From Clostridium sp. BNL1100 (GTDB taxonomy: Bacteria > Bacillota > Clostridia > Acetivibrionales > DSM-1351): a DNA stretch of 64,000 nt. Positions within the stretch are counted from its first letter, which is position 1, and every line of letters starts with the position of its first letter. The DNA lies in assembly GCF_000244875.1 (NCBI RefSeq), contig NC_016791.1:1671501-1735500 (forward strand), written 5' to 3'. The notes below the pieces were generated by a model. It saw nothing but the letters and a program-made list of their open reading frames with translations. It was not told where the DNA came from and ran no database searches. The translations under genes and the position numbers were made by a program. Positions 1-64,000 of this stretch are shown here, piece by piece.

Positions 1-1527
1 GAAGACGAGGGGTTTTCAGGAGGGAATACAAACAGGCCGGAGTTCAAGCAAATGATGCGGGAAGCACGGAGTAAAAAAATTGATATAGTAATTTGCTACA
101 GGCTTGATCGTATAAGCAGAAACGTATCTGATTTTTCTCAGTTAATAAATGAACTTGAAAAATATAACGTAAGCTTTATTTCTGTTAAGGAACAGTTTGA
201 TACAACAAAGCCAATGGGGAGGGCCATGATGTATATAGCATCTGTATTTTCCCAGTTGGAAAGAGAGACCATTGCAGAAAGAATCAGAGATAACATGCTG
301 CAGCTTGCAAAAACCGGAAGGTGGCTTGGAGGTGTTACCCCCACAGGCTATAAATCTGAAATGTTGGATAAAAAGGATTCGTCCTTGAAACAGACCAGAA
401 TTTTCAGGCTTAAAATTTTACCTGAGGAAGCCGAGCTTGTAAAAGATATTTACGATAAATTTATTATTTTCAAATCAATAACCAAGGTAGAAAAAAACCT
501 TCTTGAAAACAGACTTACAACCAAAAACGGGGTGGATTTTTCAAGGTTTTCCCTTCGATTTTTACTTACAAATCCTGTATATGCAATTGCTGACGAGGCT
601 TTATACCACTATCTATCTGGGAAAGGGTATGAGGTATATTCGGATATAAAGGAATTCAATGGTGTTAATGGCCTTATGGCCTACAACAAAACAAGGCAGG
701 GCAAGAACACATTAGGGGAAAAGTACAGGGATCCAAAGGATTGGGTAATAGCGGTAGGAATGCATCCGGGAATCATACCGTCAGGTAAATGGATAGAAGT
801 TCAGAAATTGTTGCAAAGAAATAAAACAAAAGCCTATAGGAATGTTAAAAATACCAATGCTCTGCTGTCAGGGATACTAAAATGTGAAAACTGCGGCAGC
901 TTTATGAGGCCTAAAACAATGTCAAGGGTGGATTCGGAAGGGAAAAGGGTTTATTACTATATTTGCGAGTTAAAGGAAAAAAGTAATAAAACACGTTGTG
1001 ATACTCCAAATATAAACGGTAATCTATTGGACTCCTTAATACTTGAAAGGTTAATCAGCCTCATAAAAGATTATTATCCGGCAGTCAACCCCGGCTTACT
1101 GTTGACCCTGCATGATAGCACACAGACTGCTCAAAATCCTGAAATAAAGCTAATTAAAGGCAAACTCATGGCAGCAGAGACAGAAATGAAGAACCTTATA
1201 AGACTTGCATCCAAACAAGCAGATGAAAAGGTACAATCATTAATATTAAAGCGTATGGAGAATATATCAAAAGACATCAACATATACACAAACAGAATCA
1301 AACAGTTGGATGGTCTTCCTGAAAAAAAGGACATTGAAGAAGCCGACGAAGAAAAAATCATACAAATACTGTCAAACCCCGGTTACTGCATTATGAATCT
1401 AATGGATATAAAGCAAAAGAGAGAGATTTTAAAAAGTTTAATTGAATTTATTGCATGGGACTGCACACAGGTAAAGGTTTGGCTTAACAGCAGAAAAATG
1501 TTGCCTGAGTGTAAGGATTGCAAATGA
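1..1527 (+). CDS. large serine recombinase, skin-element (SpoIVCA) type, 5' end outside window
   Basis: The frame is open from base 1, so 508 residues are visible and the start of the catalytic domain (with the nucleophilic Ser) lies off the left edge. Visible parts are [14 protein letters not shown], the YRLDRISR motif, the E-helix [16 protein letters not shown], the recombinase domain, a zinc ribbon (CENCG near residue 297, then further Cys) and a C-terminal coiled coil. Enzymes of this family integrate and excise DNA through a Ser-DNA link. The TGA stop (1525-1527) is part of an AATGA, which is also the first sigK codons on the right. This puts the gene at the extreme right end of an element inserted in sigK, as expected for a skin-type excision recombinase. 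The product class is clear. The role in sigK excision is inferred from position. Confidence 0.9.
1523..1527 (+). other. right attachment core (AATGA) of the first sigK-interrupting element
   Basis: AATGA begins the Asn-Glu codons of the sigma-K NEILM motif and also supplies the last bases of the recombinase stop codon. From memory, the Bacillus subtilis skin element recombines in an AATGA at this same Asn-Glu pair. The partner copy and the N-terminal sigK piece should lie to the left, outside the window. Confidence 0.7.
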
Positions 1528-1621
1528 GATTCTAATGCAAATCAGGGCATCTAAGAAAATTCAGAATGAGGTTTCTTTGCAAGACCCTATTGGTGTCGAT
1601 AAAGAGGGTAATGAAATAACA
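1523..1621 (+). CDS. sigK: sigK middle segment (sigma-K, interrupted gene)
   Basis: Read from 1523, this stretch encodes [12 protein letters not shown] followed by [18 protein letters not shown]. That matches the end of region 2 and the start of region 3 of sporulation sigma-K (SigE has a different sequence here). It has no start or ribosome site of its own, and beyond codon Thr at 1621 the frame runs into element sequence and stops at 1640-1642. The segment lies between two recombination sites: AATGA at 1523 and AATGAAATAACAT at 1610. The 87 bp between the two Asn codons equal 29 codons, which agrees with the spacing of NEILM and GNEIS in B. subtilis SigK as I recall it. It is therefore a gene piece to be joined by DNA excision on both sides, not random decay. 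Function requires both junctions to be healed. Confidence 0.85.
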
Positions 1622-1637
1622 TATTCATGTTATATAC
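1610..1637. repeat. attL of second element: 13-bp core plus inner arm
   Basis: The core AATGAAATAACAT (1610-1622) is identical to 7007-7019. Just inside the element, TTCATGTTATATAC (1624-1637) is an imperfect inverted copy (12 of 14) of GTATACAACCTGAA at 6987-7000. The two arms would flank the core symmetrically in the excised circle, as a serine recombinase dimer site should. Confidence 0.75.
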
Positions 1638-1749
1638 CTTGATGTCCGCACCCCTGCGTCAATAAAATAAATGATTATACGCTCTTAGTAGTATATCAGA
1701 TATGGCTAATCTGCTTAAATAATTATCTTTTTTATTCATGTTGAAACAG

Positions 1750-2604
1750 CTATTTATAAAACAATAACCTTTTTGAGTATGCATTCCGGTATTGTGTCGG
1801 TGTAAGTCCTACTGCCTTCTTGAATACCTTCATGAAACTATGGTTGTCATTAAACCCTACACTGTAAGCTATGCCACTTATATTATCGTTTGTCTCGCAC
1901 AGCAAATATTTGGCAAGGTCGATTTTTTCCTGAATTATATACTGCTTAAGGGAGAAGCCTGAAATATTTTTGAAAAATTCAGATAGGTATCTCCTGTTAT
2001 ATCCAAAATGTGCTGCTATTTCTGATACCCTTATATCAGTATTTCGATGCCATTTTATATAATCTTGTATATCATTAAACAGCTGCTTTTTCTTCATGTC
2101 CGAATTTTGAGGAGTATTGTTTTCCAAGAATTGGCAAAACAATTCACATAGAACGGCTGTACTCAGATAATTGTTCTGAAGCTTGTTGTGGTAGCTTCTG
2201 ACACTGTCCTGAAGGTGCTTCATAATAACTATAATCTTCTCAAGGTTTGTTGTTTTGCCATATTGGGGAATATATATTTTTTCATCCGGCATATCCCTCG
2301 GAATTTGATCGAAAGATATTTTACGGTATGGATTTTCATATGAAAAGTGCAGCCAATAAAAAGCACAGCTGCTGTTTTTATAGCCTGATTGCCTGGAAGA
2401 CGGCGGAAAGAGCAGAAATTCACCCTTGCCTATATCAAAGAACTGATTGTCCAACTGTAAATAAGCCATACCTTCTGTAACAACAATAAGTTCAAAATTC
2501 TGCATGTACCTTGTAAAGTGCATCCATTCATAAGATGGAGCTTGAAACTTGCCTGTTAAATCGTATTTTAATGGGGTCTCAAGTGAAAATTCATAGCATG
2601 TCAT
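1750..2604 (-). CDS. AraC-family transcriptional regulator
   Basis: This is a 284-residue protein with an N-terminal cupin-like sugar-sensing half (roughly residues 1-140) and a C-terminal pair of helix-turn-helix motifs. The second motif reads GFNDNHSFMKVFKK and ends in GLTPTQYR, typical of AraC/XylS proteins. I chose the ATG at 2604 because AGGTGG lies 11 bases upstream. The GTG at 2619 overlaps that site and would add five residues. It is divergent from the GH127 gene, from which about 120 bp separate it, so it most likely controls that gene in response to an arabinose-type sugar. It has no visible role in recombination and is cargo of the second sigK element. The ligand is not evident. 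Confidence 0.9.
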   Translation of the reverse strand: MTCYEFSLETPLKYDLTGKFQAPSYEWMHFTRYMQNFELIVVTEGMAYLQLDNQFFDIGKGEFLLFPPSSRQSGYKNSSCAFYWLHFSYENPYRKISFDQIPRDMPDEKIYIPQYGKTTNLEKIIVIMKHLQDSVRSYHNKLQNNYLSTAVLCELFCQFLENNTPQNSDMKKKQLFNDIQDYIKWHRNTDIRVSEIAAHFGYNRRYLSEFFKNISGFSLKQYIIQEKIDLAKYLLCETNDNISGIAYSVGFNDNHSFMKVFKKAVGLTPTQYRNAYSKRLLFYK

Positions 2605-2653
2605 ATGACTTTTTACCACCTATTCTGCAAAAAATCCATTTAATTTATATATA

Positions 2654-2686
2654 TTAATTGGTACACTGAAATTAAAGTACAATTAA
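2654..2686. promoter_or_regulatory. inverted repeat in the AraC / GH127 divergent region, possible operator
   Basis: TTAATTGGTAC and GTACAATTAA form an imperfect dyad with a 12-base centre midway between the two divergent genes. A regulator site is a reasonable guess. No clear -35/-10 pair could be assigned. Confidence 0.3.
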
Positions 2687-2725
2687 ATTATTAAAGGGGC
2701 GTTTACTACGATTAAATCATTTTCT

Positions 2726-4957
2726 ATGTCACAGGTGAAGCTTATTGATCCCTATTTGGTAAATGCATTCAAAAAGGAAATAGAGTATCTGGAATCCTTT
2801 GACTGCGACAAATTATTATCCTGTTTTTATAAAACAAAAGGCCTTGCACCTAAAGCGAAAAACTACCATGGATGGGAGGATACCGAGATCAGAGGTCACA
2901 CCATGGGCCACTATCTGACGGCTTTGGCACAAGCTTATTCTGCTACTAATGATAGCAAAATTTATGAACGGCTGCAATATTTGCTGAAGGAGCTCTCTTT
3001 GTGCCAATTCGAAAGCGGTTACCTTTCTGCATTTCCAGAGGAGTTTTTTGACAGGGTTGAAAACAGGAAACCTGTGTGGGTGCCGTGGTATACAATGCAT
3101 AAAATAATTACAGGATTAATATCTGTTTATAAACTCACTAAAATAGAAACAGCATTAAATATTGTTTCCGGGCTTGGAGACTGGGTATTTAGCAGAACTG
3201 ACAAATGGACACCTGAAATACATGCAAACGTTTTGGCTGTAGAATACGGCGGTATGAACGATTGTTTGTATGAGCTTTATAAGATAACCGGCAATGAAAA
3301 ACACAGTGCTGCTGCACATATGTTTGATGAAATAGAGCTTTTCAAGGAAATTCATGACGGAAAAGATATACTTAATAACAGACATGCAAATACTACAATA
3401 CCAAAATTCCTAGGTGCTTTGAACCGTTTTCTGGCTATTGGAGAAGAGGAGCAGTTTTACCTGGATACATGCAAAGAATTCTGGAGTATTGTAACAAATA
3501 ACCATAGCTATGTTACCGGCGGCAACAGTGAATGGGAACATTTCGGCGAACCCAATATCCTGGATGCAGAGCGTACTTCAACCAATTGTGAAACCTGTAA
3601 TACATACAATATGCTTAAAATGACAAGAGTACTGTTTAAAATTACCGGGGATAAAAAATATGCCGATTTTTACGAAAATACTTTTATCAATGCAATATTA
3701 TCCTCACAAAACCCGGATACCGGAATGACAATGTACTTTCAACCTATGGCAACAGGTTATTTTAAGGTTTATAGTAAACCTTTCGAGCATTTTTGGTGCT
3801 GTACAGGGACGGGTATGGAAAATTTCACTAAATTGAATAACAGCATATATTTTCATGAAGAAGATAGGTTATACGTTAATATGTATTATTCCACGCTGTT
3901 AAATTGGGAGGAAAAGTGTGTAAGGATTACTCAAAATTCTGACATACCCGGTACTGACAGAGCAAGTTTTATAATCGAAGCAGAAACTGAAACAGAGTTC
4001 ACATTATGTTTGCGTATTCCTACTTGGGCAAAGGATGTAAATATTAATGTAAATAAAAATCCTAGCTTATTCACAGAAGAAAGAGGTTATGCACTTATCA
4101 ATCGTACTTGGAAAGATAATGATACTGTTGAAATCAATTTTAAAATTGAACCCGAATTGGTATCTTTACCCGATAATCCAAATGCAGTTGCATTTACTTA
4201 CGGTCCTGTAGTATTAAGTGCAGGCCTTGGAACAGATAAAATGGAAAAGTCAACTACCGGTATCATGGTAAGAATACCAAGCAAGCACGTGGAAATAAAA
4301 GACTATTTAGTTATTATAAATCAAAGCATAGATACATGGAAAAAGGATATCGCATTAAATCTGGAAAAAGCTGAGGGCAAGTTGGAATTCAGGTTAAAAG
4401 GTACCGATGAAGATGAAAGGCTAGTATTTACTCCTCATTACAGACAGCATAGCCAGAGATACGGAATATACTGGGTTCTTGTTCAGGATGGCTCAGATGA
4501 TCTGAACAAGTACATTGAACAAAAGAAACAAGTTGAACGAATCAAAGAGGCAGAGATTGACAATATACAGATTGGCAATGACCAATATGAACTGTCCCAT
4601 GATATTAAGGGTCAATATACCGAGTCAGGCGATAGGGATGGATTCCATTATAGATTTGCAAAAGAGAATGGCTGGTTTAGCTACAATTTAAAAGTAAGAA
4701 ATGATGATAATTCTTTTCTGCAAATCAATTATATGCCGGCAGACTGCAGAGAAAGTTTTGATATATTGATTAATGATACCCTGCTTTTACGGGAAGTTAT
4801 AGGAGAAACACCTTGGAATAAAACAGTTTCTAAAGTATACCCTATTTCGAAGGAATTGATTGGGGAAAATGATTTTGTTACAGTTAAGTTCATGGCTTCA
4901 GCACACGAAGCAACTGCAAGGGTAGTTGATATTATCCGTACAATAAAAGAAGTGTAA
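2726..4957 (+). CDS. GH127 (DUF1680) beta-L-arabinofuranosidase
   Basis: This 743-residue protein has the DUF1680 fold: an (alpha/alpha)6 barrel followed by beta-sandwich domains. The family zinc site is visible as NCETC (Glu289, Cys291) and FWCCTGTGMENF (Cys358, Cys359). These match the Glu-Cys-Cys-Cys set of Bifidobacterium HypBA1, where the first Cys of the CC pair is the nucleophile. No signal peptide is present, so it should act inside the cell on imported beta-L-arabinofuranosyl oligosaccharides such as those from extensin-type plant glycoproteins. The ATG at 2726 has only a distant AGGGG, so the start is less certain than the family. It lies divergent from the AraC gene and convergent with the recombinase, inside the element that splits sigK. 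Confidence 0.88.
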   Translation: MSQVKLIDPYLVNAFKKEIEYLESFDCDKLLSCFYKTKGLAPKAKNYHGWEDTEIRGHTMGHYLTALAQAYSATNDSKIYERLQYLLKELSLCQFESGYLSAFPEEFFDRVENRKPVWVPWYTMHKIITGLISVYKLTKIETALNIVSGLGDWVFSRTDKWTPEIHANVLAVEYGGMNDCLYELYKITGNEKHSAAAHMFDEIELFKEIHDGKDILNNRHANTTIPKFLGALNRFLAIGEEEQFYLDTCKEFWSIVTNNHSYVTGGNSEWEHFGEPNILDAERTSTNCETCNTYNMLKMTRVLFKITGDKKYADFYENTFINAILSSQNPDTGMTMYFQPMATGYFKVYSKPFEHFWCCTGTGMENFTKLNNSIYFHEEDRLYVNMYYSTLLNWEEKCVRITQNSDIPGTDRASFIIEAETETEFTLCLRIPTWAKDVNINVNKNPSLFTEERGYALINRTWKDNDTVEINFKIEPELVSLPDNPNAVAFTYGPVVLSAGLGTDKMEKSTTGIMVRIPSKHVEIKDYLVIINQSIDTWKKDIALNLEKAEGKLEFRLKGTDEDERLVFTPHYRQHSQRYGIYWVLVQDGSDDLNKYIEQKKQVERIKEAEIDNIQIGNDQYELSHDIKGQYTESGDRDGFHYRFAKENGWFSYNLKVRNDDNSFLQINYMPADCRESFDILINDTLLLREVIGETPWNKTVSKVYPISKELIGENDFVTVKFMASAHEATARVVDIIRTIKEV

Positions 4958-4993
4958 GCAAGGGTGTTGTTTGATATTAAGGAATTGCTATGA

Positions 4994-5045
4994 TATAAGG
5001 AGCTGTTCAAAACAGAAAACTTTCTGTTGCAACAGCCCCTTATAT
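4994..5045. terminator. bidirectional hairpin between GH127 and recombinase genes
   Basis: ATATAAGGAGCTGTT (4994-) and AACAGCCCCTTATAT pair with one mismatch, and an inner ACAGAAA/TTTCTGT stem continues the hairpin. It sits between convergent genes and so likely ends both transcripts. Confidence 0.65.
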
Positions 5046-5071
5046 ATTTATTATCATTAAAGAAATTCTGA

Positions 5072-6643
5072 CTATGGTGCCTCAAGTTTTTGTGCTATGG
5101 CATGAAACGTCGGGCATTGTATTTTAGGGTGCAATGCAATTTTAAAATCATCAGCTTTTGCATCATGTGATTTGTTATATACAACCTTATCCAGTACTAA
5201 TTTTATAAGTAGATTTTTATCTGAAGGAGAATCTATTTTTTTATAAGCATCCAAAACGCTTCTCAGGTTTATGATATAATCCTGATTAGTTGTAAATGCC
5301 AGATCAATTTCTTTTAAATGTTTTTTTGATTCTAAAATAGAACTATTAATTTGATTGATTTTTCCTAAGATATAGTTTGTTCTTTCCGTAAAGGTGTCTA
5401 TTTCATATACACCTTGTTCCAGTAAATCAAATGTTTTTACTTTTTGTTGTTCCAGTTTTTTTAATTCATTTTCCAACGAAATTATATTTTTTTCAATCAA
5501 TAAGGATTTTGTTGCATCTCTCTTATGAGGTGTTTTTTTTGCACTAAGCAGCATATTAGAATAATAGTTTTCAAGTTTATCAATCAATAAGGCTTCTACA
5601 GTTATAAACTTGTTGCTTTTCTGTCCGCAGTTTTTTGGACACATAATTCTAGAGTCTTTGTTGATTACAGGACGTTGAATCATTTTGCAGCCGCAAATGC
5701 CGCAAATAACAATACCGGCAAGGGGATTTGTAATGCCGTTTTGAAGCTGATATGGTACATGATATTTCTGAGCCAGAATTTCCTGGGCCTTTTGATATAT
5801 GGATTCTTCTATTATTGCTTCATGTTTTCCATTGCATACAATCCATTCGTCAACAGGTCTGGTATATGTGTCTCTCTTTTTTCCGTATTCTTTTGACTTG
5901 CGTATGCATTTTTTCTTCCAGACAACTTTCCCAATGTAAATTGGATTTTTAATAAAATTAGTTATGGTGGATTTTTCCCACTTGACACCTGTATATGATT
6001 TTATACCTAGTTGGTTAAGCTCATTTGCAATTTTACTGCAGCCCATGTTTTCATTTATGTACCAGTTAAATATCATTTTAACAACCTCTGCTTGTTCTGC
6101 ATTTGGTGTTAATGTTCTGGTATTTTTATCGATTCTTAAAATATCATATCCATATGGTGGTCTTGTTGCAATATAATTTCCTTCTTCAACCGAATTAATT
6201 CTACCACGCTGCATTCGCCTGTTAATCATTTTGTATTCTTTACGACTCATAAAGGCTTCAAATTCACTATATTCCTCATCAAATTCATCATTTAGGTCAT
6301 ATATTTTTTTAGGTGTAATTATTTTAGTGTTAGATTTTTTAAAGGCCTTTAAAATAAGTCCCTGCTCTTCCATGTCACCACGTCCGAGTCTTTGAATATC
6401 CATTACAAGAACACCGTCACAGGCACCGGATTCTACATCTTTTAATGTAGCAAGCATCGCAGGCCTGAAGAATAATTCTTCTCCGGATACAAGCTCTTCA
6501 TGAATATTTAAAATTGTAAACCCATTTTCTTTTGCATATCTTAATAGGGCTTTACGGTGTCTGGCAAGGGTTTCACCATTTCCTAATGTTTTTTCCAGTT
6601 CTTCATCAGATCTTGATTTCCTCAGGTAGATATCAACTATCAT
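5072..6643 (-). CDS. large serine recombinase of the second sigK element
   Basis: The protein has 523 residues. The N-terminal resolvase domain begins IYLRKSRSDEE, with Ser10 as the expected nucleophile. It continues with TLARHRKALL, LVSGEELFFRP and VLVMDIQRLGRGD. A recombinase DNA-binding domain follows (ANELNQLGIK, WEKSTITNFIKNPIYIG), then a zinc ribbon (CGICGCKM and CPKNCG) and a coiled coil around residues 370-450. AAGGAAGGG precedes the ATG. It differs from the left-edge recombinase in both motif spacing and length, so the two were probably acquired separately. As the only recombinase inside the 1610-7006 element it should catalyse its excision from sigK. No sigma-E type promoter could be assigned with confidence in the 170-bp divergent region upstream. 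Confidence 0.93.
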   Translation of the reverse strand: MIVDIYLRKSRSDEELEKTLGNGETLARHRKALLRYAKENGFTILNIHEELVSGEELFFRPAMLATLKDVESGACDGVLVMDIQRLGRGDMEEQGLILKAFKKSNTKIITPKKIYDLNDEFDEEYSEFEAFMSRKEYKMINRRMQRGRINSVEEGNYIATRPPYGYDILRIDKNTRTLTPNAEQAEVVKMIFNWYINENMGCSKIANELNQLGIKSYTGVKWEKSTITNFIKNPIYIGKVVWKKKCIRKSKEYGKKRDTYTRPVDEWIVCNGKHEAIIEESIYQKAQEILAQKYHVPYQLQNGITNPLAGIVICGICGCKMIQRPVINKDSRIMCPKNCGQKSNKFITVEALLIDKLENYYSNMLLSAKKTPHKRDATKSLLIEKNIISLENELKKLEQQKVKTFDLLEQGVYEIDTFTERTNYILGKINQINSSILESKKHLKEIDLAFTTNQDYIINLRSVLDAYKKIDSPSDKNLLIKLVLDKVVYNKSHDAKADDFKIALHPKIQCPTFHAIAQKLEAP

Positions 6644-6813
6644 TTAAGCACATTCCCTTCCTTTAAGTACCCTGATTTTATTTGATCAGTTTAAATATCC
6701 TTACTTCCAGTTTATACAGTTAAAACAATATATAGACTTATAACGACGGCTGAAATAATCATTGAATAATGTACAAACAATTCAAAATAGGTATATAGTG
6801 GAGGTGAATTCCA

Positions 6814-6960
6814 GTGGCGATAGCTGTAATTATCCCACCAAAGATAACACCTGAAGAAAACGAGAAAAGAATTAAAGAACTGGAGAGAGTTTTATCAAAC
6901 ATTTTTAAATATGAGATAGGTATCTCCTTCACTAACAGTAAAAAAAGTCATTCTACATAA
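6814..6960 (+). CDS. 48-residue protein of unknown function inside the second sigK element
   Basis: The GTG start has a strong ribosome site, TGGAGGTGA, six bases upstream. The product begins MAIAVIIPPKITPEE, then has a charged helix (NEKRIKELERVLSNIF) and a short polar tail ending SHST. I recognise no family. It is divergent from the recombinase and lies less than 50 bp from the right attachment site. In Clostridioides difficile a small protein of the skin element acts as the recombination directionality factor needed for excision. By position this is a candidate for that role, which is inference only. Confidence 0.6.
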   Translation: MAIAVIIPPKITPEENEKRIKELERVLSNIFKYEIGISFTNSKKSHST

Positions 6961-6986
6961 CAAATTATTTTTATAGAGTTTAAAAA

Positions 6987-7019
6987 GTATACAACCTGAA
7001 GAAGTCAATGAAATAACAT
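6987..7019. repeat. attR of second element: inner arm plus 13-bp core
   Basis: The arm GTATACAACCTGAA (6987-7000), a 6-base gap and the core AATGAAATAACAT (7007-7019) mirror the left end. In the joined circle the arms would be 20 bases apart, and the dyad centre falls on the GA of AATGA. That is where a serine recombinase would be expected to cut. Confidence 0.75.
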
Positions 7020-7291
7020 TAATAGACTTAATCAGTAATGACTCCGAGTCCGTAGTTGACGAGGTTGAATTGAAAATGCAGGTTAAAAAGCTGTACAGTA
7101 AAATGAAAGGTACTTTGAAAAACAGAGAAAAGGTAGTCTTGGAATTAAGATATGGACTTCTTAACGGTTCAAGTAAAACCCAGAGAGAGATAGCTAAAAT
7201 GTTGGGAATCTCCAGATCCTACGTATCAAGAATTGAAAAGAAAGCAATAAAAAAATTAAGCAAAGAGCTAAAACCAGAGGGCTGCCATTAA
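7007..7291 (+). CDS. sigK: sigK C-terminal segment (sigma-K, interrupted gene)
   Basis: The frame beginning at the core repeat reads NEITLIDLISNDSESVVDE, then LRYGLLNGSSKTQREIA and MLGISRSYVSRIEKKA, ending KPEGCH. This is the end of region 3 and the whole of region 4 (-35 recognition helix-turn-helix) of sigma-K. It has no ribosome site or start of its own at the joint, although TTG at 7070 could be mis-called as a start. Fused to the segment at 1523-1609 it gives [12 protein letters not shown] with no lost or added codon. The encoded factor drives late mother-cell genes (coat, cortex). No point mutations or stops are seen, so the piece appears to be under selection. Confidence 0.9.
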   Translation, partial: NEITLIDLISNDSESVVDEVELKMQVKKLYSKMKGTLKNREKVVLELRYGLLNGSSKTQREIAKMLGISRSYVSRIEKKAIKKLSKELKPEGCH

Positions 7292-7303
7292 TGGCAGCCT
7301 TTT
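7280..7303 (+). terminator. sigK terminator overlapping its stop codon
   Basis: GGCTGCCAT TA ATGGCAGCC is a perfect 9-bp stem followed by TTTT. The TAA stop of sigK lies in the loop. Confidence 0.85.
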
Positions 7304-7417
7304 GGATGTAACGATAGCAATAACCAAATATCACGGCTCAATTAGAAAATATAAGTTTGTATACTGGTATTCAAAAGTTGCATATAATAGTTTTCAGAGT
7401 TAGAATATATGTGAAAA

Positions 7418-8800
7418 ATGTCGAAAATTGATTATATTACAAAAGGCCGTGATAATACTTTGTATACCAAAAAGGATTTATTACGCCTCTTTTTTCCTGC
7501 TCTTACCGAACAGTTTCTTTCTACGGCAATAGGTGTAGTAAACACTATGATGGTAAGCGGATTAGGGGCATTTGCAGTATCAGCAGTGGGAATAGTCGAT
7601 TCTATCAACTTTGTAGTTATGAATCTGTTTGTGGCTGTGTCCACAGGTGCCACAGTTACTATAGCACAGCATTTGGGAGCATCAAAGAGGGAAGACGCTT
7701 CAAAGACTGCGGCTCAGGCAATTACGGCTGTCCTTTTAATGTCTACAATAGCAGGACTTGGTCTATACATATTCGGAAACCAGGTAATAAATTTCCTTTT
7801 TGGAGATGCCGAAAATACTGTTAAATTGGCTGCCAGAACATACATGATTTGTTCAGCTATATCGTATCCCATACTGGGACTCTTTGACGTATGTACAGGT
7901 ATATCAAGGGCAAGTAATAATTTCAGGGCATCAATGTTTGCGGTTGTTGCATCAAATTTGGTTAATTTTATGGTTGGAGCCCTGTTGATTTTTGTATTTG
8001 ATTTGGGGGTACTGGGAGCTGGAATTGGCCTAATTTGTGCCCGACTAACGGGAGCAATCATTGTGGGATATTCGTTATTCAAGTCACATCATTTGGATAT
8101 TTTTCACAGTTCATTCAGAATAACTTCAAAAATATTAAAGCCTGTTTTATATATAGGGCTTCCGGCAGGGATAGACAGTCTTGTCTTTAACGGAGGAAAA
8201 CTTCTGGTGCAAACAATAGTGGCATCCCTTGGAACCGCCGCACTTGCTGCAAACAGTATTGCAAGCTCTACAAACTCGCTACTTAACATACCCGGGAATG
8301 CAATAACAATAGTAGCGGTGACAGTTGTAGGCCACTATGCCGGAGCAGGATTAAAAGAGGATTTAAACAAGATTATAAAAAAACTCATGGTTTATACAAT
8401 GGTGCTGCTGGGCGCTGTTTCCCTGGCATTTTTCCCGTTTGTACACCATTTTCTGAAACTTTATTCACCTGCACCGGATGTGGCAAGCCTTGCATTGCAT
8501 ATAACATATCTTACACTTATATGTATACCGATTTTCTGGCCAGCTGCCTTTCTCCTGCCGGCATGTCTGAGAAGTACAAGGGATGTGGTATTTGTAACGG
8601 TTATTTCTATAATGAGCATGTGGGTTATAAGGGTTTTCGGGGGATATATGTTAGTAAGGTTTACAGGCCTTGGACTTATGGGAATATGGGTAGCATGGTG
8701 CTTTGACTGGGTAACAAGGGGAATTCCGTTTCTGGGAAGAGTAGCTGCAAGGCGATATGAGAAATATTTACCAAAAACAGATAATGAGGTATCTTCTTAA
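7418..8800 (+). CDS. MATE-family efflux transporter (NorM/DinF-like)
   Basis: The product has 460 residues with about twelve membrane helices in two MatE repeats. It opens with a short cytoplasmic lead (TKKDLLRLFFPALTEQFLST) and shows the typical MVSGLGAFAVSAVG segment in the first repeat. Family members export cationic drugs or metabolites in exchange for Na+ or H+, and the substrate cannot be read from sequence. The ATG at 7418 has only a weak ribosome site, so the start is provisional. It stands alone between the sigK terminator and the rpsB promoter. Confidence 0.88.
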   Translation: MSKIDYITKGRDNTLYTKKDLLRLFFPALTEQFLSTAIGVVNTMMVSGLGAFAVSAVGIVDSINFVVMNLFVAVSTGATVTIAQHLGASKREDASKTAAQAITAVLLMSTIAGLGLYIFGNQVINFLFGDAENTVKLAARTYMICSAISYPILGLFDVCTGISRASNNFRASMFAVVASNLVNFMVGALLIFVFDLGVLGAGIGLICARLTGAIIVGYSLFKSHHLDIFHSSFRITSKILKPVLYIGLPAGIDSLVFNGGKLLVQTIVASLGTAALAANSIASSTNSLLNIPGNAITIVAVTVVGHYAGAGLKEDLNKIIKKLMVYTMVLLGAVSLAFFPFVHHFLKLYSPAPDVASLALHITYLTLICIPIFWPAAFLLPACLRSTRDVVFVTVISIMSMWVIRVFGGYMLVRFTGLGLMGIWVAWCFDWVTRGIPFLGRVAARRYEKYLPKTDNEVSS

Positions 8801-8817
8801 AAAAATCATTAAAAAGA

Positions 8818-8846
8818 TTGATAAATATTTTTCAATGTGTTATACT
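8818..8846 (+). promoter_or_regulatory. sigma-A promoter of rpsB-tsf
   Basis: TTGATA, a 17-bp spacer and TATACT, about 100 bp before the rpsB start. Confidence 0.8.
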
Positions 8847-8875
8847 ATCAAACGGCAAAATACACACGCATTTTT

Positions 8876-8929
8876 AAGTTAAGGTGTCGGACAGGTTCCG
8901 ATGAGACATGAATGCGGAGGTATTAACTT
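8876..8929 (+). promoter_or_regulatory. structured rpsB leader
   Basis: AAGTTAA (8876-8882) can pair with TTAACTT (8923-8929), enclosing an inner hairpin TCGGA/TCCGA (8887-8901). Many rpsB leaders bind S2 for feedback control. That function here is inference. Confidence 0.35.
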
Positions 8930-8948
8930 TAACGGAGGTGTTTATATT

Positions 8949-9707
8949 ATGGCAGTTATTTCAATGAAACAACTTTTGGAGGCAGGTGTTCACTTTGGTC
9001 ACCAGACTAGAAGATGGAACCCTAAGATGGCAGAATATATCTTTACAGAGCGTAACGGTATATACATCATAGACCTTCAGAAAACAGTAAAAAAGGTTGA
9101 CGATGCATACTTCTTCATCAGAGAAGTAGCTATGAACGGACAGGATGTATTGTTCGTTGGAACTAAGAAACAAGCACAGGATTCAATTAAGGAAGAAGCT
9201 GAAAGAAGCGGACAGTTCTTTGTAAACAACAGATGGTTGGGCGGAATGCTTACAAACTTCAAAACTATTACAAAGAGAATCAACAGACTGAATCAGTTAA
9301 ATGCTATGGAAGCAGACGGAACTTTTGATGTCCTTCCTAAGAAGGAAGTTAGCAAGCTGAAGAAAGAAATGGCTGATCTTGAAAAGAACCTTGGCGGAAT
9401 CAAGAACATGAAGAAGCTTCCTGGTGCAATGTTTGTTGTTGACCCAAGGAAGGAAAGAAATGCTATTCTTGAAGCAAAGAGACTCGGTATCCCGGTTGTA
9501 GCTATTGTTGATACAAACTGTGATCCTGATGAAGTTGATTTCGTAATTCCTGGTAATGACGATGCAATCAGAGCTGTTAAGCTTATTGCTGCTAAAATGG
9601 CTGATGCTGTTATAGAAGGACGTCAGGGAGAACAACTTTCAGAAACTCCTGTTGAAACAGTTGAAGTTGCTGAAGAAGCACAAGAAGCTGTAGAAGCAGC
9701 AGAATAA
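8949..9707 (+). CDS. rpsB: 30S ribosomal protein S2
   Basis: The 252-residue protein shows S2 landmarks: [43 protein letters not shown] and VDTNCDPD. S2 joins the small subunit late and helps S1 bind. ATG 8949 follows GGAGGTG with good spacing. An upstream in-frame ATG at 8901 lies inside the structured leader and would add 16 unrelated residues. The C-terminal tail is acidic and Ala/Glu-rich. Cotranscribed with tsf through a partial terminator. Confidence 0.97.
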
Positions 9708-9725
9708 TTAGAATAAAAAAAGGGT

Positions 9726-9752
9726 ATATTATCAGGCATAGCCTGATAATAT
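9726..9752 (+). terminator. hairpin between rpsB and tsf
   Basis: ATATTATCAGGC and GCCTGATAATAT form a 12-bp stem with a 3-base loop. Only a weak U run follows, so it may attenuate rather than stop. Confidence 0.7.
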
Positions 9753-9830
9753 CCTTATGTTTATAATAAAACGATAATTAAATATTAGTCTTATTTTAAT
9801 ATAGGATAATACGGTTTGGAGGATTCAAAG

Positions 9831-10478
9831 ATGATTACTGCTGAAATGGTAAAGCAGCTCCGCGAAAGAACCGGAGCAGGAATGATGGACTGCAAAAGAG
9901 CACTCAATGATGCAAATGGAGATGCTGAAAAAGCTATCGAATTGTTGAGAGAAAAGGGTCTATCCGCCGCAGCTAAGAAAGCTGGAAGAATTGCTGCTGA
10001 AGGTTTGGTTGAAGCATATATACACGGCGATGGAAGAATTGGTGTTCTTGTTGAAGTTAATATTGAAACAGATTTTGCTGCAAGAGGAGACGAGTTCAAA
10101 CAGTTCGTTAAGGACGTTGCAATGCAGATAGCTGCAAGCAAGCCTGAATATGTTAAGAAAGAAGATGTTCCTGCTTCGGTAATTGAAAGCGAAAAGGAAA
10201 TATTAAGAGCTCAGGCAAGAAACGAAGGAAAACCTGAAAAGATAATAGATAAAATGGTTGAAGGCAGAATTGAAAAATTCTATGCTGAAAACTGTTTGCT
10301 GGAACAATCATTTATAAAAGATCCAGATATGACAGTTGGACAGTTATTGACTGAAAAGATAGCTCATATAGGTGAAAATATTTCAATCAGAAGGTTTGCA
10401 AGATTTGAAAGAGGCGAAGGTATCGAAAAGAAAGATGAAAACTTTGCTGATGAAGTAATGAAACAAATAAATGGTTAA
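9831..10478 (+). CDS. tsf: translation elongation factor Ts
   Basis: This 215-residue protein has an N-terminal UBA-like domain ([20 protein letters not shown]) and the EF-Tu contact motif [10 protein letters not shown]. It then has a shortened dimerisation region, the usual compact form in clostridia. It exchanges GDP for GTP on EF-Tu. ATG 9831 is preceded by GGAGG at eight bases. A start at 9816 would place the ribosome site inside the gene. Confidence 0.97.
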
Positions 10479-10482
10479 TATA

Positions 10483-10513
10483 AAAGGGAACATATTTATT
10501 GTATGTTCCCTTT
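10483..10513 (+). terminator. terminator after tsf
   Basis: AAAGGGAACATA and TATGTTCCCTTT form a 12-bp stem with a 7-base loop. The T run directly after it is weak, and a longer run of T follows further downstream. Confidence 0.75.
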
Positions 10514-10621
10514 ATTCGGGCCTTTTTTGAAAAATAAACTCAAAATATGTAAAAAAAATTACTACAGATATGTACTCACCCAATGATTACATATATTACG
10601 AATTGAACGGGGGAAATATCC

Positions 10622-11329
10622 ATGAGTGAACTAAAATATAAGAGAATAATGTTAAAAATCAGTGGAGAAGCACTTGCCGGTGATAAGGGACACGGTATTG
10701 ATACCGATACAGTAAACGAAATATGTGACAGAATATCAGTAGTGCATAAAATGGGTGCTGAAATAGCTATAGTAGTAGGTGGAGGTAATTTCTGGAGAGG
10801 CAGAAGCGGAAAAGGTATGGACAGAACAACCGCCGACCATATGGGAATGCTTGCAACGGTAATTAATTCTCTTGGATTGCAGGACGCACTTGAATCTAGA
10901 GATATTCCCGTGAGGGTTCAGACTGCTATTGAAATGAGGCAGATTGCTGAACCTTATGTAAGAAGAAAAGCTGTAAGGCATCTTGAAAAGAAAAGAATAG
11001 TTATATTTGCGTGCGGAATGGGGAATCCTTATTTCTCAACCGACACAGCAGCAGCATTAAGAGCAGCCGAGATAGATGCTGAAGTAATATTAATGGCAAA
11101 GAATGTAGATGGAATATATGATTCTGATCCGTCAAAGAATGCCAATGCAGTAAAATACAATAAGATTAGCTATCAGGAGTACCTTAACAAAGGACTTTGT
11201 GCAATTGATCTGACAGCCGCTTCATTTTGTAAAGATAATGCAATACCTACACTGGTTTTCGGTCTTAATGATCCGGATAACATAATCAGAGCTGTAAAAG
11301 GTGAAGAGATTGGTACTACAATATATTGA
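10622..11329 (+). CDS. pyrH: UMP kinase
   Basis: The 235-residue protein belongs to the amino-acid-kinase fold. It starts [15 protein letters not shown] and has [26 protein letters not shown] and [12 protein letters not shown]. It phosphorylates UMP to UDP for RNA and for UDP-sugar supply to the wall enzymes in this region. The ATG follows GGGGG at seven bases. It is followed by frr 52 bases later, the usual pairing. Confidence 0.97.
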
Positions 11330-11381
11330 AATCCTTCATAAATAAATGTATTATATAAGTATTAATTTAAGGAGGAGATTT

Positions 11382-11939
11382 ATGGATAAGGAACTTTACA
11401 AGCCAATCGAAGAAAAAATGAAAAAAACCATAAATGTATTAAAGGACAATCTTGCTGGAATCAGAGCAGGAAGAGCGAATCCTGCAATATTGGATAAACT
11501 CACAATTGATTATTATGGTGCACCGACTCCTATTCAGCAGATTGCAACAGTGTCTGTACCTGAAGCCAGGGTTATTTTAATTCAGCCATGGGAAGCAAAA
11601 CTGCTAAAAGACATTGAAAAGGAAATTCAAAAGTCTGATATAGGAATCAATCCTAACAATGATGGTAAGGTTATAAGGCTTGTTTTTCCTGCATTAACAG
11701 AAGAAAGACGTAAAGAACTTACAAAGCAGGCAAAAAAAGAAGGCGAAGAATCAAAAGTTGCCATAAGATCAATTAGAAGAGATTCTATTGAAAGCATGAA
11801 GGCAAAGAAAAAGAGCGGCGAAATTACAGAAGACGATTTAAAGGATGCAGAAAAGGATATACAGAACCTTACTGACAGATATATTGCCGACATTGACAAG
11901 ATTATTGAAGCCAAAGATAAGGAAATAATGGAGGTATAA
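11382..11939 (+). CDS. frr: ribosome recycling factor
   Basis: This 185-residue protein has the RRF pattern: LAGIRAGRANPAILDKL, the IQQIATVSVPEARVI stretch and EERRKELTKQAKKEGE. With EF-G it splits post-termination ribosomes. ATG 11382 follows AAGGAGGAGAT. The longer frame back to 11346 would place that site inside the gene. Confidence 0.97.
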   Translation: MDKELYKPIEEKMKKTINVLKDNLAGIRAGRANPAILDKLTIDYYGAPTPIQQIATVSVPEARVILIQPWEAKLLKDIEKEIQKSDIGINPNNDGKVIRLVFPALTEERRKELTKQAKKEGEESKVAIRSIRRDSIESMKAKKKSGEITEDDLKDAEKDIQNLTDRYIADIDKIIEAKDKEIMEV

Positions 11940-11944
11940 CTTCG

Positions 11945-12208
11945 TTGGGTTATACGGAAATAAATGAAAGCATTGGTTGTACAGGGGATGAAGAGGTTCA
12001 TTTGACCTCTTTCTGTAACAGCCTTATCGGATATACAGTGGGAGATGCGATGAAAGCAGCCGATGACAGGGGATATTCCATAGACGGTATTTTCATTTCA
12101 TCACCGCCTAAGATGAGTATTACTGAATATGATGATTCATTCAGAGTAATAAGAGTTAAGACTCTTAACAATAAAAGTTTAAATATACTTGTTTGCAAAC
12201 CCCTCTAA
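11945..12208 (+). CDS. 87-residue conserved-context hypothetical protein
   Basis: The start is TTG at 11945, with GGAGG ten bases upstream inside the end of frr, so the two are coupled. The product has no signal peptide or membrane segment. The stretch GYTVGDAMKAADDRGYSIDG looks loosely like a PASTA unit, but the rest does not, so I leave the function open. It sits between frr and uppS, and its stop codon is in the loop of a terminator. Confidence 0.7.
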   Translation: MGYTEINESIGCTGDEEVHLTSFCNSLIGYTVGDAMKAADDRGYSIDGIFISSPPKMSITEYDDSFRVIRVKTLNNKSLNILVCKPL

Positions 12209-12224
12209 TTTGAGGGGTTATTTT
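12198..12224 (+). terminator. terminator at end of the frr-linked ORF
   Basis: AACCCCTC and GAGGGGTT stem with a 6-base loop, followed by ATTTT. The TAA of the preceding gene is in the loop. Confidence 0.75.
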
Positions 12225-12280
12225 CAATAATCATTACGTTTTTTATGCAAATACATATAAAAATAGGAGTTGGAAAATAT

Positions 12281-13036
12281 ATGGGGTTTTTTAAAAAGAT
12301 ATTCCCCCAAAAGAAATTAGACAATGATTTTCAATGTATTCCGAAGCATATAGCTATAATTCCTGACGGAAACGGAAGATGGGCAAAGAAGAGAGGCTTA
12401 CCCAGAAACGTAGGACATAGAGAAGGCTCAATGACTCTTAAAAAGGTTGTCATTTATTGCTCAAAGGTCGGAGTTAAGCATTTAACGGTTTATGCTTTTT
12501 CTACCGAAAATTGGAAAAGGCCCCAAAGTGAAGTTGATGCACTTATGAACCTGCTTTTGGAATTTCTTCGCAATGCAGAAAGAGAACTGGACGGAAGTAA
12601 TGTAAGAATAAAGGTTATCGGCGATATTAACGGACTTCCAGAAGAACTGCAAAATGAAATTGCAAGAGTTGAAAAGATGACCAGTGTAAATAATGGATTG
12701 AATTTAAATATTGCCCTTAACTATGGATCAAGGTTTGAAATATTATATGCAGTTAAAAATATAGCTAGGAAAATTAAAGACGGAAAACTAACAATAAATG
12801 ATATAGATGAAAATCAAATGGAGCAACATTTGTATACAAAAGGTATACCTGAGCCGGATTTACTCATTAGAACCAGCGGGGAGCAGAGAATCAGTAATTA
12901 TCTGCTTTGGCAATGTGCTTATACAGAGTTCTGGTTTACCGATACACTATGGCCTGATGTTAACGAGAGTCATATTGCCGAGGCAATAAAAGCTTTTGAG
13001 AAAAGAAATCGTCGGTATGGCGGAATAGAAAATTAA
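12281..13036 (+). CDS. uppS: undecaprenyl diphosphate synthase (isoprenyl transferase)
   Basis: The 251-residue cis-prenyltransferase has HIAIIPDGNGRWAKKRG with the catalytic Asp at about residue 29. It also has VKHLTVYAFSTENWKRP, LNIALNYGSR and the C-terminal EPDLLIRTSGEQRISN. It builds the C55 lipid that carries wall precursors for MraY/MurG. ATG 12281 follows GGAGTTGGAAAAT. The frame extends upstream to 12245 without a ribosome site. First gene of the uppS-cdsA-dxr-rseP-ispG run. Confidence 0.96.
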   Translation: MGFFKKIFPQKKLDNDFQCIPKHIAIIPDGNGRWAKKRGLPRNVGHREGSMTLKKVVIYCSKVGVKHLTVYAFSTENWKRPQSEVDALMNLLLEFLRNAERELDGSNVRIKVIGDINGLPEELQNEIARVEKMTSVNNGLNLNIALNYGSRFEILYAVKNIARKIKDGKLTINDIDENQMEQHLYTKGIPEPDLLIRTSGEQRISNYLLWQCAYTEFWFTDTLWPDVNESHIAEAIKAFEKRNRRYGGIEN

Positions 13037-13093
13037 TCACACTGAACATGAATATAATTATTCATGTAGTGTTTTATAACATGGAGGGTTCTT

Positions 13094-13921
13094 ATGGCAA
13101 GAACAAGAATAATAAGCGGACTGGTTGGATTGGTTTTATTAATTGGTGTACTGTATTTGGGGTCTATCGTACTGGGAATCGCAGTAAGTATTATAGCTGC
13201 AATCGGTTTGTATGAATTTTATAATTCCATATCCAAAACAAAAGGAATACATCCTATAAAAATAGTTGGATACCTGTCAATTGTTCCATTATTGATTTTG
13301 GGACTTGAAAAAACAGGCTGGTATAGTTTGGATCTGGGCACAATGACCGGGATATCTGTTTGCCTTATTATTTTTGCTAGTATGGCAGTTATTGTATTTG
13401 GACATAAGAAATACAATATAGTTGATGCCTGTGCAACAGCTTTTGGAGTAGTATATATACCATTTCTCATGAGCTTTTTGATAATGCTCAGAAACATGGA
13501 CCACGGAAATATACTGATATGGCTGATTTTCATTGGTGCGTGGGGTACAGATACACTTGCTTATACCTTCGGAAGATTATTTGGAAAAAGAAAAATCATA
13601 CCTGAAATAAGTCCTAAAAAGACATTAGCGGGTGCGATAGGAGGAATATTAGGATGTATTCTACTCATGGTTATATATGGTACAATTGTAAATAATTATT
13701 TTGATTTAGATATTAGATATATAGCATTGATTTTACTTGGTCTATTCTGTGGAGTTATATCACAGATAGGTGATTGGGCTGCATCGGCTATAAAAAGGTA
13801 TGTAGATGTAAAAGATTTTGGCAATATAATGCCGGGACACGGTGGAGTACTTGACAGGTTTGACAGTATATTATTTGTTGCTCCTGTAATATATTACGTA
13901 TTAGTTCTATTCATAAAATAA
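13094..13921 (+). CDS. cdsA: phosphatidate cytidylyltransferase
   Basis: This 275-residue protein has about seven to eight membrane helices. The CDP-alcohol signature is at the end: ISPKKTLAGAIGG earlier, then KDFGNIMPGHGGVLDRFDS. It makes CDP-diacylglycerol for phospholipids. A clear GGAGGG precedes the ATG. Confidence 0.96.
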   Translation: MARTRIISGLVGLVLLIGVLYLGSIVLGIAVSIIAAIGLYEFYNSISKTKGIHPIKIVGYLSIVPLLILGLEKTGWYSLDLGTMTGISVCLIIFASMAVIVFGHKKYNIVDACATAFGVVYIPFLMSFLIMLRNMDHGNILIWLIFIGAWGTDTLAYTFGRLFGKRKIIPEISPKKTLAGAIGGILGCILLMVIYGTIVNNYFDLDIRYIALILLGLFCGVISQIGDWAASAIKRYVDVKDFGNIMPGHGGVLDRFDSILFVAPVIYYVLVLFIK

Positions 13922-13955
13922 TTAAGAGCTTTTCTTAGGTTACGGTGGTGTGACA

Positions 13956-15101
13956 ATGGCGAAAATTATATCCATAATCGGTTCAACAGGTTCCATAGGC
14001 AGGCAAACCTTAGAGGCGGCAAAAAACCTTGGGGTTAAAGTTGCTGCATTATCAGCCAATTCAAATATAGAGCTTTTGGAAAAGCAGGTACGTGAATTCA
14101 AGCCTGATATTGTTTCGGTAGGAAATAATGAGTTGGCAAAAGAAATGTTATATAGATTGAAGGATACCGGAGTAGAAGTGCTATGGGGGCAGGACGGTAT
14201 GAAAAGAGTTGTGGAGCACTCTGAAACCGATACCGTAGTTACCTCTGTAGTGGGAACAGCCGGTTTGATACCCACAATGCATGCTATCAGGCATAAAAAA
14301 AATATAGCACTTGCAAACAAGGAGACACTTGTAACTGCAGGGCAGCTGGTGATGGAAGAGGCAAAAAGGAATAATGTAAATATATTCCCCGTTGACAGTG
14401 AACACTCGGCTATATACCAATGTCTTTTAGGAAATAAAGACAAGCAGGTAGAAAAAATAATAATAACTGCTTCGGGTGGCCCTTTTAGGGGTAAGAAAAT
14501 AGAAGAGCTTAAAAATATAACACCTGCAAAGGCATTAAAACATCCCAATTGGAGTATGGGAAACAAGATAACAATTGATTCCGCAACTCTTATGAACAAA
14601 GGACTTGAGGTAATCGAGGCAAAGTGGCTTTTTCAGAGGGATTTGGACAGTATTCAGGTTTTGGTGCATCCTCAAAGCATAATACATTCAATGGTACAAT
14701 ATGTGGATGGATCGGTTATGGCGCAACTTGGTTCGCCTGACATGAGGATACCGATACAGTTGGCATTAACCTACCCGGACAGATGCCAAAATGATTTTAA
14801 CAAGCTTGATTTTCTTAAATGTCCTCCTTTGACCTTTGAGGAACCAGACATAGATACTTTTAAATGTCTTCGTCTTGCATATATGTCATTGGAGATAGGT
14901 GGGACAATGCCTGCGACTATGAATGCTGCAAATGAGATTGCAGTTGCAGCATTTCTGGATAATCGTATAGGCTTTACTGAAATTGCGGAAACAATAGAAC
15001 AAGTAATGCAAAGACATAATGTGAATATTTGTCCTTGCATGGATGATATACTAGAAGTAGACTGTTGGGCAAGGGAAACAGCAAAACAACTTATAATTTA
15101 A
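13956..15101 (+). CDS. dxr: 1-deoxy-D-xylulose 5-phosphate reductoisomerase
   Basis: The product has 381 residues. The NADPH-binding start is IISIIGSTGSIGRQTLE. The metal and substrate region holds NKETLVTAG, DSEHSAIYQCL and ASGGPFRG. It is the committed step of the MEP isoprenoid route, and ispG of the same route lies two genes on. ATG 13956 is chosen with GGTGGTG upstream. A GTG two codons earlier overlaps that site. Confidence 0.97.
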   Translation: MAKIISIIGSTGSIGRQTLEAAKNLGVKVAALSANSNIELLEKQVREFKPDIVSVGNNELAKEMLYRLKDTGVEVLWGQDGMKRVVEHSETDTVVTSVVGTAGLIPTMHAIRHKKNIALANKETLVTAGQLVMEEAKRNNVNIFPVDSEHSAIYQCLLGNKDKQVEKIIITASGGPFRGKKIEELKNITPAKALKHPNWSMGNKITIDSATLMNKGLEVIEAKWLFQRDLDSIQVLVHPQSIIHSMVQYVDGSVMAQLGSPDMRIPIQLALTYPDRCQNDFNKLDFLKCPPLTFEEPDIDTFKCLRLAYMSLEIGGTMPATMNAANEIAVAAFLDNRIGFTEIAETIEQVMQRHNVNICPCMDDILEVDCWARETAKQLII

Positions 15102-15135
15102 ATTAATCTGCCGATTCCGGCTTATGGAGGATTGT

Positions 15136-16422
15136 ATGGGAATTTTACTGGCTATATTGGCCTTGAGCTTTTTAATAATAATTCACGAATTGGGTCACTT
15201 TTTAGTTGCAAAGGCATTTAATGTAAAAGTTAATGAATTTTCACTCTTTATGGGGCCTAAAATCTTCAGCTTTGTCAGAGGTGAAACAACTTACTCTTTA
15301 AGGCTAATTCCATTAGGCGGCTACGTAAAAATGGAAGGAGAAGAAGAAGCTTCTGATGACGATAGGGCGTTTAACAAAAAACCGATTGGAGTAAGGGCAG
15401 CAATAATAGCGGCCGGGCCAATAATGAACATAATTATAGCCGTTGTATTTGCATTTATAATTATGGCTCACTCAGGTTTTTATACAAACCAGGTTAAGAC
15501 CGTATTACCGGGCTCTGCTGGTGAGAAAGCCGGAATTCAGGTTGGTGACGTTCTTGAAAAATATAATGGGAAAAATATATATCAGGTAAATGACCTTGAG
15601 ATATTCGCTTACCCTCTTACCAATGAGAGTATAGACCTTCAGGTAAGTAGAAACGGTGAAAGTAAGACTATTAGTTTTAAACCCGACAGAATGTCCGGGT
15701 ATAAGCTGGGGTTTTCACCTAAGGAAGAAAATGGCAGTGAGTCTAATGTAGTTACAAACGTAAGTAGTAAATCTCCAGCCATGAAGGCCGGAGTTAAAGA
15801 CGGAGACAGAATTGTAAAGCTTAACGGAACACCTGTTAATTCCCGTCAGGATATAGCAAATGCTCTGGACAAGATAAAGTTGAATAATGTTACTATAACA
15901 GTCAACAGAAACGGTAAGGATATTGAATTGACTCCTGTAGTGCCTATGCAGGGAAAAAACCCTGAATACTATGCAATAGGGGTTGACTTTAATCATACAA
16001 AAAGCGGAATATTCGCAACTTTGGGTCAATCAGTGAAATACAATATATCAATTGCAAGATCAATATATTATTCAATCGGATGGTTGTTTACAGGAACAGT
16101 TCCGGCAAGTGACCTTATGGGGCCAGTAGGAATAACTACTACCATAAAAGATGTAGTGCAACAGGGGCCGTCAGTAATGGATAAACTTTTAAATCTCTTA
16201 TCATTTACGGCTATGATCAGTTTGAACCTTGGACTGGTAAACCTTATACCATTCCCGGCACTGGACGGAAGTAAGCTGGTACTTCTCCTTGTAGAGGGTA
16301 TACGTAAGAAACCTCTGAGTCCTGAGAGAGAAGCACTAATATCCATGATAGGCTTTGTATTCCTTATTATGCTAATGATATATGCAACATTTAATGATAT
16401 ATTAAGAATAGGAAGAGGATAG
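15136..16422 (+). CDS. rseP: site-2 intramembrane metalloprotease RseP/RasP
   Basis: This 428-residue membrane protein has HELGH at residues 17-21 in the first helix, two PDZ domains (about 125-185 and 200-275) and the second zinc ligand motif NLIPFPALDGSKL near the end. Members cut anti-sigma factors and leftover signal peptides in the membrane. Two PDZ domains are more like E. coli RseP than the single-PDZ RasP. ATG 15136 follows GGAGG. An in-frame ATG at 15124 is upstream of that site. Confidence 0.94.
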   Translation: MGILLAILALSFLIIIHELGHFLVAKAFNVKVNEFSLFMGPKIFSFVRGETTYSLRLIPLGGYVKMEGEEEASDDDRAFNKKPIGVRAAIIAAGPIMNIIIAVVFAFIIMAHSGFYTNQVKTVLPGSAGEKAGIQVGDVLEKYNGKNIYQVNDLEIFAYPLTNESIDLQVSRNGESKTISFKPDRMSGYKLGFSPKEENGSESNVVTNVSSKSPAMKAGVKDGDRIVKLNGTPVNSRQDIANALDKIKLNNVTITVNRNGKDIELTPVVPMQGKNPEYYAIGVDFNHTKSGIFATLGQSVKYNISIARSIYYSIGWLFTGTVPASDLMGPVGITTTIKDVVQQGPSVMDKLLNLLSFTAMISLNLGLVNLIPFPALDGSKLVLLLVEGIRKKPLSPEREALISMIGFVFLIMLMIYATFNDILRIGRG

Positions 16423-16431
16423 GGTTTTAAA

Positions 16432-17493
16432 TTGGAAGATTATATACAAAGAAAACAAACTAAAAAAGTTAGGGTTGGAGATATCTTCATTGGAGGAGAT
16501 TCTCCAATCTCTGTTCAATCCATGACCAATACGGATACAAGGGATGTTAAGGCTACTATCCATCAGATTAAAAGGCTTGAAGAGGCCGGGTGTGATATAG
16601 TCAGATTGGCAATCCTGGACAATGAAGCTGCAACTGCCATAGGCGAGATAAAAAAGCATATAAGAATACCTATTGTTGCAGATATTCATTATGATTACAG
16701 ACTTGCAGTAGAATGTATGAAAAACGGAGTTGACAAAATACGTCTAAATCCCGGTAATATCGGCGGTAATGACAGGGTCAAAATAGTGGCGGGAATGGCA
16801 AAGGAGAGGGGAATACCTATCAGAATCGGTGTTAATTCCGGTTCAGTTGAGAAAGGGATTTTGGAAAAATTCGGCGGTGTAACGGCTGAAGGTATGGTGG
16901 AAAGTGCTTTGGCACACGTAGCTATGCTGGAAAATGTTGATTTTAATGACATAGCGATTTCCATTAAGGCCTCTAGCGTACCAATGACAATAGCTGCTTA
17001 CAGGTTACTCTCTGAAAAATGTTCATATCCCTTACATGTTGGAGTTACGGAAGCAGGTACAGTTTATAAAGGAACTATAAAATCCTCAGTTGGGATAGGC
17101 TGCCTTCTTGCGGAAGGTATCGGGGATACCACCAGAGTTTCATTGACGGGAGACCCGGTTGAAGAGATAAAAGCAGGAAAACAGATACTGAAGTCTCTGG
17201 GATTATTAAAAGAAGGAATAGAGATTGTTTCATGTCCGACCTGCGGGAGGACTCAGGTTAATCTTATAGAAATAGCAAACAGAATTGAGCCTTTGCTGGA
17301 AAAATTGGATAAAAATATTAAGGTGGCAATTATGGGATGTGCCGTAAACGGACCCGGAGAAGCTAAAGATGCCGATATTGGTATTGCAGGCGGTGTAAAT
17401 GAGGTTTTGCTATTTAAAAAGGGTTGTATAATCAGAAAAATTCCTCAGGAAAACGTTGTTGAGGAATTAATAAAAGAGATAACTCAAATGTAG
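16432..17493 (+). CDS. ispG: 4-hydroxy-3-methylbut-2-enyl diphosphate synthase (flavodoxin type)
   Basis: The 353-residue protein starts at TTG. It has an N-terminal TIM barrel (SVQSMTNTDTRDV, ADIHYDYRLA, IRLNPGNIG) and a C-terminal 4Fe-4S domain with SCPTCGRTQVN and IMGCAVNGPGEA. It performs the penultimate MEP pathway step. It begins nine bases after rseP, so it is cotranscribed. Confidence 0.96.
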   Translation: MEDYIQRKQTKKVRVGDIFIGGDSPISVQSMTNTDTRDVKATIHQIKRLEEAGCDIVRLAILDNEAATAIGEIKKHIRIPIVADIHYDYRLAVECMKNGVDKIRLNPGNIGGNDRVKIVAGMAKERGIPIRIGVNSGSVEKGILEKFGGVTAEGMVESALAHVAMLENVDFNDIAISIKASSVPMTIAAYRLLSEKCSYPLHVGVTEAGTVYKGTIKSSVGIGCLLAEGIGDTTRVSLTGDPVEEIKAGKQILKSLGLLKEGIEIVSCPTCGRTQVNLIEIANRIEPLLEKLDKNIKVAIMGCAVNGPGEAKDADIGIAGGVNEVLLFKKGCIIRKIPQENVVEELIKEITQM

Positions 17494-17567
17494 TTTGGTG
17501 CCAGATTAAAACATATAGAAAACATAAATACAAGGCACAAAAGATTTAGATAAAATGGGGTCAAGCT

Positions 17568-20500
17568 ATGGACAGTACAAATAATACAAATAGATTTTTA
17601 TGTGATTTATTCCCCGGTGAGATGGATTTTTACGGGGAATTTTCTACGCTAAAGCAATTAAAAGTAGAAAGAATGAGTGTCTTTATAAAGGCAAGCAAAA
17701 TTGAAATACATACTACAAGTTCAGACATTGTCAGTATTGCTCTTATTATGACAGCAGAAGAATGTCTCAAGCAAAAGCTTGGAGTACCAAATCTCACTTT
17801 AAAAGTAAGATGCAACAGGAATTGCAGCATTGAGGAGTACCTGAGTAACATGTGGAGTGAGCTCATCCAGATGCTTACATCAAAGGTAGCGCTGTGCAGA
17901 GGTATCCTCCCCGGCTCTAAATATGAGATTTCAGGTAACAAAATAATAATAAATCTGCTGACAACCGGGTCTGATATCTTAAAAGCACAAAACTGCCATT
18001 CAATGTTAGAACAGCATATCAAGGATACAATAGGCCAAAATGTAAAGGTTGAATTTTGTGATATCCAAGTTGACCATGCTAAAATTGAGGAGTATGTTGC
18101 AGAAAAAGTTAAGAATGAGGCAAAAGTAGTGAGTTCCGCCATAACTGCTCCTCCCGCAGATCAGAAACAGAAAAAACAGGATTTCAGATCTTCCGGGTCA
18201 GGAGAAATGCCTGTAAGGGGAGTTATAGCAGGAAAGCCTTTTACTGACAGTATAATGAAGATATCCGAAGTAACACCCGATTCGGGTAAGGTCGCTATAG
18301 CAGGTGAAGTTTTCAAAACAGAATCCAGGGAAATCAGAGGCGGCAAATTCATTTACATATTTGATGTTACTGATTACACCAGTTCAGTTACTGTAAAAAT
18401 GTTTGTTGAAAAGAAGGATTTTGCTAATATATCAGAGAGAATAACAGATGGGGTTTGTTTACGTATACGTGGAGATGCCCAGTATGATAAATTCTCAAAA
18501 GAACTTGCTATAATGGCGTTTGACATAACTGAAACGGAAAAAGAAATAAGGCACGACGATGCTGAGGAGAAGCGGGTTGAACTTCACCTGCATACTCAAA
18601 TGAGTTCAATGGACGGAGTAACCCCGGTAAAAGAACTGGTAAAACGTGCTGCACAATGGGGACACAAGGCAATAGCTATTACAGACCACGGTATAGTTCA
18701 GGCATATCCTGATGCGTACGCTGCATCCAAGAAAAACAATATTAAGGTTATTTACGGACTTGAGTGTTATCTTCTGGATGATAGTGTACCTATAGTATAT
18801 GATATGAAAGAACATTCTCTGGAAGATGATTTTGTAGTATTTGACATAGAAACAACAGGCTTAAATCCTCATCAGGACAAAATAACCGAAATTGGGGCAG
18901 TCAAGGTTAGAAACGGTCAGATTGTTGACAGGTTCAGCGCCTTTGTCAATCCTGGGGTTTCAATTCCAAGCTTTATAGTTAAACTGACAGGTATCACTGA
19001 TGATATGGTAAAGGACGCACCTCCCATTGAACAGGTTTTGAATGAATTCATGGAATTTATCCAAGGGAGTGTTCTGGTTGCCCACAATGCAAACTTTGAT
19101 GTGGGATTTATAAAACAAAATGCAAAATTAATGGGTGAAAAGGTTAGAAACCCATATATAGATACATTAGAGCTTTGCAGAAAAATGTTTCCTGAGCTTG
19201 GCAGGTACAAGCTTAACATAGTTGCAAAGCATTTGAAAATTGAATTGGAAAATCATCACAGAGCAGTTGATGATTCAATGGCTACGGCTAAAATATTTAT
19301 GCATTGTATAAATGTACTTAAAGAAAAAGGCTGTAAAAGTATAAAGGAAATACAGAATGCATTTGATGGGGAGGTCAACCTTAAAGCCAGTTCCTATCAT
19401 GCCATTATTTTGGTAAAGAACAAGGTTGGCCTTAAAAATCTGTATAAAATAGTTTCTCAATCTCACTTAAAGTACTTTTACAAAAAGCCCAGAGTACCTA
19501 AAAAACTTCTAATGGAGTACAGAGAGGGACTTATTTTGGGAAGTGCATGTGAAGCAGGAGAGCTATACAGAGCTATACTAAACAACAAAAGTGAAGATGA
19601 GATATCTAAAATAGTTCGTTTTTACGATTATCTTGAAATACAACCCTTAGGAAATAACCAATTTTTGATAAATAATGGAAAGGTTTCATCCCAAGAAGAA
19701 TTAAAGAAAATAAATAAAAAAATCATCAGACTTGGAGAACGGCATAGAAAGCCGGTGGTTGCCACCTGTGACGTTCACTTTATGGACCCAAGGGATGAGG
19801 TGTTCCGAAGGATACTAATGGCAGGACAAGGGTACACTGACGCAGACAATCAAGCACCCCTTTATTTAAGAACAACCGACGAAATGCTTGAGGAGTTCAG
19901 CTACCTTGGTGAGGAAAAAGCCCGGGAAGTGGTAATAGAAAATACAAATCTTATCGCCGATATGATTGAGAGCATTGCCCCGGTGCTTGAGGGGACGTAT
20001 CCTCCGAATATAGAGGGTGCGGAGCAGGATATAGAAAATATGGCGATGACCCGTGCAAAAGAAATTTATGGGGAAGAATTGCCGGAGGTTGTGGCACAGA
20101 GACTTGAAAAAGAGTTGAATTCCATTATAAAAAATGGGTTTGCTGTTATGTACCTCATAGCACAAAAGCTGGTTTCCAAGTCACTGAGTGACGGATATCT
20201 GGTTGGTTCCAGAGGATCTGTAGGGTCATCTTTTGTAGCAAATATGTCGGGTATAACTGAAGTTAATTCATTGCAGCCTCACTATGTATGTGAGAAGTGC
20301 AAATATTCTGAATTCGTTCTTGACGGCACCTATGACTGCGGATTTGATATGCCCGAAAAGGACTGTCCCAATTGTGGCAACAAGCTTAAAAAGGATGGCT
20401 ATGATATTCCGTTTGAAACCTTCCTTGGCTTTGACGGTGACAAAGAGCCTGATATTGACTTGAACTTCTCAGGGGATTATCAGCCTGTGGCACACAAATA

Positions 20501-21869
20501 TACAGAGGAACTTTTCGGCGAGGGTTACGTATTCAGGGCCGGTACTATAGCATCCGTTGCCGAAAAAACCGCATATGGATATGTTAAGAATTATCTGGAT
20601 GAAAGAGGAATAGTGGTAACAAACTCTGAAATAAACAGATTGGTAAAAGGTTGTACGGGAATAAAGAGAACTACGGGACAGCATCCCGGTGGAATAATGA
20701 TAGTACCTAAGGATAAGGAGATATTTGATTTTTCACCAATACAGCGGCCTGCGGATGATACGCAGTCCGAAATAGTAACCACACACTTTGACTATCACTT
20801 TCTTCATGGAAGTATACTAAAGCTTGATATTCTGGGCCATGATGATCCTACGGTAATCAGAATGCTTGAAGATTTAACAGGAGTGGATGCAACGACAATC
20901 CCAATAGGTGAGGAAAAAACCATGAGTTTGTTCAATTGCACAGATGCGCTTGATGTGAAGCCCGAAGATATAGGAAGCGAAACAGGAACCTTTGCTATTC
21001 CGGAGTTCGGGACAAAGTTTGTAAGGCAGATGCTGATGGATACGAAGCCGCAGTCCTTCTCGGAGTTGATAAGAATATCAGGACTTTCACACGGAACTGA
21101 TGTTTGGCTCAATAATGCGCAGGATTTGATAAGAGATGGTATCACTACACTTTCGCAGAGTATTTGTTGCCGTGACGATATTATGATTTACTTGATGCAC
21201 GCAGGACTCCCTCCAAAGACTGCCTTCAAGATAATGGAGGATGTACGTAAGGGTAAAGGTGTAAAAGACGAGTATGAAGCCGTAATGAAAGAAAATAACG
21301 TTCCCGATTGGTATATTCAATCATGTAAAAAAATAAAGTACATGTTCCCTAAGGCCCATGCCGCTGCGTATGTTATGATGGCATTCAGAATAGCCTGGTT
21401 CAAGGTATATTATCCTGAGGCCTTCTATGCAACATACTTTACGGTAAGAGCCGATGATTTCGATGCTGAAATGATGGCTCACGGTCAGGACAAGGTAAGG
21501 AATAAAATAAAGGAATTTGAAATGAAAGGTAATAATATTACTACAAAAGAGAAAAATGTCCTTACTATACTTGAAGTTGTAAATGAGATGTACGCAAGAG
21601 GAATAAATTTCCTCCCGATAGATTTGTATCTTTCAGAGGCAACTAAATTCAGAATTGAAGATAAAGGCATAAGGCCACCTTTGAATGCACTTCAGGGACT
21701 GGGAGGAGCTGCGGCACAGAACATTGTTGAGTCCCGCAAAAATGGTGAATTCCTGTCAATTGATGAGCTCAGGACCAAGGCGAAAATAAGTAAATCGGTT
21801 ATTGAAATACTGGAAAGAAATAACGTACTGGAAGGAATGCCGGAGAGTAACCAGCTTTGTTTATTTTAA
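17568..21869 (+). CDS. polC: DNA polymerase III alpha subunit, PolC type
   Basis: The replicative polymerase has 1,433 residues. Order: N-terminal domain, OB fold (about 220-320), PHP domain (VELHLHTQMSSMDG near 340) and inserted DnaQ-like 3'-5' exonuclease (VVFDIETTGLNPHQDKITEIG near 421, HNANFDVGF, HHRAVDDSMATA). These are followed by the second PHP half, a zinc finger (CEKC...CPNCG near 908), the palm with EPDIDLNFSGDYQ near 961 and the helix-hairpin-helix end (LQGLGGAAAQNIVESR). The ATG follows GGGGTC. It has the usual clostridial position after ispG. No terminator hairpin is obvious directly behind it. Confidence 0.98.
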   Translation: MDSTNNTNRFLCDLFPGEMDFYGEFSTLKQLKVERMSVFIKASKIEIHTTSSDIVSIALIMTAEECLKQKLGVPNLTLKVRCNRNCSIEEYLSNMWSELIQMLTSKVALCRGILPGSKYEISGNKIIINLLTTGSDILKAQNCHSMLEQHIKDTIGQNVKVEFCDIQVDHAKIEEYVAEKVKNEAKVVSSAITAPPADQKQKKQDFRSSGSGEMPVRGVIAGKPFTDSIMKISEVTPDSGKVAIAGEVFKTESREIRGGKFIYIFDVTDYTSSVTVKMFVEKKDFANISERITDGVCLRIRGDAQYDKFSKELAIMAFDITETEKEIRHDDAEEKRVELHLHTQMSSMDGVTPVKELVKRAAQWGHKAIAITDHGIVQAYPDAYAASKKNNIKVIYGLECYLLDDSVPIVYDMKEHSLEDDFVVFDIETTGLNPHQDKITEIGAVKVRNGQIVDRFSAFVNPGVSIPSFIVKLTGITDDMVKDAPPIEQVLNEFMEFIQGSVLVAHNANFDVGFIKQNAKLMGEKVRNPYIDTLELCRKMFPELGRYKLNIVAKHLKIELENHHRAVDDSMATAKIFMHCINVLKEKGCKSIKEIQNAFDGEVNLKASSYHAIILVKNKVGLKNLYKIVSQSHLKYFYKKPRVPKKLLMEYREGLILGSACEAGELYRAILNNKSEDEISKIVRFYDYLEIQPLGNNQFLINNGKVSSQEELKKINKKIIRLGERHRKPVVATCDVHFMDPRDEVFRRILMAGQGYTDADNQAPLYLRTTDEMLEEFSYLGEEKAREVVIENTNLIADMIESIAPVLEGTYPPNIEGAEQDIENMAMTRAKEIYGEELPEVVAQRLEKELNSIIKNGFAVMYLIAQKLVSKSLSDGYLVGSRGSVGSSFVANMSGITEVNSLQPHYVCEKCKYSEFVLDGTYDCGFDMPEKDCPNCGNKLKKDGYDIPFETFLGFDGDKEPDIDLNFSGDYQPVAHKYTEELFGEGYVFRAGTIASVAEKTAYGYVKNYLDERGIVVTNSEINRLVKGCTGIKRTTGQHPGGIMIVPKDKEIFDFSPIQRPADDTQSEIVTTHFDYHFLHGSILKLDILGHDDPTVIRMLEDLTGVDATTIPIGEEKTMSLFNCTDALDVKPEDIGSETGTFAIPEFGTKFVRQMLMDTKPQSFSELIRISGLSHGTDVWLNNAQDLIRDGITTLSQSICCRDDIMIYLMHAGLPPKTAFKIMEDVRKGKGVKDEYEAVMKENNVPDWYIQSCKKIKYMFPKAHAAAYVMMAFRIAWFKVYYPEAFYATYFTVRADDFDAEMMAHGQDKVRNKIKEFEMKGNNITTKEKNVLTILEVVNEMYARGINFLPIDLYLSEATKFRIEDKGIRPPLNALQGLGGAAAQNIVESRKNGEFLSIDELRTKAKISKSVIEILERNNVLEGMPESNQLCLF

Positions 21870-21931
21870 TAAAACAAATACGAAAAAGTACCTTAAATAG
21901 TAGCAATTTTTTATAAAACAGCAATAAATTG

Positions 21932-21960
21932 TTGATAATTAGAAATAATAGTGATATAAT
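21932..21960 (+). promoter_or_regulatory. sigma-A promoter of the rimP-nusA-infB operon
   Basis: TTGATA, a 17-bp spacer and TATAAT, the cleanest promoter in the window. It drives a 265-bp leader. Confidence 0.82.
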
Positions 21961-21995
21961 ACACTAGGATAGAGGTTTAATAGACTTGACTACCG

Positions 21996-22140
21996 AGAGT
22001 GGGAAATCCCACTCTTTATTGTTTATCCGATTCTATTGGGTCTTAAAAAGAGTATAACTGGGTAAACTTATAATAAGGACAGTAAGCTGTCTGGTTCATG
22101 TTAAAATTATTACAAGGGCACTTATAGTGCCTACGTTTTT
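21996..22140 (+). promoter_or_regulatory. rimP-operon leader with hairpins
   Basis: The stretch from polC to rimP (21870-22225) holds no gene. After the promoter come AGAGTGGG/CCCACTCT (21996-22015) followed by TTATTG, then GACAG/CTGTC near 22078-22091, and GGCACT/AGTGCC (22117-22131) followed by TACGTTTTT. The first and last look like weak terminators, so read-through control ahead of nusA is possible, for example feedback by NusA. Confidence 0.45.
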
Positions 22141-22225
22141 GTGTTTCGAAAATTTGTGCCATAAAAAGAGTAAGCGGCAAAACTGAACTGGTCTTTAAAC
22201 CCTAACTACGGAGGCAGAAAAAAAC

Positions 22226-22684
22226 ATGAAGAAAAATATTCAGCAAACTGTAACAGAGCTTGTATCACCGGTAGTAGAAAATTTAAACTATGAGTTGGTG
22301 GATGTTGAGTATGTTAAAGAAGGTGCCAACTGGTACCTGAGAGTTTATATTGACAAGCCCGGCGGCATCAGTATTGATGATTGTCAGGCAGTAAGCGAAC
22401 AGATAAGTGATTTACTTGACAAAAACGATCCGATTGATCAGAGCTATTATTTAGAGGTATCTTCACCAGGCCTTGACAGACCATTGAAAACAGAGAAAGA
22501 CTTTACTAAATATAAGGGCGAACTTGTTGAAGTAAAGGTTTTTCAACCTATAGACGGCAAAAAAATATTTGAAGGCGAATTGGTTGGCTTAAAGGATAAT
22601 TTTATTGTAATTAACCAGGATGGTCACGAAGTCCAGTTTGAAAGAGACAAGGTTGCTATAGTAAAAAGGGTCATTAAATTTTAA
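22226..22684 (+). CDS. rimP: ribosome maturation factor RimP
   Basis: The 152-residue two-domain protein has YELVDVEYVKEGANWYLRVYIDKPGG, then ISIDDCQAVSEQI and SSPGLDRPL. It assists 30S assembly. The ATG follows GGAGGC. First gene of the translation/RNA operon, ahead of nusA in the standard order. Confidence 0.96.
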   Translation: MKKNIQQTVTELVSPVVENLNYELVDVEYVKEGANWYLRVYIDKPGGISIDDCQAVSEQISDLLDKNDPIDQSYYLEVSSPGLDRPLKTEKDFTKYKGELVEVKVFQPIDGKKIFEGELVGLKDNFIVINQDGHEVQFERDKVAIVKRVIKF

Positions 22685-22717
22685 ATATTTGATTAGTAAA
22701 CGGAGGTTGACAAGAAG

Positions 22718-23866
22718 ATGAGCGCTGAGTTGATATTAGCTCTTGAACAGCTGGAAAAGGAAAAGGGAATTAAGAAGGAAATAATTATTGAGGCTATTGA
22801 AGCTGCACTTATTTCTGCATATAAGAAAAACTTTGGTTCAGCAATGAATGTTAAAGTGAATATAGATAGAGTAACAGGTGATGTAAAAGTGTTTGCACTC
22901 AGGAAGGTTGCTGAAGACCCAGATGTCGAAGCAATGGACATATCTGTTGGGGAGGCTGCGATACTTAATCCTACACTTGAAATAGGGGATTATGTTGAAT
23001 TGGAAGTAACTCCAAGATCCTTTGGCAGAATAGCTGCTCAGACTGCCAAGCAGGTAGTTGTTCAAAAACTGAGAGAAGCGGAAAGAGGAATTATATACGA
23101 TGAGTTCTACAATAAGGAAAGCGACATTGTAACGGGTATAATTCAAAGGATAGAAAAGAGAAATGTAATAGTAGACCTTGGTAAAACCGAAGCTGTTCTT
23201 GGACCTACTGAGCAGACTCCCGGTGAGGAATACAGATTTAATGAACGTTTGAAGTCATATATTGTAGAAGTTAAAAAGACTACAAAAGGTCCTCAGATTA
23301 TGATTTCAAGAACACATCCGGGCCTTGTAAAAAGGCTTTTTGAATTGGAAGTTCCTGAAATACATGACGGTACTGTTGAGATAAAGAGTATTTCAAGAGA
23401 GCCGGGTTCAAGGACTAAAATAGCCGTGTACTCGAAAGATGAAAATGTAGACCCTGTTGGAGCGTGTGTCGGACAAAAGGGTACTAGGGTTCAGGCTATA
23501 GTTGATGAGCTCAGAGGCGAAAAAATTGATATCATTAAATGGAGTAATGATCCAAGAGATTATATATCCAGTAGTTTAAGTCCAGCTAAGGTTGTAAGGG
23601 TAGACGTGGACGAAGATGAAAAATCTGCAAAAGTTGTGGTTCCCGACTATCAGCTTTCATTAGCAATAGGAAAGGAAGGCCAGAATGCAAGGCTTGCTGC
23701 AAAGCTTACCGGCTGGAAAATTGATATAAAGAGCGAATCCCAGCTGAGACAGTCAATTGAGAAACAACTGTTTGACGATAGCATAAACAGTGGGTTTTTG
23801 GATGAAACTGATGCAGACGGTATAAATTATGATAATAATGGCCATGAAGATATTATAATTGAATGA
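22718..23866 (+). CDS. nusA: transcription termination/antitermination factor NusA
   Basis: This 382-residue protein has an N-terminal RNA-polymerase-binding domain, an S1 domain (about 135-200) and two KH domains (DPVGACVGQKGTRVQ, LAIGKEGQNARLAAKLTGWK). It lacks the C-terminal acidic repeats of proteobacterial NusA, as is normal in Firmicutes. The ATG follows GGAGGT. Confidence 0.97.
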   Translation: MSAELILALEQLEKEKGIKKEIIIEAIEAALISAYKKNFGSAMNVKVNIDRVTGDVKVFALRKVAEDPDVEAMDISVGEAAILNPTLEIGDYVELEVTPRSFGRIAAQTAKQVVVQKLREAERGIIYDEFYNKESDIVTGIIQRIEKRNVIVDLGKTEAVLGPTEQTPGEEYRFNERLKSYIVEVKKTTKGPQIMISRTHPGLVKRLFELEVPEIHDGTVEIKSISREPGSRTKIAVYSKDENVDPVGACVGQKGTRVQAIVDELRGEKIDIIKWSNDPRDYISSSLSPAKVVRVDVDEDEKSAKVVVPDYQLSLAIGKEGQNARLAAKLTGWKIDIKSESQLRQSIEKQLFDDSINSGFLDETDADGINYDNNGHEDIIIE

Positions 23867-23926
23867 CCCTTTACCACCTTTAGCAAGAATTGAGATATTA
23901 AATTAAAATATGGAAGGTGTGGATGG

Positions 23927-24199
23927 ATGAAGCAAAAAAAGATTCCATTGCGTATGTGCCTTGGCTGTAAGGAAATGAAGCCAAAGAGGGAATTAATACG
24001 CGTGGTAAAAAATAATGAGGGAGAAATCAGTATTGATCTCGTTGGTAAAAAGCCTGGCAGGGGAGCATACATATGCAGAAGTGCCGATTGTCTTGAACAG
24101 GCGATTAAGGCTAAAAGACTGGAAAAGGCTTTTGAGACTACAATTGACATGGACATTTATCATATTCTGAAAAACCAATTGGAGGAAAACGATGGATAA
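23927..24199 (+). CDS. rnpM: RNase P modulator RnpM (YlxR family)
   Basis: The 90-residue basic protein has the family motif RMCLGCKEMKPKRELIRVV and GRGAYICRSADC. YlxR proteins bind RNA. The B. subtilis member was named RnpM for its effect on RNase P. Its last codons overlap the next gene, so translation is coupled. Confidence 0.93.
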   Translation: MKQKKIPLRMCLGCKEMKPKRELIRVVKNNEGEISIDLVGKKPGRGAYICRSADCLEQAIKAKRLEKAFETTIDMDIYHILKNQLEENDG

Positions 24200-24530
24200 G
24201 GTTTATTCCTTATTAGGGCTTGCAAAGAAAGCAGGAAAGCTGTTATCGGGTGATGAAACCTGTGAAAGGACAATAAAGTCCGGAAAAGCTGAACTTGTTA
24301 TCGTTGCAAATGATGCTTCTGAAAACACGAAGGACAAATTTAAAAGTATGTGTAATTACCACTCTGTTCCGTACAGGGAGTACGGACTAAAACTTGAACT
24401 TGGTAAGTATACGGGTAAAGATTTAAGAGCGGTAGTTTCAATTATATCAAAAGATTTTAAAAATGGCCTTCTTAAATTAATAGATAATTCAACAAACGAA
24501 ACAGGGGGTGAAGGTTTTGGAAAAAGCTAG
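24192..24530 (+). CDS. L7Ae-family ribosomal protein YlxQ
   Basis: This 112-residue L7Ae/L30e-like protein has [18 protein letters not shown] and [11 protein letters not shown]. The family binds K-turn RNA. It starts inside the end of rnpM after GGAGGAAAAC and its end overlaps the start of infB. It occupies the standard place between ylxR and infB. Confidence 0.92.
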
Positions 24531-27500
24531 AATATACGAGCTTGCCAAAGAACTTAATACTACAAGTAAAAGGTTAATGGAAAAGCTTGCTGAGATAAAT
24601 ATAAACGTTAAAAATCATATGAGCCTTCTTGAACCTCATGAATTAGATGCACTATATAAGCATATAGGTGTTATAAGACATGATGATAAAAAGAATGAGG
24701 TTGGAGAAAAGAAAACTGTAGCGGAAAGTACTAATACTGTTGCAGAAAAGAAGAAAGAAGTTAAAAAGGAAGTAAAGAAAGATAATAAGAGTGCACCAAG
24801 AATTATCAGAACGACTGAAATAATTATTGATAGTAAAACAGATGATTCATCGCAGTCTAACAATTTTTCAAAGAATGAAACAAAAAATGTCCAAAAGAAA
24901 AATTATAGAAATGATTATGTCAAAGTGGAATCAAGTACATCAGGTTTAAGACCCGGATTTGTAAGGGATGTTAAATCGGATTTTAAAAATAAACAGAATT
25001 TGGCAGGCAATAGGAATGAAGTACAAAAGGTAGTGCCTAAGGAAACGCCGGCACCAAACGAAGAAATTTTAAATAATTCAAAAATAAATCAGGACATTCA
25101 TAAAGAGGAAAAAATTGTGGCGGATAACAAGGGAAATGAATCTAAAGTATTAAATGATAGCTCAAATGCGGAATCAGCACAGTTAAACAAGGTTGCTGCC
25201 GCTGAAAAAGAAGGGCAAAAAAGCATTAGTAAGCCTGAGAGTGCTCAACCATCTGCACAGCCAGAGATTAAGCCACAGCAGAGCGTTGGTACCAAGAAGC
25301 CGGAAGAGGCAGGTTCATCTGGTAACGAAGAATCACATGGTAAACCTGAAAAACAGGTGACTGCTCAAAATGACAATTCATCTGTAAACAACGTTCCGGT
25401 AACGGAGCAGCCTGTTCAAAGGACAGACAGACCGCAGGGACATTACAACAACCAACGGTCAGACAGACCACAGGGACAGTACAACAACCAGAGGACAGAC
25501 AGACCACAGGGACAGTACAATAACCAAAGGTCAGACAGACCACAGGGACAGTACAATAACCAAAGGTCAGACAGACCACAGGGACAGTACAATAACCAAA
25601 GGTCAGACAGACCGCAGGGACAGTACAATAACCAAAGATCAGACAGACCGCAGGGTCAGTACAATAACCAAAGATCAGACAGACCGCAGGGTCAGTACAA
25701 TAACCAAAGGTCAGACAGACCACAGGGTCAGTACAATAACCAAAGGTCAGACAGACCGCAGGGACAGTACAATAACCAAAGGTCAGACAGACCACAGGGT
25801 CAGTACAATAACCAGAGGTCAGACAGACCACAGGGCCAGTACAATAACCAGAGGTCAGACAGACCACAGGGCCAGTACAATAACCAAAGGTCAGACAGAC
25901 CACAGGGTCAGTACAACAATCAGAGATCAGACAGACCGCAGTATAATAGGTCAGACAGACCGCAGGGTCAGTCCAGACAACAAAATCTGGATATACCAAA
26001 GCCAGATGCTTCAGTAGCACAGGAAGCTTTTGACTCACAGAGAAATGAGGCAAGAAGAGAGTTCCAGGGTAGAGATTTCGACAAGAGTGTTAAGAGGGAA
26101 GAAAAGCAAAAGAAAGAAACCCCTAAGAATAACAATTCAACCACAAAGCAAAGATTCAGACCTCAGAAAATAGTTATAGAGAAAAAGGGAGTTTCTGAAA
26201 TTCTATCTGAAGACTATATTTTTAACGAATTCTATAATGATGATGGGAAGAAGAAGAAGCAAAGAAATAAAAGGAATGAAAGGGTTCAGGAGAAGTACAT
26301 TCCTCCAAAGGCAGTACTTACTTCCATAACCATCCCTGAGTCACTTACAGTAAAAGATCTGGCTGAGTCCCTTAAAAAGACTTCAACAGACATTATAAAG
26401 AAGTTGATGGCTTATGGTGTAATGGCAACACTTAATAACGAGGTTGATTTTGAAACAGCTACAATAGTTGCTGAAGAATATGGAGTAAAGACCGAGAAAG
26501 CTATTCAGGTAAGTGAAGAGGATATTCTATTTGATGATGATGAAGTTCAGGATGACTCCAATCTTCAGTCAAGACCACCGGTTGTTGTTGTTATGGGACA
26601 CGTTGACCATGGTAAGACATCATTGCTAGATGCCATCAGAAGTGCACATGTTATAGACAGCGAAGCAGGTGGAATTACACAGCATATAGGTGCTTATACT
26701 GTTAAGGCAAATGACAGGCCTATAACCTTCCTAGATACACCGGGTCACGAAGCATTTACTGCAATGCGTGCCAGAGGAGCTCAGGTAACAGATATTGCAA
26801 TACTCGTTGTAGCTGCCGATGATGGTGTTATGCCTCAGACAATTGAAGCAATCAATCATGCCAAGGCTGCTAATGTGTCAATTATAGTTGCAATCAACAA
26901 GATAGATAAGCCAGGCGCAAATCCTGACAAGGTTAAGCAGGAACTTACAGAGTATGGAATTGTTGCGGAAGAATGGGGCGGAGATGCAATAATGGTTCCT
27001 GTTTCTGCAAAAAAGAGAGAAAATATAGATCAATTACTTGAAATGGTACTTCTGGCTGCGGATATGCTTGAATTAAAGGCAGACCCGGAAAGACAAGCAA
27101 AAGGTACAGTTATCGAAGCAAAGCTTGATAAGGAAAGAGGACCTGTTGCTACAGTTCTTGTCCAGAGAGGTACATTGAAAACCGGAGATTCATTAATTGC
27201 AGGTTCATCATTTGGTAGAATCAAGGCAATGACAAGCGACAAAGGTTATGCAATCAAAGCTGCAGGACCTTCAATGCCGGTTGAAATCCTGGGTATGGAT
27301 GAGGTTCCGGAAGCAGGAGAAGTATTCTATGCAGTAACTGATGAAAAGGTAGCAAAGCAGCTTGTTGAGAAGCGTAAGTTTAAACAGAAGGAACAACAGT
27401 TTAAAGCAACTGCAAAGGTTACCCTTGAAGACCTGTTTACTCAGATAAAAGAAGGTAAAGTAAAAGATTTAAATATTATTATAAAAGCCGATGTTCAAGG

Positions 27501-28068
27501 TTCTGTTGAAGCAGTAAAACAGTCTCTTGAAAAATTGAGCAATGAAGAGGTAAGAGTAAAGACCATACATGGTGCGGTTGGTGCAATTACCGAGTCAGAT
27601 GTAACTTTGGCTCAGGTTTCAAATGCTATAATCATCGGGTTTAATGTAAGACCAGGTGCAAATGTTACAGAAGCTGCAAAGAATGCAGAAGTTGACATGA
27701 GACTATATAGTGTTATTTACAAGGCAATAGAAGATGTTCAGGCTGCTATGAATGGTATGCTTGAACCAACCTATCAGGAAGTGGTACTCGGACACATTGA
27801 AATCAGGCAGACATTCAAGGTTTCAGGTGTGGGAACCATCGGAGGTGCTTACGTAACTGACGGTAAGGTACAGAGAAATTCCGAGGTTAGGGTTGTCAGA
27901 GAAGGTATTGTTATTCACGAAGGTAAGCTTGCTTCTCTCAAGAGGTTCAAGGACGATGTTAAGGAAGTTGCTCAAGGTTATGAATGTGGTGTATCTATAG
28001 AGCGTTTCAATGACATTAAAGAAGGCGATGTAATCGAAGCCTTCATTATGGAAGAAGTAAAGAGATAA
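24517..28068 (+). CDS. infB: translation initiation factor IF-2 with a tandem-repeat linker
   Basis: The product has 1,183 residues from TTG 24517, for which GGGGGTGA is well spaced. GTG 24508 is the alternative. Order: IF2_N domain ([20 protein letters not shown]), a long charged linker, then 14 copies of a 12-residue unit R(S/T)[10 protein letters not shown] plus two broken ones (about residues 302-489). These are followed by a second IF2_N-like domain (about 605-660), the GTPase (GHVDHGKTS near 695, [12 protein letters not shown]), the beta-barrel domains and the C-terminal fMet-tRNA-binding domain. The protein is about 300-500 residues longer than usual, all of it in the disordered linker. 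The core GTPase motifs are intact, so it should work as normal IF-2. Confidence 0.97.
25420..25983 (+). repeat. 36-bp in-frame tandem repeat array within infB
   Basis: Fourteen full 36-bp units (25420-25923), followed by a 24-bp partial unit and a degenerate one. Each full unit encodes R(S/T)[10 protein letters not shown], the first with H for the second Q. Units differ mostly at third positions, consistent with recent slippage or unequal exchange plus selection on the peptide. Confidence 0.95.
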
Positions 28069-28090
28069 CAATAAAAGTACTGTGATTAAA

Positions 28091-28126
28091 ATAGGTTGAA
28101 GTTGGAGGTTATCCAATTCAACCTAT
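28091..28126 (+). terminator. hairpin after infB
   Basis: ATAGGTTGAA pairs with TTCAACCTAT, and the stem continues inside as TTGGA/TCCAA. A short T stretch follows. Confidence 0.6.
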
Positions 28127-28156
28127 TTACATATTAAAATGAAATTTGAATATGAA

Positions 28157-28252
28157 TTGACACACTGTATTTAACCACAGATAAATGTCAATAATGGCAT
28201 TAGTATAATTGTATGATTAGCCTCCTTTATTCGCTGCATGTGAATAAGGGAG
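28157..28252 (+). promoter_or_regulatory. possible internal promoter and leader before rbfA
   Basis: TTGACA at 28157 with GATAAA 17 bp on is a fair sigma-A candidate. TATAAT at 28204 lacks a good -35. CTCCTTTATTC and GAATAAGGGAG (28222-28252) then form a hairpin just before the rbfA ribosome site. The 230-bp gap has no gene. Confidence 0.4.
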
Positions 28253-28301
28253 AAGTATTAAAAAAATATTCCGCCGATAGCGGCAGATGGAGGCTAATAG
28301 T

Positions 28302-28655
28302 ATGGCAGACAGAATAGTTAGAATATCAGAAGAAGTTAAAAAGGAAATAAGCAATATAATTCAAAATGAGATAAAGGACCCTAGACTTCCAAGTATGGTT
28401 AGTATAGTTTCCTGCACTGTAACCAAGGATTTAAGATATGCTAAGGTGTTTGTCAGTGTTTTGGGAAATGAAGAACAAAAGAAAAATGCCATTAGCGCTT
28501 TGAAAAGTGCCGCAGGTTTCATAAGACGTGAGCTTGGGCATAGAGTGCAGCTGAGGTATACACCTGAAATACATTTTGAACTTGATACATCTATTGAACA
28601 TGGTATCCACATTAACAAGCTTCTTGATGATGCAAAAAAGGAATTTACGGAATAA
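28302..28655 (+). CDS. rbfA: ribosome-binding factor A
   Basis: The 117-residue KH-like protein has IVRISEEVKKEISNIIQNEIKDPR, TKDLRYAKVFVSV and LRYTPEIHFELDTS. It acts in 16S 5'-end maturation and cold growth. ATG 28302 follows GGAGG at nine bases. The longer frame from 28287 would contain that site. Confidence 0.96.
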   Translation: MADRIVRISEEVKKEISNIIQNEIKDPRLPSMVSIVSCTVTKDLRYAKVFVSVLGNEEQKKNAISALKSAAGFIRRELGHRVQLRYTPEIHFELDTSIEHGIHINKLLDDAKKEFTE

Positions 28656-28688
28656 CATGTTTAATTAAAATTATCGGGGGATAAAACC

Positions 28689-29651
28689 ATGGAAAAAGAA
28701 TTAATAAAGGCAATTGAAAGGGCAGAAAGCGTAGCTGTTTTTCCCCATATTTCTGCCGATGGTGATGCAATAGGTTCATCTCTTGCATTAGCTTTAGCAT
28801 TAAGGAAAACCGGAAAAAAGGTAATTGTGTATATGGAAGAAAATATACCTGATACCTACAAATTCCTGCCCGGAATTGAGCTTACGGGATTTATAAATGA
28901 AGACGATGAAGTTATGGGCTTGAATATTGCCCTTGACACCGGAGATATCGGTAGACTTGGTACAAGAGCAGACCTCTTTTTTAAAGCTCCGGTTAATATA
29001 AACATCGATCACCATATTACAAATACTAAATTTGCTCAGTATAACCATGTTGATGCTTCTTCGGCATCAACTGGTGAGCTTATATTTTTACTTCTTAATG
29101 AAATGAAATGTGAAATTGATATTGATATGGCAAAGTGTCTTTATACTGCCATCGCAACAGATACAGGTGGTTTCAAGTACGGCAACACTACTGCTGAAAC
29201 TCATAAAGCTGCAGCAGAGTTACTTTCAACAGGCATTGATGTTGCTGATCTTTCACAGAAAATATTTGACAATACAACATTTATAAAATTAAAGCTTACC
29301 CAGAAGGCAATAGAGCTTCTGGAACTGTATGAAAATGACTTGTTAGCCGTAATAGCAATAACACAGGACATTCTACATTCAACAGGAGCCAAAGATGAAG
29401 ACTGTGACGGGCTTGTAAATATTGGAAGGTCCATAGTAGGAGTAGAAGTTTCCGTTCTTATAAAAGAAAAGAGTAGTAATGAAATCCGTGTAAATTTAAG
29501 GTCAAAAACATATGTGGATGTATCAGAGATTGCAGCCGCTTTTGGAGGCGGTGGACATAAACGGGCTGCCGGGTGTACAATAAAAGGCAGTATTTCAGAT
29601 GTTAAAGAGCAATTGATAAACACTATCAAGGACAAACTTAAACGGAGATAA
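28689..29651 (+). CDS. nrnA: DHH-family phosphoesterase, NrnA-like nanoRNase / pAp phosphatase
   Basis: This 320-residue protein has the DHH domain motifs FPHISADGDAIGSSLALA, LDTGDIGRLG and INIDHHITNT. The C-terminal DHHA1 motif is GGGGHKRAAGCTIKG. It degrades very short RNAs and pAp in B. subtilis. The position between rbfA and truB is standard. Some family members act on cyclic di-AMP/pApA instead. Confidence 0.92.
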   Translation: MEKELIKAIERAESVAVFPHISADGDAIGSSLALALALRKTGKKVIVYMEENIPDTYKFLPGIELTGFINEDDEVMGLNIALDTGDIGRLGTRADLFFKAPVNINIDHHITNTKFAQYNHVDASSASTGELIFLLLNEMKCEIDIDMAKCLYTAIATDTGGFKYGNTTAETHKAAAELLSTGIDVADLSQKIFDNTTFIKLKLTQKAIELLELYENDLLAVIAITQDILHSTGAKDEDCDGLVNIGRSIVGVEVSVLIKEKSSNEIRVNLRSKTYVDVSEIAAAFGGGGHKRAAGCTIKGSISDVKEQLINTIKDKLKRR

Positions 29652-29653
29652 AT

Positions 29654-30583
29654 ATGAACGGTATTTTAAATGTTTTAAAGCCTGCAGGAATGACATCTTT
29701 TGATGTAATTGGATTTATGAGAAGAATAACCGGACAAAAAAAGATAGGGCATGCAGGTACACTTGACCCTTCGGCAGTTGGAGTATTACCTTTATGCATT
29801 GGTAATGCCACAAGGGCTTTAGAGTTTATGATAGACAAGGATAAGGTTTACCGTGCAGAACTGACACTGGGAATTTCAACTGATACCCAGGACTCTTCCG
29901 GCATTGTGTTGGATTCATATTCCGTAGAAGTTAATGATGATGAAATAAAAAAAGCAATTATGAGCTTTGTGGGTACCATTGAACAGCTTCCTCCAATGTA
30001 TTCTGCCATAAAAATCGGTGGTAAGAAGCTCTATGAATTAGCCAGACAGGGCCAGACAATAGAAAGGGAATCAAGAACTATTCAAATTTACAACATAGAC
30101 GTTATCAGAATATGGGATGACAATGTAATATTTGAATCAGAAGGGGTAACACAAGAATTTGCAGCAAAAAAAGTTCTTTTGGATGTTCACTGCTCAAAGG
30201 GAACATATATAAGGACATTATGCAATGATATTGGAGAAAAGCTTGGCTGTGGCGGACATATGTCGTTTCTCGTAAGAACAAGGGCGGGACAGTATGACCT
30301 TGATAACGCCTTGACAATGGAAGAAATAGTACAATTGTCGGAAACTAAAGCTCTTGAAGGTCATTTATTGCCTGTTGAAAAGATATTTGAAGAGTTTGAT
30401 ATTATAAAATTAAACAAGGAGGAACTTTTCAAGTATAATAACGGAGTATGGCTGGAAGTTGAAAAAAACAAATATGAAAATACTGTTTACAGGGTATACG
30501 ATAATAATAGTTTTCTTGGGTTAGGAGAAGTTTTTGAAAAAGGAAATACATTATATTTAAAATCAAAGAAGTTCTTTAAATGA
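29654..30583 (+). CDS. truB: tRNA pseudouridine(55) synthase
   Basis: The protein has 309 residues. GILNVLKPAGMTSFDVI and KIGHAGTLDPSAVGVLPL carry the catalytic Asp38. PPMYSAIKIGGKKLYELAR and KGTYIRTLCNDIG follow. It modifies U55 in the T-loop of tRNA. It starts two bases after nrnA. Confidence 0.97.
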   Translation: MNGILNVLKPAGMTSFDVIGFMRRITGQKKIGHAGTLDPSAVGVLPLCIGNATRALEFMIDKDKVYRAELTLGISTDTQDSSGIVLDSYSVEVNDDEIKKAIMSFVGTIEQLPPMYSAIKIGGKKLYELARQGQTIERESRTIQIYNIDVIRIWDDNVIFESEGVTQEFAAKKVLLDVHCSKGTYIRTLCNDIGEKLGCGGHMSFLVRTRAGQYDLDNALTMEEIVQLSETKALEGHLLPVEKIFEEFDIIKLNKEELFKYNNGVWLEVEKNKYENTVYRVYDNNSFLGLGEVFEKGNTLYLKSKKFFK

Positions 30584-30604
30584 TGAAAACTAAGGAGACA
30601 TAAT

Positions 30605-31540
30605 ATGCAGGTTATTCATTCAAATGATTCTTACAATACATTCAGTTGCTATACCGGTGTCGGTCTTGGTAATTTTGACGGCTTGCATATCGGACATATG
30701 GCTCTTATTAACACATTAATAAGAGAATCCAAATTAAACGGACTATCATCAATGGTTTATACTTTTACAAAACATACAGAAAATATTCTAAGAAAAAAGC
30801 TTATTACGCCTCTGTTACTTACTGAAACTAAGAAAATAGAACTTTTAAGTGAAACTACTCTTGATTATCTTTATCTTGACGAGTTCAATGAAGCATTTTC
30901 AAGAATGTCTCCCGAAGAATTTGTTGTAAATATTCTTAAAAACAAGCTGAATATAAAGCTTGCTGTTGCAGGCCACGACTACAGATTTGGATATAAGGGT
31001 GGGGGAGACATACCTTTACTGGAGGAATTCGGAAAGAAGTATGGATTCAAGGTGGTAGTTATCCCGCCTATTACCTGTGATGGCGAGATAATAAGCAGTA
31101 CCGGCATCAGACAATCTATTATAAATGGAAATCTTGAAACAGCTTATAAGCTGTTGGGGAGAAATTATTCAATTATAGCTGAGGTTGTGAATGGAAGGCG
31201 TGTAGGTAATACAATAGGCTTTCCAACTGCGAATATTCATCCTGAAAAGTACCTTGTACTGCCTCACAATGGTGTATATATTACAAAAACACTGTTAAAC
31301 GGTCATTTATACAATAGTATGACTAATGTTGGCTATAACCCTACATTTGAGGATGTTAGACAGAAAACGGTTGAAACACATATTATGGACTTCGATAAGG
31401 ACATTTACGGAGAAAAAATTGAAGTATTCTTTTTGAAAAAAATACGTGATGAAAAGAAATTTAACAATGTAGAAGAATTGATAAATCAGATAACAAAGGA
31501 CATGAAGATTGCAAGGGATTACTTGAGTATAGTCAGTTAG
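30605..31540 (+). CDS. ribF: bifunctional riboflavin kinase / FAD synthetase
   Basis: The protein has 311 residues. Its N-terminal nucleotidyltransferase has GLGNFDGLHIGHMAL and ISSTGIRQSIINGN. Its C-terminal flavokinase has GRRVGNTIGFPTANI and GVYITKT...NVGYNPTF. It makes FMN and FAD. It follows truB by 21 bp and is followed by hypF after 14 bp. Confidence 0.96.
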   Translation: MQVIHSNDSYNTFSCYTGVGLGNFDGLHIGHMALINTLIRESKLNGLSSMVYTFTKHTENILRKKLITPLLLTETKKIELLSETTLDYLYLDEFNEAFSRMSPEEFVVNILKNKLNIKLAVAGHDYRFGYKGGGDIPLLEEFGKKYGFKVVVIPPITCDGEIISSTGIRQSIINGNLETAYKLLGRNYSIIAEVVNGRRVGNTIGFPTANIHPEKYLVLPHNGVYITKTLLNGHLYNSMTNVGYNPTFEDVRQKTVETHIMDFDKDIYGEKIEVFFLKKIRDEKKFNNVEELINQITKDMKIARDYLSIVS

Positions 31541-31554
31541 GAGATAAATTATAG

Positions 31555-33906
31555 TTGTATATGACAGGTTACAGAATAATCATAACAGGTATTGTACAGG
31601 GAGTTGGCTTCAGACCCTTTATTTTTAATCTGGCTGAAAGTTTTGGTATAAAAGGTTGGGTAGGCAACTCCGACAGTAACGTAATAATAGAGATTGATGG
31701 AGATTTTCAGATGGCGGCCGATTTTATAGATGAAATAAAAAAATCGGCACCCGTTTTATCAGTAATTGAATCAATAGAATATAATGAGGTAGAATATCAA
31801 GGCTTTAGGGATTTTGAAATAAGGCATAGCCAAAAAAATTCCAAGGGGCCTGTTTTCATTTCACCTGATGTTGCCACTTGTGGCGATTGTCTAAGAGAAA
31901 TGAAAGATAAAAGTGACAGAAGATATAAGTATCCATTTATTAACTGTACCAACTGCGGTCCAAGGTTTACCATAATAAAAAATATCCCTTATGACCGGGA
32001 TAAGACTACTATGGCCTGTTTTGAAATGTGTGAAAATTGCAGGCAGGAGTACACTAAACCTTCTGACAGACGGTATCATGCACAGCCCGTTTCTTGCCAT
32101 GACTGCGGCCCTAGTCTAAGTGTTGCCGATGAAACAGGTAAAGTGATACAAGAAATTAAAACCAGCAGTCAATGTATTCGGTACACTGCTGACATGATTA
32201 AAAAGGGCTATATTGTTGCTGTAAAAGGAATAGGCGGATATCACCTAGCCTGCGATGGACTTAACAAAGAGGCCGTTGACAGACTCAGAACCAGAAAACA
32301 TAGAGATGACAAGCCTTTTGCGGTTATGTTAAAAGATTTAAAGACAGCTGAAAAATACTGTTCAATCAGTCCTGCTGAAATGAGTATATTAAATTCACCT
32401 GCAAGTCCCATAGTTTTACTTGAAAGAATAGATGTCGGTATACTGCCTGAATCCATCGCTCATCTTAACAGTTACCTTGGGGTTATGCTGCCCTATACTC
32501 CCGTTCATCATCTGTTGTTTGAGGAAGAAGGTTTTCCTGAGCTTTTGGTTATGACCAGCGGAAACTTGAGCAGCGAACCGATTTTTTACCGAGACGAGGA
32601 GGCAATACAAGGACTTGAAGGAATTGCAGACGCCTACCTAACCAACAACAGGGAAATATATATAAGAACAGATGACTCCGTAACCAGGGTTTTCAAGGAC
32701 AAAGAATACATCATAAGAAGGGCGAGGGGATATGTACCAAAGCCTGTTTCTATAAATGTACACGAATTGCTTGACTTGGACGAAGATATTCAAATACCTT
32801 CGGTTCTTGCCTGCGGAGGAGAACTCAAAAATGTTTTTTGCTTGAATAAAGGAAAGAACTTTTATTTGAGTCATCATATCGGGGATTTAGAAAACGAAAG
32901 TACAAATGTTGCTTTTCGTAATGGGATTGAACACTTTAAACGATTGTTTGATATTTCACCCCAATGCATAGCATATGATCTTCACCCCAATTACTATTCA
33001 TCCCAATATGCACTTAGTCAACCGGATATTAATAAAATTGCCCTTCAGCATCACAAGGCACATATTGCCTCATGTATGGCAGAAAACCGGCTGAAAGGTG
33101 ATGTAATAGGAGTGTCCTTTGATGGAACAGGCTACGGTGAGGATGGTAACATATGGGGCGGAGAGTTTTTTACGGGAGGCTATTATGGTTTCCGTAGAGC
33201 CGGACAACTGGATTATGTTATGATGCCGGGAAGTGATTCGGCAGTAAAACATCCTTGGCGTATGGCTTTAAGCTACTTATATGCCTCAGAGCAGGGTATG
33301 TTTGATAACATAATGGAAATAGCGGATAAGCTTCCGGCATTTAAAGATAGAAGTAAGGAAGAGATAATTTTTACAATAAAAATGCTGGAAAAGAGAATAA
33401 ACAGTCCGTTTACTTCAAGTATGGGTCGTTTTTTTGATGCGGTTTCGGCTTTACTTGGTATTAAAACAGATATCAGCTATGAAGGACAGGCCGCTATTGA
33501 ATTGGAATATTATGCAGATTTATGCTGCACCGAACCATACCATTTCGATATTAACAATGCTGAATTTGAAGAAGAATTTAAAGTTAACACAAGCTGTATT
33601 ATTAAGCAGATTGTTAATGATATTCTGACGGGAAACGGTCTGGAGTACATCTCAACCAGATTTCATGCCACAATAGCGGATATTGTACTTCAAGGATGTT
33701 TGAATATCAGAAGCAGGAATGATTTGAATAATGTAGTTTTAAGCGGAGGAGTATTTCAAAATGTAACTCTTCTTCAAATAACAGTGGATTTATTGGAAGA
33801 ACAAGGATTTAAGGTCTTTGTTCATTCCGAGGTTCCTGCAAATGATGGAGGAATCTCATTGGGACAATCAATAATGGCAATTGCACAAATGATGGAAAAG
33901 AGATAA
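31555..33906 (+). CDS. hypF: carbamoyltransferase HypF
   Basis: The product has 783 residues. Order: acylphosphatase domain (GIVQGVGFRPFIFN), four CxxC-type zinc motifs (CGDCLREM, CTNCGPRF, CEMCENC, CHDCGPSL; about 105-190), YrdC-like domain (GIGGYHLACDG, RKHRDDKPFAVM) and Kae1-like domain (LQHHKAHIASCMAE, VSFDGTGYGEDG, VVLSGGVFQN). It transfers carbamoyl to HypE for the CN ligands of [NiFe] hydrogenases. I used TTG 31555, with GGAGAT at nine bases. ATG 31561 is possible. First of the hypFCDE group. Confidence 0.96.
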   Translation: MYMTGYRIIITGIVQGVGFRPFIFNLAESFGIKGWVGNSDSNVIIEIDGDFQMAADFIDEIKKSAPVLSVIESIEYNEVEYQGFRDFEIRHSQKNSKGPVFISPDVATCGDCLREMKDKSDRRYKYPFINCTNCGPRFTIIKNIPYDRDKTTMACFEMCENCRQEYTKPSDRRYHAQPVSCHDCGPSLSVADETGKVIQEIKTSSQCIRYTADMIKKGYIVAVKGIGGYHLACDGLNKEAVDRLRTRKHRDDKPFAVMLKDLKTAEKYCSISPAEMSILNSPASPIVLLERIDVGILPESIAHLNSYLGVMLPYTPVHHLLFEEEGFPELLVMTSGNLSSEPIFYRDEEAIQGLEGIADAYLTNNREIYIRTDDSVTRVFKDKEYIIRRARGYVPKPVSINVHELLDLDEDIQIPSVLACGGELKNVFCLNKGKNFYLSHHIGDLENESTNVAFRNGIEHFKRLFDISPQCIAYDLHPNYYSSQYALSQPDINKIALQHHKAHIASCMAENRLKGDVIGVSFDGTGYGEDGNIWGGEFFTGGYYGFRRAGQLDYVMMPGSDSAVKHPWRMALSYLYASEQGMFDNIMEIADKLPAFKDRSKEEIIFTIKMLEKRINSPFTSSMGRFFDAVSALLGIKTDISYEGQAAIELEYYADLCCTEPYHFDINNAEFEEEFKVNTSCIIKQIVNDILTGNGLEYISTRFHATIADIVLQGCLNIRSRNDLNNVVLSGGVFQNVTLLQITVDLLEEQGFKVFVHSEVPANDGGISLGQSIMAIAQMMEKR

Positions 33907-34033
33907 TAGGACTTTCCAACTCTTGAAGATTGAAATGTAACTCAGCAGGGTATATACTCATTAATGTGTATAAATGGATAAATTCTAATTTATAAAATAT
34001 AGTTGATAAATATTACAACAGGAGGATTAAGAT

Positions 34034-34258
34034 ATGTGTTTGGGATTACCTGCAAAGGTTGTAAGTATTGATGGTAACAGCGGTAATGTTGAAATGATGG
34101 GAGTAACAAACAAGGTTTCCATAGAGCTTTTGGACAACGTACAGGTGGGTGACTATGTTCTTGTGCATGCAGGGTGTGCCATACAAGTTCTTGATGAGGA
34201 AGAGGCACTTAGAACCATAGACATTTTCAACGAAATAAAGGAGCTAGGCATTAAATGA
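34034..34258 (+). CDS. hypC: hydrogenase maturation chaperone HypC
   Basis: The 74-residue protein begins MCLGLPAKVVSI, with the essential Cys2, and carries VGDYVLVHAGCAIQVLDEEEA. It shuttles the Fe(CN)2CO group with HypD. The ribosome site is GGAGG. Its end overlaps hypD by ATGA. Confidence 0.96.
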   Translation: MCLGLPAKVVSIDGNSGNVEMMGVTNKVSIELLDNVQVGDYVLVHAGCAIQVLDEEEALRTIDIFNEIKELGIK

Positions 34259-35340
34259 GAAACTATATAGATGAATTCAGGGACAGCGAGGTTATAGGCA
34301 AAATTGTGCAAAGTCTTCAAGGTTACTCTGGACGCAGACTAAAGATAATGGAAGTATGCGGAACTCATACGATGGCTATTTCAAGATATGGACTCCGTTC
34401 CCTGCTACCCCCTCAGATAGAACTGATTTCCGGGCCGGGATGTCCTGTCTGCGTAACGCCTACATCATATATTGACAGTGCGACAGAACTTGCAGATAAC
34501 AAAAATGTTATTATTACAACTTTCGGGGACATGATGAGAATCCCGGGGAATAACAGTACACTGATTCACAAAAAGGCCCAAGGCAGCAACGTCCAAATGG
34601 TATATTCTCCGCTTAACGCAGTGGAATTGGCGAGAGAGAATCCAGATAAGGAGGTTGTTTTTTTATCAGTTGGTTTTGAAACAACAACGCCGGTAATAGC
34701 ACTTTCTGTGTCAAAGGCAAAAAGTGAGGGTATAAAGAATTATTCAGTTCTAACTGCAAACAAGACTATGCCGGAAGCAATAAAAACTCTGGCAGGCGAC
34801 AATGAATTAATGATTGATGGATTTTTGTATCCGGGACATGTTTCTGCAATAATAGGAACAGACTTTTTTACCTATGTGGCGTATAATATGGAAAAGGCTG
34901 GTGTAGTCGCAGGTTTTGAACCTTTGGATATACTCTATTCCATTAAGGTTCTGGTAGATAATATTACAAATGGGAAAAAAGTTTTAGAAAATATGTATTC
35001 AAGAATAGTATCAAAGGAAGGAAATGTTAAGGCGCAACAAAAAATGTACGAAGTTTTTGAGCCTGTAGATTCTGTTTGGCGTGGAATAGGAATGATTCCC
35101 AAATCAGGTCTTGGTATTGTAAAAGAATATGAAATGTTCGATACTGCAAAAAAGTTTGATATTAAACAAAATGATACACCTGAACCAAAAGGATGTTTGT
35201 GCGGGGAAGTTCTTAAAGGGAAAAAACGTCCTGGAGACTGCAAGCTTTTCAAAAAAAGATGTACTCCAGAAAACCCGGTAGGTTCGTGTATGGTTTCTTC
35301 TGAAGGAACCTGTGCTGCTTATTATAAATACGGAGGATAA
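34255..35340 (+). CDS. hypD: hydrogenase maturation factor HypD
   Basis: The 361-residue iron-sulfur protein has EVCGTHTMAISRYGLR, ISGPGCPVCVTP, FLSVGFETTTP and the C-terminal Cys cluster region with CLCGEVLKGKKRPGDCKLF. It is the scaffold on which Fe, CN and CO are assembled with HypC and HypE. Translation is coupled to hypC. Confidence 0.96.
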   Translation: MRNYIDEFRDSEVIGKIVQSLQGYSGRRLKIMEVCGTHTMAISRYGLRSLLPPQIELISGPGCPVCVTPTSYIDSATELADNKNVIITTFGDMMRIPGNNSTLIHKKAQGSNVQMVYSPLNAVELARENPDKEVVFLSVGFETTTPVIALSVSKAKSEGIKNYSVLTANKTMPEAIKTLAGDNELMIDGFLYPGHVSAIIGTDFFTYVAYNMEKAGVVAGFEPLDILYSIKVLVDNITNGKKVLENMYSRIVSKEGNVKAQQKMYEVFEPVDSVWRGIGMIPKSGLGIVKEYEMFDTAKKFDIKQNDTPEPKGCLCGEVLKGKKRPGDCKLFKKRCTPENPVGSCMVSSEGTCAAYYKYGG

Positions 35341-35341
35341 A

Positions 35342-36355
35342 ATGGAAAAAAATATGATAACCATAGCTCACGGTAGTGGTGGGACAGCTACTTCAAAGCT
35401 GATAGAGCAGATATTTAAGAAGCACTTTAGTAATGACATACTGTCACAGGGAGATGACAGTGCAAGATTAGATATAGGTGATGCCAGGAATCTGGTATTT
35501 ACTACTGACAGTTTTGTTGTTACTCCAATCTTTTTTAATGGTGGCAACATAGGCAAACTGGCAGTATGCGGTACGGTAAACGATCTGGCAACAAGCGGAG
35601 CCAAACCTCTTTATTTAAGCTGCGGATTCATTATAGAAGAAGGTTTTGGTATGGACGAACTGGAAAGAATAGTTGAAGCTATGAGTGCAACTGCCATTGA
35701 ATGTGGCGTCAAAATAGTTACAGGCGACACAAAGGTAGTTCAAAAGGGGGCGGCTGACAAAATATTCATAAATACTTCGGGTATAGGGATAATCCCCGAT
35801 GGATTGAACATTTCCGGCAGAAATGCAAAAGTTGGAGACAAAATAATAATATCCGGTACTATAGGCGACCATGGAAGCAGTATTTTTCTCGAAAGGGAAA
35901 GCATAGGCTTTAATGCTGATATTAAGAGTGATTGTGCTCCTTTGTCCGGCATGGTTCAGGATATATTATCTGTTGTCCCGGACGTTCATGTTTTGAGAGA
36001 CCCTACCAGAGGAGGAGTTGCCACAACCCTGAATGAGATAGCTGTTCAGAGTAATGTTTCCATTTTGATAAGGGAAGACAGCTTGCCTGTTAAGCGTGAG
36101 GTTCAGGGAGTCTGCGAGCTTTTGGGCATGGACCCTTTATATATGGCTAATGAGGGAAAAATGCTTTGTTTTGTTGGTGAAGATAAGGCAGATAAAGTAT
36201 TAGAAGCACTTCATAAGAACAAATACGGAAAAGATGCAAGAATAATAGGAGAGGTGACTGAGGTGGGACAACCCAAGGTTCTGCTAAAGGCACTCAGCGG
36301 CGGAAGCAGAATTATCAGTGTTCTTGCAGGGGATCAGCTCCCACGTATATGCTAA
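35342..36355 (+). CDS. hypE: carbamoyl-dehydratase HypE
   Basis: The 337-residue PurM-like protein has ITIAHGSGGTATSKLI, VFTTDSFVVTPIFF, GTVNDLATSGAKPLYLS and the terminal PRIC. The last Cys is carbamoylated by HypF and dehydrated to thiocyanate. ATG 35342 starts one base after the hypD stop and is preceded by GGAGG. Confidence 0.96.
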   Translation: MEKNMITIAHGSGGTATSKLIEQIFKKHFSNDILSQGDDSARLDIGDARNLVFTTDSFVVTPIFFNGGNIGKLAVCGTVNDLATSGAKPLYLSCGFIIEEGFGMDELERIVEAMSATAIECGVKIVTGDTKVVQKGAADKIFINTSGIGIIPDGLNISGRNAKVGDKIIISGTIGDHGSSIFLERESIGFNADIKSDCAPLSGMVQDILSVVPDVHVLRDPTRGGVATTLNEIAVQSNVSILIREDSLPVKREVQGVCELLGMDPLYMANEGKMLCFVGEDKADKVLEALHKNKYGKDARIIGEVTEVGQPKVLLKALSGGSRIISVLAGDQLPRIC

Positions 36356-36381
36356 TAATTGTTTTGAGGGGGCGAGATAAC

Positions 36382-37110
36382 ATGATAATATCAATAAAGG
36401 ATTTAGGCAAGGTCTATAAAAATGGACAGATAGAGGTTGAGGCGCTAAGGAATGTCAATGTAAATATAAACAAGGAAGAATTTGTTGCAATAATGGGGCC
36501 GTCGGGTTCAGGAAAATCAACGCTAATGAATATAATAGGCTGTCTTGACAAATCCACAACAGGGGAATACTGGCTGGATGGAGTCAATATTTCTACACTG
36601 AACGAAATTGAACTGGCTAAGGTAAGAAACCGTAAAATAGGTTTTGTTTTTCAATCATTCAATCTACTTCCAAGAATTACTGCATTGCAAAACGTAGAAC
36701 TTCCAATGATATATGCCGGGGTAGGTGCTAAGGAAAGGCGTAAAAGAGCTATGCTGGCATTGGAGCGGGTTGGTCTTGAGAAAAGGGTGCATCACAAGCC
36801 AAACGAAATGTCCGGAGGACAGAAGCAGAGGGTTGCTATAGCCAGATCCCTTGTAAATTCTCCCGCCATAATACTTGCCGATGAACCGACAGGTAACCTT
36901 GACAGTACGGCAGGGGAAGAAATAATGACGGTATTTCAGGATTTGAACCGTGAAGGAGTTACCATTGTACTTGTAACTCACGAGCCGGACATTGCAGATC
37001 ATACTAAAAGAGTATTACGATTTAAAGACGGTATGCTCAGAAGTGATGATACAGTCCAAAACCCACTTGATGCAAGAATTGTATTAAGTCAGTACAAAGA
37101 GGAAGCCTAG
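36382..37110 (+). CDS. ABC transporter ATP-binding protein, MacB/LolD type
   Basis: The 242-residue ATPase has Walker A GPSGSGKST, the family-typical IGFVFQSFNLLPRITALQNVE, signature MSGGQKQRVAIARSLV, Walker B ILADEPTGNLDS and H-loop VTHEPDIA. It powers the permease at 39306, with the adaptor at 37941. ATG 36382 follows GAGGGGG. The frame open from 36349 overlaps hypE. Confidence 0.95.
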   Translation: MIISIKDLGKVYKNGQIEVEALRNVNVNINKEEFVAIMGPSGSGKSTLMNIIGCLDKSTTGEYWLDGVNISTLNEIELAKVRNRKIGFVFQSFNLLPRITALQNVELPMIYAGVGAKERRKRAMLALERVGLEKRVHHKPNEMSGGQKQRVAIARSLVNSPAIILADEPTGNLDSTAGEEIMTVFQDLNREGVTIVLVTHEPDIADHTKRVLRFKDGMLRSDDTVQNPLDARIVLSQYKEEA

Positions 37111-37170
37111 AAGCTTATCCCTTATAAATAAATATTTTTGCCGCAGTCAAGCGGCCATGGAGGTATGACA

Positions 37171-37911
37171 ATGGAAGAAAATACTCAAGTATCTGTTAAC
37201 GGAGCTGTTAATCTCCCGCAAAGCAGTCAGATGAACTTCTTAAAAAGGGTAGCAGGAATGTTTTTCTGGCCGGGAAAAGCAATGGATAACCTTGCAGAAA
37301 GACCTAGAATAGCGTTTCCTTTTATTTTCCTGCCAATTGTTCAACTGGTAGCTATGTTGGCAATGATTCCAATGTACAAGGAGTTTGTTAGAAATAACAC
37401 ACAAGAATTGCTTACCCAAAAAAACCTTGAAATTACAACGGAGCAATTAAACACATCTGTAAATCTTGCAATGATTACAGGGCCAGCCGCAGGGGCTATA
37501 GGTGTTGTTATAACCTGGGTTCTGGGTGCCTTGATTTTATGGGGAATCATTAAAATATTCAAAGGACAGGGCAGTTTTAAACAGGTACTATCAATAACAG
37601 GGTATGCCGGTGTAATTACAATACTTTCAACCGTGGTACATGTAATTAAAACAAATATTACAGGTGTTTACGACATTTTGAGCTATACCAGCATGGCTGT
37701 ACTAATGCCTAAGATGGATGGAAACTTTATTTATGGTATGGCCAAATTTTTGGATGTATTCAGTATATGGCAGTATGTAGTTATTGCTATAGGTGTTGCA
37801 GCAGTTAGTAAGATGCCTAAAAAGAAGGCGTATTTGATTGTAGCTGCTATATTTGTTATTCAATTGCTCTATGCAGGGATAACTGAATTTAGGATGGCAG
37901 GATTAATGTAG
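37171..37911 (+). CDS. Yip1-family multi-pass membrane protein
   Basis: This 246-residue protein has a polar N-terminus with MNFLKRVAGMFFWPGKAMDNLAERP, followed by five or so hydrophobic helices, the Yip1 layout. Genes of this type often sit with MacAB-like exporters, and here it lies between the ATPase and the adaptor. The exact role is unknown. ATG 37171 follows GGAGG at seven bases. Confidence 0.8.
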   Translation: MEENTQVSVNGAVNLPQSSQMNFLKRVAGMFFWPGKAMDNLAERPRIAFPFIFLPIVQLVAMLAMIPMYKEFVRNNTQELLTQKNLEITTEQLNTSVNLAMITGPAAGAIGVVITWVLGALILWGIIKIFKGQGSFKQVLSITGYAGVITILSTVVHVIKTNITGVYDILSYTSMAVLMPKMDGNFIYGMAKFLDVFSIWQYVVIAIGVAAVSKMPKKKAYLIVAAIFVIQLLYAGITEFRMAGLM

Positions 37912-37940
37912 AATTTTCATTGAGGGACATGGAGGTTAAA

Positions 37941-39278
37941 ATGAAAAAGAAGATAATTATTGGGGTGAGTCTGGCAGTTGTTATAGTGGCTCTAATTACT
38001 GTCGGTATAGTGAAAAATGCTGGATCAGTCGGTTCAGGGGCTGTTTTTACAGTACAGACAGGTGAAATAAAAAAAGGTGATGTCAGTTCATTTATTTCTG
38101 CAAATGGTACAGTTTCTGAAATAGAAAAATCTGAGGTGTACATTGATAATCCGGTGAAAGTAACCAAGCTATATGTAAAGCAGAATGACACCGTTAAAAA
38201 GGGACAAAAACTTGCAGATATAGATTTAGATGACCTGAATACCCAACTTGAAACTCAAAAGCTCCAAAAGAAAAGTCAGGAATTGCTATTAAGAAAGGCA
38301 ATGACAGCTGATACAACAATTAGTACAGTAAATAATCAGAATGAAATAAAAGCAGCAGAAAATGATGTTGCTTCAAAACAGAGGGCATATGAACAGGCAC
38401 TTAAAAACCGCAACGAGAAAAAGGCTTTATATGATGCTGAGGCTATATCAAAGGTTGAACTTGATAGTGCTGAGAATACATTAAAAGATGCCGAGGATAT
38501 ACTGAGTGTTGCAAAATTAACACTTCAGGCAAAGAAAGATGCCCAAAACGAGACCAGTAAAACAAACAGTAAATCAAAAGCAGCACAGCAAATAGATATA
38601 GAGTCACAGCAGGTTACAATACAAACAACAGAAGTTGCAATTAAGGACCTTGAAAACAAGATTAAGAAATATAAGGCTTCAATGTTCAGTACAATGGATG
38701 GAATTGTATCTCAGGTAAATGTTGCAGAGGGCTCATACACAATGGCAGGCCAGCCTGTATTTGTGGTTATTAATCCTGATAAGTTGGAAGTTAAGCTTAA
38801 TATAAATGAGTTTAATGCGAAACTTTTGAAGCCTGGGCAAGCTGTGGAACTAAGTGGAGATTCTATTCCTGAAACAGAAGAAGTCACTGGTAAGGTTAAA
38901 AGTGTAGCTCCTATGGCAAAAGCAAATACCACCAACACCGGTTCTTCTGAAACAGTTATTCCTGTAGTCATCAGCATTGATAATATTACGCCTTCTATGA
39001 AGCCTGGCATTACTGTAAGCTGTGATATTAAGACTGTGGATATTTCAAATGTCCTTACTGTAGATCTTGATATGATGGGTCAGGACAAGGATGATAGCAA
39101 GTATGTATTTGTAATAAGCCCTGACAAAAAGACCATGCAGAAAAAGAAAATTGAGCTTGGCACAACTTCTGATATGAAAGCAGAATTGGTAGGCGGCGGA
39201 TTAAAGGAAGGCGACCTTGTTGTTATGAATCCAAACCCTGCATATAAGGACGGAGCCCGTGTTAAAATTAAAGATTAG
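37941..39278 (+). CDS. HlyD/MacA-family efflux adaptor (membrane fusion protein)
   Basis: The 445-residue protein has one N-terminal membrane segment (KKKIIIGVSLAVVIVALITV), a split lipoyl domain (KLYVKQNDTVKKGQKLADID and SQVNVAEGSYTMAGQPVF), a long coiled-coil hairpin (about 110-230) and a beta-barrel end. In Gram-positives such adaptors link the permease to the wall side. ATG 37941 follows GGAGG. Confidence 0.93.
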   Translation: MKKKIIIGVSLAVVIVALITVGIVKNAGSVGSGAVFTVQTGEIKKGDVSSFISANGTVSEIEKSEVYIDNPVKVTKLYVKQNDTVKKGQKLADIDLDDLNTQLETQKLQKKSQELLLRKAMTADTTISTVNNQNEIKAAENDVASKQRAYEQALKNRNEKKALYDAEAISKVELDSAENTLKDAEDILSVAKLTLQAKKDAQNETSKTNSKSKAAQQIDIESQQVTIQTTEVAIKDLENKIKKYKASMFSTMDGIVSQVNVAEGSYTMAGQPVFVVINPDKLEVKLNINEFNAKLLKPGQAVELSGDSIPETEEVTGKVKSVAPMAKANTTNTGSSETVIPVVISIDNITPSMKPGITVSCDIKTVDISNVLTVDLDMMGQDKDDSKYVFVISPDKKTMQKKKIELGTTSDMKAELVGGGLKEGDLVVMNPNPAYKDGARVKIKD

Positions 39279-39305
39279 TAAACGGGATTGGAGGGTAAAC
39301 AGAAA

Positions 39306-40523
39306 ATGAATATAATTGAGAGCTTTAAACAGGCTTTATCGAGTCTTAGAGCAAACAAGCTCCGTTCCGTCCTGACGATGATCGGTATAATTATGGGTGT
39401 GTTTTCGGTTATAACTATTGTAGCAATCGGAAATGCGACGCAAAGCTATGTGGACAGCGAATTTGCAAAAATCGGAGCAAACATACTAATCGTATCCTAT
39501 AAGACAGACAGTCTGAGTACAAATGATATGCTGTCTAGTGAGGATTTAAAGGCTATAAGTAAAGGCGTTAAAGATATAAAAAATATCGGAACCAACATTA
39601 GCAGATCAGGAACCATCCGGCTTGATAGCAAAACAAGAAATGCAAGTATAAATGGTATATCATCTCAGTATAAGGACATTGTACCTGTGGATATGGCACA
39701 GGGAAGAATGATAAATGAGATTGATAACTCTACAAGATCAAATGTTGTTGTAATCGATGAAGAATTTGCAAAAGCCAATTTTGGAAAGCAAAATCCCCTC
39801 GGTCAAAAACTAAAGGTAACACTTGGCTCAGGAAGTACTTTGAGACTGAGGGTAGTAGGAGTTACTAAAACTGAAGAAACTCCATTCGGAGGTATGATTG
39901 ATAATGAAAGCAGACCGGTAAGCCTTACAATACCTATGACTACGCTTCAATCATATTATCCTGATTCAGACCAGTTTAACTACATTTACATTTCGGTAGA
40001 TGAAAAGGATAAGACTTCTCTGAAAAATATAGCTGATGAAATAATAAAAACCCTTGAAAATAAGCATGGAAATAAGGATAAATATACAATACAATTCTAT
40101 TCTGATTTTCAGGACGGCTTGAATACCGTACTAAATGTTATATCCTCAGTACTTCTTGTTATAGCTGTAATAACATTGATTGTAGGAGGTATAGGAATAG
40201 TAAACATACTTCTGGTTTCTGTTACTGAGCGTATAAGGGAGATTGGTGTAAGAAAGGCTCTGGGTGCCAGAAAACGAGATATAGTAATACAGTTTATAAC
40301 CGAGTCAATTATACTTACGGGAATAAGTGGTGTAATTGGTATTATTTTAGGCATTTTGGGTGGATTTATAATTTCATCACTTGTAAAAATTCCACCGGTA
40401 CTGAATATACAAGTAATTGTACTTGCCTTTATGGGATCTATTGCTTTAGGACTGTTGTTTGGAGTTTATCCTGCAAAACGGGCAGCAGATCTTGATCCGA
40501 TAGAATCACTGAGATACGAATAA
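39306..40523 (+). CDS. ABC transporter permease, MacB/FtsX type
   Basis: This 405-residue protein has an N-terminal helix (NKLRSVLTMIGIIMGVFSVI), a large external MacB_PCD domain (about 45-260) and three helices at the end with VSVTERIREIGVRKALGARKRDI. The substrate may be a peptide, antibiotic or lipid-linked compound. ATG 39306 follows GGAGGG. Last gene of the four-gene exporter unit before a strong terminator. Confidence 0.94.
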   Translation: MNIIESFKQALSSLRANKLRSVLTMIGIIMGVFSVITIVAIGNATQSYVDSEFAKIGANILIVSYKTDSLSTNDMLSSEDLKAISKGVKDIKNIGTNISRSGTIRLDSKTRNASINGISSQYKDIVPVDMAQGRMINEIDNSTRSNVVVIDEEFAKANFGKQNPLGQKLKVTLGSGSTLRLRVVGVTKTEETPFGGMIDNESRPVSLTIPMTTLQSYYPDSDQFNYIYISVDEKDKTSLKNIADEIIKTLENKHGNKDKYTIQFYSDFQDGLNTVLNVISSVLLVIAVITLIVGGIGIVNILLVSVTERIREIGVRKALGARKRDIVIQFITESIILTGISGVIGIILGILGGFIISSLVKIPPVLNIQVIVLAFMGSIALGLLFGVYPAKRAADLDPIESLRYE

Positions 40524-40534
40524 TAAGGACTTTC

Positions 40535-40575
40535 TTTTAAGCGGCCAGCCTTTTTAAAGAGCTGGCCGCTTAAAA
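40535..40575. terminator. bidirectional terminator
   Basis: TTTTAAGCGGCCAGC and GCTGGCCGCTTAAAA form a perfect 15-bp stem with an 11-base loop, between the convergent permease and a small minus-strand gene. Confidence 0.9.
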
Positions 40576-40591
40576 TTTTAGAATATCTGAT

Positions 40592-40768
40592 TTATACCCT
40601 TTTGCACATGGAGACCAGTGTTCCTGATACCATTCCGATTAGAAAAGCTCCTCCGACAATTCCTAAAGCCATCGTAGTAGAAAGTGAAAATTCTGTATCC
40701 TCAGATGTATCAGGTAACTGCTGGCATTTTTTAGTTGTTCTTGCGTATTTTCTGTTTCGTCCGTTCAA
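40592..40768 (-). CDS. 58-residue single-pass membrane protein, unknown function
   Basis: TTG start at 40768 with AAGGGAGGG six bases upstream. The protein has a basic, polar N-terminus (NGRNRKYARTTKKCQQ), an acidic linker and one C-terminal membrane helix (MALGIVGGAFLIGMVSGTLV) ending in CKRV. I recognise no family. The good ribosome site, the helix and the terminator at its end argue that it is real. The plus-strand frame over the same bases lacks such support. Confidence 0.65.
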   Translation of the reverse strand: MNGRNRKYARTTKKCQQLPDTSEDTEFSLSTTMALGIVGGAFLIGMVSGTLVSMCKRV

Positions 40769-40860
40769 TTATAACCCTCCCTTTTACATAGAAACTTTAT
40801 TTAATCAATTCTATTATTTGCATTTATAACATATTTAATTACTTAATAACCTTGTCTAAC

Positions 40861-40890
40861 TTGAATATATACGAAAATTTTTATTATACT
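40861..40890 (+). promoter_or_regulatory. likely sigma-A promoter of the yfmF-yfmH-lgt-rodA unit
   Basis: TTGAAT, an 18-bp spacer and TATACT, 50 bp before the yfmF start. Confidence 0.55.
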
Positions 40891-40939
40891 ATATAATGAT
40901 AAGTAAAAATTCTATAATTTGTAATTAAAGGAGGTATTT

Positions 40940-42241
40940 ATGATCGGTACCCATGTAGAGGAAAAGCTATGCAAATTGTTTGAAAAGAACGGAATAGAGG
41001 TTTACAATATTAATTCAAATAGATTTAAAACAAATACAATCAACATTTTCTTTCAGGATAATTTGAACAAGGATACAGTTGCTTTAAACGCACTTTTTCC
41101 TTCGGTATTGAGAAGAGGCTGCAAGGGGCTTCCTACTATAAAAGAAATTAATTTATATCTTGAAAAGCTTTACGGTGCAGTGTTTGACTGCGGTATTGTA
41201 AAAAAAGGCGAAAGACAGATAATACATTTTTATTTTGAATATATTTCAGATAAGTATACTAATGATAGCCAAAGAAACTTTGAAAAGGCATTTGAATTTC
41301 TTATTAATATCATTTTCCGACCTGAACTTAAGGATGGTTCGTTTAATGAACAGTATGTAGAACAGGAAAAGCACAATCTGAAAACGATTGTTGAAGGCAG
41401 AACAAATGACAAGGTTCAATACAGCATGGAAAGATGCTTTGAGCTAATGTGCAAGGACGAACCCTTTGGTCTGTATGAATACGGTACTGTAGAGCAAATA
41501 GATGAGATAACCAATGACAAGCTTTATGACCATTATAAGAAGAAAATAGCATCACTTCCAGCACAAATTTTTATAACCGGAGAAATCGATGATAAAGATG
41601 CTGTTTTTGTAAAGGAAAAGCTGTCCCATGTGGAAAGAAGTACACCTCAAAAACTGAATTCCAGTATTATACTTAAATGTGTTAAAGACGTAAGGGAATA
41701 TGAAGACAAAATGGACGTTAATCAGGCAAAACTGTGTATGGGTTTCAGGACACATGTTCAGCCTGACGATAATGATTATTATGCACTGATGGTCTTTAAC
41801 GGTTTACTGGGAGGGGGTATGCATTCAAAACTCTTTCAGAACGTCAGAGAGAAAGCAGGGCTTGCGTACTATGTCTATGCCGGGTTGGAAAAGTTTAAGG
41901 GTTTGATGGTTATTGCAAGCGGTATTGACATAAATAACAAAAATACCGCTCAGGAAATAATTATGAAACAGTTGGATGAAATACGTTCCGGGAACATAAC
42001 GGAGTATGAATATGAAGCAACCTTGAAGTCTATAAAAACCGGAATAATGTCACTAAAAGACAGTCAGCTTTACGTGGTTGATTTTTATCTGAGTCAGTTA
42101 ATTAACGGTACACATGATACTATGGAAAACTTGGTAGAAAAAATAAACAGGGTGACGGTAGACGATATTATCAAGGTGGCAGATAAGGTGCAGTTGGATA
42201 CGATATATTTCTTGACTTCAAAATCACATGAAAGCAACTAA
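40940..42241 (+). CDS. yfmF: M16-family peptidase-like protein, non-catalytic partner (YfmF)
   Basis: The 433-residue M16 fold protein lacks the HxxEH zinc motif. The corresponding region reads NALFPSVLRRGCKG. The C-terminal half has VFNGLLGGGMHSKLFQNVREKAGLAYYVYA, typical of the R/Y-containing partner. It pairs with the active subunit encoded next. In B. subtilis the yfmF/yfmH genes are linked to EF-P modification. GGAGG precedes the ATG. Confidence 0.9.
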   Translation: MIGTHVEEKLCKLFEKNGIEVYNINSNRFKTNTINIFFQDNLNKDTVALNALFPSVLRRGCKGLPTIKEINLYLEKLYGAVFDCGIVKKGERQIIHFYFEYISDKYTNDSQRNFEKAFEFLINIIFRPELKDGSFNEQYVEQEKHNLKTIVEGRTNDKVQYSMERCFELMCKDEPFGLYEYGTVEQIDEITNDKLYDHYKKKIASLPAQIFITGEIDDKDAVFVKEKLSHVERSTPQKLNSSIILKCVKDVREYEDKMDVNQAKLCMGFRTHVQPDDNDYYALMVFNGLLGGGMHSKLFQNVREKAGLAYYVYAGLEKFKGLMVIASGIDINNKNTAQEIIMKQLDEIRSGNITEYEYEATLKSIKTGIMSLKDSQLYVVDFYLSQLINGTHDTMENLVEKINRVTVDDIIKVADKVQLDTIYFLTSKSHESN

Positions 42242-42271
42242 TAAAAAAAGTTATGCAAAGCGGAGGATCTT

Positions 42272-43555
42272 ATGAATTTTGATACCATTGAATATAAAAA
42301 GTATAACGAGTTATTTTACAAGTATGAACATCCAAGTGGGTTGAATTGTATTGTAGTTCCTAAAAAAGGCTACTACAAAAAGTATGCCACATTTTCTACT
42401 CAGTACGGTTCTGTAGACAATGAATTTATTATACCCGGAGAAAACGAACCGACAAAAGTTCCTGATGGAATTGCCCATTTTCTGGAACATAAGCTGTTTG
42501 ACCAAAAAGACGGAAGTGTCATGGATAAGTTTGCCGCTTTAGGCTCAAAACCAAATGCATTTACAAGCTTTAACCAAACCGTTTACCTTTTTTCATGTAC
42601 AGACTTGTTCAGCGAAAATTTCAAGCTATTATTAAATTTTGTTCAAAACCCGTATATTACCGATGAAAGTGTTGAACGTGAAAAGAAGATAATAGGTCAG
42701 GAAATCAATATGTACCGTGACGATCCGGGATGGCGGGTAAACTTCAATCTACTTAAGGCAATTTACAAGCACCATCCTGTAAGGTATGATATAGCGGGCA
42801 CTATTGACAGTATAAGTGAAATTACAAAAGAAACCTTGTATCAGTGTTACAAGACCTTCTACCATCCATCCAACATGATGATAACAGTGGTTGGTGACGT
42901 GGATCACATTAAGGTTTTTGAACAGGTTGAAAATTGCATACAGACAACGGAGAAGGCTCCTGAAATTAAAAGAATCTTCCCAAAAGAAAGTACTGATATT
43001 AACAAAAGTTACATCGAACAAAATATGCCGGTTCCAACGCCTATATTTTACATGGGATTTAAAGATAGTAATTATGATTTAGAAGGTGCTGAAATCCTGA
43101 GGTATGAGATTGCCATTAAACTTCTTCTGTCAATGCTTATGGGTAAAAGTTCAAGACTCTACGAAGAGCTGTATGACAAGGGACTTATTAATTCCAGCTT
43201 TGAAATGGATTTTTCATTGGAGAAAAGTTATGCATATTCAATGTTTATGGGGGAATCTGTAAACCCGGAAGAGGTTCAGGATAGGATTACAAAGGAAATT
43301 AAAGTAATGAAAAAACAAGGGCTTGACCAGGAGACTTTTAACAGACTTCTTAACGCTTCAAAAGGAAGATTCTTAAGGCAGCTCAACTCACTTGAAAATA
43401 TATCAAGGTCATTTATAAATTTATATTTCAAGGGTGTTACAATGTTTGATTATTTAGAGGTTTATGATAAAATGAAATTTGATTATATTACAGATGTGTT
43501 TGACAGTCATTTTGACATTAGACGCATGGCATTATCTGTCGTTAAGCAGAAATAA
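42272..43555 (+). CDS. yfmH: M16-family zinc peptidase, catalytic partner (YfmH)
   Basis: The 427-residue protein carries the inverted zinc motif HFLEH (His69, Glu72, His73), with the third ligand expected in REKKIIGQEINMYRDDP. It forms the active half of the two-gene M16 set with yfmF, 30 bp upstream. GGAGG precedes the ATG. Confidence 0.93.
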   Translation: MNFDTIEYKKYNELFYKYEHPSGLNCIVVPKKGYYKKYATFSTQYGSVDNEFIIPGENEPTKVPDGIAHFLEHKLFDQKDGSVMDKFAALGSKPNAFTSFNQTVYLFSCTDLFSENFKLLLNFVQNPYITDESVEREKKIIGQEINMYRDDPGWRVNFNLLKAIYKHHPVRYDIAGTIDSISEITKETLYQCYKTFYHPSNMMITVVGDVDHIKVFEQVENCIQTTEKAPEIKRIFPKESTDINKSYIEQNMPVPTPIFYMGFKDSNYDLEGAEILRYEIAIKLLLSMLMGKSSRLYEELYDKGLINSSFEMDFSLEKSYAYSMFMGESVNPEEVQDRITKEIKVMKKQGLDQETFNRLLNASKGRFLRQLNSLENISRSFINLYFKGVTMFDYLEVYDKMKFDYITDVFDSHFDIRRMALSVVKQK

Positions 43556-43579
43556 AAAGTGTTATTGTGGAGGTTATAA

Positions 43580-44650
43580 ATGGATAGTACATTAGTCAGC
43601 TTTCCTGAACTTGGTTGGAGTTTTGATGTACCAAGGGTTGCTTTCAACATATTCGGTAAACCTATATACTGGTATGGAATTATCATAGCGGCAGCCTTTT
43701 TGATATGTGTATTATGGGCGATGAAAGATTCAACAAAATATGGTCTTGTTCCGGATACAATAATAGACCTGATGCTTTTTGCAGCCCCGGCAGCAATAAT
43801 ATGTGCAAGGTTATACTTTGTTATTTTCAGTTGGTCTGAGTACATCGACAATCCCATTGATATTTTGAATCTGAGAAAAGGCGGTTTGGCTGTCTATGGA
43901 GGAATAATAGGAGCAATAATTACAGCCTATTTTGTTGCAAGATATAAAAAAATTCCTACAATGAAGCTTTTTGATTTTGCAATACCCTATGTGGCTCTGG
44001 GACAAGCGATTGGACGTTGGGGGAATTTTTTCAATCAGGAGGCTTTTGGTACAAATACAAGTCTTCCATGGGGAATGACCAGCCCTACAATAACGTCATA
44101 TTTGACAAATAAAGCAGATTCAATTCAAGAAACGGTGGGTATAACTGTAAATCCCGATTTACCCGTTCATCCAACATTTTTATACGAATCTATATGGAAT
44201 CTTGTAATATTTGCATTTCTTATGTGGATGCGCAAAAGAAAGAAATTCAGCGGTGAAATATTCTGCCTGTATTTTATAACCTACAGTATCGGGAGAGCAT
44301 TTATCGAAGGCCTTAGAACAGATAGTCTGATGCTTGGAAATTTAAGGGTATCTCAATTCTTGTCAATAATACTGATAATTGTTTTCGGTATACTGGTAGT
44401 AGTTCTGAGAAACAGAGCAAAAAATGCAATCAATGAAGAGGCGGAAGCAGGACCAAGTGCATATGCAAATGTTCTTAAATACATGGAAGAAGAACAAGCA
44501 ATTGAAAATAATGAGCATAGCACTGAGAAATTGCAGGAAGCAGAGAATATACAGGATGTTCAGGAAGAATCCGGAGAAAGTGAAATTAAGCCTGACAGCA
44601 GTGAAAATTCACAAGAAGAAGATAATAATAGAATGACAGACAGCCAGTAA
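43580..44650 (+). CDS. lgt: prolipoprotein diacylglyceryl transferase
   Basis: The 356-residue membrane enzyme has IYWYGIIIAAAF, RKGGLAVYGGIIGA, the signature GQAIGRWGNFFNQEAFG and HPTFLYESIWNL. It adds diacylglycerol to the lipobox Cys of lipoproteins. About 75 C-terminal residues are an extra acidic, Glu/Ser-rich cytoplasmic tail absent from short family members. Confidence 0.96.
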   Translation: MDSTLVSFPELGWSFDVPRVAFNIFGKPIYWYGIIIAAAFLICVLWAMKDSTKYGLVPDTIIDLMLFAAPAAIICARLYFVIFSWSEYIDNPIDILNLRKGGLAVYGGIIGAIITAYFVARYKKIPTMKLFDFAIPYVALGQAIGRWGNFFNQEAFGTNTSLPWGMTSPTITSYLTNKADSIQETVGITVNPDLPVHPTFLYESIWNLVIFAFLMWMRKRKKFSGEIFCLYFITYSIGRAFIEGLRTDSLMLGNLRVSQFLSIILIIVFGILVVVLRNRAKNAINEEAEAGPSAYANVLKYMEEEQAIENNEHSTEKLQEAENIQDVQEESGESEIKPDSSENSQEEDNNRMTDSQ

Positions 44651-44668
44651 TTTAGGAAAAGGTGAAAA

Positions 44669-45790
44669 ATGTATTTTGTTGAAAAGTCGCAAACATCAAA
44701 TCCTTATAAGAGATTTGACTACATGTTGTTTATATCGGTTATGGTCTTATCAGCAGTAGGGCTTATTGTCCTCAGCAGTGCAGTAAGAACCAGACCGGGT
44801 ATTCTGAAGTCTCAGATACTTGCTATGATAATGGGAATTGCACTATGCCTTATTTTGAGCATAATAGATTATAAGGATTTAAAAGTTCTCAGTTTGTTTA
44901 TATTTTTTGGGGCAATGTCTTTGATGGTACTTGTTTTGTTTATCGGTTCCGGTGAGGATCTGGGAAATAAAAACTGGATGAAAATAGCCGGATTCAGCAT
45001 ACAGCCTTCAGAATATGCAAAGATAGCCTATATTATATTGGCTTCGGTCTTTTTAGAAAGAATTAAAGACAGCACTGAAAAAAATAAATCCGATATTATA
45101 AAATTTATAGTCTACTCCGGAGTTGCCATAGGTTTTGTGCTATTGCAAAAGGACTTGGGAACAGCCCTTGTATTTGGGTTTATATTCGTTATATTTATAT
45201 ACATTGTTGGCATTCCTTACAGATATATATTCATCTTGGGGGGAACATTGCTGCTTTCATTGCCTTTCATATGGGTTTATGTTCTGAACGGTAATAGAAG
45301 GGAAAGAATTCTTACTTTTATATCACCTGACAGAGACCCCCAGGGGGCAGGTTATAATGTAATTCAATCCAAGATTGCGGTAGGCTCCGGACAGTTGTTC
45401 GGACAAGGCTACGGAAGCGGTTTGCAAACCCAAAGCAGGAATGTGCCGGTAAATGAGTCTGACTTTATTTTCTCGGTAGTTGGAGAAGAATTTGGGTTTA
45501 TCGGTGGTATTATTATTATACTATTAGGTTTGATAATTCTTTTAAGATGTATTTATATCGCAAAAAACTCAAGTGATTCCTATGGTTCATTTCTAGTAAT
45601 AGGTGTGACTGGTATGCTTGCCTTTAATTTTATAGAAAATATCGGAATGAGTATAGGCTTACTTCCGGTAACAGGTCTGCCACTTCCTTTTGTCAGTGCG
45701 GGAGGAACGGCGGTACTGGCCAATTATATAGCCATAGGGATTGTGTTAAGTGTTTCATCGAGACGAAAAAAAGTAATGTTTAGTACTTAG
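44669..45790 (+). CDS. SEDS-family peptidoglycan polymerase, RodA/FtsW-like
   Basis: The 373-residue, roughly ten-helix protein has IQPSEYAKIAYIILA, the catalytic-loop region FISPDRDPQGAGYNVIQSKIAVGSG and LPVTGLPLPFVSAGGTAVLANY. SEDS proteins polymerise lipid II with a partner class B PBP. Its position after lgt and outside the dcw run suggests the elongation member (RodA). FtsW is encoded at 54584. Confidence 0.9.
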   Translation: MYFVEKSQTSNPYKRFDYMLFISVMVLSAVGLIVLSSAVRTRPGILKSQILAMIMGIALCLILSIIDYKDLKVLSLFIFFGAMSLMVLVLFIGSGEDLGNKNWMKIAGFSIQPSEYAKIAYIILASVFLERIKDSTEKNKSDIIKFIVYSGVAIGFVLLQKDLGTALVFGFIFVIFIYIVGIPYRYIFILGGTLLLSLPFIWVYVLNGNRRERILTFISPDRDPQGAGYNVIQSKIAVGSGQLFGQGYGSGLQTQSRNVPVNESDFIFSVVGEEFGFIGGIIIILLGLIILLRCIYIAKNSSDSYGSFLVIGVTGMLAFNFIENIGMSIGLLPVTGLPLPFVSAGGTAVLANYIAIGIVLSVSSRRKKVMFST

Positions 45791-45810
45791 TGTATTAAGT
45801 GCTTAAAAGA

Positions 45811-45924
45811 CAAGCATAGATTAATATATGCTTGGGAAATAATCAGGCTTTCGGTACTTCATTAAAAAAGTCCCAAAGCTAGTACTACTGGCCTATAAAA
45901 GGCAGGATTAACATCCTGTCTTTT
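45811..45924 (+). promoter_or_regulatory. structured RNA region and terminator upstream of mraZ
   Basis: Order: hairpin CAAGCATA/TATGCTTG (45811-45834), a weak stem GCTTTCGG/CCCAAAGC, a small GCC/GGC hairpin near 45891-45903 and a strong terminator GGCAGGAT/ATCCTGTC (45901-45920) flanked by AAAA and TTTTATTTTTTTT. The GCC/GGC hairpin and the terminator share bases and exclude each other. This may just end the rodA transcript, or it may be an attenuator. I recognise no riboswitch class. Confidence 0.5.
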
Positions 45925-45954
45925 ATTTTTTTTATTTCAATTGACTGAAATATA

Positions 45955-45983
45955 TTGATAATTTTTAATTTTTGCAATAGAAT
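45955..45983 (+). promoter_or_regulatory. sigma-A promoter of the mra/dcw cluster
   Basis: TTGATA, a 17-bp spacer and TAGAAT. The MraZ-type boxes begin nine bases after the -10. Confidence 0.7.
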
Positions 45984-45991
45984 ATGTTTAT

Positions 45992-46017
45992 AAGTGGTGA
46001 AAAGTGGTGGGAAGTGG
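45992..46017 (+). promoter_or_regulatory. three MraZ-type operator boxes
   Basis: AAGTGG occurs at 45992, 46002 and 46012, exactly one turn (10 bp) apart, over the expected start of transcription. MraZ is known to bind short GTG-containing direct repeats in front of its own gene, so self-control is likely. Confidence 0.75.
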
Positions 46018-46047
46018 AGGAAACTTATCGGATGTGGGGTGTAAAAA

Positions 46048-46479
46048 TTGTTCTATGGTGAATACCAACATACAATTGACCCTAAAGGAAGAGCAATAGT
46101 ACCTTCAAAGTTCCGTGAGGGGTTGGGTGAAAAGTTCATACTGACCAAGGGACTTGACGGTTGTTTGTTTGCGTACTCATCCGAAGAGTGGACAAGCCTT
46201 GAAAACAAGCTAAAATCCTTGCCATTTACCGATAAGGATGTCCGGGCATTTATCAGATTTTTCTTTTCGGGAGCAACGGAATGTGAAGTTGATAAACAGG
46301 GAAGGATATTGATACCACAGAATCTGCGTGAATATGCCGCTCTTGAAAAGGACATATATATAATCGGTGTGTCTTCAAGAGTAGAAATATGGAAAAAGGC
46401 GGCTTGGGAAGCGTACAACAGCGACGACAACATCAGTGCGGATAAAATTGCGGAAAAGATGGCATTGCTTGGTATATAG
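46048..46479 (+). CDS. mraZ: MraZ transcriptional regulator of the dcw cluster
   Basis: The 143-residue double AbrB-fold protein has [21 protein letters not shown] and a second copy of the motif in [19 protein letters not shown]. It binds repeats at its own promoter. The TTG start has GGGGTG upstream. Confidence 0.96.
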
Positions 46480-46501
46480 CCGAAAAACTTTGAGGTGAAT
46501 A

Positions 46502-47443
46502 ATGGAATTTAAACATAAATCCGTATTACTTGATGAGTGCATAGAAAATCTGAATATAAATCAGGAAGGTATTTATGTTGACGGTACTATTGGCGGAGCG
46601 GGACATTCATCAGAGATATATAAAAGACTAGGTGAAAAGGGCTGCTTGATAGGTCTTGACCAAGACAGTTTTGCTGTAGAAACATCGGTTAAGAGGCTTG
46701 GTGAAATTGAGTCACAGGCAGACTTCAACGTCGTAAATACAAATTTTAAAAATATACGTAATGCCTGTTCTGAGTTGGGAATTTCTGAAGTAGACGGTAT
46801 TCTTCTGGACTTGGGAGTTTCGTCCCATCAATTGGATGAAGCATCCAGAGGATTTAGTTACCAGCATGATGCACCACTTGACATGAGAATGGATAGAAAA
46901 TCGGAGTTGTCAGCTTATGATGTGGTAAACAAGTATTCCGAGCAGGATATATACCGTATTATTCGTGACTACGGAGAAGAAAAATGGGCTTCACGGATAG
47001 CAAAATTCATTGTCGAAGCCAGACAGAGTAAACCGATAGAGACCACTTATGAATTGGTAGATACAATAAAAAGGGCGGTTCCAAGTTCTGCCAGAAGAGA
47101 CGGCCCTCATCCGGCAAAAAGAACTTTTCAGGCAATCAGAATTGAAGTTAACAATGAACTTGGAATATTGAATAAAACTATTGAGGATTGTGTAGATTTG
47201 CTTAAAAGTGGAGGAAGGCTATGTATAATAACTTTCCATTCATTGGAAGACAGGATAGTTAAGCTGCAGTTTAACAAAATGGTAAATCCATGTACATGTC
47301 CGACCTCATTTCCTGTATGTGTTTGCGGAAAAAAGCCCAGGGCAGTGCTTGTAAATAAAAAACCTATTGTTTCGGATATCCGTGAACTGGAGGAAAATCC
47401 AAGGGCAAGAAGTGCTAAATTAAGAGTTTTGCAAAAAATTTAA
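46502..47443 (+). CDS. rsmH: 16S rRNA (cytosine(1402)-N4)-methyltransferase
   Basis: The 313-residue SAM enzyme has [49 protein letters not shown] and [12 protein letters not shown]. It modifies C1402 in the P site of 16S rRNA. Standard second gene after mraZ. Confidence 0.97.
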
Positions 47444-47565
47444 TATACAACCTAAAATTATGATAACAAATGAAAAACCATAATATATCAACATATGAAG
47501 AAATAATTCAAATACTAGTGACAAAGTTTGGGGAAACAAAAGCTAAAACTTCTAAAAATGAAAAC

Positions 47566-47593
47566 GGGGATCAGCTTTAATGGCTGATTCCCC
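47566..47593 (+). terminator. hairpin between rsmH and ftsL
   Basis: GGGGATCAGC pairs with GCTGA and TCCCC around a one-base bulge. No strong T run follows, so it may only attenuate transcription. Confidence 0.5.
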
Positions 47594-47625
47594 AATTATC
47601 TTTATTATTGACAGGGGTGTTTAAA

Positions 47626-48108
47626 GTGGCAGAGACCAAAAATGATTATGTACACGGTTCCTTAGCGGAAAAAATAAAATATGATCCATATGAAGACAAT
47701 GCCATACTCAAGTCAAAAAAGACAGCAAGAGACAACAAAAGAGTAAAAGTAAGAATTATCTTAAACATTTTTCTTGTTTTTGCAATGTTCATTGTTGTTA
47801 TGTTCAGGTATGCACAAATCAGTCAGTTGAACTATGAAAGCAATATACTGAAAAGCGAGTATACCAAGATACAGAATGAAAATCAATTGTTGCTTATTGA
47901 TATACAAAATGCCATGGATTTAAAGAATATAAGGCAAATTGCAGAAACAAAGCTGGACATGCACAAGCCTGACAAGTCACAGATTGTATATGTAAGTATA
48001 CCCAAGAAGGATGTAACAATTACAGCTAACAAGGAGAAATCAAAACTAACTGTATTGTTCAATGGTATACATAAAAGCCTTAACAAGTTTTTAAACATGA
48101 TTTATTAG
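47626..48108 (+). CDS. ftsL: FtsL-like cell division protein
   Basis: This 160-residue protein has a basic cytoplasmic start, one membrane helix (VRIILNIFLVFAMFIVVMF, about 45-63) and an external leucine-zipper-like coiled coil. Sequence is poorly conserved in this family, so the name rests on topology and on the place between rsmH and the PBP gene. GTG 47626 has AGGGGTG upstream. Earlier in-frame TTG/GTG codons overlap that site. Confidence 0.8.
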   Translation: MAETKNDYVHGSLAEKIKYDPYEDNAILKSKKTARDNKRVKVRIILNIFLVFAMFIVVMFRYAQISQLNYESNILKSEYTKIQNENQLLLIDIQNAMDLKNIRQIAETKLDMHKPDKSQIVYVSIPKKDVTITANKEKSKLTVLFNGIHKSLNKFLNMIY

Positions 48109-48230
48109 GCCTAATCACCTTGGTTGATTCAAAATAACAGACCATGATAATATATTATATATCCGACAATAAATAAATTTGGATACTCATGGGGGGCTAA
48201 AAATGAATATAATTAATTATGAATAAGCAG

Positions 48231-48280
48231 CTATAGATTTTTTAATATAACATTATATTAAGTCTATAGTTTTTATTTTT
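48231..48280 (+). terminator. terminator between ftsL and the PBP gene
   Basis: CTATAGA...TTAATATAA pairs with TTATATTAA...TCTATAG, followed by TTTTTATTTTT. The 270-bp gap (48109-48380) also has a TATACAAT at 48319 that could be a -10 box, so the PBP gene probably has its own promoter. Confidence 0.65.
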
Positions 48281-48380
48281 GGACAATTTATTTTAAATTT
48301 AATAATATATTTTATTAATATACAATATTAATTAGTAAACGGGACATTTTACTTAAATAGACAACAAGGGGGAGAATACT

Positions 48381-50585
48381 TTGGCTGGAGTAAATTTGAA
48401 GATTAAGAAACGACTTTTGTTTATACTTGGTACTTTTACCATACTAACACTTATGCTGGTGTTAAGGATTGCTTGGATTCAGATATATAGCGGAAAAGAA
48501 TATCAGGAATTTGCATATAATCAACAGACAAAGAACCGTACTATAAGTGCAAAAAGAGGCACTATATACGACCGTAATATGAAACCTCTGGCGGTAAGCG
48601 GTTCGGTAGACACTGTCAGTGCAAGTCCTCAGGAGATAGGAAAACAAAAACTCGATTTAGACAAGATTTCCGGTGAACTTGCAGCGATGCTTGACATGGA
48701 CAAGGAAACAGTTAAAAAGAAGCTAACTAAGAACAATCAATATGAACTTATAAAGCAAAAGATAGACAAGGAAATCGGAAATAAGGTGCGTGAATGGAAG
48801 AAAGAAAACAAAATTTCCGGCATTTACATTGATGAGGATACTAAAAGATTTTATCCCAACAGAAATCTGGCCGCTCACGTTGTCGGCTTCACCAATATAG
48901 ACAATGACGGACTTGACGGTGTTGAAAGGATGATGGAGAAATATTTAAAAGGCGTACCCGGTAAAATTCTCAGTGAAACAGATGCAAGCGGAATGGCATT
49001 GAGTATGAGCGATGAAAAATTCATACAGCCTCAGGACGGAAATGATGTTATTCTTACTATAGACGAAACAATTCAGTATTTTGCCGAAAAGGCTCTGGAA
49101 AAGGCAATTTCAGATAATAATGTGTTAAACGGAGCGACTGCAATAGTAATGGATCCAAGAAACGGCGAAATACTTGCATTAGCTTCTAAGCCGGATTTTG
49201 ACCTGAATAATCCCAGAGGAGTTCCAAAGGGAAAGGACCCTGAAACCTGGACCGGAAAAAGCAAGGAAGATGTAGAATATCTCCAGCAGACAGTTTGGAG
49301 AAATAAGGCAGTTGTTGATACATACGAACCGGGTTCCACATTCAAGCCGGTTACAGCAGCAGCAGGTCTGGAAGAGGGTGCTATTACTCCTGATACACAG
49401 GTTACCGATGCTACTGTTAAAGTGGGAGGGTGGAACATTAATTGTTGGAAACCAAATGCCCACTTACATGAAACTTTCAGAGAAGGGGTTTATAACTCCT
49501 GTAATCCTGTTTTTGTACGTCTTTCCCAAAAATTGGGAGTACCATTGTTTTTTAAATATGTAAAAGCATTTGGTTTTTATGATAAGACAGGAATTGATTT
49601 GCCTGGTGAAGCACGTAGTATAATGTTTACAAACCCTACAGAGATAAACATGGCAACAGCTTCCTTCGGACAGCGTTTCCAGATTTCACCCATACAGTTG
49701 ATACAGGCATATGGTGCAATTGCAAACGGAGGGGACCTGATAACACCTCATGTTGTTAAAGAGGTAGTAGACGAAACAGGCAGTGTAATAAAGAAATTCG
49801 AGCCTAACGTTGTAAGAAAAGTAATATCCAGACAAACCTCAGATACATTGAAATCCATACTCCAAGGCGTTGTAGATGTAGGTACAGGTAAAAATGCAAA
49901 AATACCGGGCTACAAAATCGGTGGTAAGACAGGTACGTCGGAAACAATAGTGGACCCAAAACTTCAAAAACTAAATATTGTAGGAAAAAATAAGAGATAC
50001 ATAGTTTCATTTTCGGCCATTGCTCCTACCGACAATCCAAGCTTGTGTGTGCTGGTTGTACTGGATTATCCTGATATGTACAATCCCGGAGGCGGTATGT
50101 TAGTTGCTCCTGTTGTAGGAAAGCTTATAGATGATATTCTCAGCTACAAGGGTGTTGAAAAGGAATACACAGCGGAAGACAAAAAGCAGCTGCTTCAGGA
50201 GGTTCAGGTTCCAAATGTAAAGGGAAAGACAGTAGAAGAGGCAGTTAAACTGTTGAAACAAAGTAAACTAGAGTATAAAATAGAAGGAAGCGACACTGAC
50301 AAAAAGGCAATTGTACAGGATCAGACACCTAAATCTGGCGCATTGCTTCACGAAAAATCCATTGTTATACTCTATACATATAAGCCACAAGCGGAGGCAA
50401 TGGTTAAGGTTCCGGATGTCAAGAACAAGTCAGTCTACGATGCGACACAAGCCTTTAAGAAACTTGGACTTAATATTCGCGTTAACGGTACCGGAACAGC
50501 GGTCAGTCAGAACATAGACTCCGGTACAAAAGTCAAAAAAGGTGCTGTTATCGAAGTTATATTCAGGAATGTAGTTTCGGATTAG
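48381..50585 (+). CDS. class B penicillin-binding protein with PASTA domains (FtsI/SpoVD)
   Basis: The protein has 734 residues: N-terminal membrane anchor, pedestal domain and transpeptidase with GSTFK (catalytic Ser near 319), SCN in YNSCNPVF and KTGTSE. Two C-terminal PASTA units start near 608 (VPNVKGKTVEEAVKLL) and 675 (VPDVKNKSVYDATQAF). It cross-links peptidoglycan. In this gene position it could be the division PBP (FtsI/PBP2B) or the spore cortex SpoVD. Only one such gene is present and it follows a terminator, so the choice stays open. TTG start with GGGGGAG upstream. Confidence 0.93.
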   Translation: MAGVNLKIKKRLLFILGTFTILTLMLVLRIAWIQIYSGKEYQEFAYNQQTKNRTISAKRGTIYDRNMKPLAVSGSVDTVSASPQEIGKQKLDLDKISGELAAMLDMDKETVKKKLTKNNQYELIKQKIDKEIGNKVREWKKENKISGIYIDEDTKRFYPNRNLAAHVVGFTNIDNDGLDGVERMMEKYLKGVPGKILSETDASGMALSMSDEKFIQPQDGNDVILTIDETIQYFAEKALEKAISDNNVLNGATAIVMDPRNGEILALASKPDFDLNNPRGVPKGKDPETWTGKSKEDVEYLQQTVWRNKAVVDTYEPGSTFKPVTAAAGLEEGAITPDTQVTDATVKVGGWNINCWKPNAHLHETFREGVYNSCNPVFVRLSQKLGVPLFFKYVKAFGFYDKTGIDLPGEARSIMFTNPTEINMATASFGQRFQISPIQLIQAYGAIANGGDLITPHVVKEVVDETGSVIKKFEPNVVRKVISRQTSDTLKSILQGVVDVGTGKNAKIPGYKIGGKTGTSETIVDPKLQKLNIVGKNKRYIVSFSAIAPTDNPSLCVLVVLDYPDMYNPGGGMLVAPVVGKLIDDILSYKGVEKEYTAEDKKQLLQEVQVPNVKGKTVEEAVKLLKQSKLEYKIEGSDTDKKAIVQDQTPKSGALLHEKSIVILYTYKPQAEAMVKVPDVKNKSVYDATQAFKKLGLNIRVNGTGTAVSQNIDSGTKVKKGAVIEVIFRNVVSD

Positions 50586-50654
50586 TTTAGTGGTAAAAAA
50601 ACAGGGCAATACTTATAGAAAAGTATGGAATTCTAATATTTGGAGGTGTTTTAC

Positions 50655-52118
50655 TTGCAACTAAAAGAGCTTGTAAGGGATTTAAATATCAAAGAAATTA
50701 ATGGAAGTCTTGATGTGGAAGTTGACAGTATAGCATATGATTCCAGAAAAACAAAACAGGGCAGTCTTTTTGTTTGTATTGAAGGAACTGTGGTTGACGG
50801 ACACAAGTACATAAATGATGCTATAGAAAACGGAACCAAGGCATTTCTCGTTCAGAAGCATGTAGAGGTACCTGAAGGAATTACAACAGTTGAAACAGAT
50901 GATACAAGGTTCGGACTTGCGGCAGTATGTGATGCGTTTTTTGACCATCCGTCTTCAAAATTGAACCTTATAGGCATTACAGGAACAAAAGGTAAAACTA
51001 CAACTACTTATATGGTTAAATCTATCCTGGAGGCTGCAGGGCATAATATGGGCCTTATAGGCACCGTTGCCAATCTCATAGGAAATCAGGTGCTGTATAC
51101 CTCCAGAACAACTCCGGAATCATATGATTTACAGAGCCTTTTCAATGATATGGTTGAAAAAAAGGTAGACAGTGCGGTAATGGAGGTATCCTCTCAGGGA
51201 TTGGAACTTCACAGGGTAGCAAAATGTGATTTTGATATCGGAGTATTTACAAACTTTTCAAGAGACCATATCGGGCCAAAGGAACATGCAACACTTGAAG
51301 AATATTTCAATGCAAAAGCAAAGCTGTTTAAAATGTGCCGTAAAGCAGTTATTAATATAGACAGTGAACATGGCAGAAAAATGGCAGAACTGGCTGAATG
51401 TAATGTGCTAACATACGGCTTGAGCAATAAGGCGGATATATGGGCGTCTGATATAGTAAAGAAAACAGGACACACATACTTTAAACTTAATTCTCCATGG
51501 GGCAGTATTGACATTGAAACTGATCTCCAGGGTGAGTTCAACATATACAATGCATTGGCGGCCATCGGTTCTTGTTGCTTGATACCGGGTATTACATTGG
51601 AGCATGTAAAAACAGGACTGACAAAGGTTACGGTTCCGGGCAGAATGGAGTCTGTAAAAACGGGTGGTAATTATTCTGTTCTGATAGATTACGCACATAC
51701 CCCCGACAGCCTTGAACAGGTACTTAAAACAGTAAAAGAGTTTGCACATGGAAGGGTTGTCAGTCTTTTTGGTTGCGGAGGGGACAGAGATAAGGGAAAG
51801 AGACCTGCAATGGGTGAAATTTCAGGAAATATAGCTAATTTTACAATTATAACCTCTGATAATCCTAGAACTGAAAACCCCGAACAAATAATTGAAGACA
51901 TTGAGGCAGGCATTAAAAATACAAATGGAAAATATATTAAAATAACTGATAGAAGGCAGGCAATAAAATTTGCACTTGAAAATGCTCAGGATGGAGATAT
52001 AATTATTTTGGCAGGTAAGGGACATGAGACCTACCAGCAATTTGCCGAAAAAACAATACACTTTGATGAACGTGAGGTAGTAAATGAGCTGCTGGTAGAA
52101 CTCGGAAGGAGTGAGTAG
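50655..52118 (+). CDS. murE: UDP-MurNAc-tripeptide synthetase, meso-diaminopimelate adding
   Basis: The 487-residue Mur ligase has ITGTKGKTTTTYMVKS, TTPESYDL, the DNPRTENP motif that marks diaminopimelate (not lysine) specificity and AGKGHETYQ. It adds the third residue of the stem peptide. TTG 50655 has GGAGGTG seven bases before it. The frame from 50640 contains that site. Confidence 0.96.
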   Translation: MQLKELVRDLNIKEINGSLDVEVDSIAYDSRKTKQGSLFVCIEGTVVDGHKYINDAIENGTKAFLVQKHVEVPEGITTVETDDTRFGLAAVCDAFFDHPSSKLNLIGITGTKGKTTTTYMVKSILEAAGHNMGLIGTVANLIGNQVLYTSRTTPESYDLQSLFNDMVEKKVDSAVMEVSSQGLELHRVAKCDFDIGVFTNFSRDHIGPKEHATLEEYFNAKAKLFKMCRKAVINIDSEHGRKMAELAECNVLTYGLSNKADIWASDIVKKTGHTYFKLNSPWGSIDIETDLQGEFNIYNALAAIGSCCLIPGITLEHVKTGLTKVTVPGRMESVKTGGNYSVLIDYAHTPDSLEQVLKTVKEFAHGRVVSLFGCGGDRDKGKRPAMGEISGNIANFTIITSDNPRTENPEQIIEDIEAGIKNTNGKYIKITDRRQAIKFALENAQDGDIIILAGKGHETYQQFAEKTIHFDEREVVNELLVELGRSE

Positions 52119-52119
52119 C

Positions 52120-53499
52120 ATGATTACTTTTGACTGCGTTGAGCTGGCAGAAGCAGTAGCAGGTAAACTGCTCTGGGGAGAACCTGACAGGACTTTTTAC
52201 GGTGTAACCACCGACTCCAGAAAGGTCACCAAGGATAGTTTATTTATCCCGCTAATCGGAGAAAAATTTGACGGTCACGATTATATAGAGCAGTGCTTCA
52301 AGGCTGGTGCTTCGGTTTGCCTGACTTCTAAACAAATACTGCCCGTTGCAGGCTGCTCTGCGGTTTTAGTGGATGATACCGCCAAGGCGTTACGGGATTT
52401 GGCTACATGGCATCGCAGAAAATTTGATATACCTGTGGTAGGAATAACAGGAAGCGTGGGTAAAACCAGTACAAAAGACATGGTATCATGTGTGCTGTCT
52501 CAAAAGTATTGTGTTTTAAAGACTCAGGGTAATTTCAATAATGAAATAGGCCTTCCGTTGACTGTTTTGAATATTGATAACAGCCACGAAACGGCTGTAA
52601 TAGAGATGGGGATGAGCGGTTTTGGCGAAATCAGCCGGCTTACTGCTATTGCCATACCCCGTATTGTAATAATAACAAACATAGGTGTTTCTCATATTGA
52701 AAAGCTGGGTTCACAGGAGGGAATTTTAAAGGCGAAGCTGGAAATTCTTGAGGGCCTAAATAAGGATGGATTAGTAGTATTGAACGGAGATGACCCGCTA
52801 CTTAAGCCTTTGAAGGGAAAGCTTCCTTTCAGGACTGTTTTCTATGGAATGAACAGCGGAAGCGATTACACAGCCTTAAACTATCAAACCATGGGAGAGC
52901 AGGGAACTAGCTTTGAAATAACAGTAAACGGTTATGAGTATAATGTTGAAATTCCTGTTCCCGGTATACATAATGTATACAATGCACTGGCTGCTATTGC
53001 AGTGGGAATTGAAATGAAGATTCCAATGGAGATAATTCTTGATGGAATTAAACAGTTCAGTCCGGGAAATATGAGACAGAGCATAATAAATCACAATGGC
53101 ATTAAAATTATAAATGATGCCTACAACGCAAGTCCTCAGTCAATGCAGGCAGCAATCAACGTTCTTGAAGAAATATCTTCAGGTTCACGAAGTATTGCTG
53201 TTTTGGGAGATATGTTCGAAATGGGGGATATGTCAAGGGATTTGCACTACTCAGTGGGAGACTTTATAAAAAACAAAAAGATAAACTATCTGGTTACCGT
53301 AGGACAGGATTCAGGAATGATATCTCAGGCAGTGGCTGATTCAGGCAATAGTGAGATAAAATTGCGTCATTTTGAGAACAACGAAGAAGCACTTAAATAT
53401 ATTCTGGGAATAGTAATGCCCGGAGATTACATATTGATTAAAGGCTCAAGAGGAATGAAAATGGAAGAAATCGCTGACGGAATAATCAAGTCAGAATGA
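52120..53499 (+). CDS. murF: UDP-MurNAc-tripeptide:D-Ala-D-Ala ligase
   Basis: The 459-residue ligase has VGITGSVGKTSTKDMVS, FNNEIGLPLTVL and NDAYNASPQSMQAA. It completes the pentapeptide. The ATG at 52120 is one base after the murE stop, with GGAAGGAG before it. Confidence 0.96.
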   Translation: MITFDCVELAEAVAGKLLWGEPDRTFYGVTTDSRKVTKDSLFIPLIGEKFDGHDYIEQCFKAGASVCLTSKQILPVAGCSAVLVDDTAKALRDLATWHRRKFDIPVVGITGSVGKTSTKDMVSCVLSQKYCVLKTQGNFNNEIGLPLTVLNIDNSHETAVIEMGMSGFGEISRLTAIAIPRIVIITNIGVSHIEKLGSQEGILKAKLEILEGLNKDGLVVLNGDDPLLKPLKGKLPFRTVFYGMNSGSDYTALNYQTMGEQGTSFEITVNGYEYNVEIPVPGIHNVYNALAAIAVGIEMKIPMEIILDGIKQFSPGNMRQSIINHNGIKIINDAYNASPQSMQAAINVLEEISSGSRSIAVLGDMFEMGDMSRDLHYSVGDFIKNKKINYLVTVGQDSGMISQAVADSGNSEIKLRHFENNEEALKYILGIVMPGDYILIKGSRGMKMEEIADGIIKSE

Positions 53500-53530
53500 T
53501 TTCCATATAAATAAACAGGGGGAAATTGTT

Positions 53531-54514
53531 TTGCTTACTTTTTCTTTGACATCTGAACATATAATAGCGTTTGCGGCAGCGTTTGTGCTTGCTCTGATTG
53601 CAGGCCCGATATTAATTCCGTTTCTGCGGAGGTTAAAATTCGGCCAGACAGTAAGAGACGACGGGCCGCAGACTCATTTAAAAAAAATGGGGACGCCGGC
53701 TATTGGGGGGCTTATTTTTATTGTCCCGGTAACGCTTACATCAATATACTTTTATCAAAGCTATCCCCAGATAATACCAGTACTGATGTCAACATTGGGA
53801 TTTGCTGCAGTTGGATTTATTGATGATTTTATAAAGGTTGTAAAAAAGAGGAAGGACGGACTTTTTGCAGGTCAGAAAACTTTCTTTCAATTGATTGTAT
53901 GTGTTTCCTTTGCTTTTTATGTCATGAGGTATACAGAAGCCGGAAGCTCAATAGCAATTCCGTTTACAAATATAATTATACAACCTTGGATTTACTTTAT
54001 ATTCATAGTATTATTTATGTACTTCTTTTCTAATGCCGTAAACATTACAGATGGTTTGGATGGACTTTGTGCGGGAGTTACACTGGTTGTAGCCATATTT
54101 TTTACAATCGTTTCTCTAACAAATGGTGAGTGGGGGTACATAAAAGTATTTTCTGCTGCTATTGCAGGAGGTTGTCTTGGATTTCTGGCGTTTAACATTC
54201 ATCCCGCAAAGGTTTTCATGGGTGACACCGGAAGTCTTGCATTGGGGGGAGCATTGACATCCATAGCGGTTATGATGCGTATGCCCCTTATATTATTTCT
54301 TGTAGGCGGCATATACCTGATAGAAGCACTTTCGGTAATTCTTCAGGTTGCATCCTTTAAACTAACCGGAAAGCGTATTTTTAAAATGGCGCCTATACAC
54401 CATCATTTTGAACTAAAAGGGTGGAGGGAAACCAAGGTAGTAGCAGTGTTTATTGTAGCAACGGTACTGCTTGCAATTGCTTCACTGATTGTGATTGGTT
54501 CAGACTTATTTTGA
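53531..54514 (+). CDS. mraY: phospho-MurNAc-pentapeptide transferase
   Basis: The 327-residue, ten-helix enzyme has DDGPQTHLKKMGTPAIGG, NAVNITDGLDGLCAG, FMGDTGSLALGG and APIHHHFELKGW. It loads the nucleotide precursor on undecaprenyl phosphate to give lipid I. TTG start after AGGGGGAA. Confidence 0.97.
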   Translation: MLTFSLTSEHIIAFAAAFVLALIAGPILIPFLRRLKFGQTVRDDGPQTHLKKMGTPAIGGLIFIVPVTLTSIYFYQSYPQIIPVLMSTLGFAAVGFIDDFIKVVKKRKDGLFAGQKTFFQLIVCVSFAFYVMRYTEAGSSIAIPFTNIIIQPWIYFIFIVLFMYFFSNAVNITDGLDGLCAGVTLVVAIFFTIVSLTNGEWGYIKVFSAAIAGGCLGFLAFNIHPAKVFMGDTGSLALGGALTSIAVMMRMPLILFLVGGIYLIEALSVILQVASFKLTGKRIFKMAPIHHHFELKGWRETKVVAVFIVATVLLAIASLIVIGSDLF

Positions 54515-54583
54515 TAATGGGAATTAATAACATACTTTTTACATATAATCAAAATATACACGGTACAAGGCTGGAGGAATGAA

Positions 54584-55696
54584 ATGAAGAACAAGAACAC
54601 AAAGCCTTTTGATTTTTGGATATTTGCAGCAGTAATTTTGTTACTTTCATTGGGAACCATAATGGTATTCAGCTCCAGTTATTATTTTTCTACGCAAAAG
54701 ACTGGGGAGTCATTTTTGCTGTTAAGGCCGCAACTCCTTTACATGGCATTGAGTATTGCGGTTCTGGTAGGGACGATGAATTTTGACTATCGTAAATGGG
54801 GCAAGATATCGCCTATTATTCTTATGGTAAGCATAGGTTTACTTATATTGGTATTAATCCCTGGAGTAGGGCAGAGGCAAAACGGTGCACAGAGATGGCT
54901 TGGAGTGGGTTCAAAAACTATTCAGCCCTCTGAGTTGGCAAAGCTGGGAATTATTATGTTTTTGTCTTTCAGCCTGTCCAAGAGAAAGGATGTTTTGCAG
55001 TCGTTTACTAAAGGACTGTTACCATATCTTCTCTTAATAGGATTTGTCGCCGGACTGGTTGTAGTAGAACCTCATTTAAGCGGTACTCTTATTATCGTAA
55101 TTACTTCGTTTATAATACTTTTCTGTGCGGGAGCAAAGATATCACACTTTGTTGTTATGGCAGCCCCCGGTGTAGTGGCCATGGTTGGTGCGATACTCAT
55201 GGCTTCCTACCGATTAGACAGGGTAAAGGCGTGGCTACACCCCTTTGATTTCTACAAGGATCAGGGTTGGCAGACGGTTCAATCTTTGCTGGCTATCGGT
55301 TCGGGAGGAATCTTTGGAAGAGGGCTGGGACAAAGTATGCAGAAGTATCTTTGGATTCCCGAACCTTATAATGACTATATCTTTGCAGTGTTGTCGGAGG
55401 AGCTTGGATTTATAGGGGCACTTGTGGTAATGCTATTGTTTCTTATATTTATTTGGAGGGGCATAAAGGTTGCCATGAATGCGCCGGATACCTTTGGAAG
55501 CCTTATGGCCACAGGTATAACCTGCCTTATAGGTCTGCAATTTCTGTTTAACGTTGCAGTTGTAACAAATTCCATACCGCCGACAGGTATATCTCTTCCG
55601 TTCTTTAGTTATGGGGGAACATCACTGGTATTTCTTATGTTTGGAGTTGGAATACTGCTAAATATATCAAGATATTCAAATTATGAACGATTCTGA
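54584..55696 (+). CDS. ftsW: SEDS-family division/sporulation polymerase FtsW (or SpoVE)
   Basis: The 370-residue, ten-helix protein has LGTIMVFSSSYYFS, IQPSELAKLGIIMFLSF, DFYKDQGWQTVQSLLAIGSGG and PPTGISLPFFSYGGTSLVF. It acts with the class B PBP above. It stands directly after mraY, where murD is usually found first. SpoVE is an equally good name in spore formers. Confidence 0.93.
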   Translation: MKNKNTKPFDFWIFAAVILLLSLGTIMVFSSSYYFSTQKTGESFLLLRPQLLYMALSIAVLVGTMNFDYRKWGKISPIILMVSIGLLILVLIPGVGQRQNGAQRWLGVGSKTIQPSELAKLGIIMFLSFSLSKRKDVLQSFTKGLLPYLLLIGFVAGLVVVEPHLSGTLIIVITSFIILFCAGAKISHFVVMAAPGVVAMVGAILMASYRLDRVKAWLHPFDFYKDQGWQTVQSLLAIGSGGIFGRGLGQSMQKYLWIPEPYNDYIFAVLSEELGFIGALVVMLLFLIFIWRGIKVAMNAPDTFGSLMATGITCLIGLQFLFNVAVVTNSIPPTGISLPFFSYGGTSLVFLMFGVGILLNISRYSNYERF

Positions 55697-55707
55697 GGTG
55701 AGATCAT

Positions 55708-56802
55708 TTGAAGGTTTTAATAGCAGGAGGAGGAACGGGAGGACATATAAATCCCGGACTGGCGATTGCAAAGTATATAAAGCAAAAGGAAGCAGAAGCT
55801 GATATTGCATTTGTAGGGACAAAAAAAGGCTTGGAGACAAAACTGGTTCCCAGAGAAGGTTTTCCTTTGGAAACCATTACTGTGAGGGGTTTCAAAAGAA
55901 AGCTTTCGCTGGATACACTAATTGCTATAAAGGAACTGATACAGAGTTTCTTTCAGGCATCAAGACTTTTAAAAAGAATTAAGCCGGATGTTGTTATTGG
56001 TACAGGAGGATATGTATGCGGTCCTGTGCTATATATGGCAGCCAAAAAAGGAATACCCACATTAATACATGAATCAAATGCTTTTCCGGGTGTAACCAAC
56101 AGGCTGCTTGAAAGATATGTCAATTATGTTGCTATAAGCTTCAAAGATGCGGAAAAGTACTTTAAGAATAAGAAAAAGCTGGTTCTCACCGGTAATCCGG
56201 TAAGGGAGGAGTTGCTTAAATCCGACAGAGAAATTGTTGTATCCGATTTGGGCATGGTTGAGGGAAAACCTTTGATAGTTGCAATGGGAGGCAGCAGGGG
56301 AGCAAGGAAAATCAACGAAACAATTGCCGATATGCTCAACAACTATTTCAAGGGTGAATTTAACCTGATTTTTGCAACAGGAGAAGCTCAGTTCGATGAT
56401 ATAAGTGCAACTGTTAAAGTTGATGAGAAGTACAAGAGTATGGTAAAAGTAGTACCTTACATATATAATGTAGATCAGGTTTATACAGCAAGCGATTTGA
56501 TGATTTGCAGAGCAGGAGCCATAACAATAAGTGAGCTTCAAGTAATGGGGATACCTTCAATTCTGATTCCATCACCTTATGTGACAGCAAACCATCAGGA
56601 GCATAATGCAAGGTCACTGGAGAGAGACGGCGGAGCAGTGGTAATACTTGAAAGCGAACTTAATGCTGATTTGCTCTATAAACAAATTTGCAGTTTAATT
56701 TTCAATAAGGATGTATTGAAGAAGATGTCAAAAAATGCTTCGAAAAACAGTGTAACAGATTCAGTTGAAAAAATATATCACCTTATCAAGGAGATAATAT
56801 AA
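55708..56802 (+). CDS. murG: UDP-GlcNAc:lipid I N-acetylglucosaminyltransferase
   Basis: The 364-residue GT-B enzyme has LIAGGGTGGHINPGLAIAKY, GTGGYVCGPV, HESNAFPGVTNRLL and MICRAGAITISEL. It makes lipid II. TTG start after GAGGTGAGA. Last gene of the cluster. Confidence 0.97.
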   Translation: MKVLIAGGGTGGHINPGLAIAKYIKQKEAEADIAFVGTKKGLETKLVPREGFPLETITVRGFKRKLSLDTLIAIKELIQSFFQASRLLKRIKPDVVIGTGGYVCGPVLYMAAKKGIPTLIHESNAFPGVTNRLLERYVNYVAISFKDAEKYFKNKKKLVLTGNPVREELLKSDREIVVSDLGMVEGKPLIVAMGGSRGARKINETIADMLNNYFKGEFNLIFATGEAQFDDISATVKVDEKYKSMVKVVPYIYNVDQVYTASDLMICRAGAITISELQVMGIPSILIPSPYVTANHQEHNARSLERDGGAVVILESELNADLLYKQICSLIFNKDVLKKMSKNASKNSVTDSVEKIYHLIKEII

Positions 56803-56832
56803 AAACAGCAGGAGTAAACTCCTGCTGTTTTT
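56801..56832. terminator. bidirectional terminator after murG
   Basis: AAAAACAGCAGGAG and CTCCTGCTGTTTTT form a perfect 14-bp stem with a 4-base loop. It serves both murG and the convergent SASP gene. Confidence 0.92.
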
Positions 56833-56838
56833 CTTACT

Positions 56839-57033
56839 TTAAGCCTGTGGGTTTTGATCTCTGAAAGAAGAAAAAACCTTCTTTACTATAGTACCACCGA
56901 TCTTTCCTGCATCTCTGGAAGTGATATCACCATTATAACCTTCCTTCAAGTTGACACCAACTTCTCTTGCAACTTCGTACTTCATGTTGTCAAAAGCTCC
57001 ACTGCTTCTTCCGCCACTTCTGTTGTTAGCCAT
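56839..57033 (-). CDS. alpha/beta-type small acid-soluble spore protein
   Basis: The 64-residue protein has the two SASP blocks: NMKYEVAREVGVNL (with the germination protease site) and GDITSRDAGKIGGTIVKK. It coats spore DNA and protects it from UV and heat. The ribosome site AAGGAGGTGA is nearly perfect. A sigma-G promoter is expected but I could not place it with confidence. Confidence 0.96.
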   Translation of the reverse strand: MANNRSGGRSSGAFDNMKYEVAREVGVNLKEGYNGDITSRDAGKIGGTIVKKVFSSFRDQNPQA

Positions 57034-57193
57034 AATAAATCACCTCCTTAGTGATTATTATGGCACATAAAGTCCAAAATATAATAAGTAAAAAATGGAT
57101 TTTTAGCTAAGCAACTAAGAGAAAAAAGATAAAAAATATGTAGACTATTGTTGAAATATGTGATAGAATCATTTCCGGATAAAAAAACTTTTA

Positions 57194-57290
57194 AATTAGT
57201 CCAGAGAGGCTAGTAAGGGTATATATGGGAAAAGTGTATTTTTATGGATAGAGACCCTACCTTACTGCGCCTAGTCAGTAAGGTTTTTTT
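57194..57290 (+). promoter_or_regulatory. PyrR-type attenuator before the uracil permease
   Basis: TTAGTCCAGAGAGGCTA (57197-57213) matches the PyrR-binding hairpin loop with its CCAGAGAGG core. AGTAAGGGTA (57212-57221) can pair with TACCTTACT (58-67 of the 57200s) as antiterminator. ACCTTACTG and CAGTAAGGT (57259-57284) plus a run of seven T form the terminator. High UMP with PyrR would favour termination. The 57034-57193 stretch holds only a weak promoter-like TAGACT-17-TAGAAT. Confidence 0.85.
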
Positions 57291-57386
57291 ATTTGCATAA
57301 ATCAATTTTCGTATGTTGGATATGATTAGAATTATCATATTAAAATATACGAGTTGATTACAAAATTTTTGGAGGGGATTTATACA

Positions 57387-58763
57387 ATGAAAAAAGAAAG
57401 ACCGGTAATACAAGTTGACCAAAAAGTTCCTTTTTTAAAGGCAATACCTCTCAGTTTACAGCACCTTTTCGCAATGTTTGGGGCATCTGTATTAGTACCG
57501 TTTTTATTTAACGGTTATGCAAAAAGCGATTTTCTGAAAAACGTTCTTCACACAACACTTGACAAGCTTACACCGGACCAATTGGTTCAGTACAACAACG
57601 TTCAGGTTATAGACCCGGCACTTGTACTTTTACTTAACGGTATTGGAACATTAATTTATCTGCTGCTTTGCAAAGGAAAAGCTCCTGCATTTCTAGGCTC
57701 CAGCTTTGCGTTCCTTTCACCTACAGCTTCAATAATTGCAAGTTCAACAAGTTATAACGATAACTTTTCAAAGGCACTGGGCGGGTATATAGTGTGCGGT
57801 TTGATATTTGTAATAGTAGCTCTCATAATAGGCAAAGTCGGTACAAGCTGGCTTGATGTAGTTCTTCCGCCTGCTGCGATGGGCCCTATAGTTGCACTTA
57901 TAGGACTTGAGCTTTCTGGCAGTGCTGCTAACATGGCGGGTCTTCTACCAAATGAAAAAGGTGCTTTTGACACCAAAGCTATAATTATATCTCTGGTAAC
58001 TCTTGCAATAGTCATAATAGGAAACCTTTGTTTCAGGGGCTTTCTTTCGGTAATACCTGTACTGGTTGCCGTTGTTGCCGGTTACGGTCTGGCAGCTGTA
58101 ATGGGCTATGTCAATACTGATTCAGTAACATCTGCACATTGGTTCAGTATACCAACCTTTGTAATGCCTTCATTCAGCTTTAATGCCATGTTAATAATGG
58201 CACCTGCAGCACTAGTAGTTATGTCGGAACATATTGGACACCTTTTTGTAACCAGCAACATAGTTGGAAGGGACTTGACTAAGGATCCCGGACTACACAG
58301 GTCGTTACTGGGAGACGGATTGTCAACAATTCTTTCCGGATTTTGCGGTTCATGCCCGACAACAACCTATGGTGAGAATATGGGAGTAATGGCGATAACA
58401 CGAGTTTACAGTGTTTGGGTTATCGGAGGAGCAGGCGTTATCTCAATAATAATCGCTTTCATAGGTAAGCTTTCCGGAATTATATCAAGTATTCCGCAAC
58501 CAGTAATGGGCGGTGTAAGTCTGCTGTTGTTTGGTGTAATTGCGGCTTCCGGTATCAGAATGATAGTTGAAGCAAAAATAGACTACAGCAAATCAAAGAA
58601 CCTTATACTTACTGCAGTAGTATTTGTAATCGGTATCAGCGGAGCAGCAATAAAGCTTCCCGGAAATGTAGAGCTAAAGGGAATGGTTCTTGCTACTCTG
58701 GTTGGAATAGTAATAAGCACAATATTCTATGTCCTTGAAAAATTAAAGTTGACAAACGACTAA
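57387..58763 (+). CDS. uraA: uracil permease (UraA/PyrP, NCS2 family)
   Basis: The 458-residue protein has about twelve to fourteen helices, with KAIPLSLQHLFAMFGASVLVPFL, VMSEHIGHLFVTSNIVGRDL, GDGLSTILSGFCGSCPTTTYGENMG and QPVMGGVSLLLFG. NCS2 transporters take up uracil or xanthine. The PyrR attenuator upstream fixes uracil as the likely substrate. ATG 57387 follows GGAGGGG. Confidence 0.94.
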   Translation: MKKERPVIQVDQKVPFLKAIPLSLQHLFAMFGASVLVPFLFNGYAKSDFLKNVLHTTLDKLTPDQLVQYNNVQVIDPALVLLLNGIGTLIYLLLCKGKAPAFLGSSFAFLSPTASIIASSTSYNDNFSKALGGYIVCGLIFVIVALIIGKVGTSWLDVVLPPAAMGPIVALIGLELSGSAANMAGLLPNEKGAFDTKAIIISLVTLAIVIIGNLCFRGFLSVIPVLVAVVAGYGLAAVMGYVNTDSVTSAHWFSIPTFVMPSFSFNAMLIMAPAALVVMSEHIGHLFVTSNIVGRDLTKDPGLHRSLLGDGLSTILSGFCGSCPTTTYGENMGVMAITRVYSVWVIGGAGVISIIIAFIGKLSGIISSIPQPVMGGVSLLLFGVIAASGIRMIVEAKIDYSKSKNLILTAVVFVIGISGAAIKLPGNVELKGMVLATLVGIVISTIFYVLEKLKLTND

Positions 58764-58770
58764 TAATATA

Positions 58771-58817
58771 AAAAAGCTTGTTCAGGTTGATATATTCAAT
58801 CTGAACAAGCTTTTTTT
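58771..58817. terminator. bidirectional terminator after the uracil permease
   Basis: AAAAAGCTTGTTCAG and CTGAACAAGCTTTTT form a perfect 15-bp stem flanked by A and T runs, between convergent genes. Confidence 0.9.
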
Positions 58818-58841
58818 GTTTTAACAAAAATCGTTATATAA

Positions 58842-60032
58842 TCAGGAGCTTCTCCGTGATTGAAGCCTTAATGTAAGAAATTTCTTCCTTCGTCTCAGCT
58901 CAGATGGATATATAAAAACATCATTTTTAATAAGTCCCAGAACATGATTAACAATTTTTTCTGCCGAAGCATGGTCGAAATAAATCCTTTGAGACTGCTT
59001 TATTTCATTAAGCCCCTTTGCATTATCAGCCAGTAAACCGGATACCACAGCAGCCAAAGATGATAAATCATCACAATATATACCAAGATGATTATTAACC
59101 GCAAAATCGGGATTTTCCTGTTCTTGTCCCGGTAATGCGCCTGTTATTATAAGCGGCACGTTGCAGGCAACCCCTTCCATCATAACATTGGGGCTGCCCC
59201 TGGTAAAAGCGATATCTGATTTCAGCATAAAATCCTGAATATTGGTTACATAGCCATATACTTCAACTCTCCCCGGAAATTGCTGAGAAAGAGTCTTTTC
59301 CAGTTTTTCCTTCATAGATTCATTTCTGCCTGCAATAATGCGTATATTACAATTAAAATTGTCCAGAAGAATTCGGGCAACATTATTCATATCCCCGGAA
59401 CCTTCTCCACCGCTCATAATAAGACATTCCAACGGTCTGTCCAAAGTATAGTCATTATGCTCGATTTTCTGTGAAATATGCTGTGTAAATCTGGACCTGA
59501 CAGGGAAACCTATAACTTCTAATTTGTGTGCAGGTACACCGAACCCCATACATCTTTGCTTTGCTTCTTCAGTAGGACAGATTATACAGTCGGCTCTTGA
59601 ATCGGCCCACATGGGTGATATACTTACCAAATCCGCTACAAAAGTTGCAAAAGGTATATTGATTTTATATTCTTTAAGTATGTTTATAATAGGTGTATTA
59701 AAAACTGGATGTACACTTAAAATCAAATCGGGTTTTAGTTTCCTTAATAACTTTATAAAATTTTCCCTAATTGTTAGTTCTGTAAACTCATGAATAAAGG
59801 TCGGGTTCCTTTTGGAAATCTTCCATGCAAGCTTCCATATTTCCTTTGCATTTCTGGTTACCATACCATAGGACTTACCTACCTTTATCCACATATTGCC
59901 GCCAAGTTCGAATCCATCTATTATATTTAAGCAGACATCTTCATGCATGCAAAATTGCTCCTGTAAAGCTTCGCTGATACTTTTATGACCATGTCCCGTA
60001 TAATCTGAAGATATTATTACAACATTTTTCAT
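58842..60032 (-). CDS. MGDG-synthase/UgtP-like glycosyltransferase
   Basis: The 396-residue GT-B (GT28-like) enzyme starts VVIISSDYTGHGHKSISEAL and has LILSVHPVFNTPII, EVIGFPVRSRF, IMSGGEGSGDM and FTRGSPNVMMEGVACNVPLIITGALPGQEQEN. Relatives add glucose or galactose to diacylglycerol to make glycolipid anchors. The sugar and lipid cannot be read from sequence. The ATG lies 12 bases from GGAGG. Confidence 0.85.
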   Translation of the reverse strand: MKNVVIISSDYTGHGHKSISEALQEQFCMHEDVCLNIIDGFELGGNMWIKVGKSYGMVTRNAKEIWKLAWKISKRNPTFIHEFTELTIRENFIKLLRKLKPDLILSVHPVFNTPIINILKEYKINIPFATFVADLVSISPMWADSRADCIICPTEEAKQRCMGFGVPAHKLEVIGFPVRSRFTQHISQKIEHNDYTLDRPLECLIMSGGEGSGDMNNVARILLDNFNCNIRIIAGRNESMKEKLEKTLSQQFPGRVEVYGYVTNIQDFMLKSDIAFTRGSPNVMMEGVACNVPLIITGALPGQEQENPDFAVNNHLGIYCDDLSSLAAVVSGLLADNAKGLNEIKQSQRIYFDHASAEKIVNHVLGLIKNDVFIYPSELRRRKKFLTLRLQSRRSS

Positions 60033-60265
60033 GCTTTTTCATTGCCTCCAATAAAGATTATGTATCATTTACCAAACTAATTATATAATATTACAGTCTT
60101 TTAGTAAATTGATAGGTATTTTCAACTCTTTTTATTGTACGTTAATAAAATATAAAAGTTTGATTTATTTTCATATAATTAATATATCCAAACGTTATAA
60201 TCGCATTACACTTTTCATATATTTATAACGCTTGATATTTGTCCGCTTAATAAAATTCCGGGGAT

Positions 60266-61480
60266 GTGAGGTTTTTGAAAAAAACTGCAAAAGTATTGAT
60301 AACAGTTATGATTATTTTATCAAACCTGATATGTACTAATATTGTAAAAGCAGATGATACAAATGATGACGGACCCATTACAAAAGACATACTTAAAAAT
60401 GAGAGCTGGGAGGTAGCCGGAAATCAGCTGCCAAGAGTTTCTGCAGGTGCTGCAATTGTAATGGATGTACAAAGCGGCAGGGTTTTATATGAAAAAAATG
60501 CATATAAGAGAAGTTCCATTGCGAGTACAACAAAAATAATGACTGCAATAGTTGCCATTGAAAATGGAAGTGATGATGAAGATGTTATTGTTAGCAAAAA
60601 GGCAGCATCTATCGGGGGGTCAAGAGTAAAGCTTAAAGAGGGAAAAACATATAAACTGGGAAACCTTCTCAATGCAATGATGCTCAGGTCAGGGAATGAT
60701 GCTGCTATTGCAATAGCCGAGCATGTGGGAGGTTCTGTTGAAGCATTTGCTGTAATGATGAATAGAAAAGCCGCTGAAATAGGAGCAACCAATACCAACT
60801 TTGTAACACCTCATGGATTGGATGATCCCCAGCATTACTCAACTCCTTACGATCTCGCATTGATTACCCAATATGCTTTAAAGAATGAAAAGTTCTGCAA
60901 TATAGTAAGCACAAAATCCTCGACCTTTGAAGGGAATCCCATTAATAATACGAACGAGATGCTAAGCCTATACCCGGGAGCAGACGGAGTAAAAACAGGA
61001 TATACCGGTCAGGCAGGAAGATGCCTTGTAACCTCTGCTACACATAATGGGTGGAAGATTATATCCGTAGTGTTAAATTGCTCCACAAGGTCTGTCAGGG
61101 CTCAGAGTAGCAAGATATTGCTGGATTATGCATTTGGCAACTACAATACATACGACTATCTGAAGCGGGGCCAGCAGATATCAGAAATAGGCTTACATAA
61201 AGGTTTAAACAATGCAGTTGGAATATGTTCTGATAAAGATATTTCAATTCCATTGAAAAAGGACGAAGCTGACAGGATTAAGGTAGAATATGATATTCCT
61301 AAAACACTGGAAGCACCGATACAAAAAGGTAGCAGGATAGGTACCGTTAAATATATTCTGGACGGTAAAGTGCTGGCATCAACTGATGTCAAAGCAACGG
61401 ATAATATAAAAAGAAAGGACTTCTACTACTATTTTGACCGGATATTTAAAACATGGGCAAGACTTGTACATCAACGTTAA
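60266..61480 (+). CDS. D-alanyl-D-alanine carboxypeptidase (DacF/PBP5 type)
   Basis: The 404-residue secreted class C PBP has a signal peptide (VLITVMIILSNLICTNIVKA), SxxK as S87-T-T-K90, SGN at 142-144 and KTG at 243, followed by a beta-rich C-terminal domain. It trims the terminal D-Ala of pentapeptides. The context resembles sporulation DacF, and no strong sigma-A promoter is visible upstream. The start could be GTG 60266 or TTG 60275. Confidence 0.92.
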   Translation: MRFLKKTAKVLITVMIILSNLICTNIVKADDTNDDGPITKDILKNESWEVAGNQLPRVSAGAAIVMDVQSGRVLYEKNAYKRSSIASTTKIMTAIVAIENGSDDEDVIVSKKAASIGGSRVKLKEGKTYKLGNLLNAMMLRSGNDAAIAIAEHVGGSVEAFAVMMNRKAAEIGATNTNFVTPHGLDDPQHYSTPYDLALITQYALKNEKFCNIVSTKSSTFEGNPINNTNEMLSLYPGADGVKTGYTGQAGRCLVTSATHNGWKIISVVLNCSTRSVRAQSSKILLDYAFGNYNTYDYLKRGQQISEIGLHKGLNNAVGICSDKDISIPLKKDEADRIKVEYDIPKTLEAPIQKGSRIGTVKYILDGKVLASTDVKATDNIKRKDFYYYFDRIFKTWARLVHQR

Positions 61481-61534
61481 AGATGGCATAATAGTAAGGT
61501 ATTTTTTACTTTTACGTACGAAGAGGGAATTTTG

Positions 61535-63262
61535 ATGAAAACACTGCTGGTAGGCGCAAATTCAAAATATATTCACACCTGTCTTGCAATATGGTATCTC
61601 AAAGCAAGTATACATGAAATTGACTCTATAACTGTCCGGGAGTTTACCATAAATGATATAAAGGATAATATTCTTTCGGAAATTTACAGGGAAAAGCCCG
61701 GCATTATAGCATTTTCATGTTATATATGGAATATTGGGATTGTGCTTTCAATATCAAAGGAGCTTAAGAAGCTGTTGCCGGATTGTTGCATAATTCTGGG
61801 AGGGCCTGAGGTTTCTTATGATTCTGAGCAAATCATGTGGGCAAATCCGGACGTTGATTTCATTATATGTGGAGAGGGAGAGGACGTATTCCCGGTTTTG
61901 GTAAAGGACTTATATACCGGTACGGAGCAGTATAAAACATTACAGGGAATAGCTTACAGAAGCAGCTGCTCTGTAATGTGCAATAAGGGCTTTAATCTGG
62001 TTAAAGAGCTTGATAAAATTCCTTCGCCATATAGTAACGAATTAATGAAAACAACATTGAATAGAATTGTTTATTACGAATCATCCAGAGGCTGCCCATT
62101 TTCCTGTTCCTATTGTATTTCATCTACCTTCAAAGGGACAAGATTCTTTAGTATGGAACGTGTAAAAAGTGATATATGTAGAATTCTTGAGTATAAACCA
62201 AGACTTATAAAATTTGTTGACAGGACGTTTAACTGCCATAGGCAAAGGGCAAAAGAAATATTAAGATTCTTAATATCCTTAAATTGTGAAACGGTTTTCC
62301 ACTTTGAGGCAGCCGCAGACCTCTTTGACGGTGAGATGCTGGATATACTTAGAAAAGCCCCAAAAGGCAGGATTCAGCTTGAAATAGGAATTCAGACTAT
62401 AAACACTCAAACATTGAAGGAAATTGACAGAGTAACGGATATAGACGTGTTGACCGAGAATGTGAAAAAAATCCTGAGCATAGGAAATATCCATGTGCAT
62501 CTTGACCTGATAGCAGGTTTGCCTTATGAGGATTTTGAAGGTTTTAAAAAATCCTTTAATTATGTCTATAACCTGAAACCTCACCAGCTTCAACTGGGCT
62601 TCCTGAAAATGCTAAAGGGCTCAAGAATACGGGCAGAATCTGAAAAACACGGTTTCTATTTCAGAGACTATGCACCATACGAAATTTTGAAAAATAAGTA
62701 TATTTCATATAACGAAATCCTTCTTCTAAAGGACATAGAGGAGGCTTTTGAGAGATATTACAATTCTGGCAGGTTTGATAATTCACTAAACTTTATTGAA
62801 GCGGATTGTTTTCCTTCGGATTCATTTATTATGTATGAAAGGTTGGCCCGTTATTGCAGGGAAAACGGATATCTGGATAGACCTGTATCTTATAAAGAAA
62901 ATATAAAGATTCTATACAGTTTCTATAAAGACATTTGCATAGATAGTACAGACTTTGAAAAGTTCAGGCAATACATGATACTTGATTTTCTCAGCACAGA
63001 CAGTTCCGGTGCAATTCCGGATTGCCTTAAAAGGGAAGATGATTCTCTGTCTCCCGGTGATATTCACTCTATGCTTAGAAATGGAGAGTTTATTGATAGA
63101 TATCTTCCTCAATACAAAGGTACTCAGGCAAAAAATATTTTGAAAAGAGTATTCTTTGTTAAATTAAATTTATTATATCCATCTGATGAAGTGCTTTTGT
63201 TTGACTATTCATCCAAAGATGAAGTTTCAGGTAAGTATCGGAATGTTTCAGCAAAAATATAA
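61535..63262 (+). CDS. B12-binding-domain radical SAM protein (DUF4080 type)
   Basis: The 575-residue protein has an N-terminal cobalamin-binding-like domain (KPGIIAFSCYIWNIG, IILGGPEVSYDSEQI, FIICGEGEDVFP). The radical SAM core follows with RGCPFSCSYCISS (CxxxCxxC, near 186-195) and IQTINTQTLKEIDR. A C-terminal DUF4080-like part completes it. The substrate is unknown. ATG 61535 follows GAGGGAA. Confidence 0.88.
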   Translation: MKTLLVGANSKYIHTCLAIWYLKASIHEIDSITVREFTINDIKDNILSEIYREKPGIIAFSCYIWNIGIVLSISKELKKLLPDCCIILGGPEVSYDSEQIMWANPDVDFIICGEGEDVFPVLVKDLYTGTEQYKTLQGIAYRSSCSVMCNKGFNLVKELDKIPSPYSNELMKTTLNRIVYYESSRGCPFSCSYCISSTFKGTRFFSMERVKSDICRILEYKPRLIKFVDRTFNCHRQRAKEILRFLISLNCETVFHFEAAADLFDGEMLDILRKAPKGRIQLEIGIQTINTQTLKEIDRVTDIDVLTENVKKILSIGNIHVHLDLIAGLPYEDFEGFKKSFNYVYNLKPHQLQLGFLKMLKGSRIRAESEKHGFYFRDYAPYEILKNKYISYNEILLLKDIEEAFERYYNSGRFDNSLNFIEADCFPSDSFIMYERLARYCRENGYLDRPVSYKENIKILYSFYKDICIDSTDFEKFRQYMILDFLSTDSSGAIPDCLKREDDSLSPGDIHSMLRNGEFIDRYLPQYKGTQAKNILKRVFFVKLNLLYPSDEVLLFDYSSKDEVSGKYRNVSAKI

Positions 63263-63281
63263 ATATCACAATAAGTTTGAG

Positions 63282-63322
63282 AACCCCGATGTCAGAGATG
63301 ACCGACATTCGGGGTTTCTTTT
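63282..63322 (+). terminator. terminator after the radical SAM gene
   Basis: AACCCCGATGTC and GACATTCGGGGTT pair with one extra base, followed by TCTTTTTT. Confidence 0.85.
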
Positions 63323-63465
63323 TTCCCTCTGTATCCTTTTATAAACTGACAAACAGAAAAGTGTGTATTTAATAATATTTTTAAAATGACCACATATATT
63401 TTAAAATGAGAAATGTTTTATAAAATTACTAATTAACTACCACGGCATAAAAGGGAGGGGCTTAA

Positions 63466-64000
63466 ATGACCAAACCGGAATTTGATTTTAGGGAACTGAT
63501 TAAAAGAGACAGAGAGGAACATATACGCAAACAATTTGATGGAATATTCCTGGATTATTTGCAATTAGTTAAATCCAATCCGGAGATTGCCATGCTGTCT
63601 CATCAAAGATTGTATGAGCTTATCAGCTGCAAGGGAGTTGAAGCTGTCAAAACCGAGGAAAATCCAAGGTTAAGAAGAATTTACGGAAACGATATAATTA
63701 AAAAATACACATTCTTTGAAGACGATTTTTTTGGAATTGATAAAACAATAATGAAAATTGTAAGGTATTTCCACTCCGCTGCCATGGCCGGAGAAGAGGC
63801 CAGACAAGTTTTGTATCTGGTGGGGCCTGTGGGGGCAGGTAAATCATCGCTGATGGAAGCACTGAAAAAGGCTTTGGAATCCGCTCCGCCTGTATATTCC
63901 TTGAAAGACTGCCCAATGAGGGAAGAACCACTTCATTTAATTCCAAAGCATCTTCGAAAAGATTTTGAGGAAAAATTAAATGTAAAAATTGAAGGTGATT
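63466..64000 (+). CDS. prkA: PrkA-family serine protein kinase / AAA protein, 3' end outside window
   Basis: The first 178 residues are visible. They include the PrkA start (FDFRELIKRDREEHIRKQFD), YELISCKGVEAV and the Walker A GPVGAGKSS near 120. GGGAGGGG precedes the ATG. In B. subtilis prkA is a mother-cell gene needed for efficient sporulation and linked to sigma-K activity. A CATATATT at 63393 with ATA 18 bp upstream is a weak sigma-E-like candidate. Confidence 0.92.
   Translation, partial: MTKPEFDFRELIKRDREEHIRKQFDGIFLDYLQLVKSNPEIAMLSHQRLYELISCKGVEAVKTEENPRLRRIYGNDIIKKYTFFEDDFFGIDKTIMKIVRYFHSAAMAGEEARQVLYLVGPVGAGKSSLMEALKKALESAPPVYSLKDCPMREEPLHLIPKHLRKDFEEKLNVKIEGD

Follow-up and report, generated by a model that had tools for sequence, protein, structure and literature searches.

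The question raised by this locus is how the gene for sigma-K can be interrupted by DNA that carries genes for plant-sugar catabolism, and why such DNA should remain there. Previously known skin elements are for the most part remnants of prophages and split sigK at a single point. The stretch analysed, called the window below, comprises the 64,000 nucleotides from base 1671501 to base 1735500 (1671501-1735500) of the closed 4,613,747-bp genome of the plant-fibre degrader Clostridium sp. BNL1100 (G000, the genome under study); positions refer to the window unless given as genome positions. It is highly probable, in our judgement, that sigK is here a three-exon gene split by two independent and probably orthogonal skin-type elements, both of which would be excised in the mother cell before sigma-K is made.

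Three pieces of sigK and the elements between them

A profile search of the G000 genome with TIGR02846 finds sigK as three pieces, with two DNA elements between them. The 5' exon lies at genome 1666094-1666435 (TIGR02846 positions 4-118). The middle exon is a 101-bp segment on the + strand at 1522-1622, covering approximately residues 99-131 of the mature reading frame (profile match at genome 1673017-1673121, TIGR02846 positions 109-143, E 4e-13); it is bordered on the left by AAATG at 1522, the core of attR of element A, and on the right by the core of attL of element B. The 3' exon, at 7007-7291 (+), runs from region 4 to the end of the protein (Sigma70_r4, E 2e-15) and is matched best by SigK models, with TIGR02846 positions 137-226 at genome 1678498-1678770. 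The only other full SigK-type match in G000 is a SigE-like paralogue. The original prediction, which placed sigK sequence on both sides of the cargo, was right in this respect but counted two pieces where there are three, its left fragment being the middle exon only.

Removal of both elements in silico, with the joins made at AAATG and AATGAAATAACAT, gives a single 218-codon sigK ORF, which aligns without gaps to the uninterrupted sigK of the congener G003 (94-95% amino acid identity). Because both joins keep the sigK frame and the alignment to an intact gene is gapless, chance can be ruled out. Upstream of the first ATG there is a TTG-started leader that reads LIDILFSTIFDVLSNFFV; it is hydrophobic and appears to resemble a pro-sequence.

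Element B, the second of the intervening elements, spans 1610-7019 (5,397 bp core to core) and is inserted at sigK codon ~128; it is thus considerably longer than the interval of 1750-4957 originally assigned to it. It is bounded by the direct 13-bp repeat AATGAAATAACAT, with copies at 1610-1622 and 7007-7019, and since these cores are in direct orientation, recombination between them deletes the DNA that they enclose and restores sigK. The attL site (1610-1637, +) consists of the core at 1610-1622 and the right attP arm TTCATGTTATATAC (1624-1637), and the attR site (6987-7019, +) of the left attP arm GTATACAACCTGAA (6987-7000) and the core at 7007-7019. In the rebuilt attP of site B, the arms GTATACAACCTGAA and TTCATGTTATATAC are complementary at 12 of 14 positions. 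The element contains an AraC-type regulator, a GH127-superfamily gene, a serine recombinase and a 48-aa ORF. The regulator and glycosidase had been predicted with almost nothing else beside them; the pair is present, but the recombinase and the candidate recombination directionality factor (RDF) within the element had been missed, as had the second element and the phage origin discussed below.

Element A (6,611 bp) lies between the 5' exon and the middle exon of sigK, mostly outside the window, with its insertion point at sigK codon ~98 and a 5-bp core, AAATG. Across site-A elements the left ends read GAAAATGC(A/T)AT and the right ends GCAAATGARAT, and the site-A arms CGGAAACA and TGTTTCCG are seen in many relatives. 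Both elements interrupt the sigK frame, carry a direct core repeat at which sigK is restored exactly, and encode a large serine recombinase, as expected of skin-type elements. The central proposal of the original prediction, that a skin-type element with catabolic rather than phage cargo interrupts sigK, is therefore borne out by the flanking sigK pieces, the core repeat and the AraC–glycosidase pair.

Excision genes, phage relatives and cargo

Each element has its own recombinase. The gene of the element-A enzyme (Rec_A, ~550 aa) begins just before the window, at about genome 1671324, and its 3' part occupies 1-1527 (+); the protein has Resolvase, Recombinase and Zn-ribbon domains, and has homologues in other members of the genus with a site-A element. 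That of element B (Rec_B, 5072-6643, -, 523 aa) has Resolvase and Recombinase domains and matches the PHROG integrase family phrog_95 (E 7e-103). The proteins of site A and those of site B form separate groups in a tree of 66 recombinases. Beside each recombinase is a small ORF. In element B this is at 6814-6960 (+), encodes 48 aa from a GTG start behind a GGAGGTG ribosome-binding site, and is divergent from Rec_B; homologues are found near the integrase in G006 (90%), in the viral contigs L134 and L135 (54-59%), in L136 (47%) and in element B of G028 (33%), and there is a match to phrog_15837 (E 8e-4). In element A the corresponding ORF encodes 62 aa, and ORFs of this one family, 62-70 aa long, are found next to Rec_A in ten elements, the copy in G004 being the most divergent. 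Position, size and conservation make the 48-aa and 62-aa products candidate RDFs. In position beside the recombinase and in size they match Skr (64 aa) of the B. subtilis skin element and CD1234 (72 aa) of its C. difficile counterpart, both of which are proven RDFs (PMC6957869, PMC5025042). The sequences preceding the candidate RDF ORFs were scanned for sigma-E-like promoters, and in 12 of 13 cases they did not score above shuffled controls.

The integrases closest to Rec_B are those of two IMG/VR contigs, L134 (40.9 kb) and L135 (32.5 kb), which are 70-71% identical to it and form its sister group in the tree (100/99). In L134, sigK residues 4-127 (96% identical) directly adjoin the integrase; this contig is a prophage at site B. 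In L135, sigK residues 94-127 alone adjoin the integrase and the contig ends there; this remnant corresponds to the middle exon left by a site-A element. Both contigs carry repressors, an ImmA-like protease and further phage genes. Since the recombinases closest to Rec_B belong to phages inserted at the same codon of sigK, element B looks like a stripped relative of phages that use codon ~128 as attB, that is, a gutted prophage that would have kept its excision unit and gained cargo. Rec_B is located at the opposite end of the element from the integrase of L134 and L135, and so the history of deletion and insertion would not have been simple. Among INPHARED phages sigK gave weaker matches only (<60% identity), and no sigK-flanked phage was recognised among the matches listed.

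A homologue of Rec_B is also found away from sigK (L174:8253-9767, genome 2886252-2887766); it is an intact 504-aa protein (47%) encoded near a partial second recombinase, and similar genes occur in most of the genus. It was considered as a pseudogene on account of stops seen in several genomes, but these look like an effect of match edges because the gene is intact in G000.

The cargo of element B comprises the AraC-type regulator (1750-2619, -, 289 aa; HTH_18, E 4e-20, and AraC_binding, E 8e-6) and a beta-L-arabinofuranosidase-type enzyme of the GH127 superfamily (2726-4957, +, 743 aa) with the domains PF07944 (E 2e-105), Glyco_hydro127M and DUF6805, in which a signal peptide is not apparent. 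The closest solved structures to the enzyme are 5opj/6yqh and 8k7x (E 7e-111 and 5e-107), which we take to be GH146-type enzymes, and its metal-site motifs, E-T-C (from residue 289) and a Cys-Cys pair (358-359), are conserved relative to solved relatives. A strict GH127 assignment was rejected: although the Pfam model for the GH127 superfamily matches, the strict GH127 enzyme 4qjy does so far more weakly (1e-23). The full-length similarity, together with the E-T-C/C-C metal and nucleophile site, indicates a predicted GH146-type enzyme. Thus, of the earlier description as a GH127 enzyme with intact zinc ligands, the superfamily and the conserved metal motifs stand, but the family is GH146-like. 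The enzyme had no match in IMG/VR viral contigs, and is therefore not a known phage gene. The cargo of element A is of another kind, namely a CO-dehydrogenase-family protein (CooS) and an ABC transporter (ATPase, permease and NMT1-type binding protein).

Relatives, selection and retention of the elements

Eleven genomes of the genus were surveyed. One (G003) has an intact sigK and ten have a site-A element, two of which (G000 and its congener G006, with the same double split) have a site-B element too; site B is uninterrupted in the other genus members with sequence there. The site-A element ranges from ~2.1 kb in G004 to 16 kb in G005. The former (L047:3010-5138) has the 62-aa ORF and the recombinase only, with no cargo, and is close to the minimum possible. 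The latter (L048:1681-11078) carries an ABC transporter and a cluster of asparagine-synthase, nitroreductase and ThiF-like genes, which looks like a peptide-modification cluster.

Elsewhere in the order, the closed genome G028, from another family, has elements at both sites and hence a three-part sigK; one, of 3.8 kb, encodes a Gfo/Idh/MocA oxidoreductase, and the other, of 3.3 kb, a metallo-beta-lactamase-fold protein and an AsnC regulator. In G041 only site B is interrupted. In the incomplete genome G026 the site-A element encodes a GH9 cellulase with CBM3 and dockerin modules, and a double split is probable because the middle exon lies at a contig end; in G052 the cargo is GH42 and a GH109-like protein. 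Such recurring glycosidase cargo proves little by itself, because these genomes are rich in genes of this kind. In a class-wide sample of 196 genomes, the sigK matches listed were mostly full length, with one more site-B-like truncation (G230), and the loci kept from a wider contig scan were intact sigK genes of other genera, which dominate because the ranking favours unbroken matches. Two further loci are of interest. G032 (L164:4572-4859, 11045-11698) has an intact sigK and, ~6 kb downstream of it, another copy of the 3' exon whose junction is site-B-like; no recombinase is evident between the two. This copy may be a relic, or it may have come with an element that supplied a 3' end of its own. 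In G014 (L165:589-4054) sigK is intact, and 9-13 kb downstream of it lie several decayed fragments of the gene, which may be what is left of lost elements.

Selection was estimated as dN/dS between G000 and G006, whose divergence corresponds to a dS of 0.47, with similar dS among the genes compared. The joined sigK gives 0.005, with 99.5% amino acid identity, and it follows that the split gene is still working. The values are 0.12 for the enzyme, 0.18 for Rec_B, 0.16 for the 48-aa ORF, 0.13 for Rec_A, 0.04 for CooS and 0.07 for the neighbouring MATE gene, which indicates that the cargo, like the split gene, is in use. These figures bear directly on whether the locus is dead, with sporulation lost and sigK a pseudogene in which the elements are no more than ordinary insertions. 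That reading could appeal to the three separate pieces, none of which makes sigma-K alone; it is very improbable, being largely refuted by the selection on the joined exons, and both recombinases are likewise under purifying selection and the att cores intact. Still more improbable is that the AraC–glycosidase pair is ancestral chromosomal sequence and the flanking sigK pieces a duplication or an assembly error, for which we found no supporting point. G006 has the same arrangement (87-88% identity), the sigK of G003 is intact and the pair is absent there, site B is unbroken in the other genus members just mentioned, and a similar double split exists in G028. An ancestral pair without flanking sigK was the finding that the original prediction had named as contrary to it; at a free chromosomal site the pair was found in no genome of the genus or order searched. 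The only close copy of the cargo (88%) is that in G006, likewise inside sigK, and the remaining homologues are at most 53% identical (48-53% for the best glycosidase homologues elsewhere in the order).

The reading to which we give an even chance is that element B is a decaying prophage remnant, in which the regulator and the glycosidase are chance passengers and the location in sigK is irrelevant to their retention. It is compatible with the three-exon explanation and differs from it only in the meaning given to the location. The phage origin of the excision unit is consistent with it, as are the very different cargoes of other skin elements in the order and the persistence of the cargo-free element in G004; furthermore, the AraC gene has been deleted from the G006 copy, leaving its start region as the scar GACTTTTTACCACCTATTCTG, and the element is retained. 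Against it, the glycosidase has no viral match in IMG/VR, and it is intact and has been under purifying selection across the whole G000–G006 divergence, which argues that the enzyme is in use. The G004 and G006 cases also count against the suggestion in the original prediction that the cargo explains how so small an element stays fixed. A reason that we rank above the cargo is that loss of the recombinase without clean excision would destroy sigK. For other elements it has been stated that selection for sporulation preserves the recombinase on which the rebuilding of a sporulation gene depends (PMC6957869). The cargo may then gain a safe, vertically inherited place.

Returning to the three-exon explanation, we propose that both elements stay integrated in vegetative cells and in the spore, with sigK off and the cargo presumably expressed during growth. 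In the mother cell, a full-length sigK would arise only once each recombinase–RDF pair had excised its own element, whichever came first; the original prediction likewise had the forespore keep the cargo and the mother cell lose it. From the exon map, either excision alone would give a truncated product. The timing and cell type are proposed by analogy with B. subtilis and C. difficile. As two excisions would be required, sigma-K would be placed behind a two-event gate. Element B would descend from a temperate phage at sigK codon ~128 that lost nearly all of its phage genes, and element A is built in the same way, its cargo being CO dehydrogenase and an ABC transporter.

Comparison with known systems and implications

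Elements in sigK, elements without phage genes and phages in sigK are all already known. The skin element of Bacillus subtilis (SpoIVCA, Skr) resembles those described here in splitting sigK, in its large serine recombinase and adjoining small RDF gene, and in its very short core, but it is a 48-kb prophage remnant and a single interruption, in contrast to two small elements with metabolic cargo. Its core is AATGA, and presumably its site matches site A. The sigK of Clostridioides difficile is likewise split by an element, skinCd, with a recombinase (CD1231) and an RDF (CD1234), the latter only a candidate in our case; there is one element, of 19 genes, and a sigma-K without a pro-sequence, whereas here there are two and a hydrophobic leader is still encoded. 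The skinCd site differs from that of B. subtilis (PMC5025042, PMC6957869), and may be site B.

The gin element in gerE of Bacillus cereus ATCC 10987 is a precedent for a sporulation-gene element without phage genes (PMC5595907), although it is 28.6 kb long with three recombinases, compared with ~5-7 kb and one recombinase each for the two elements in a single gene here. The temperate phages phiS63 and MMB025 use sigK as attB (PMC13141910) and L134 and L135 are of that kind; those are complete phages, whereas element B keeps the excision unit only. The cyanobacterial heterocyst elements (in nifD, fdxN and hupL) are also excised developmentally from a gene of a terminally differentiated cell, and their enzyme XisF belongs to the same superfamily of serine recombinases, but the phylum and the genes are different. 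In a literature search of incomplete coverage, with most subscription journals outside it, we found no report of a doubly interrupted sigK, of clostridial elements of this small size that combine a single recombinase with metabolic cargo, or of such elements carrying genes for carbohydrate enzymes.

The coat gene beside sigK, cotJC, is cut in three by recombinase-bearing elements in G000, G002, G005, G006 and G007. In G002 (L177) the three pieces fuse well, the second join reading KGTLTDVGTEEL, and the elements hold adjacent ORFs of 2586 and 2793 bp with the cotJC middle exon between them. In length these agree with the published cel44O and cel5I of C. cellulolyticum, genes that are reported to be transcribed in cellulose-based media (PMC3551867); the cargo of such elements can thus be active in growth. 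The G000 counterpart (L003:5633-12832, genome 1657633-1664832, with L176) has a GH44-dockerin cellulase gene; the third piece of cotJC there lies at a distance of 88 kb, and the second join is unclear. Tentatively, and with rather less than even confidence, we suggest that in cellulolytic clostridia sigK and cotJC, each in three exons, are stable homes for metabolic genes including expressed cellulases, that sporulation requires several programmed excisions per mother cell, and that the elements are vertically inherited, sporulation-protected islands for growth-phase genes.

The compact recombinase–RDF pairs, which may be orthogonal, are candidate tools. The relatives provide a whole series, from the intact gene through a phage at the site, a recombinase and RDF only and a cargo-bearing element to the double element. 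The reason why such elements accumulate in sporulation genes is thereby open to test, both comparatively and with simple deletions. Here the elements carry working metabolic genes in place of phage genes, and the master gene of the late mother-cell programme would need two independent excisions, amounting to a two-input gate in which two different recombination units are combined.
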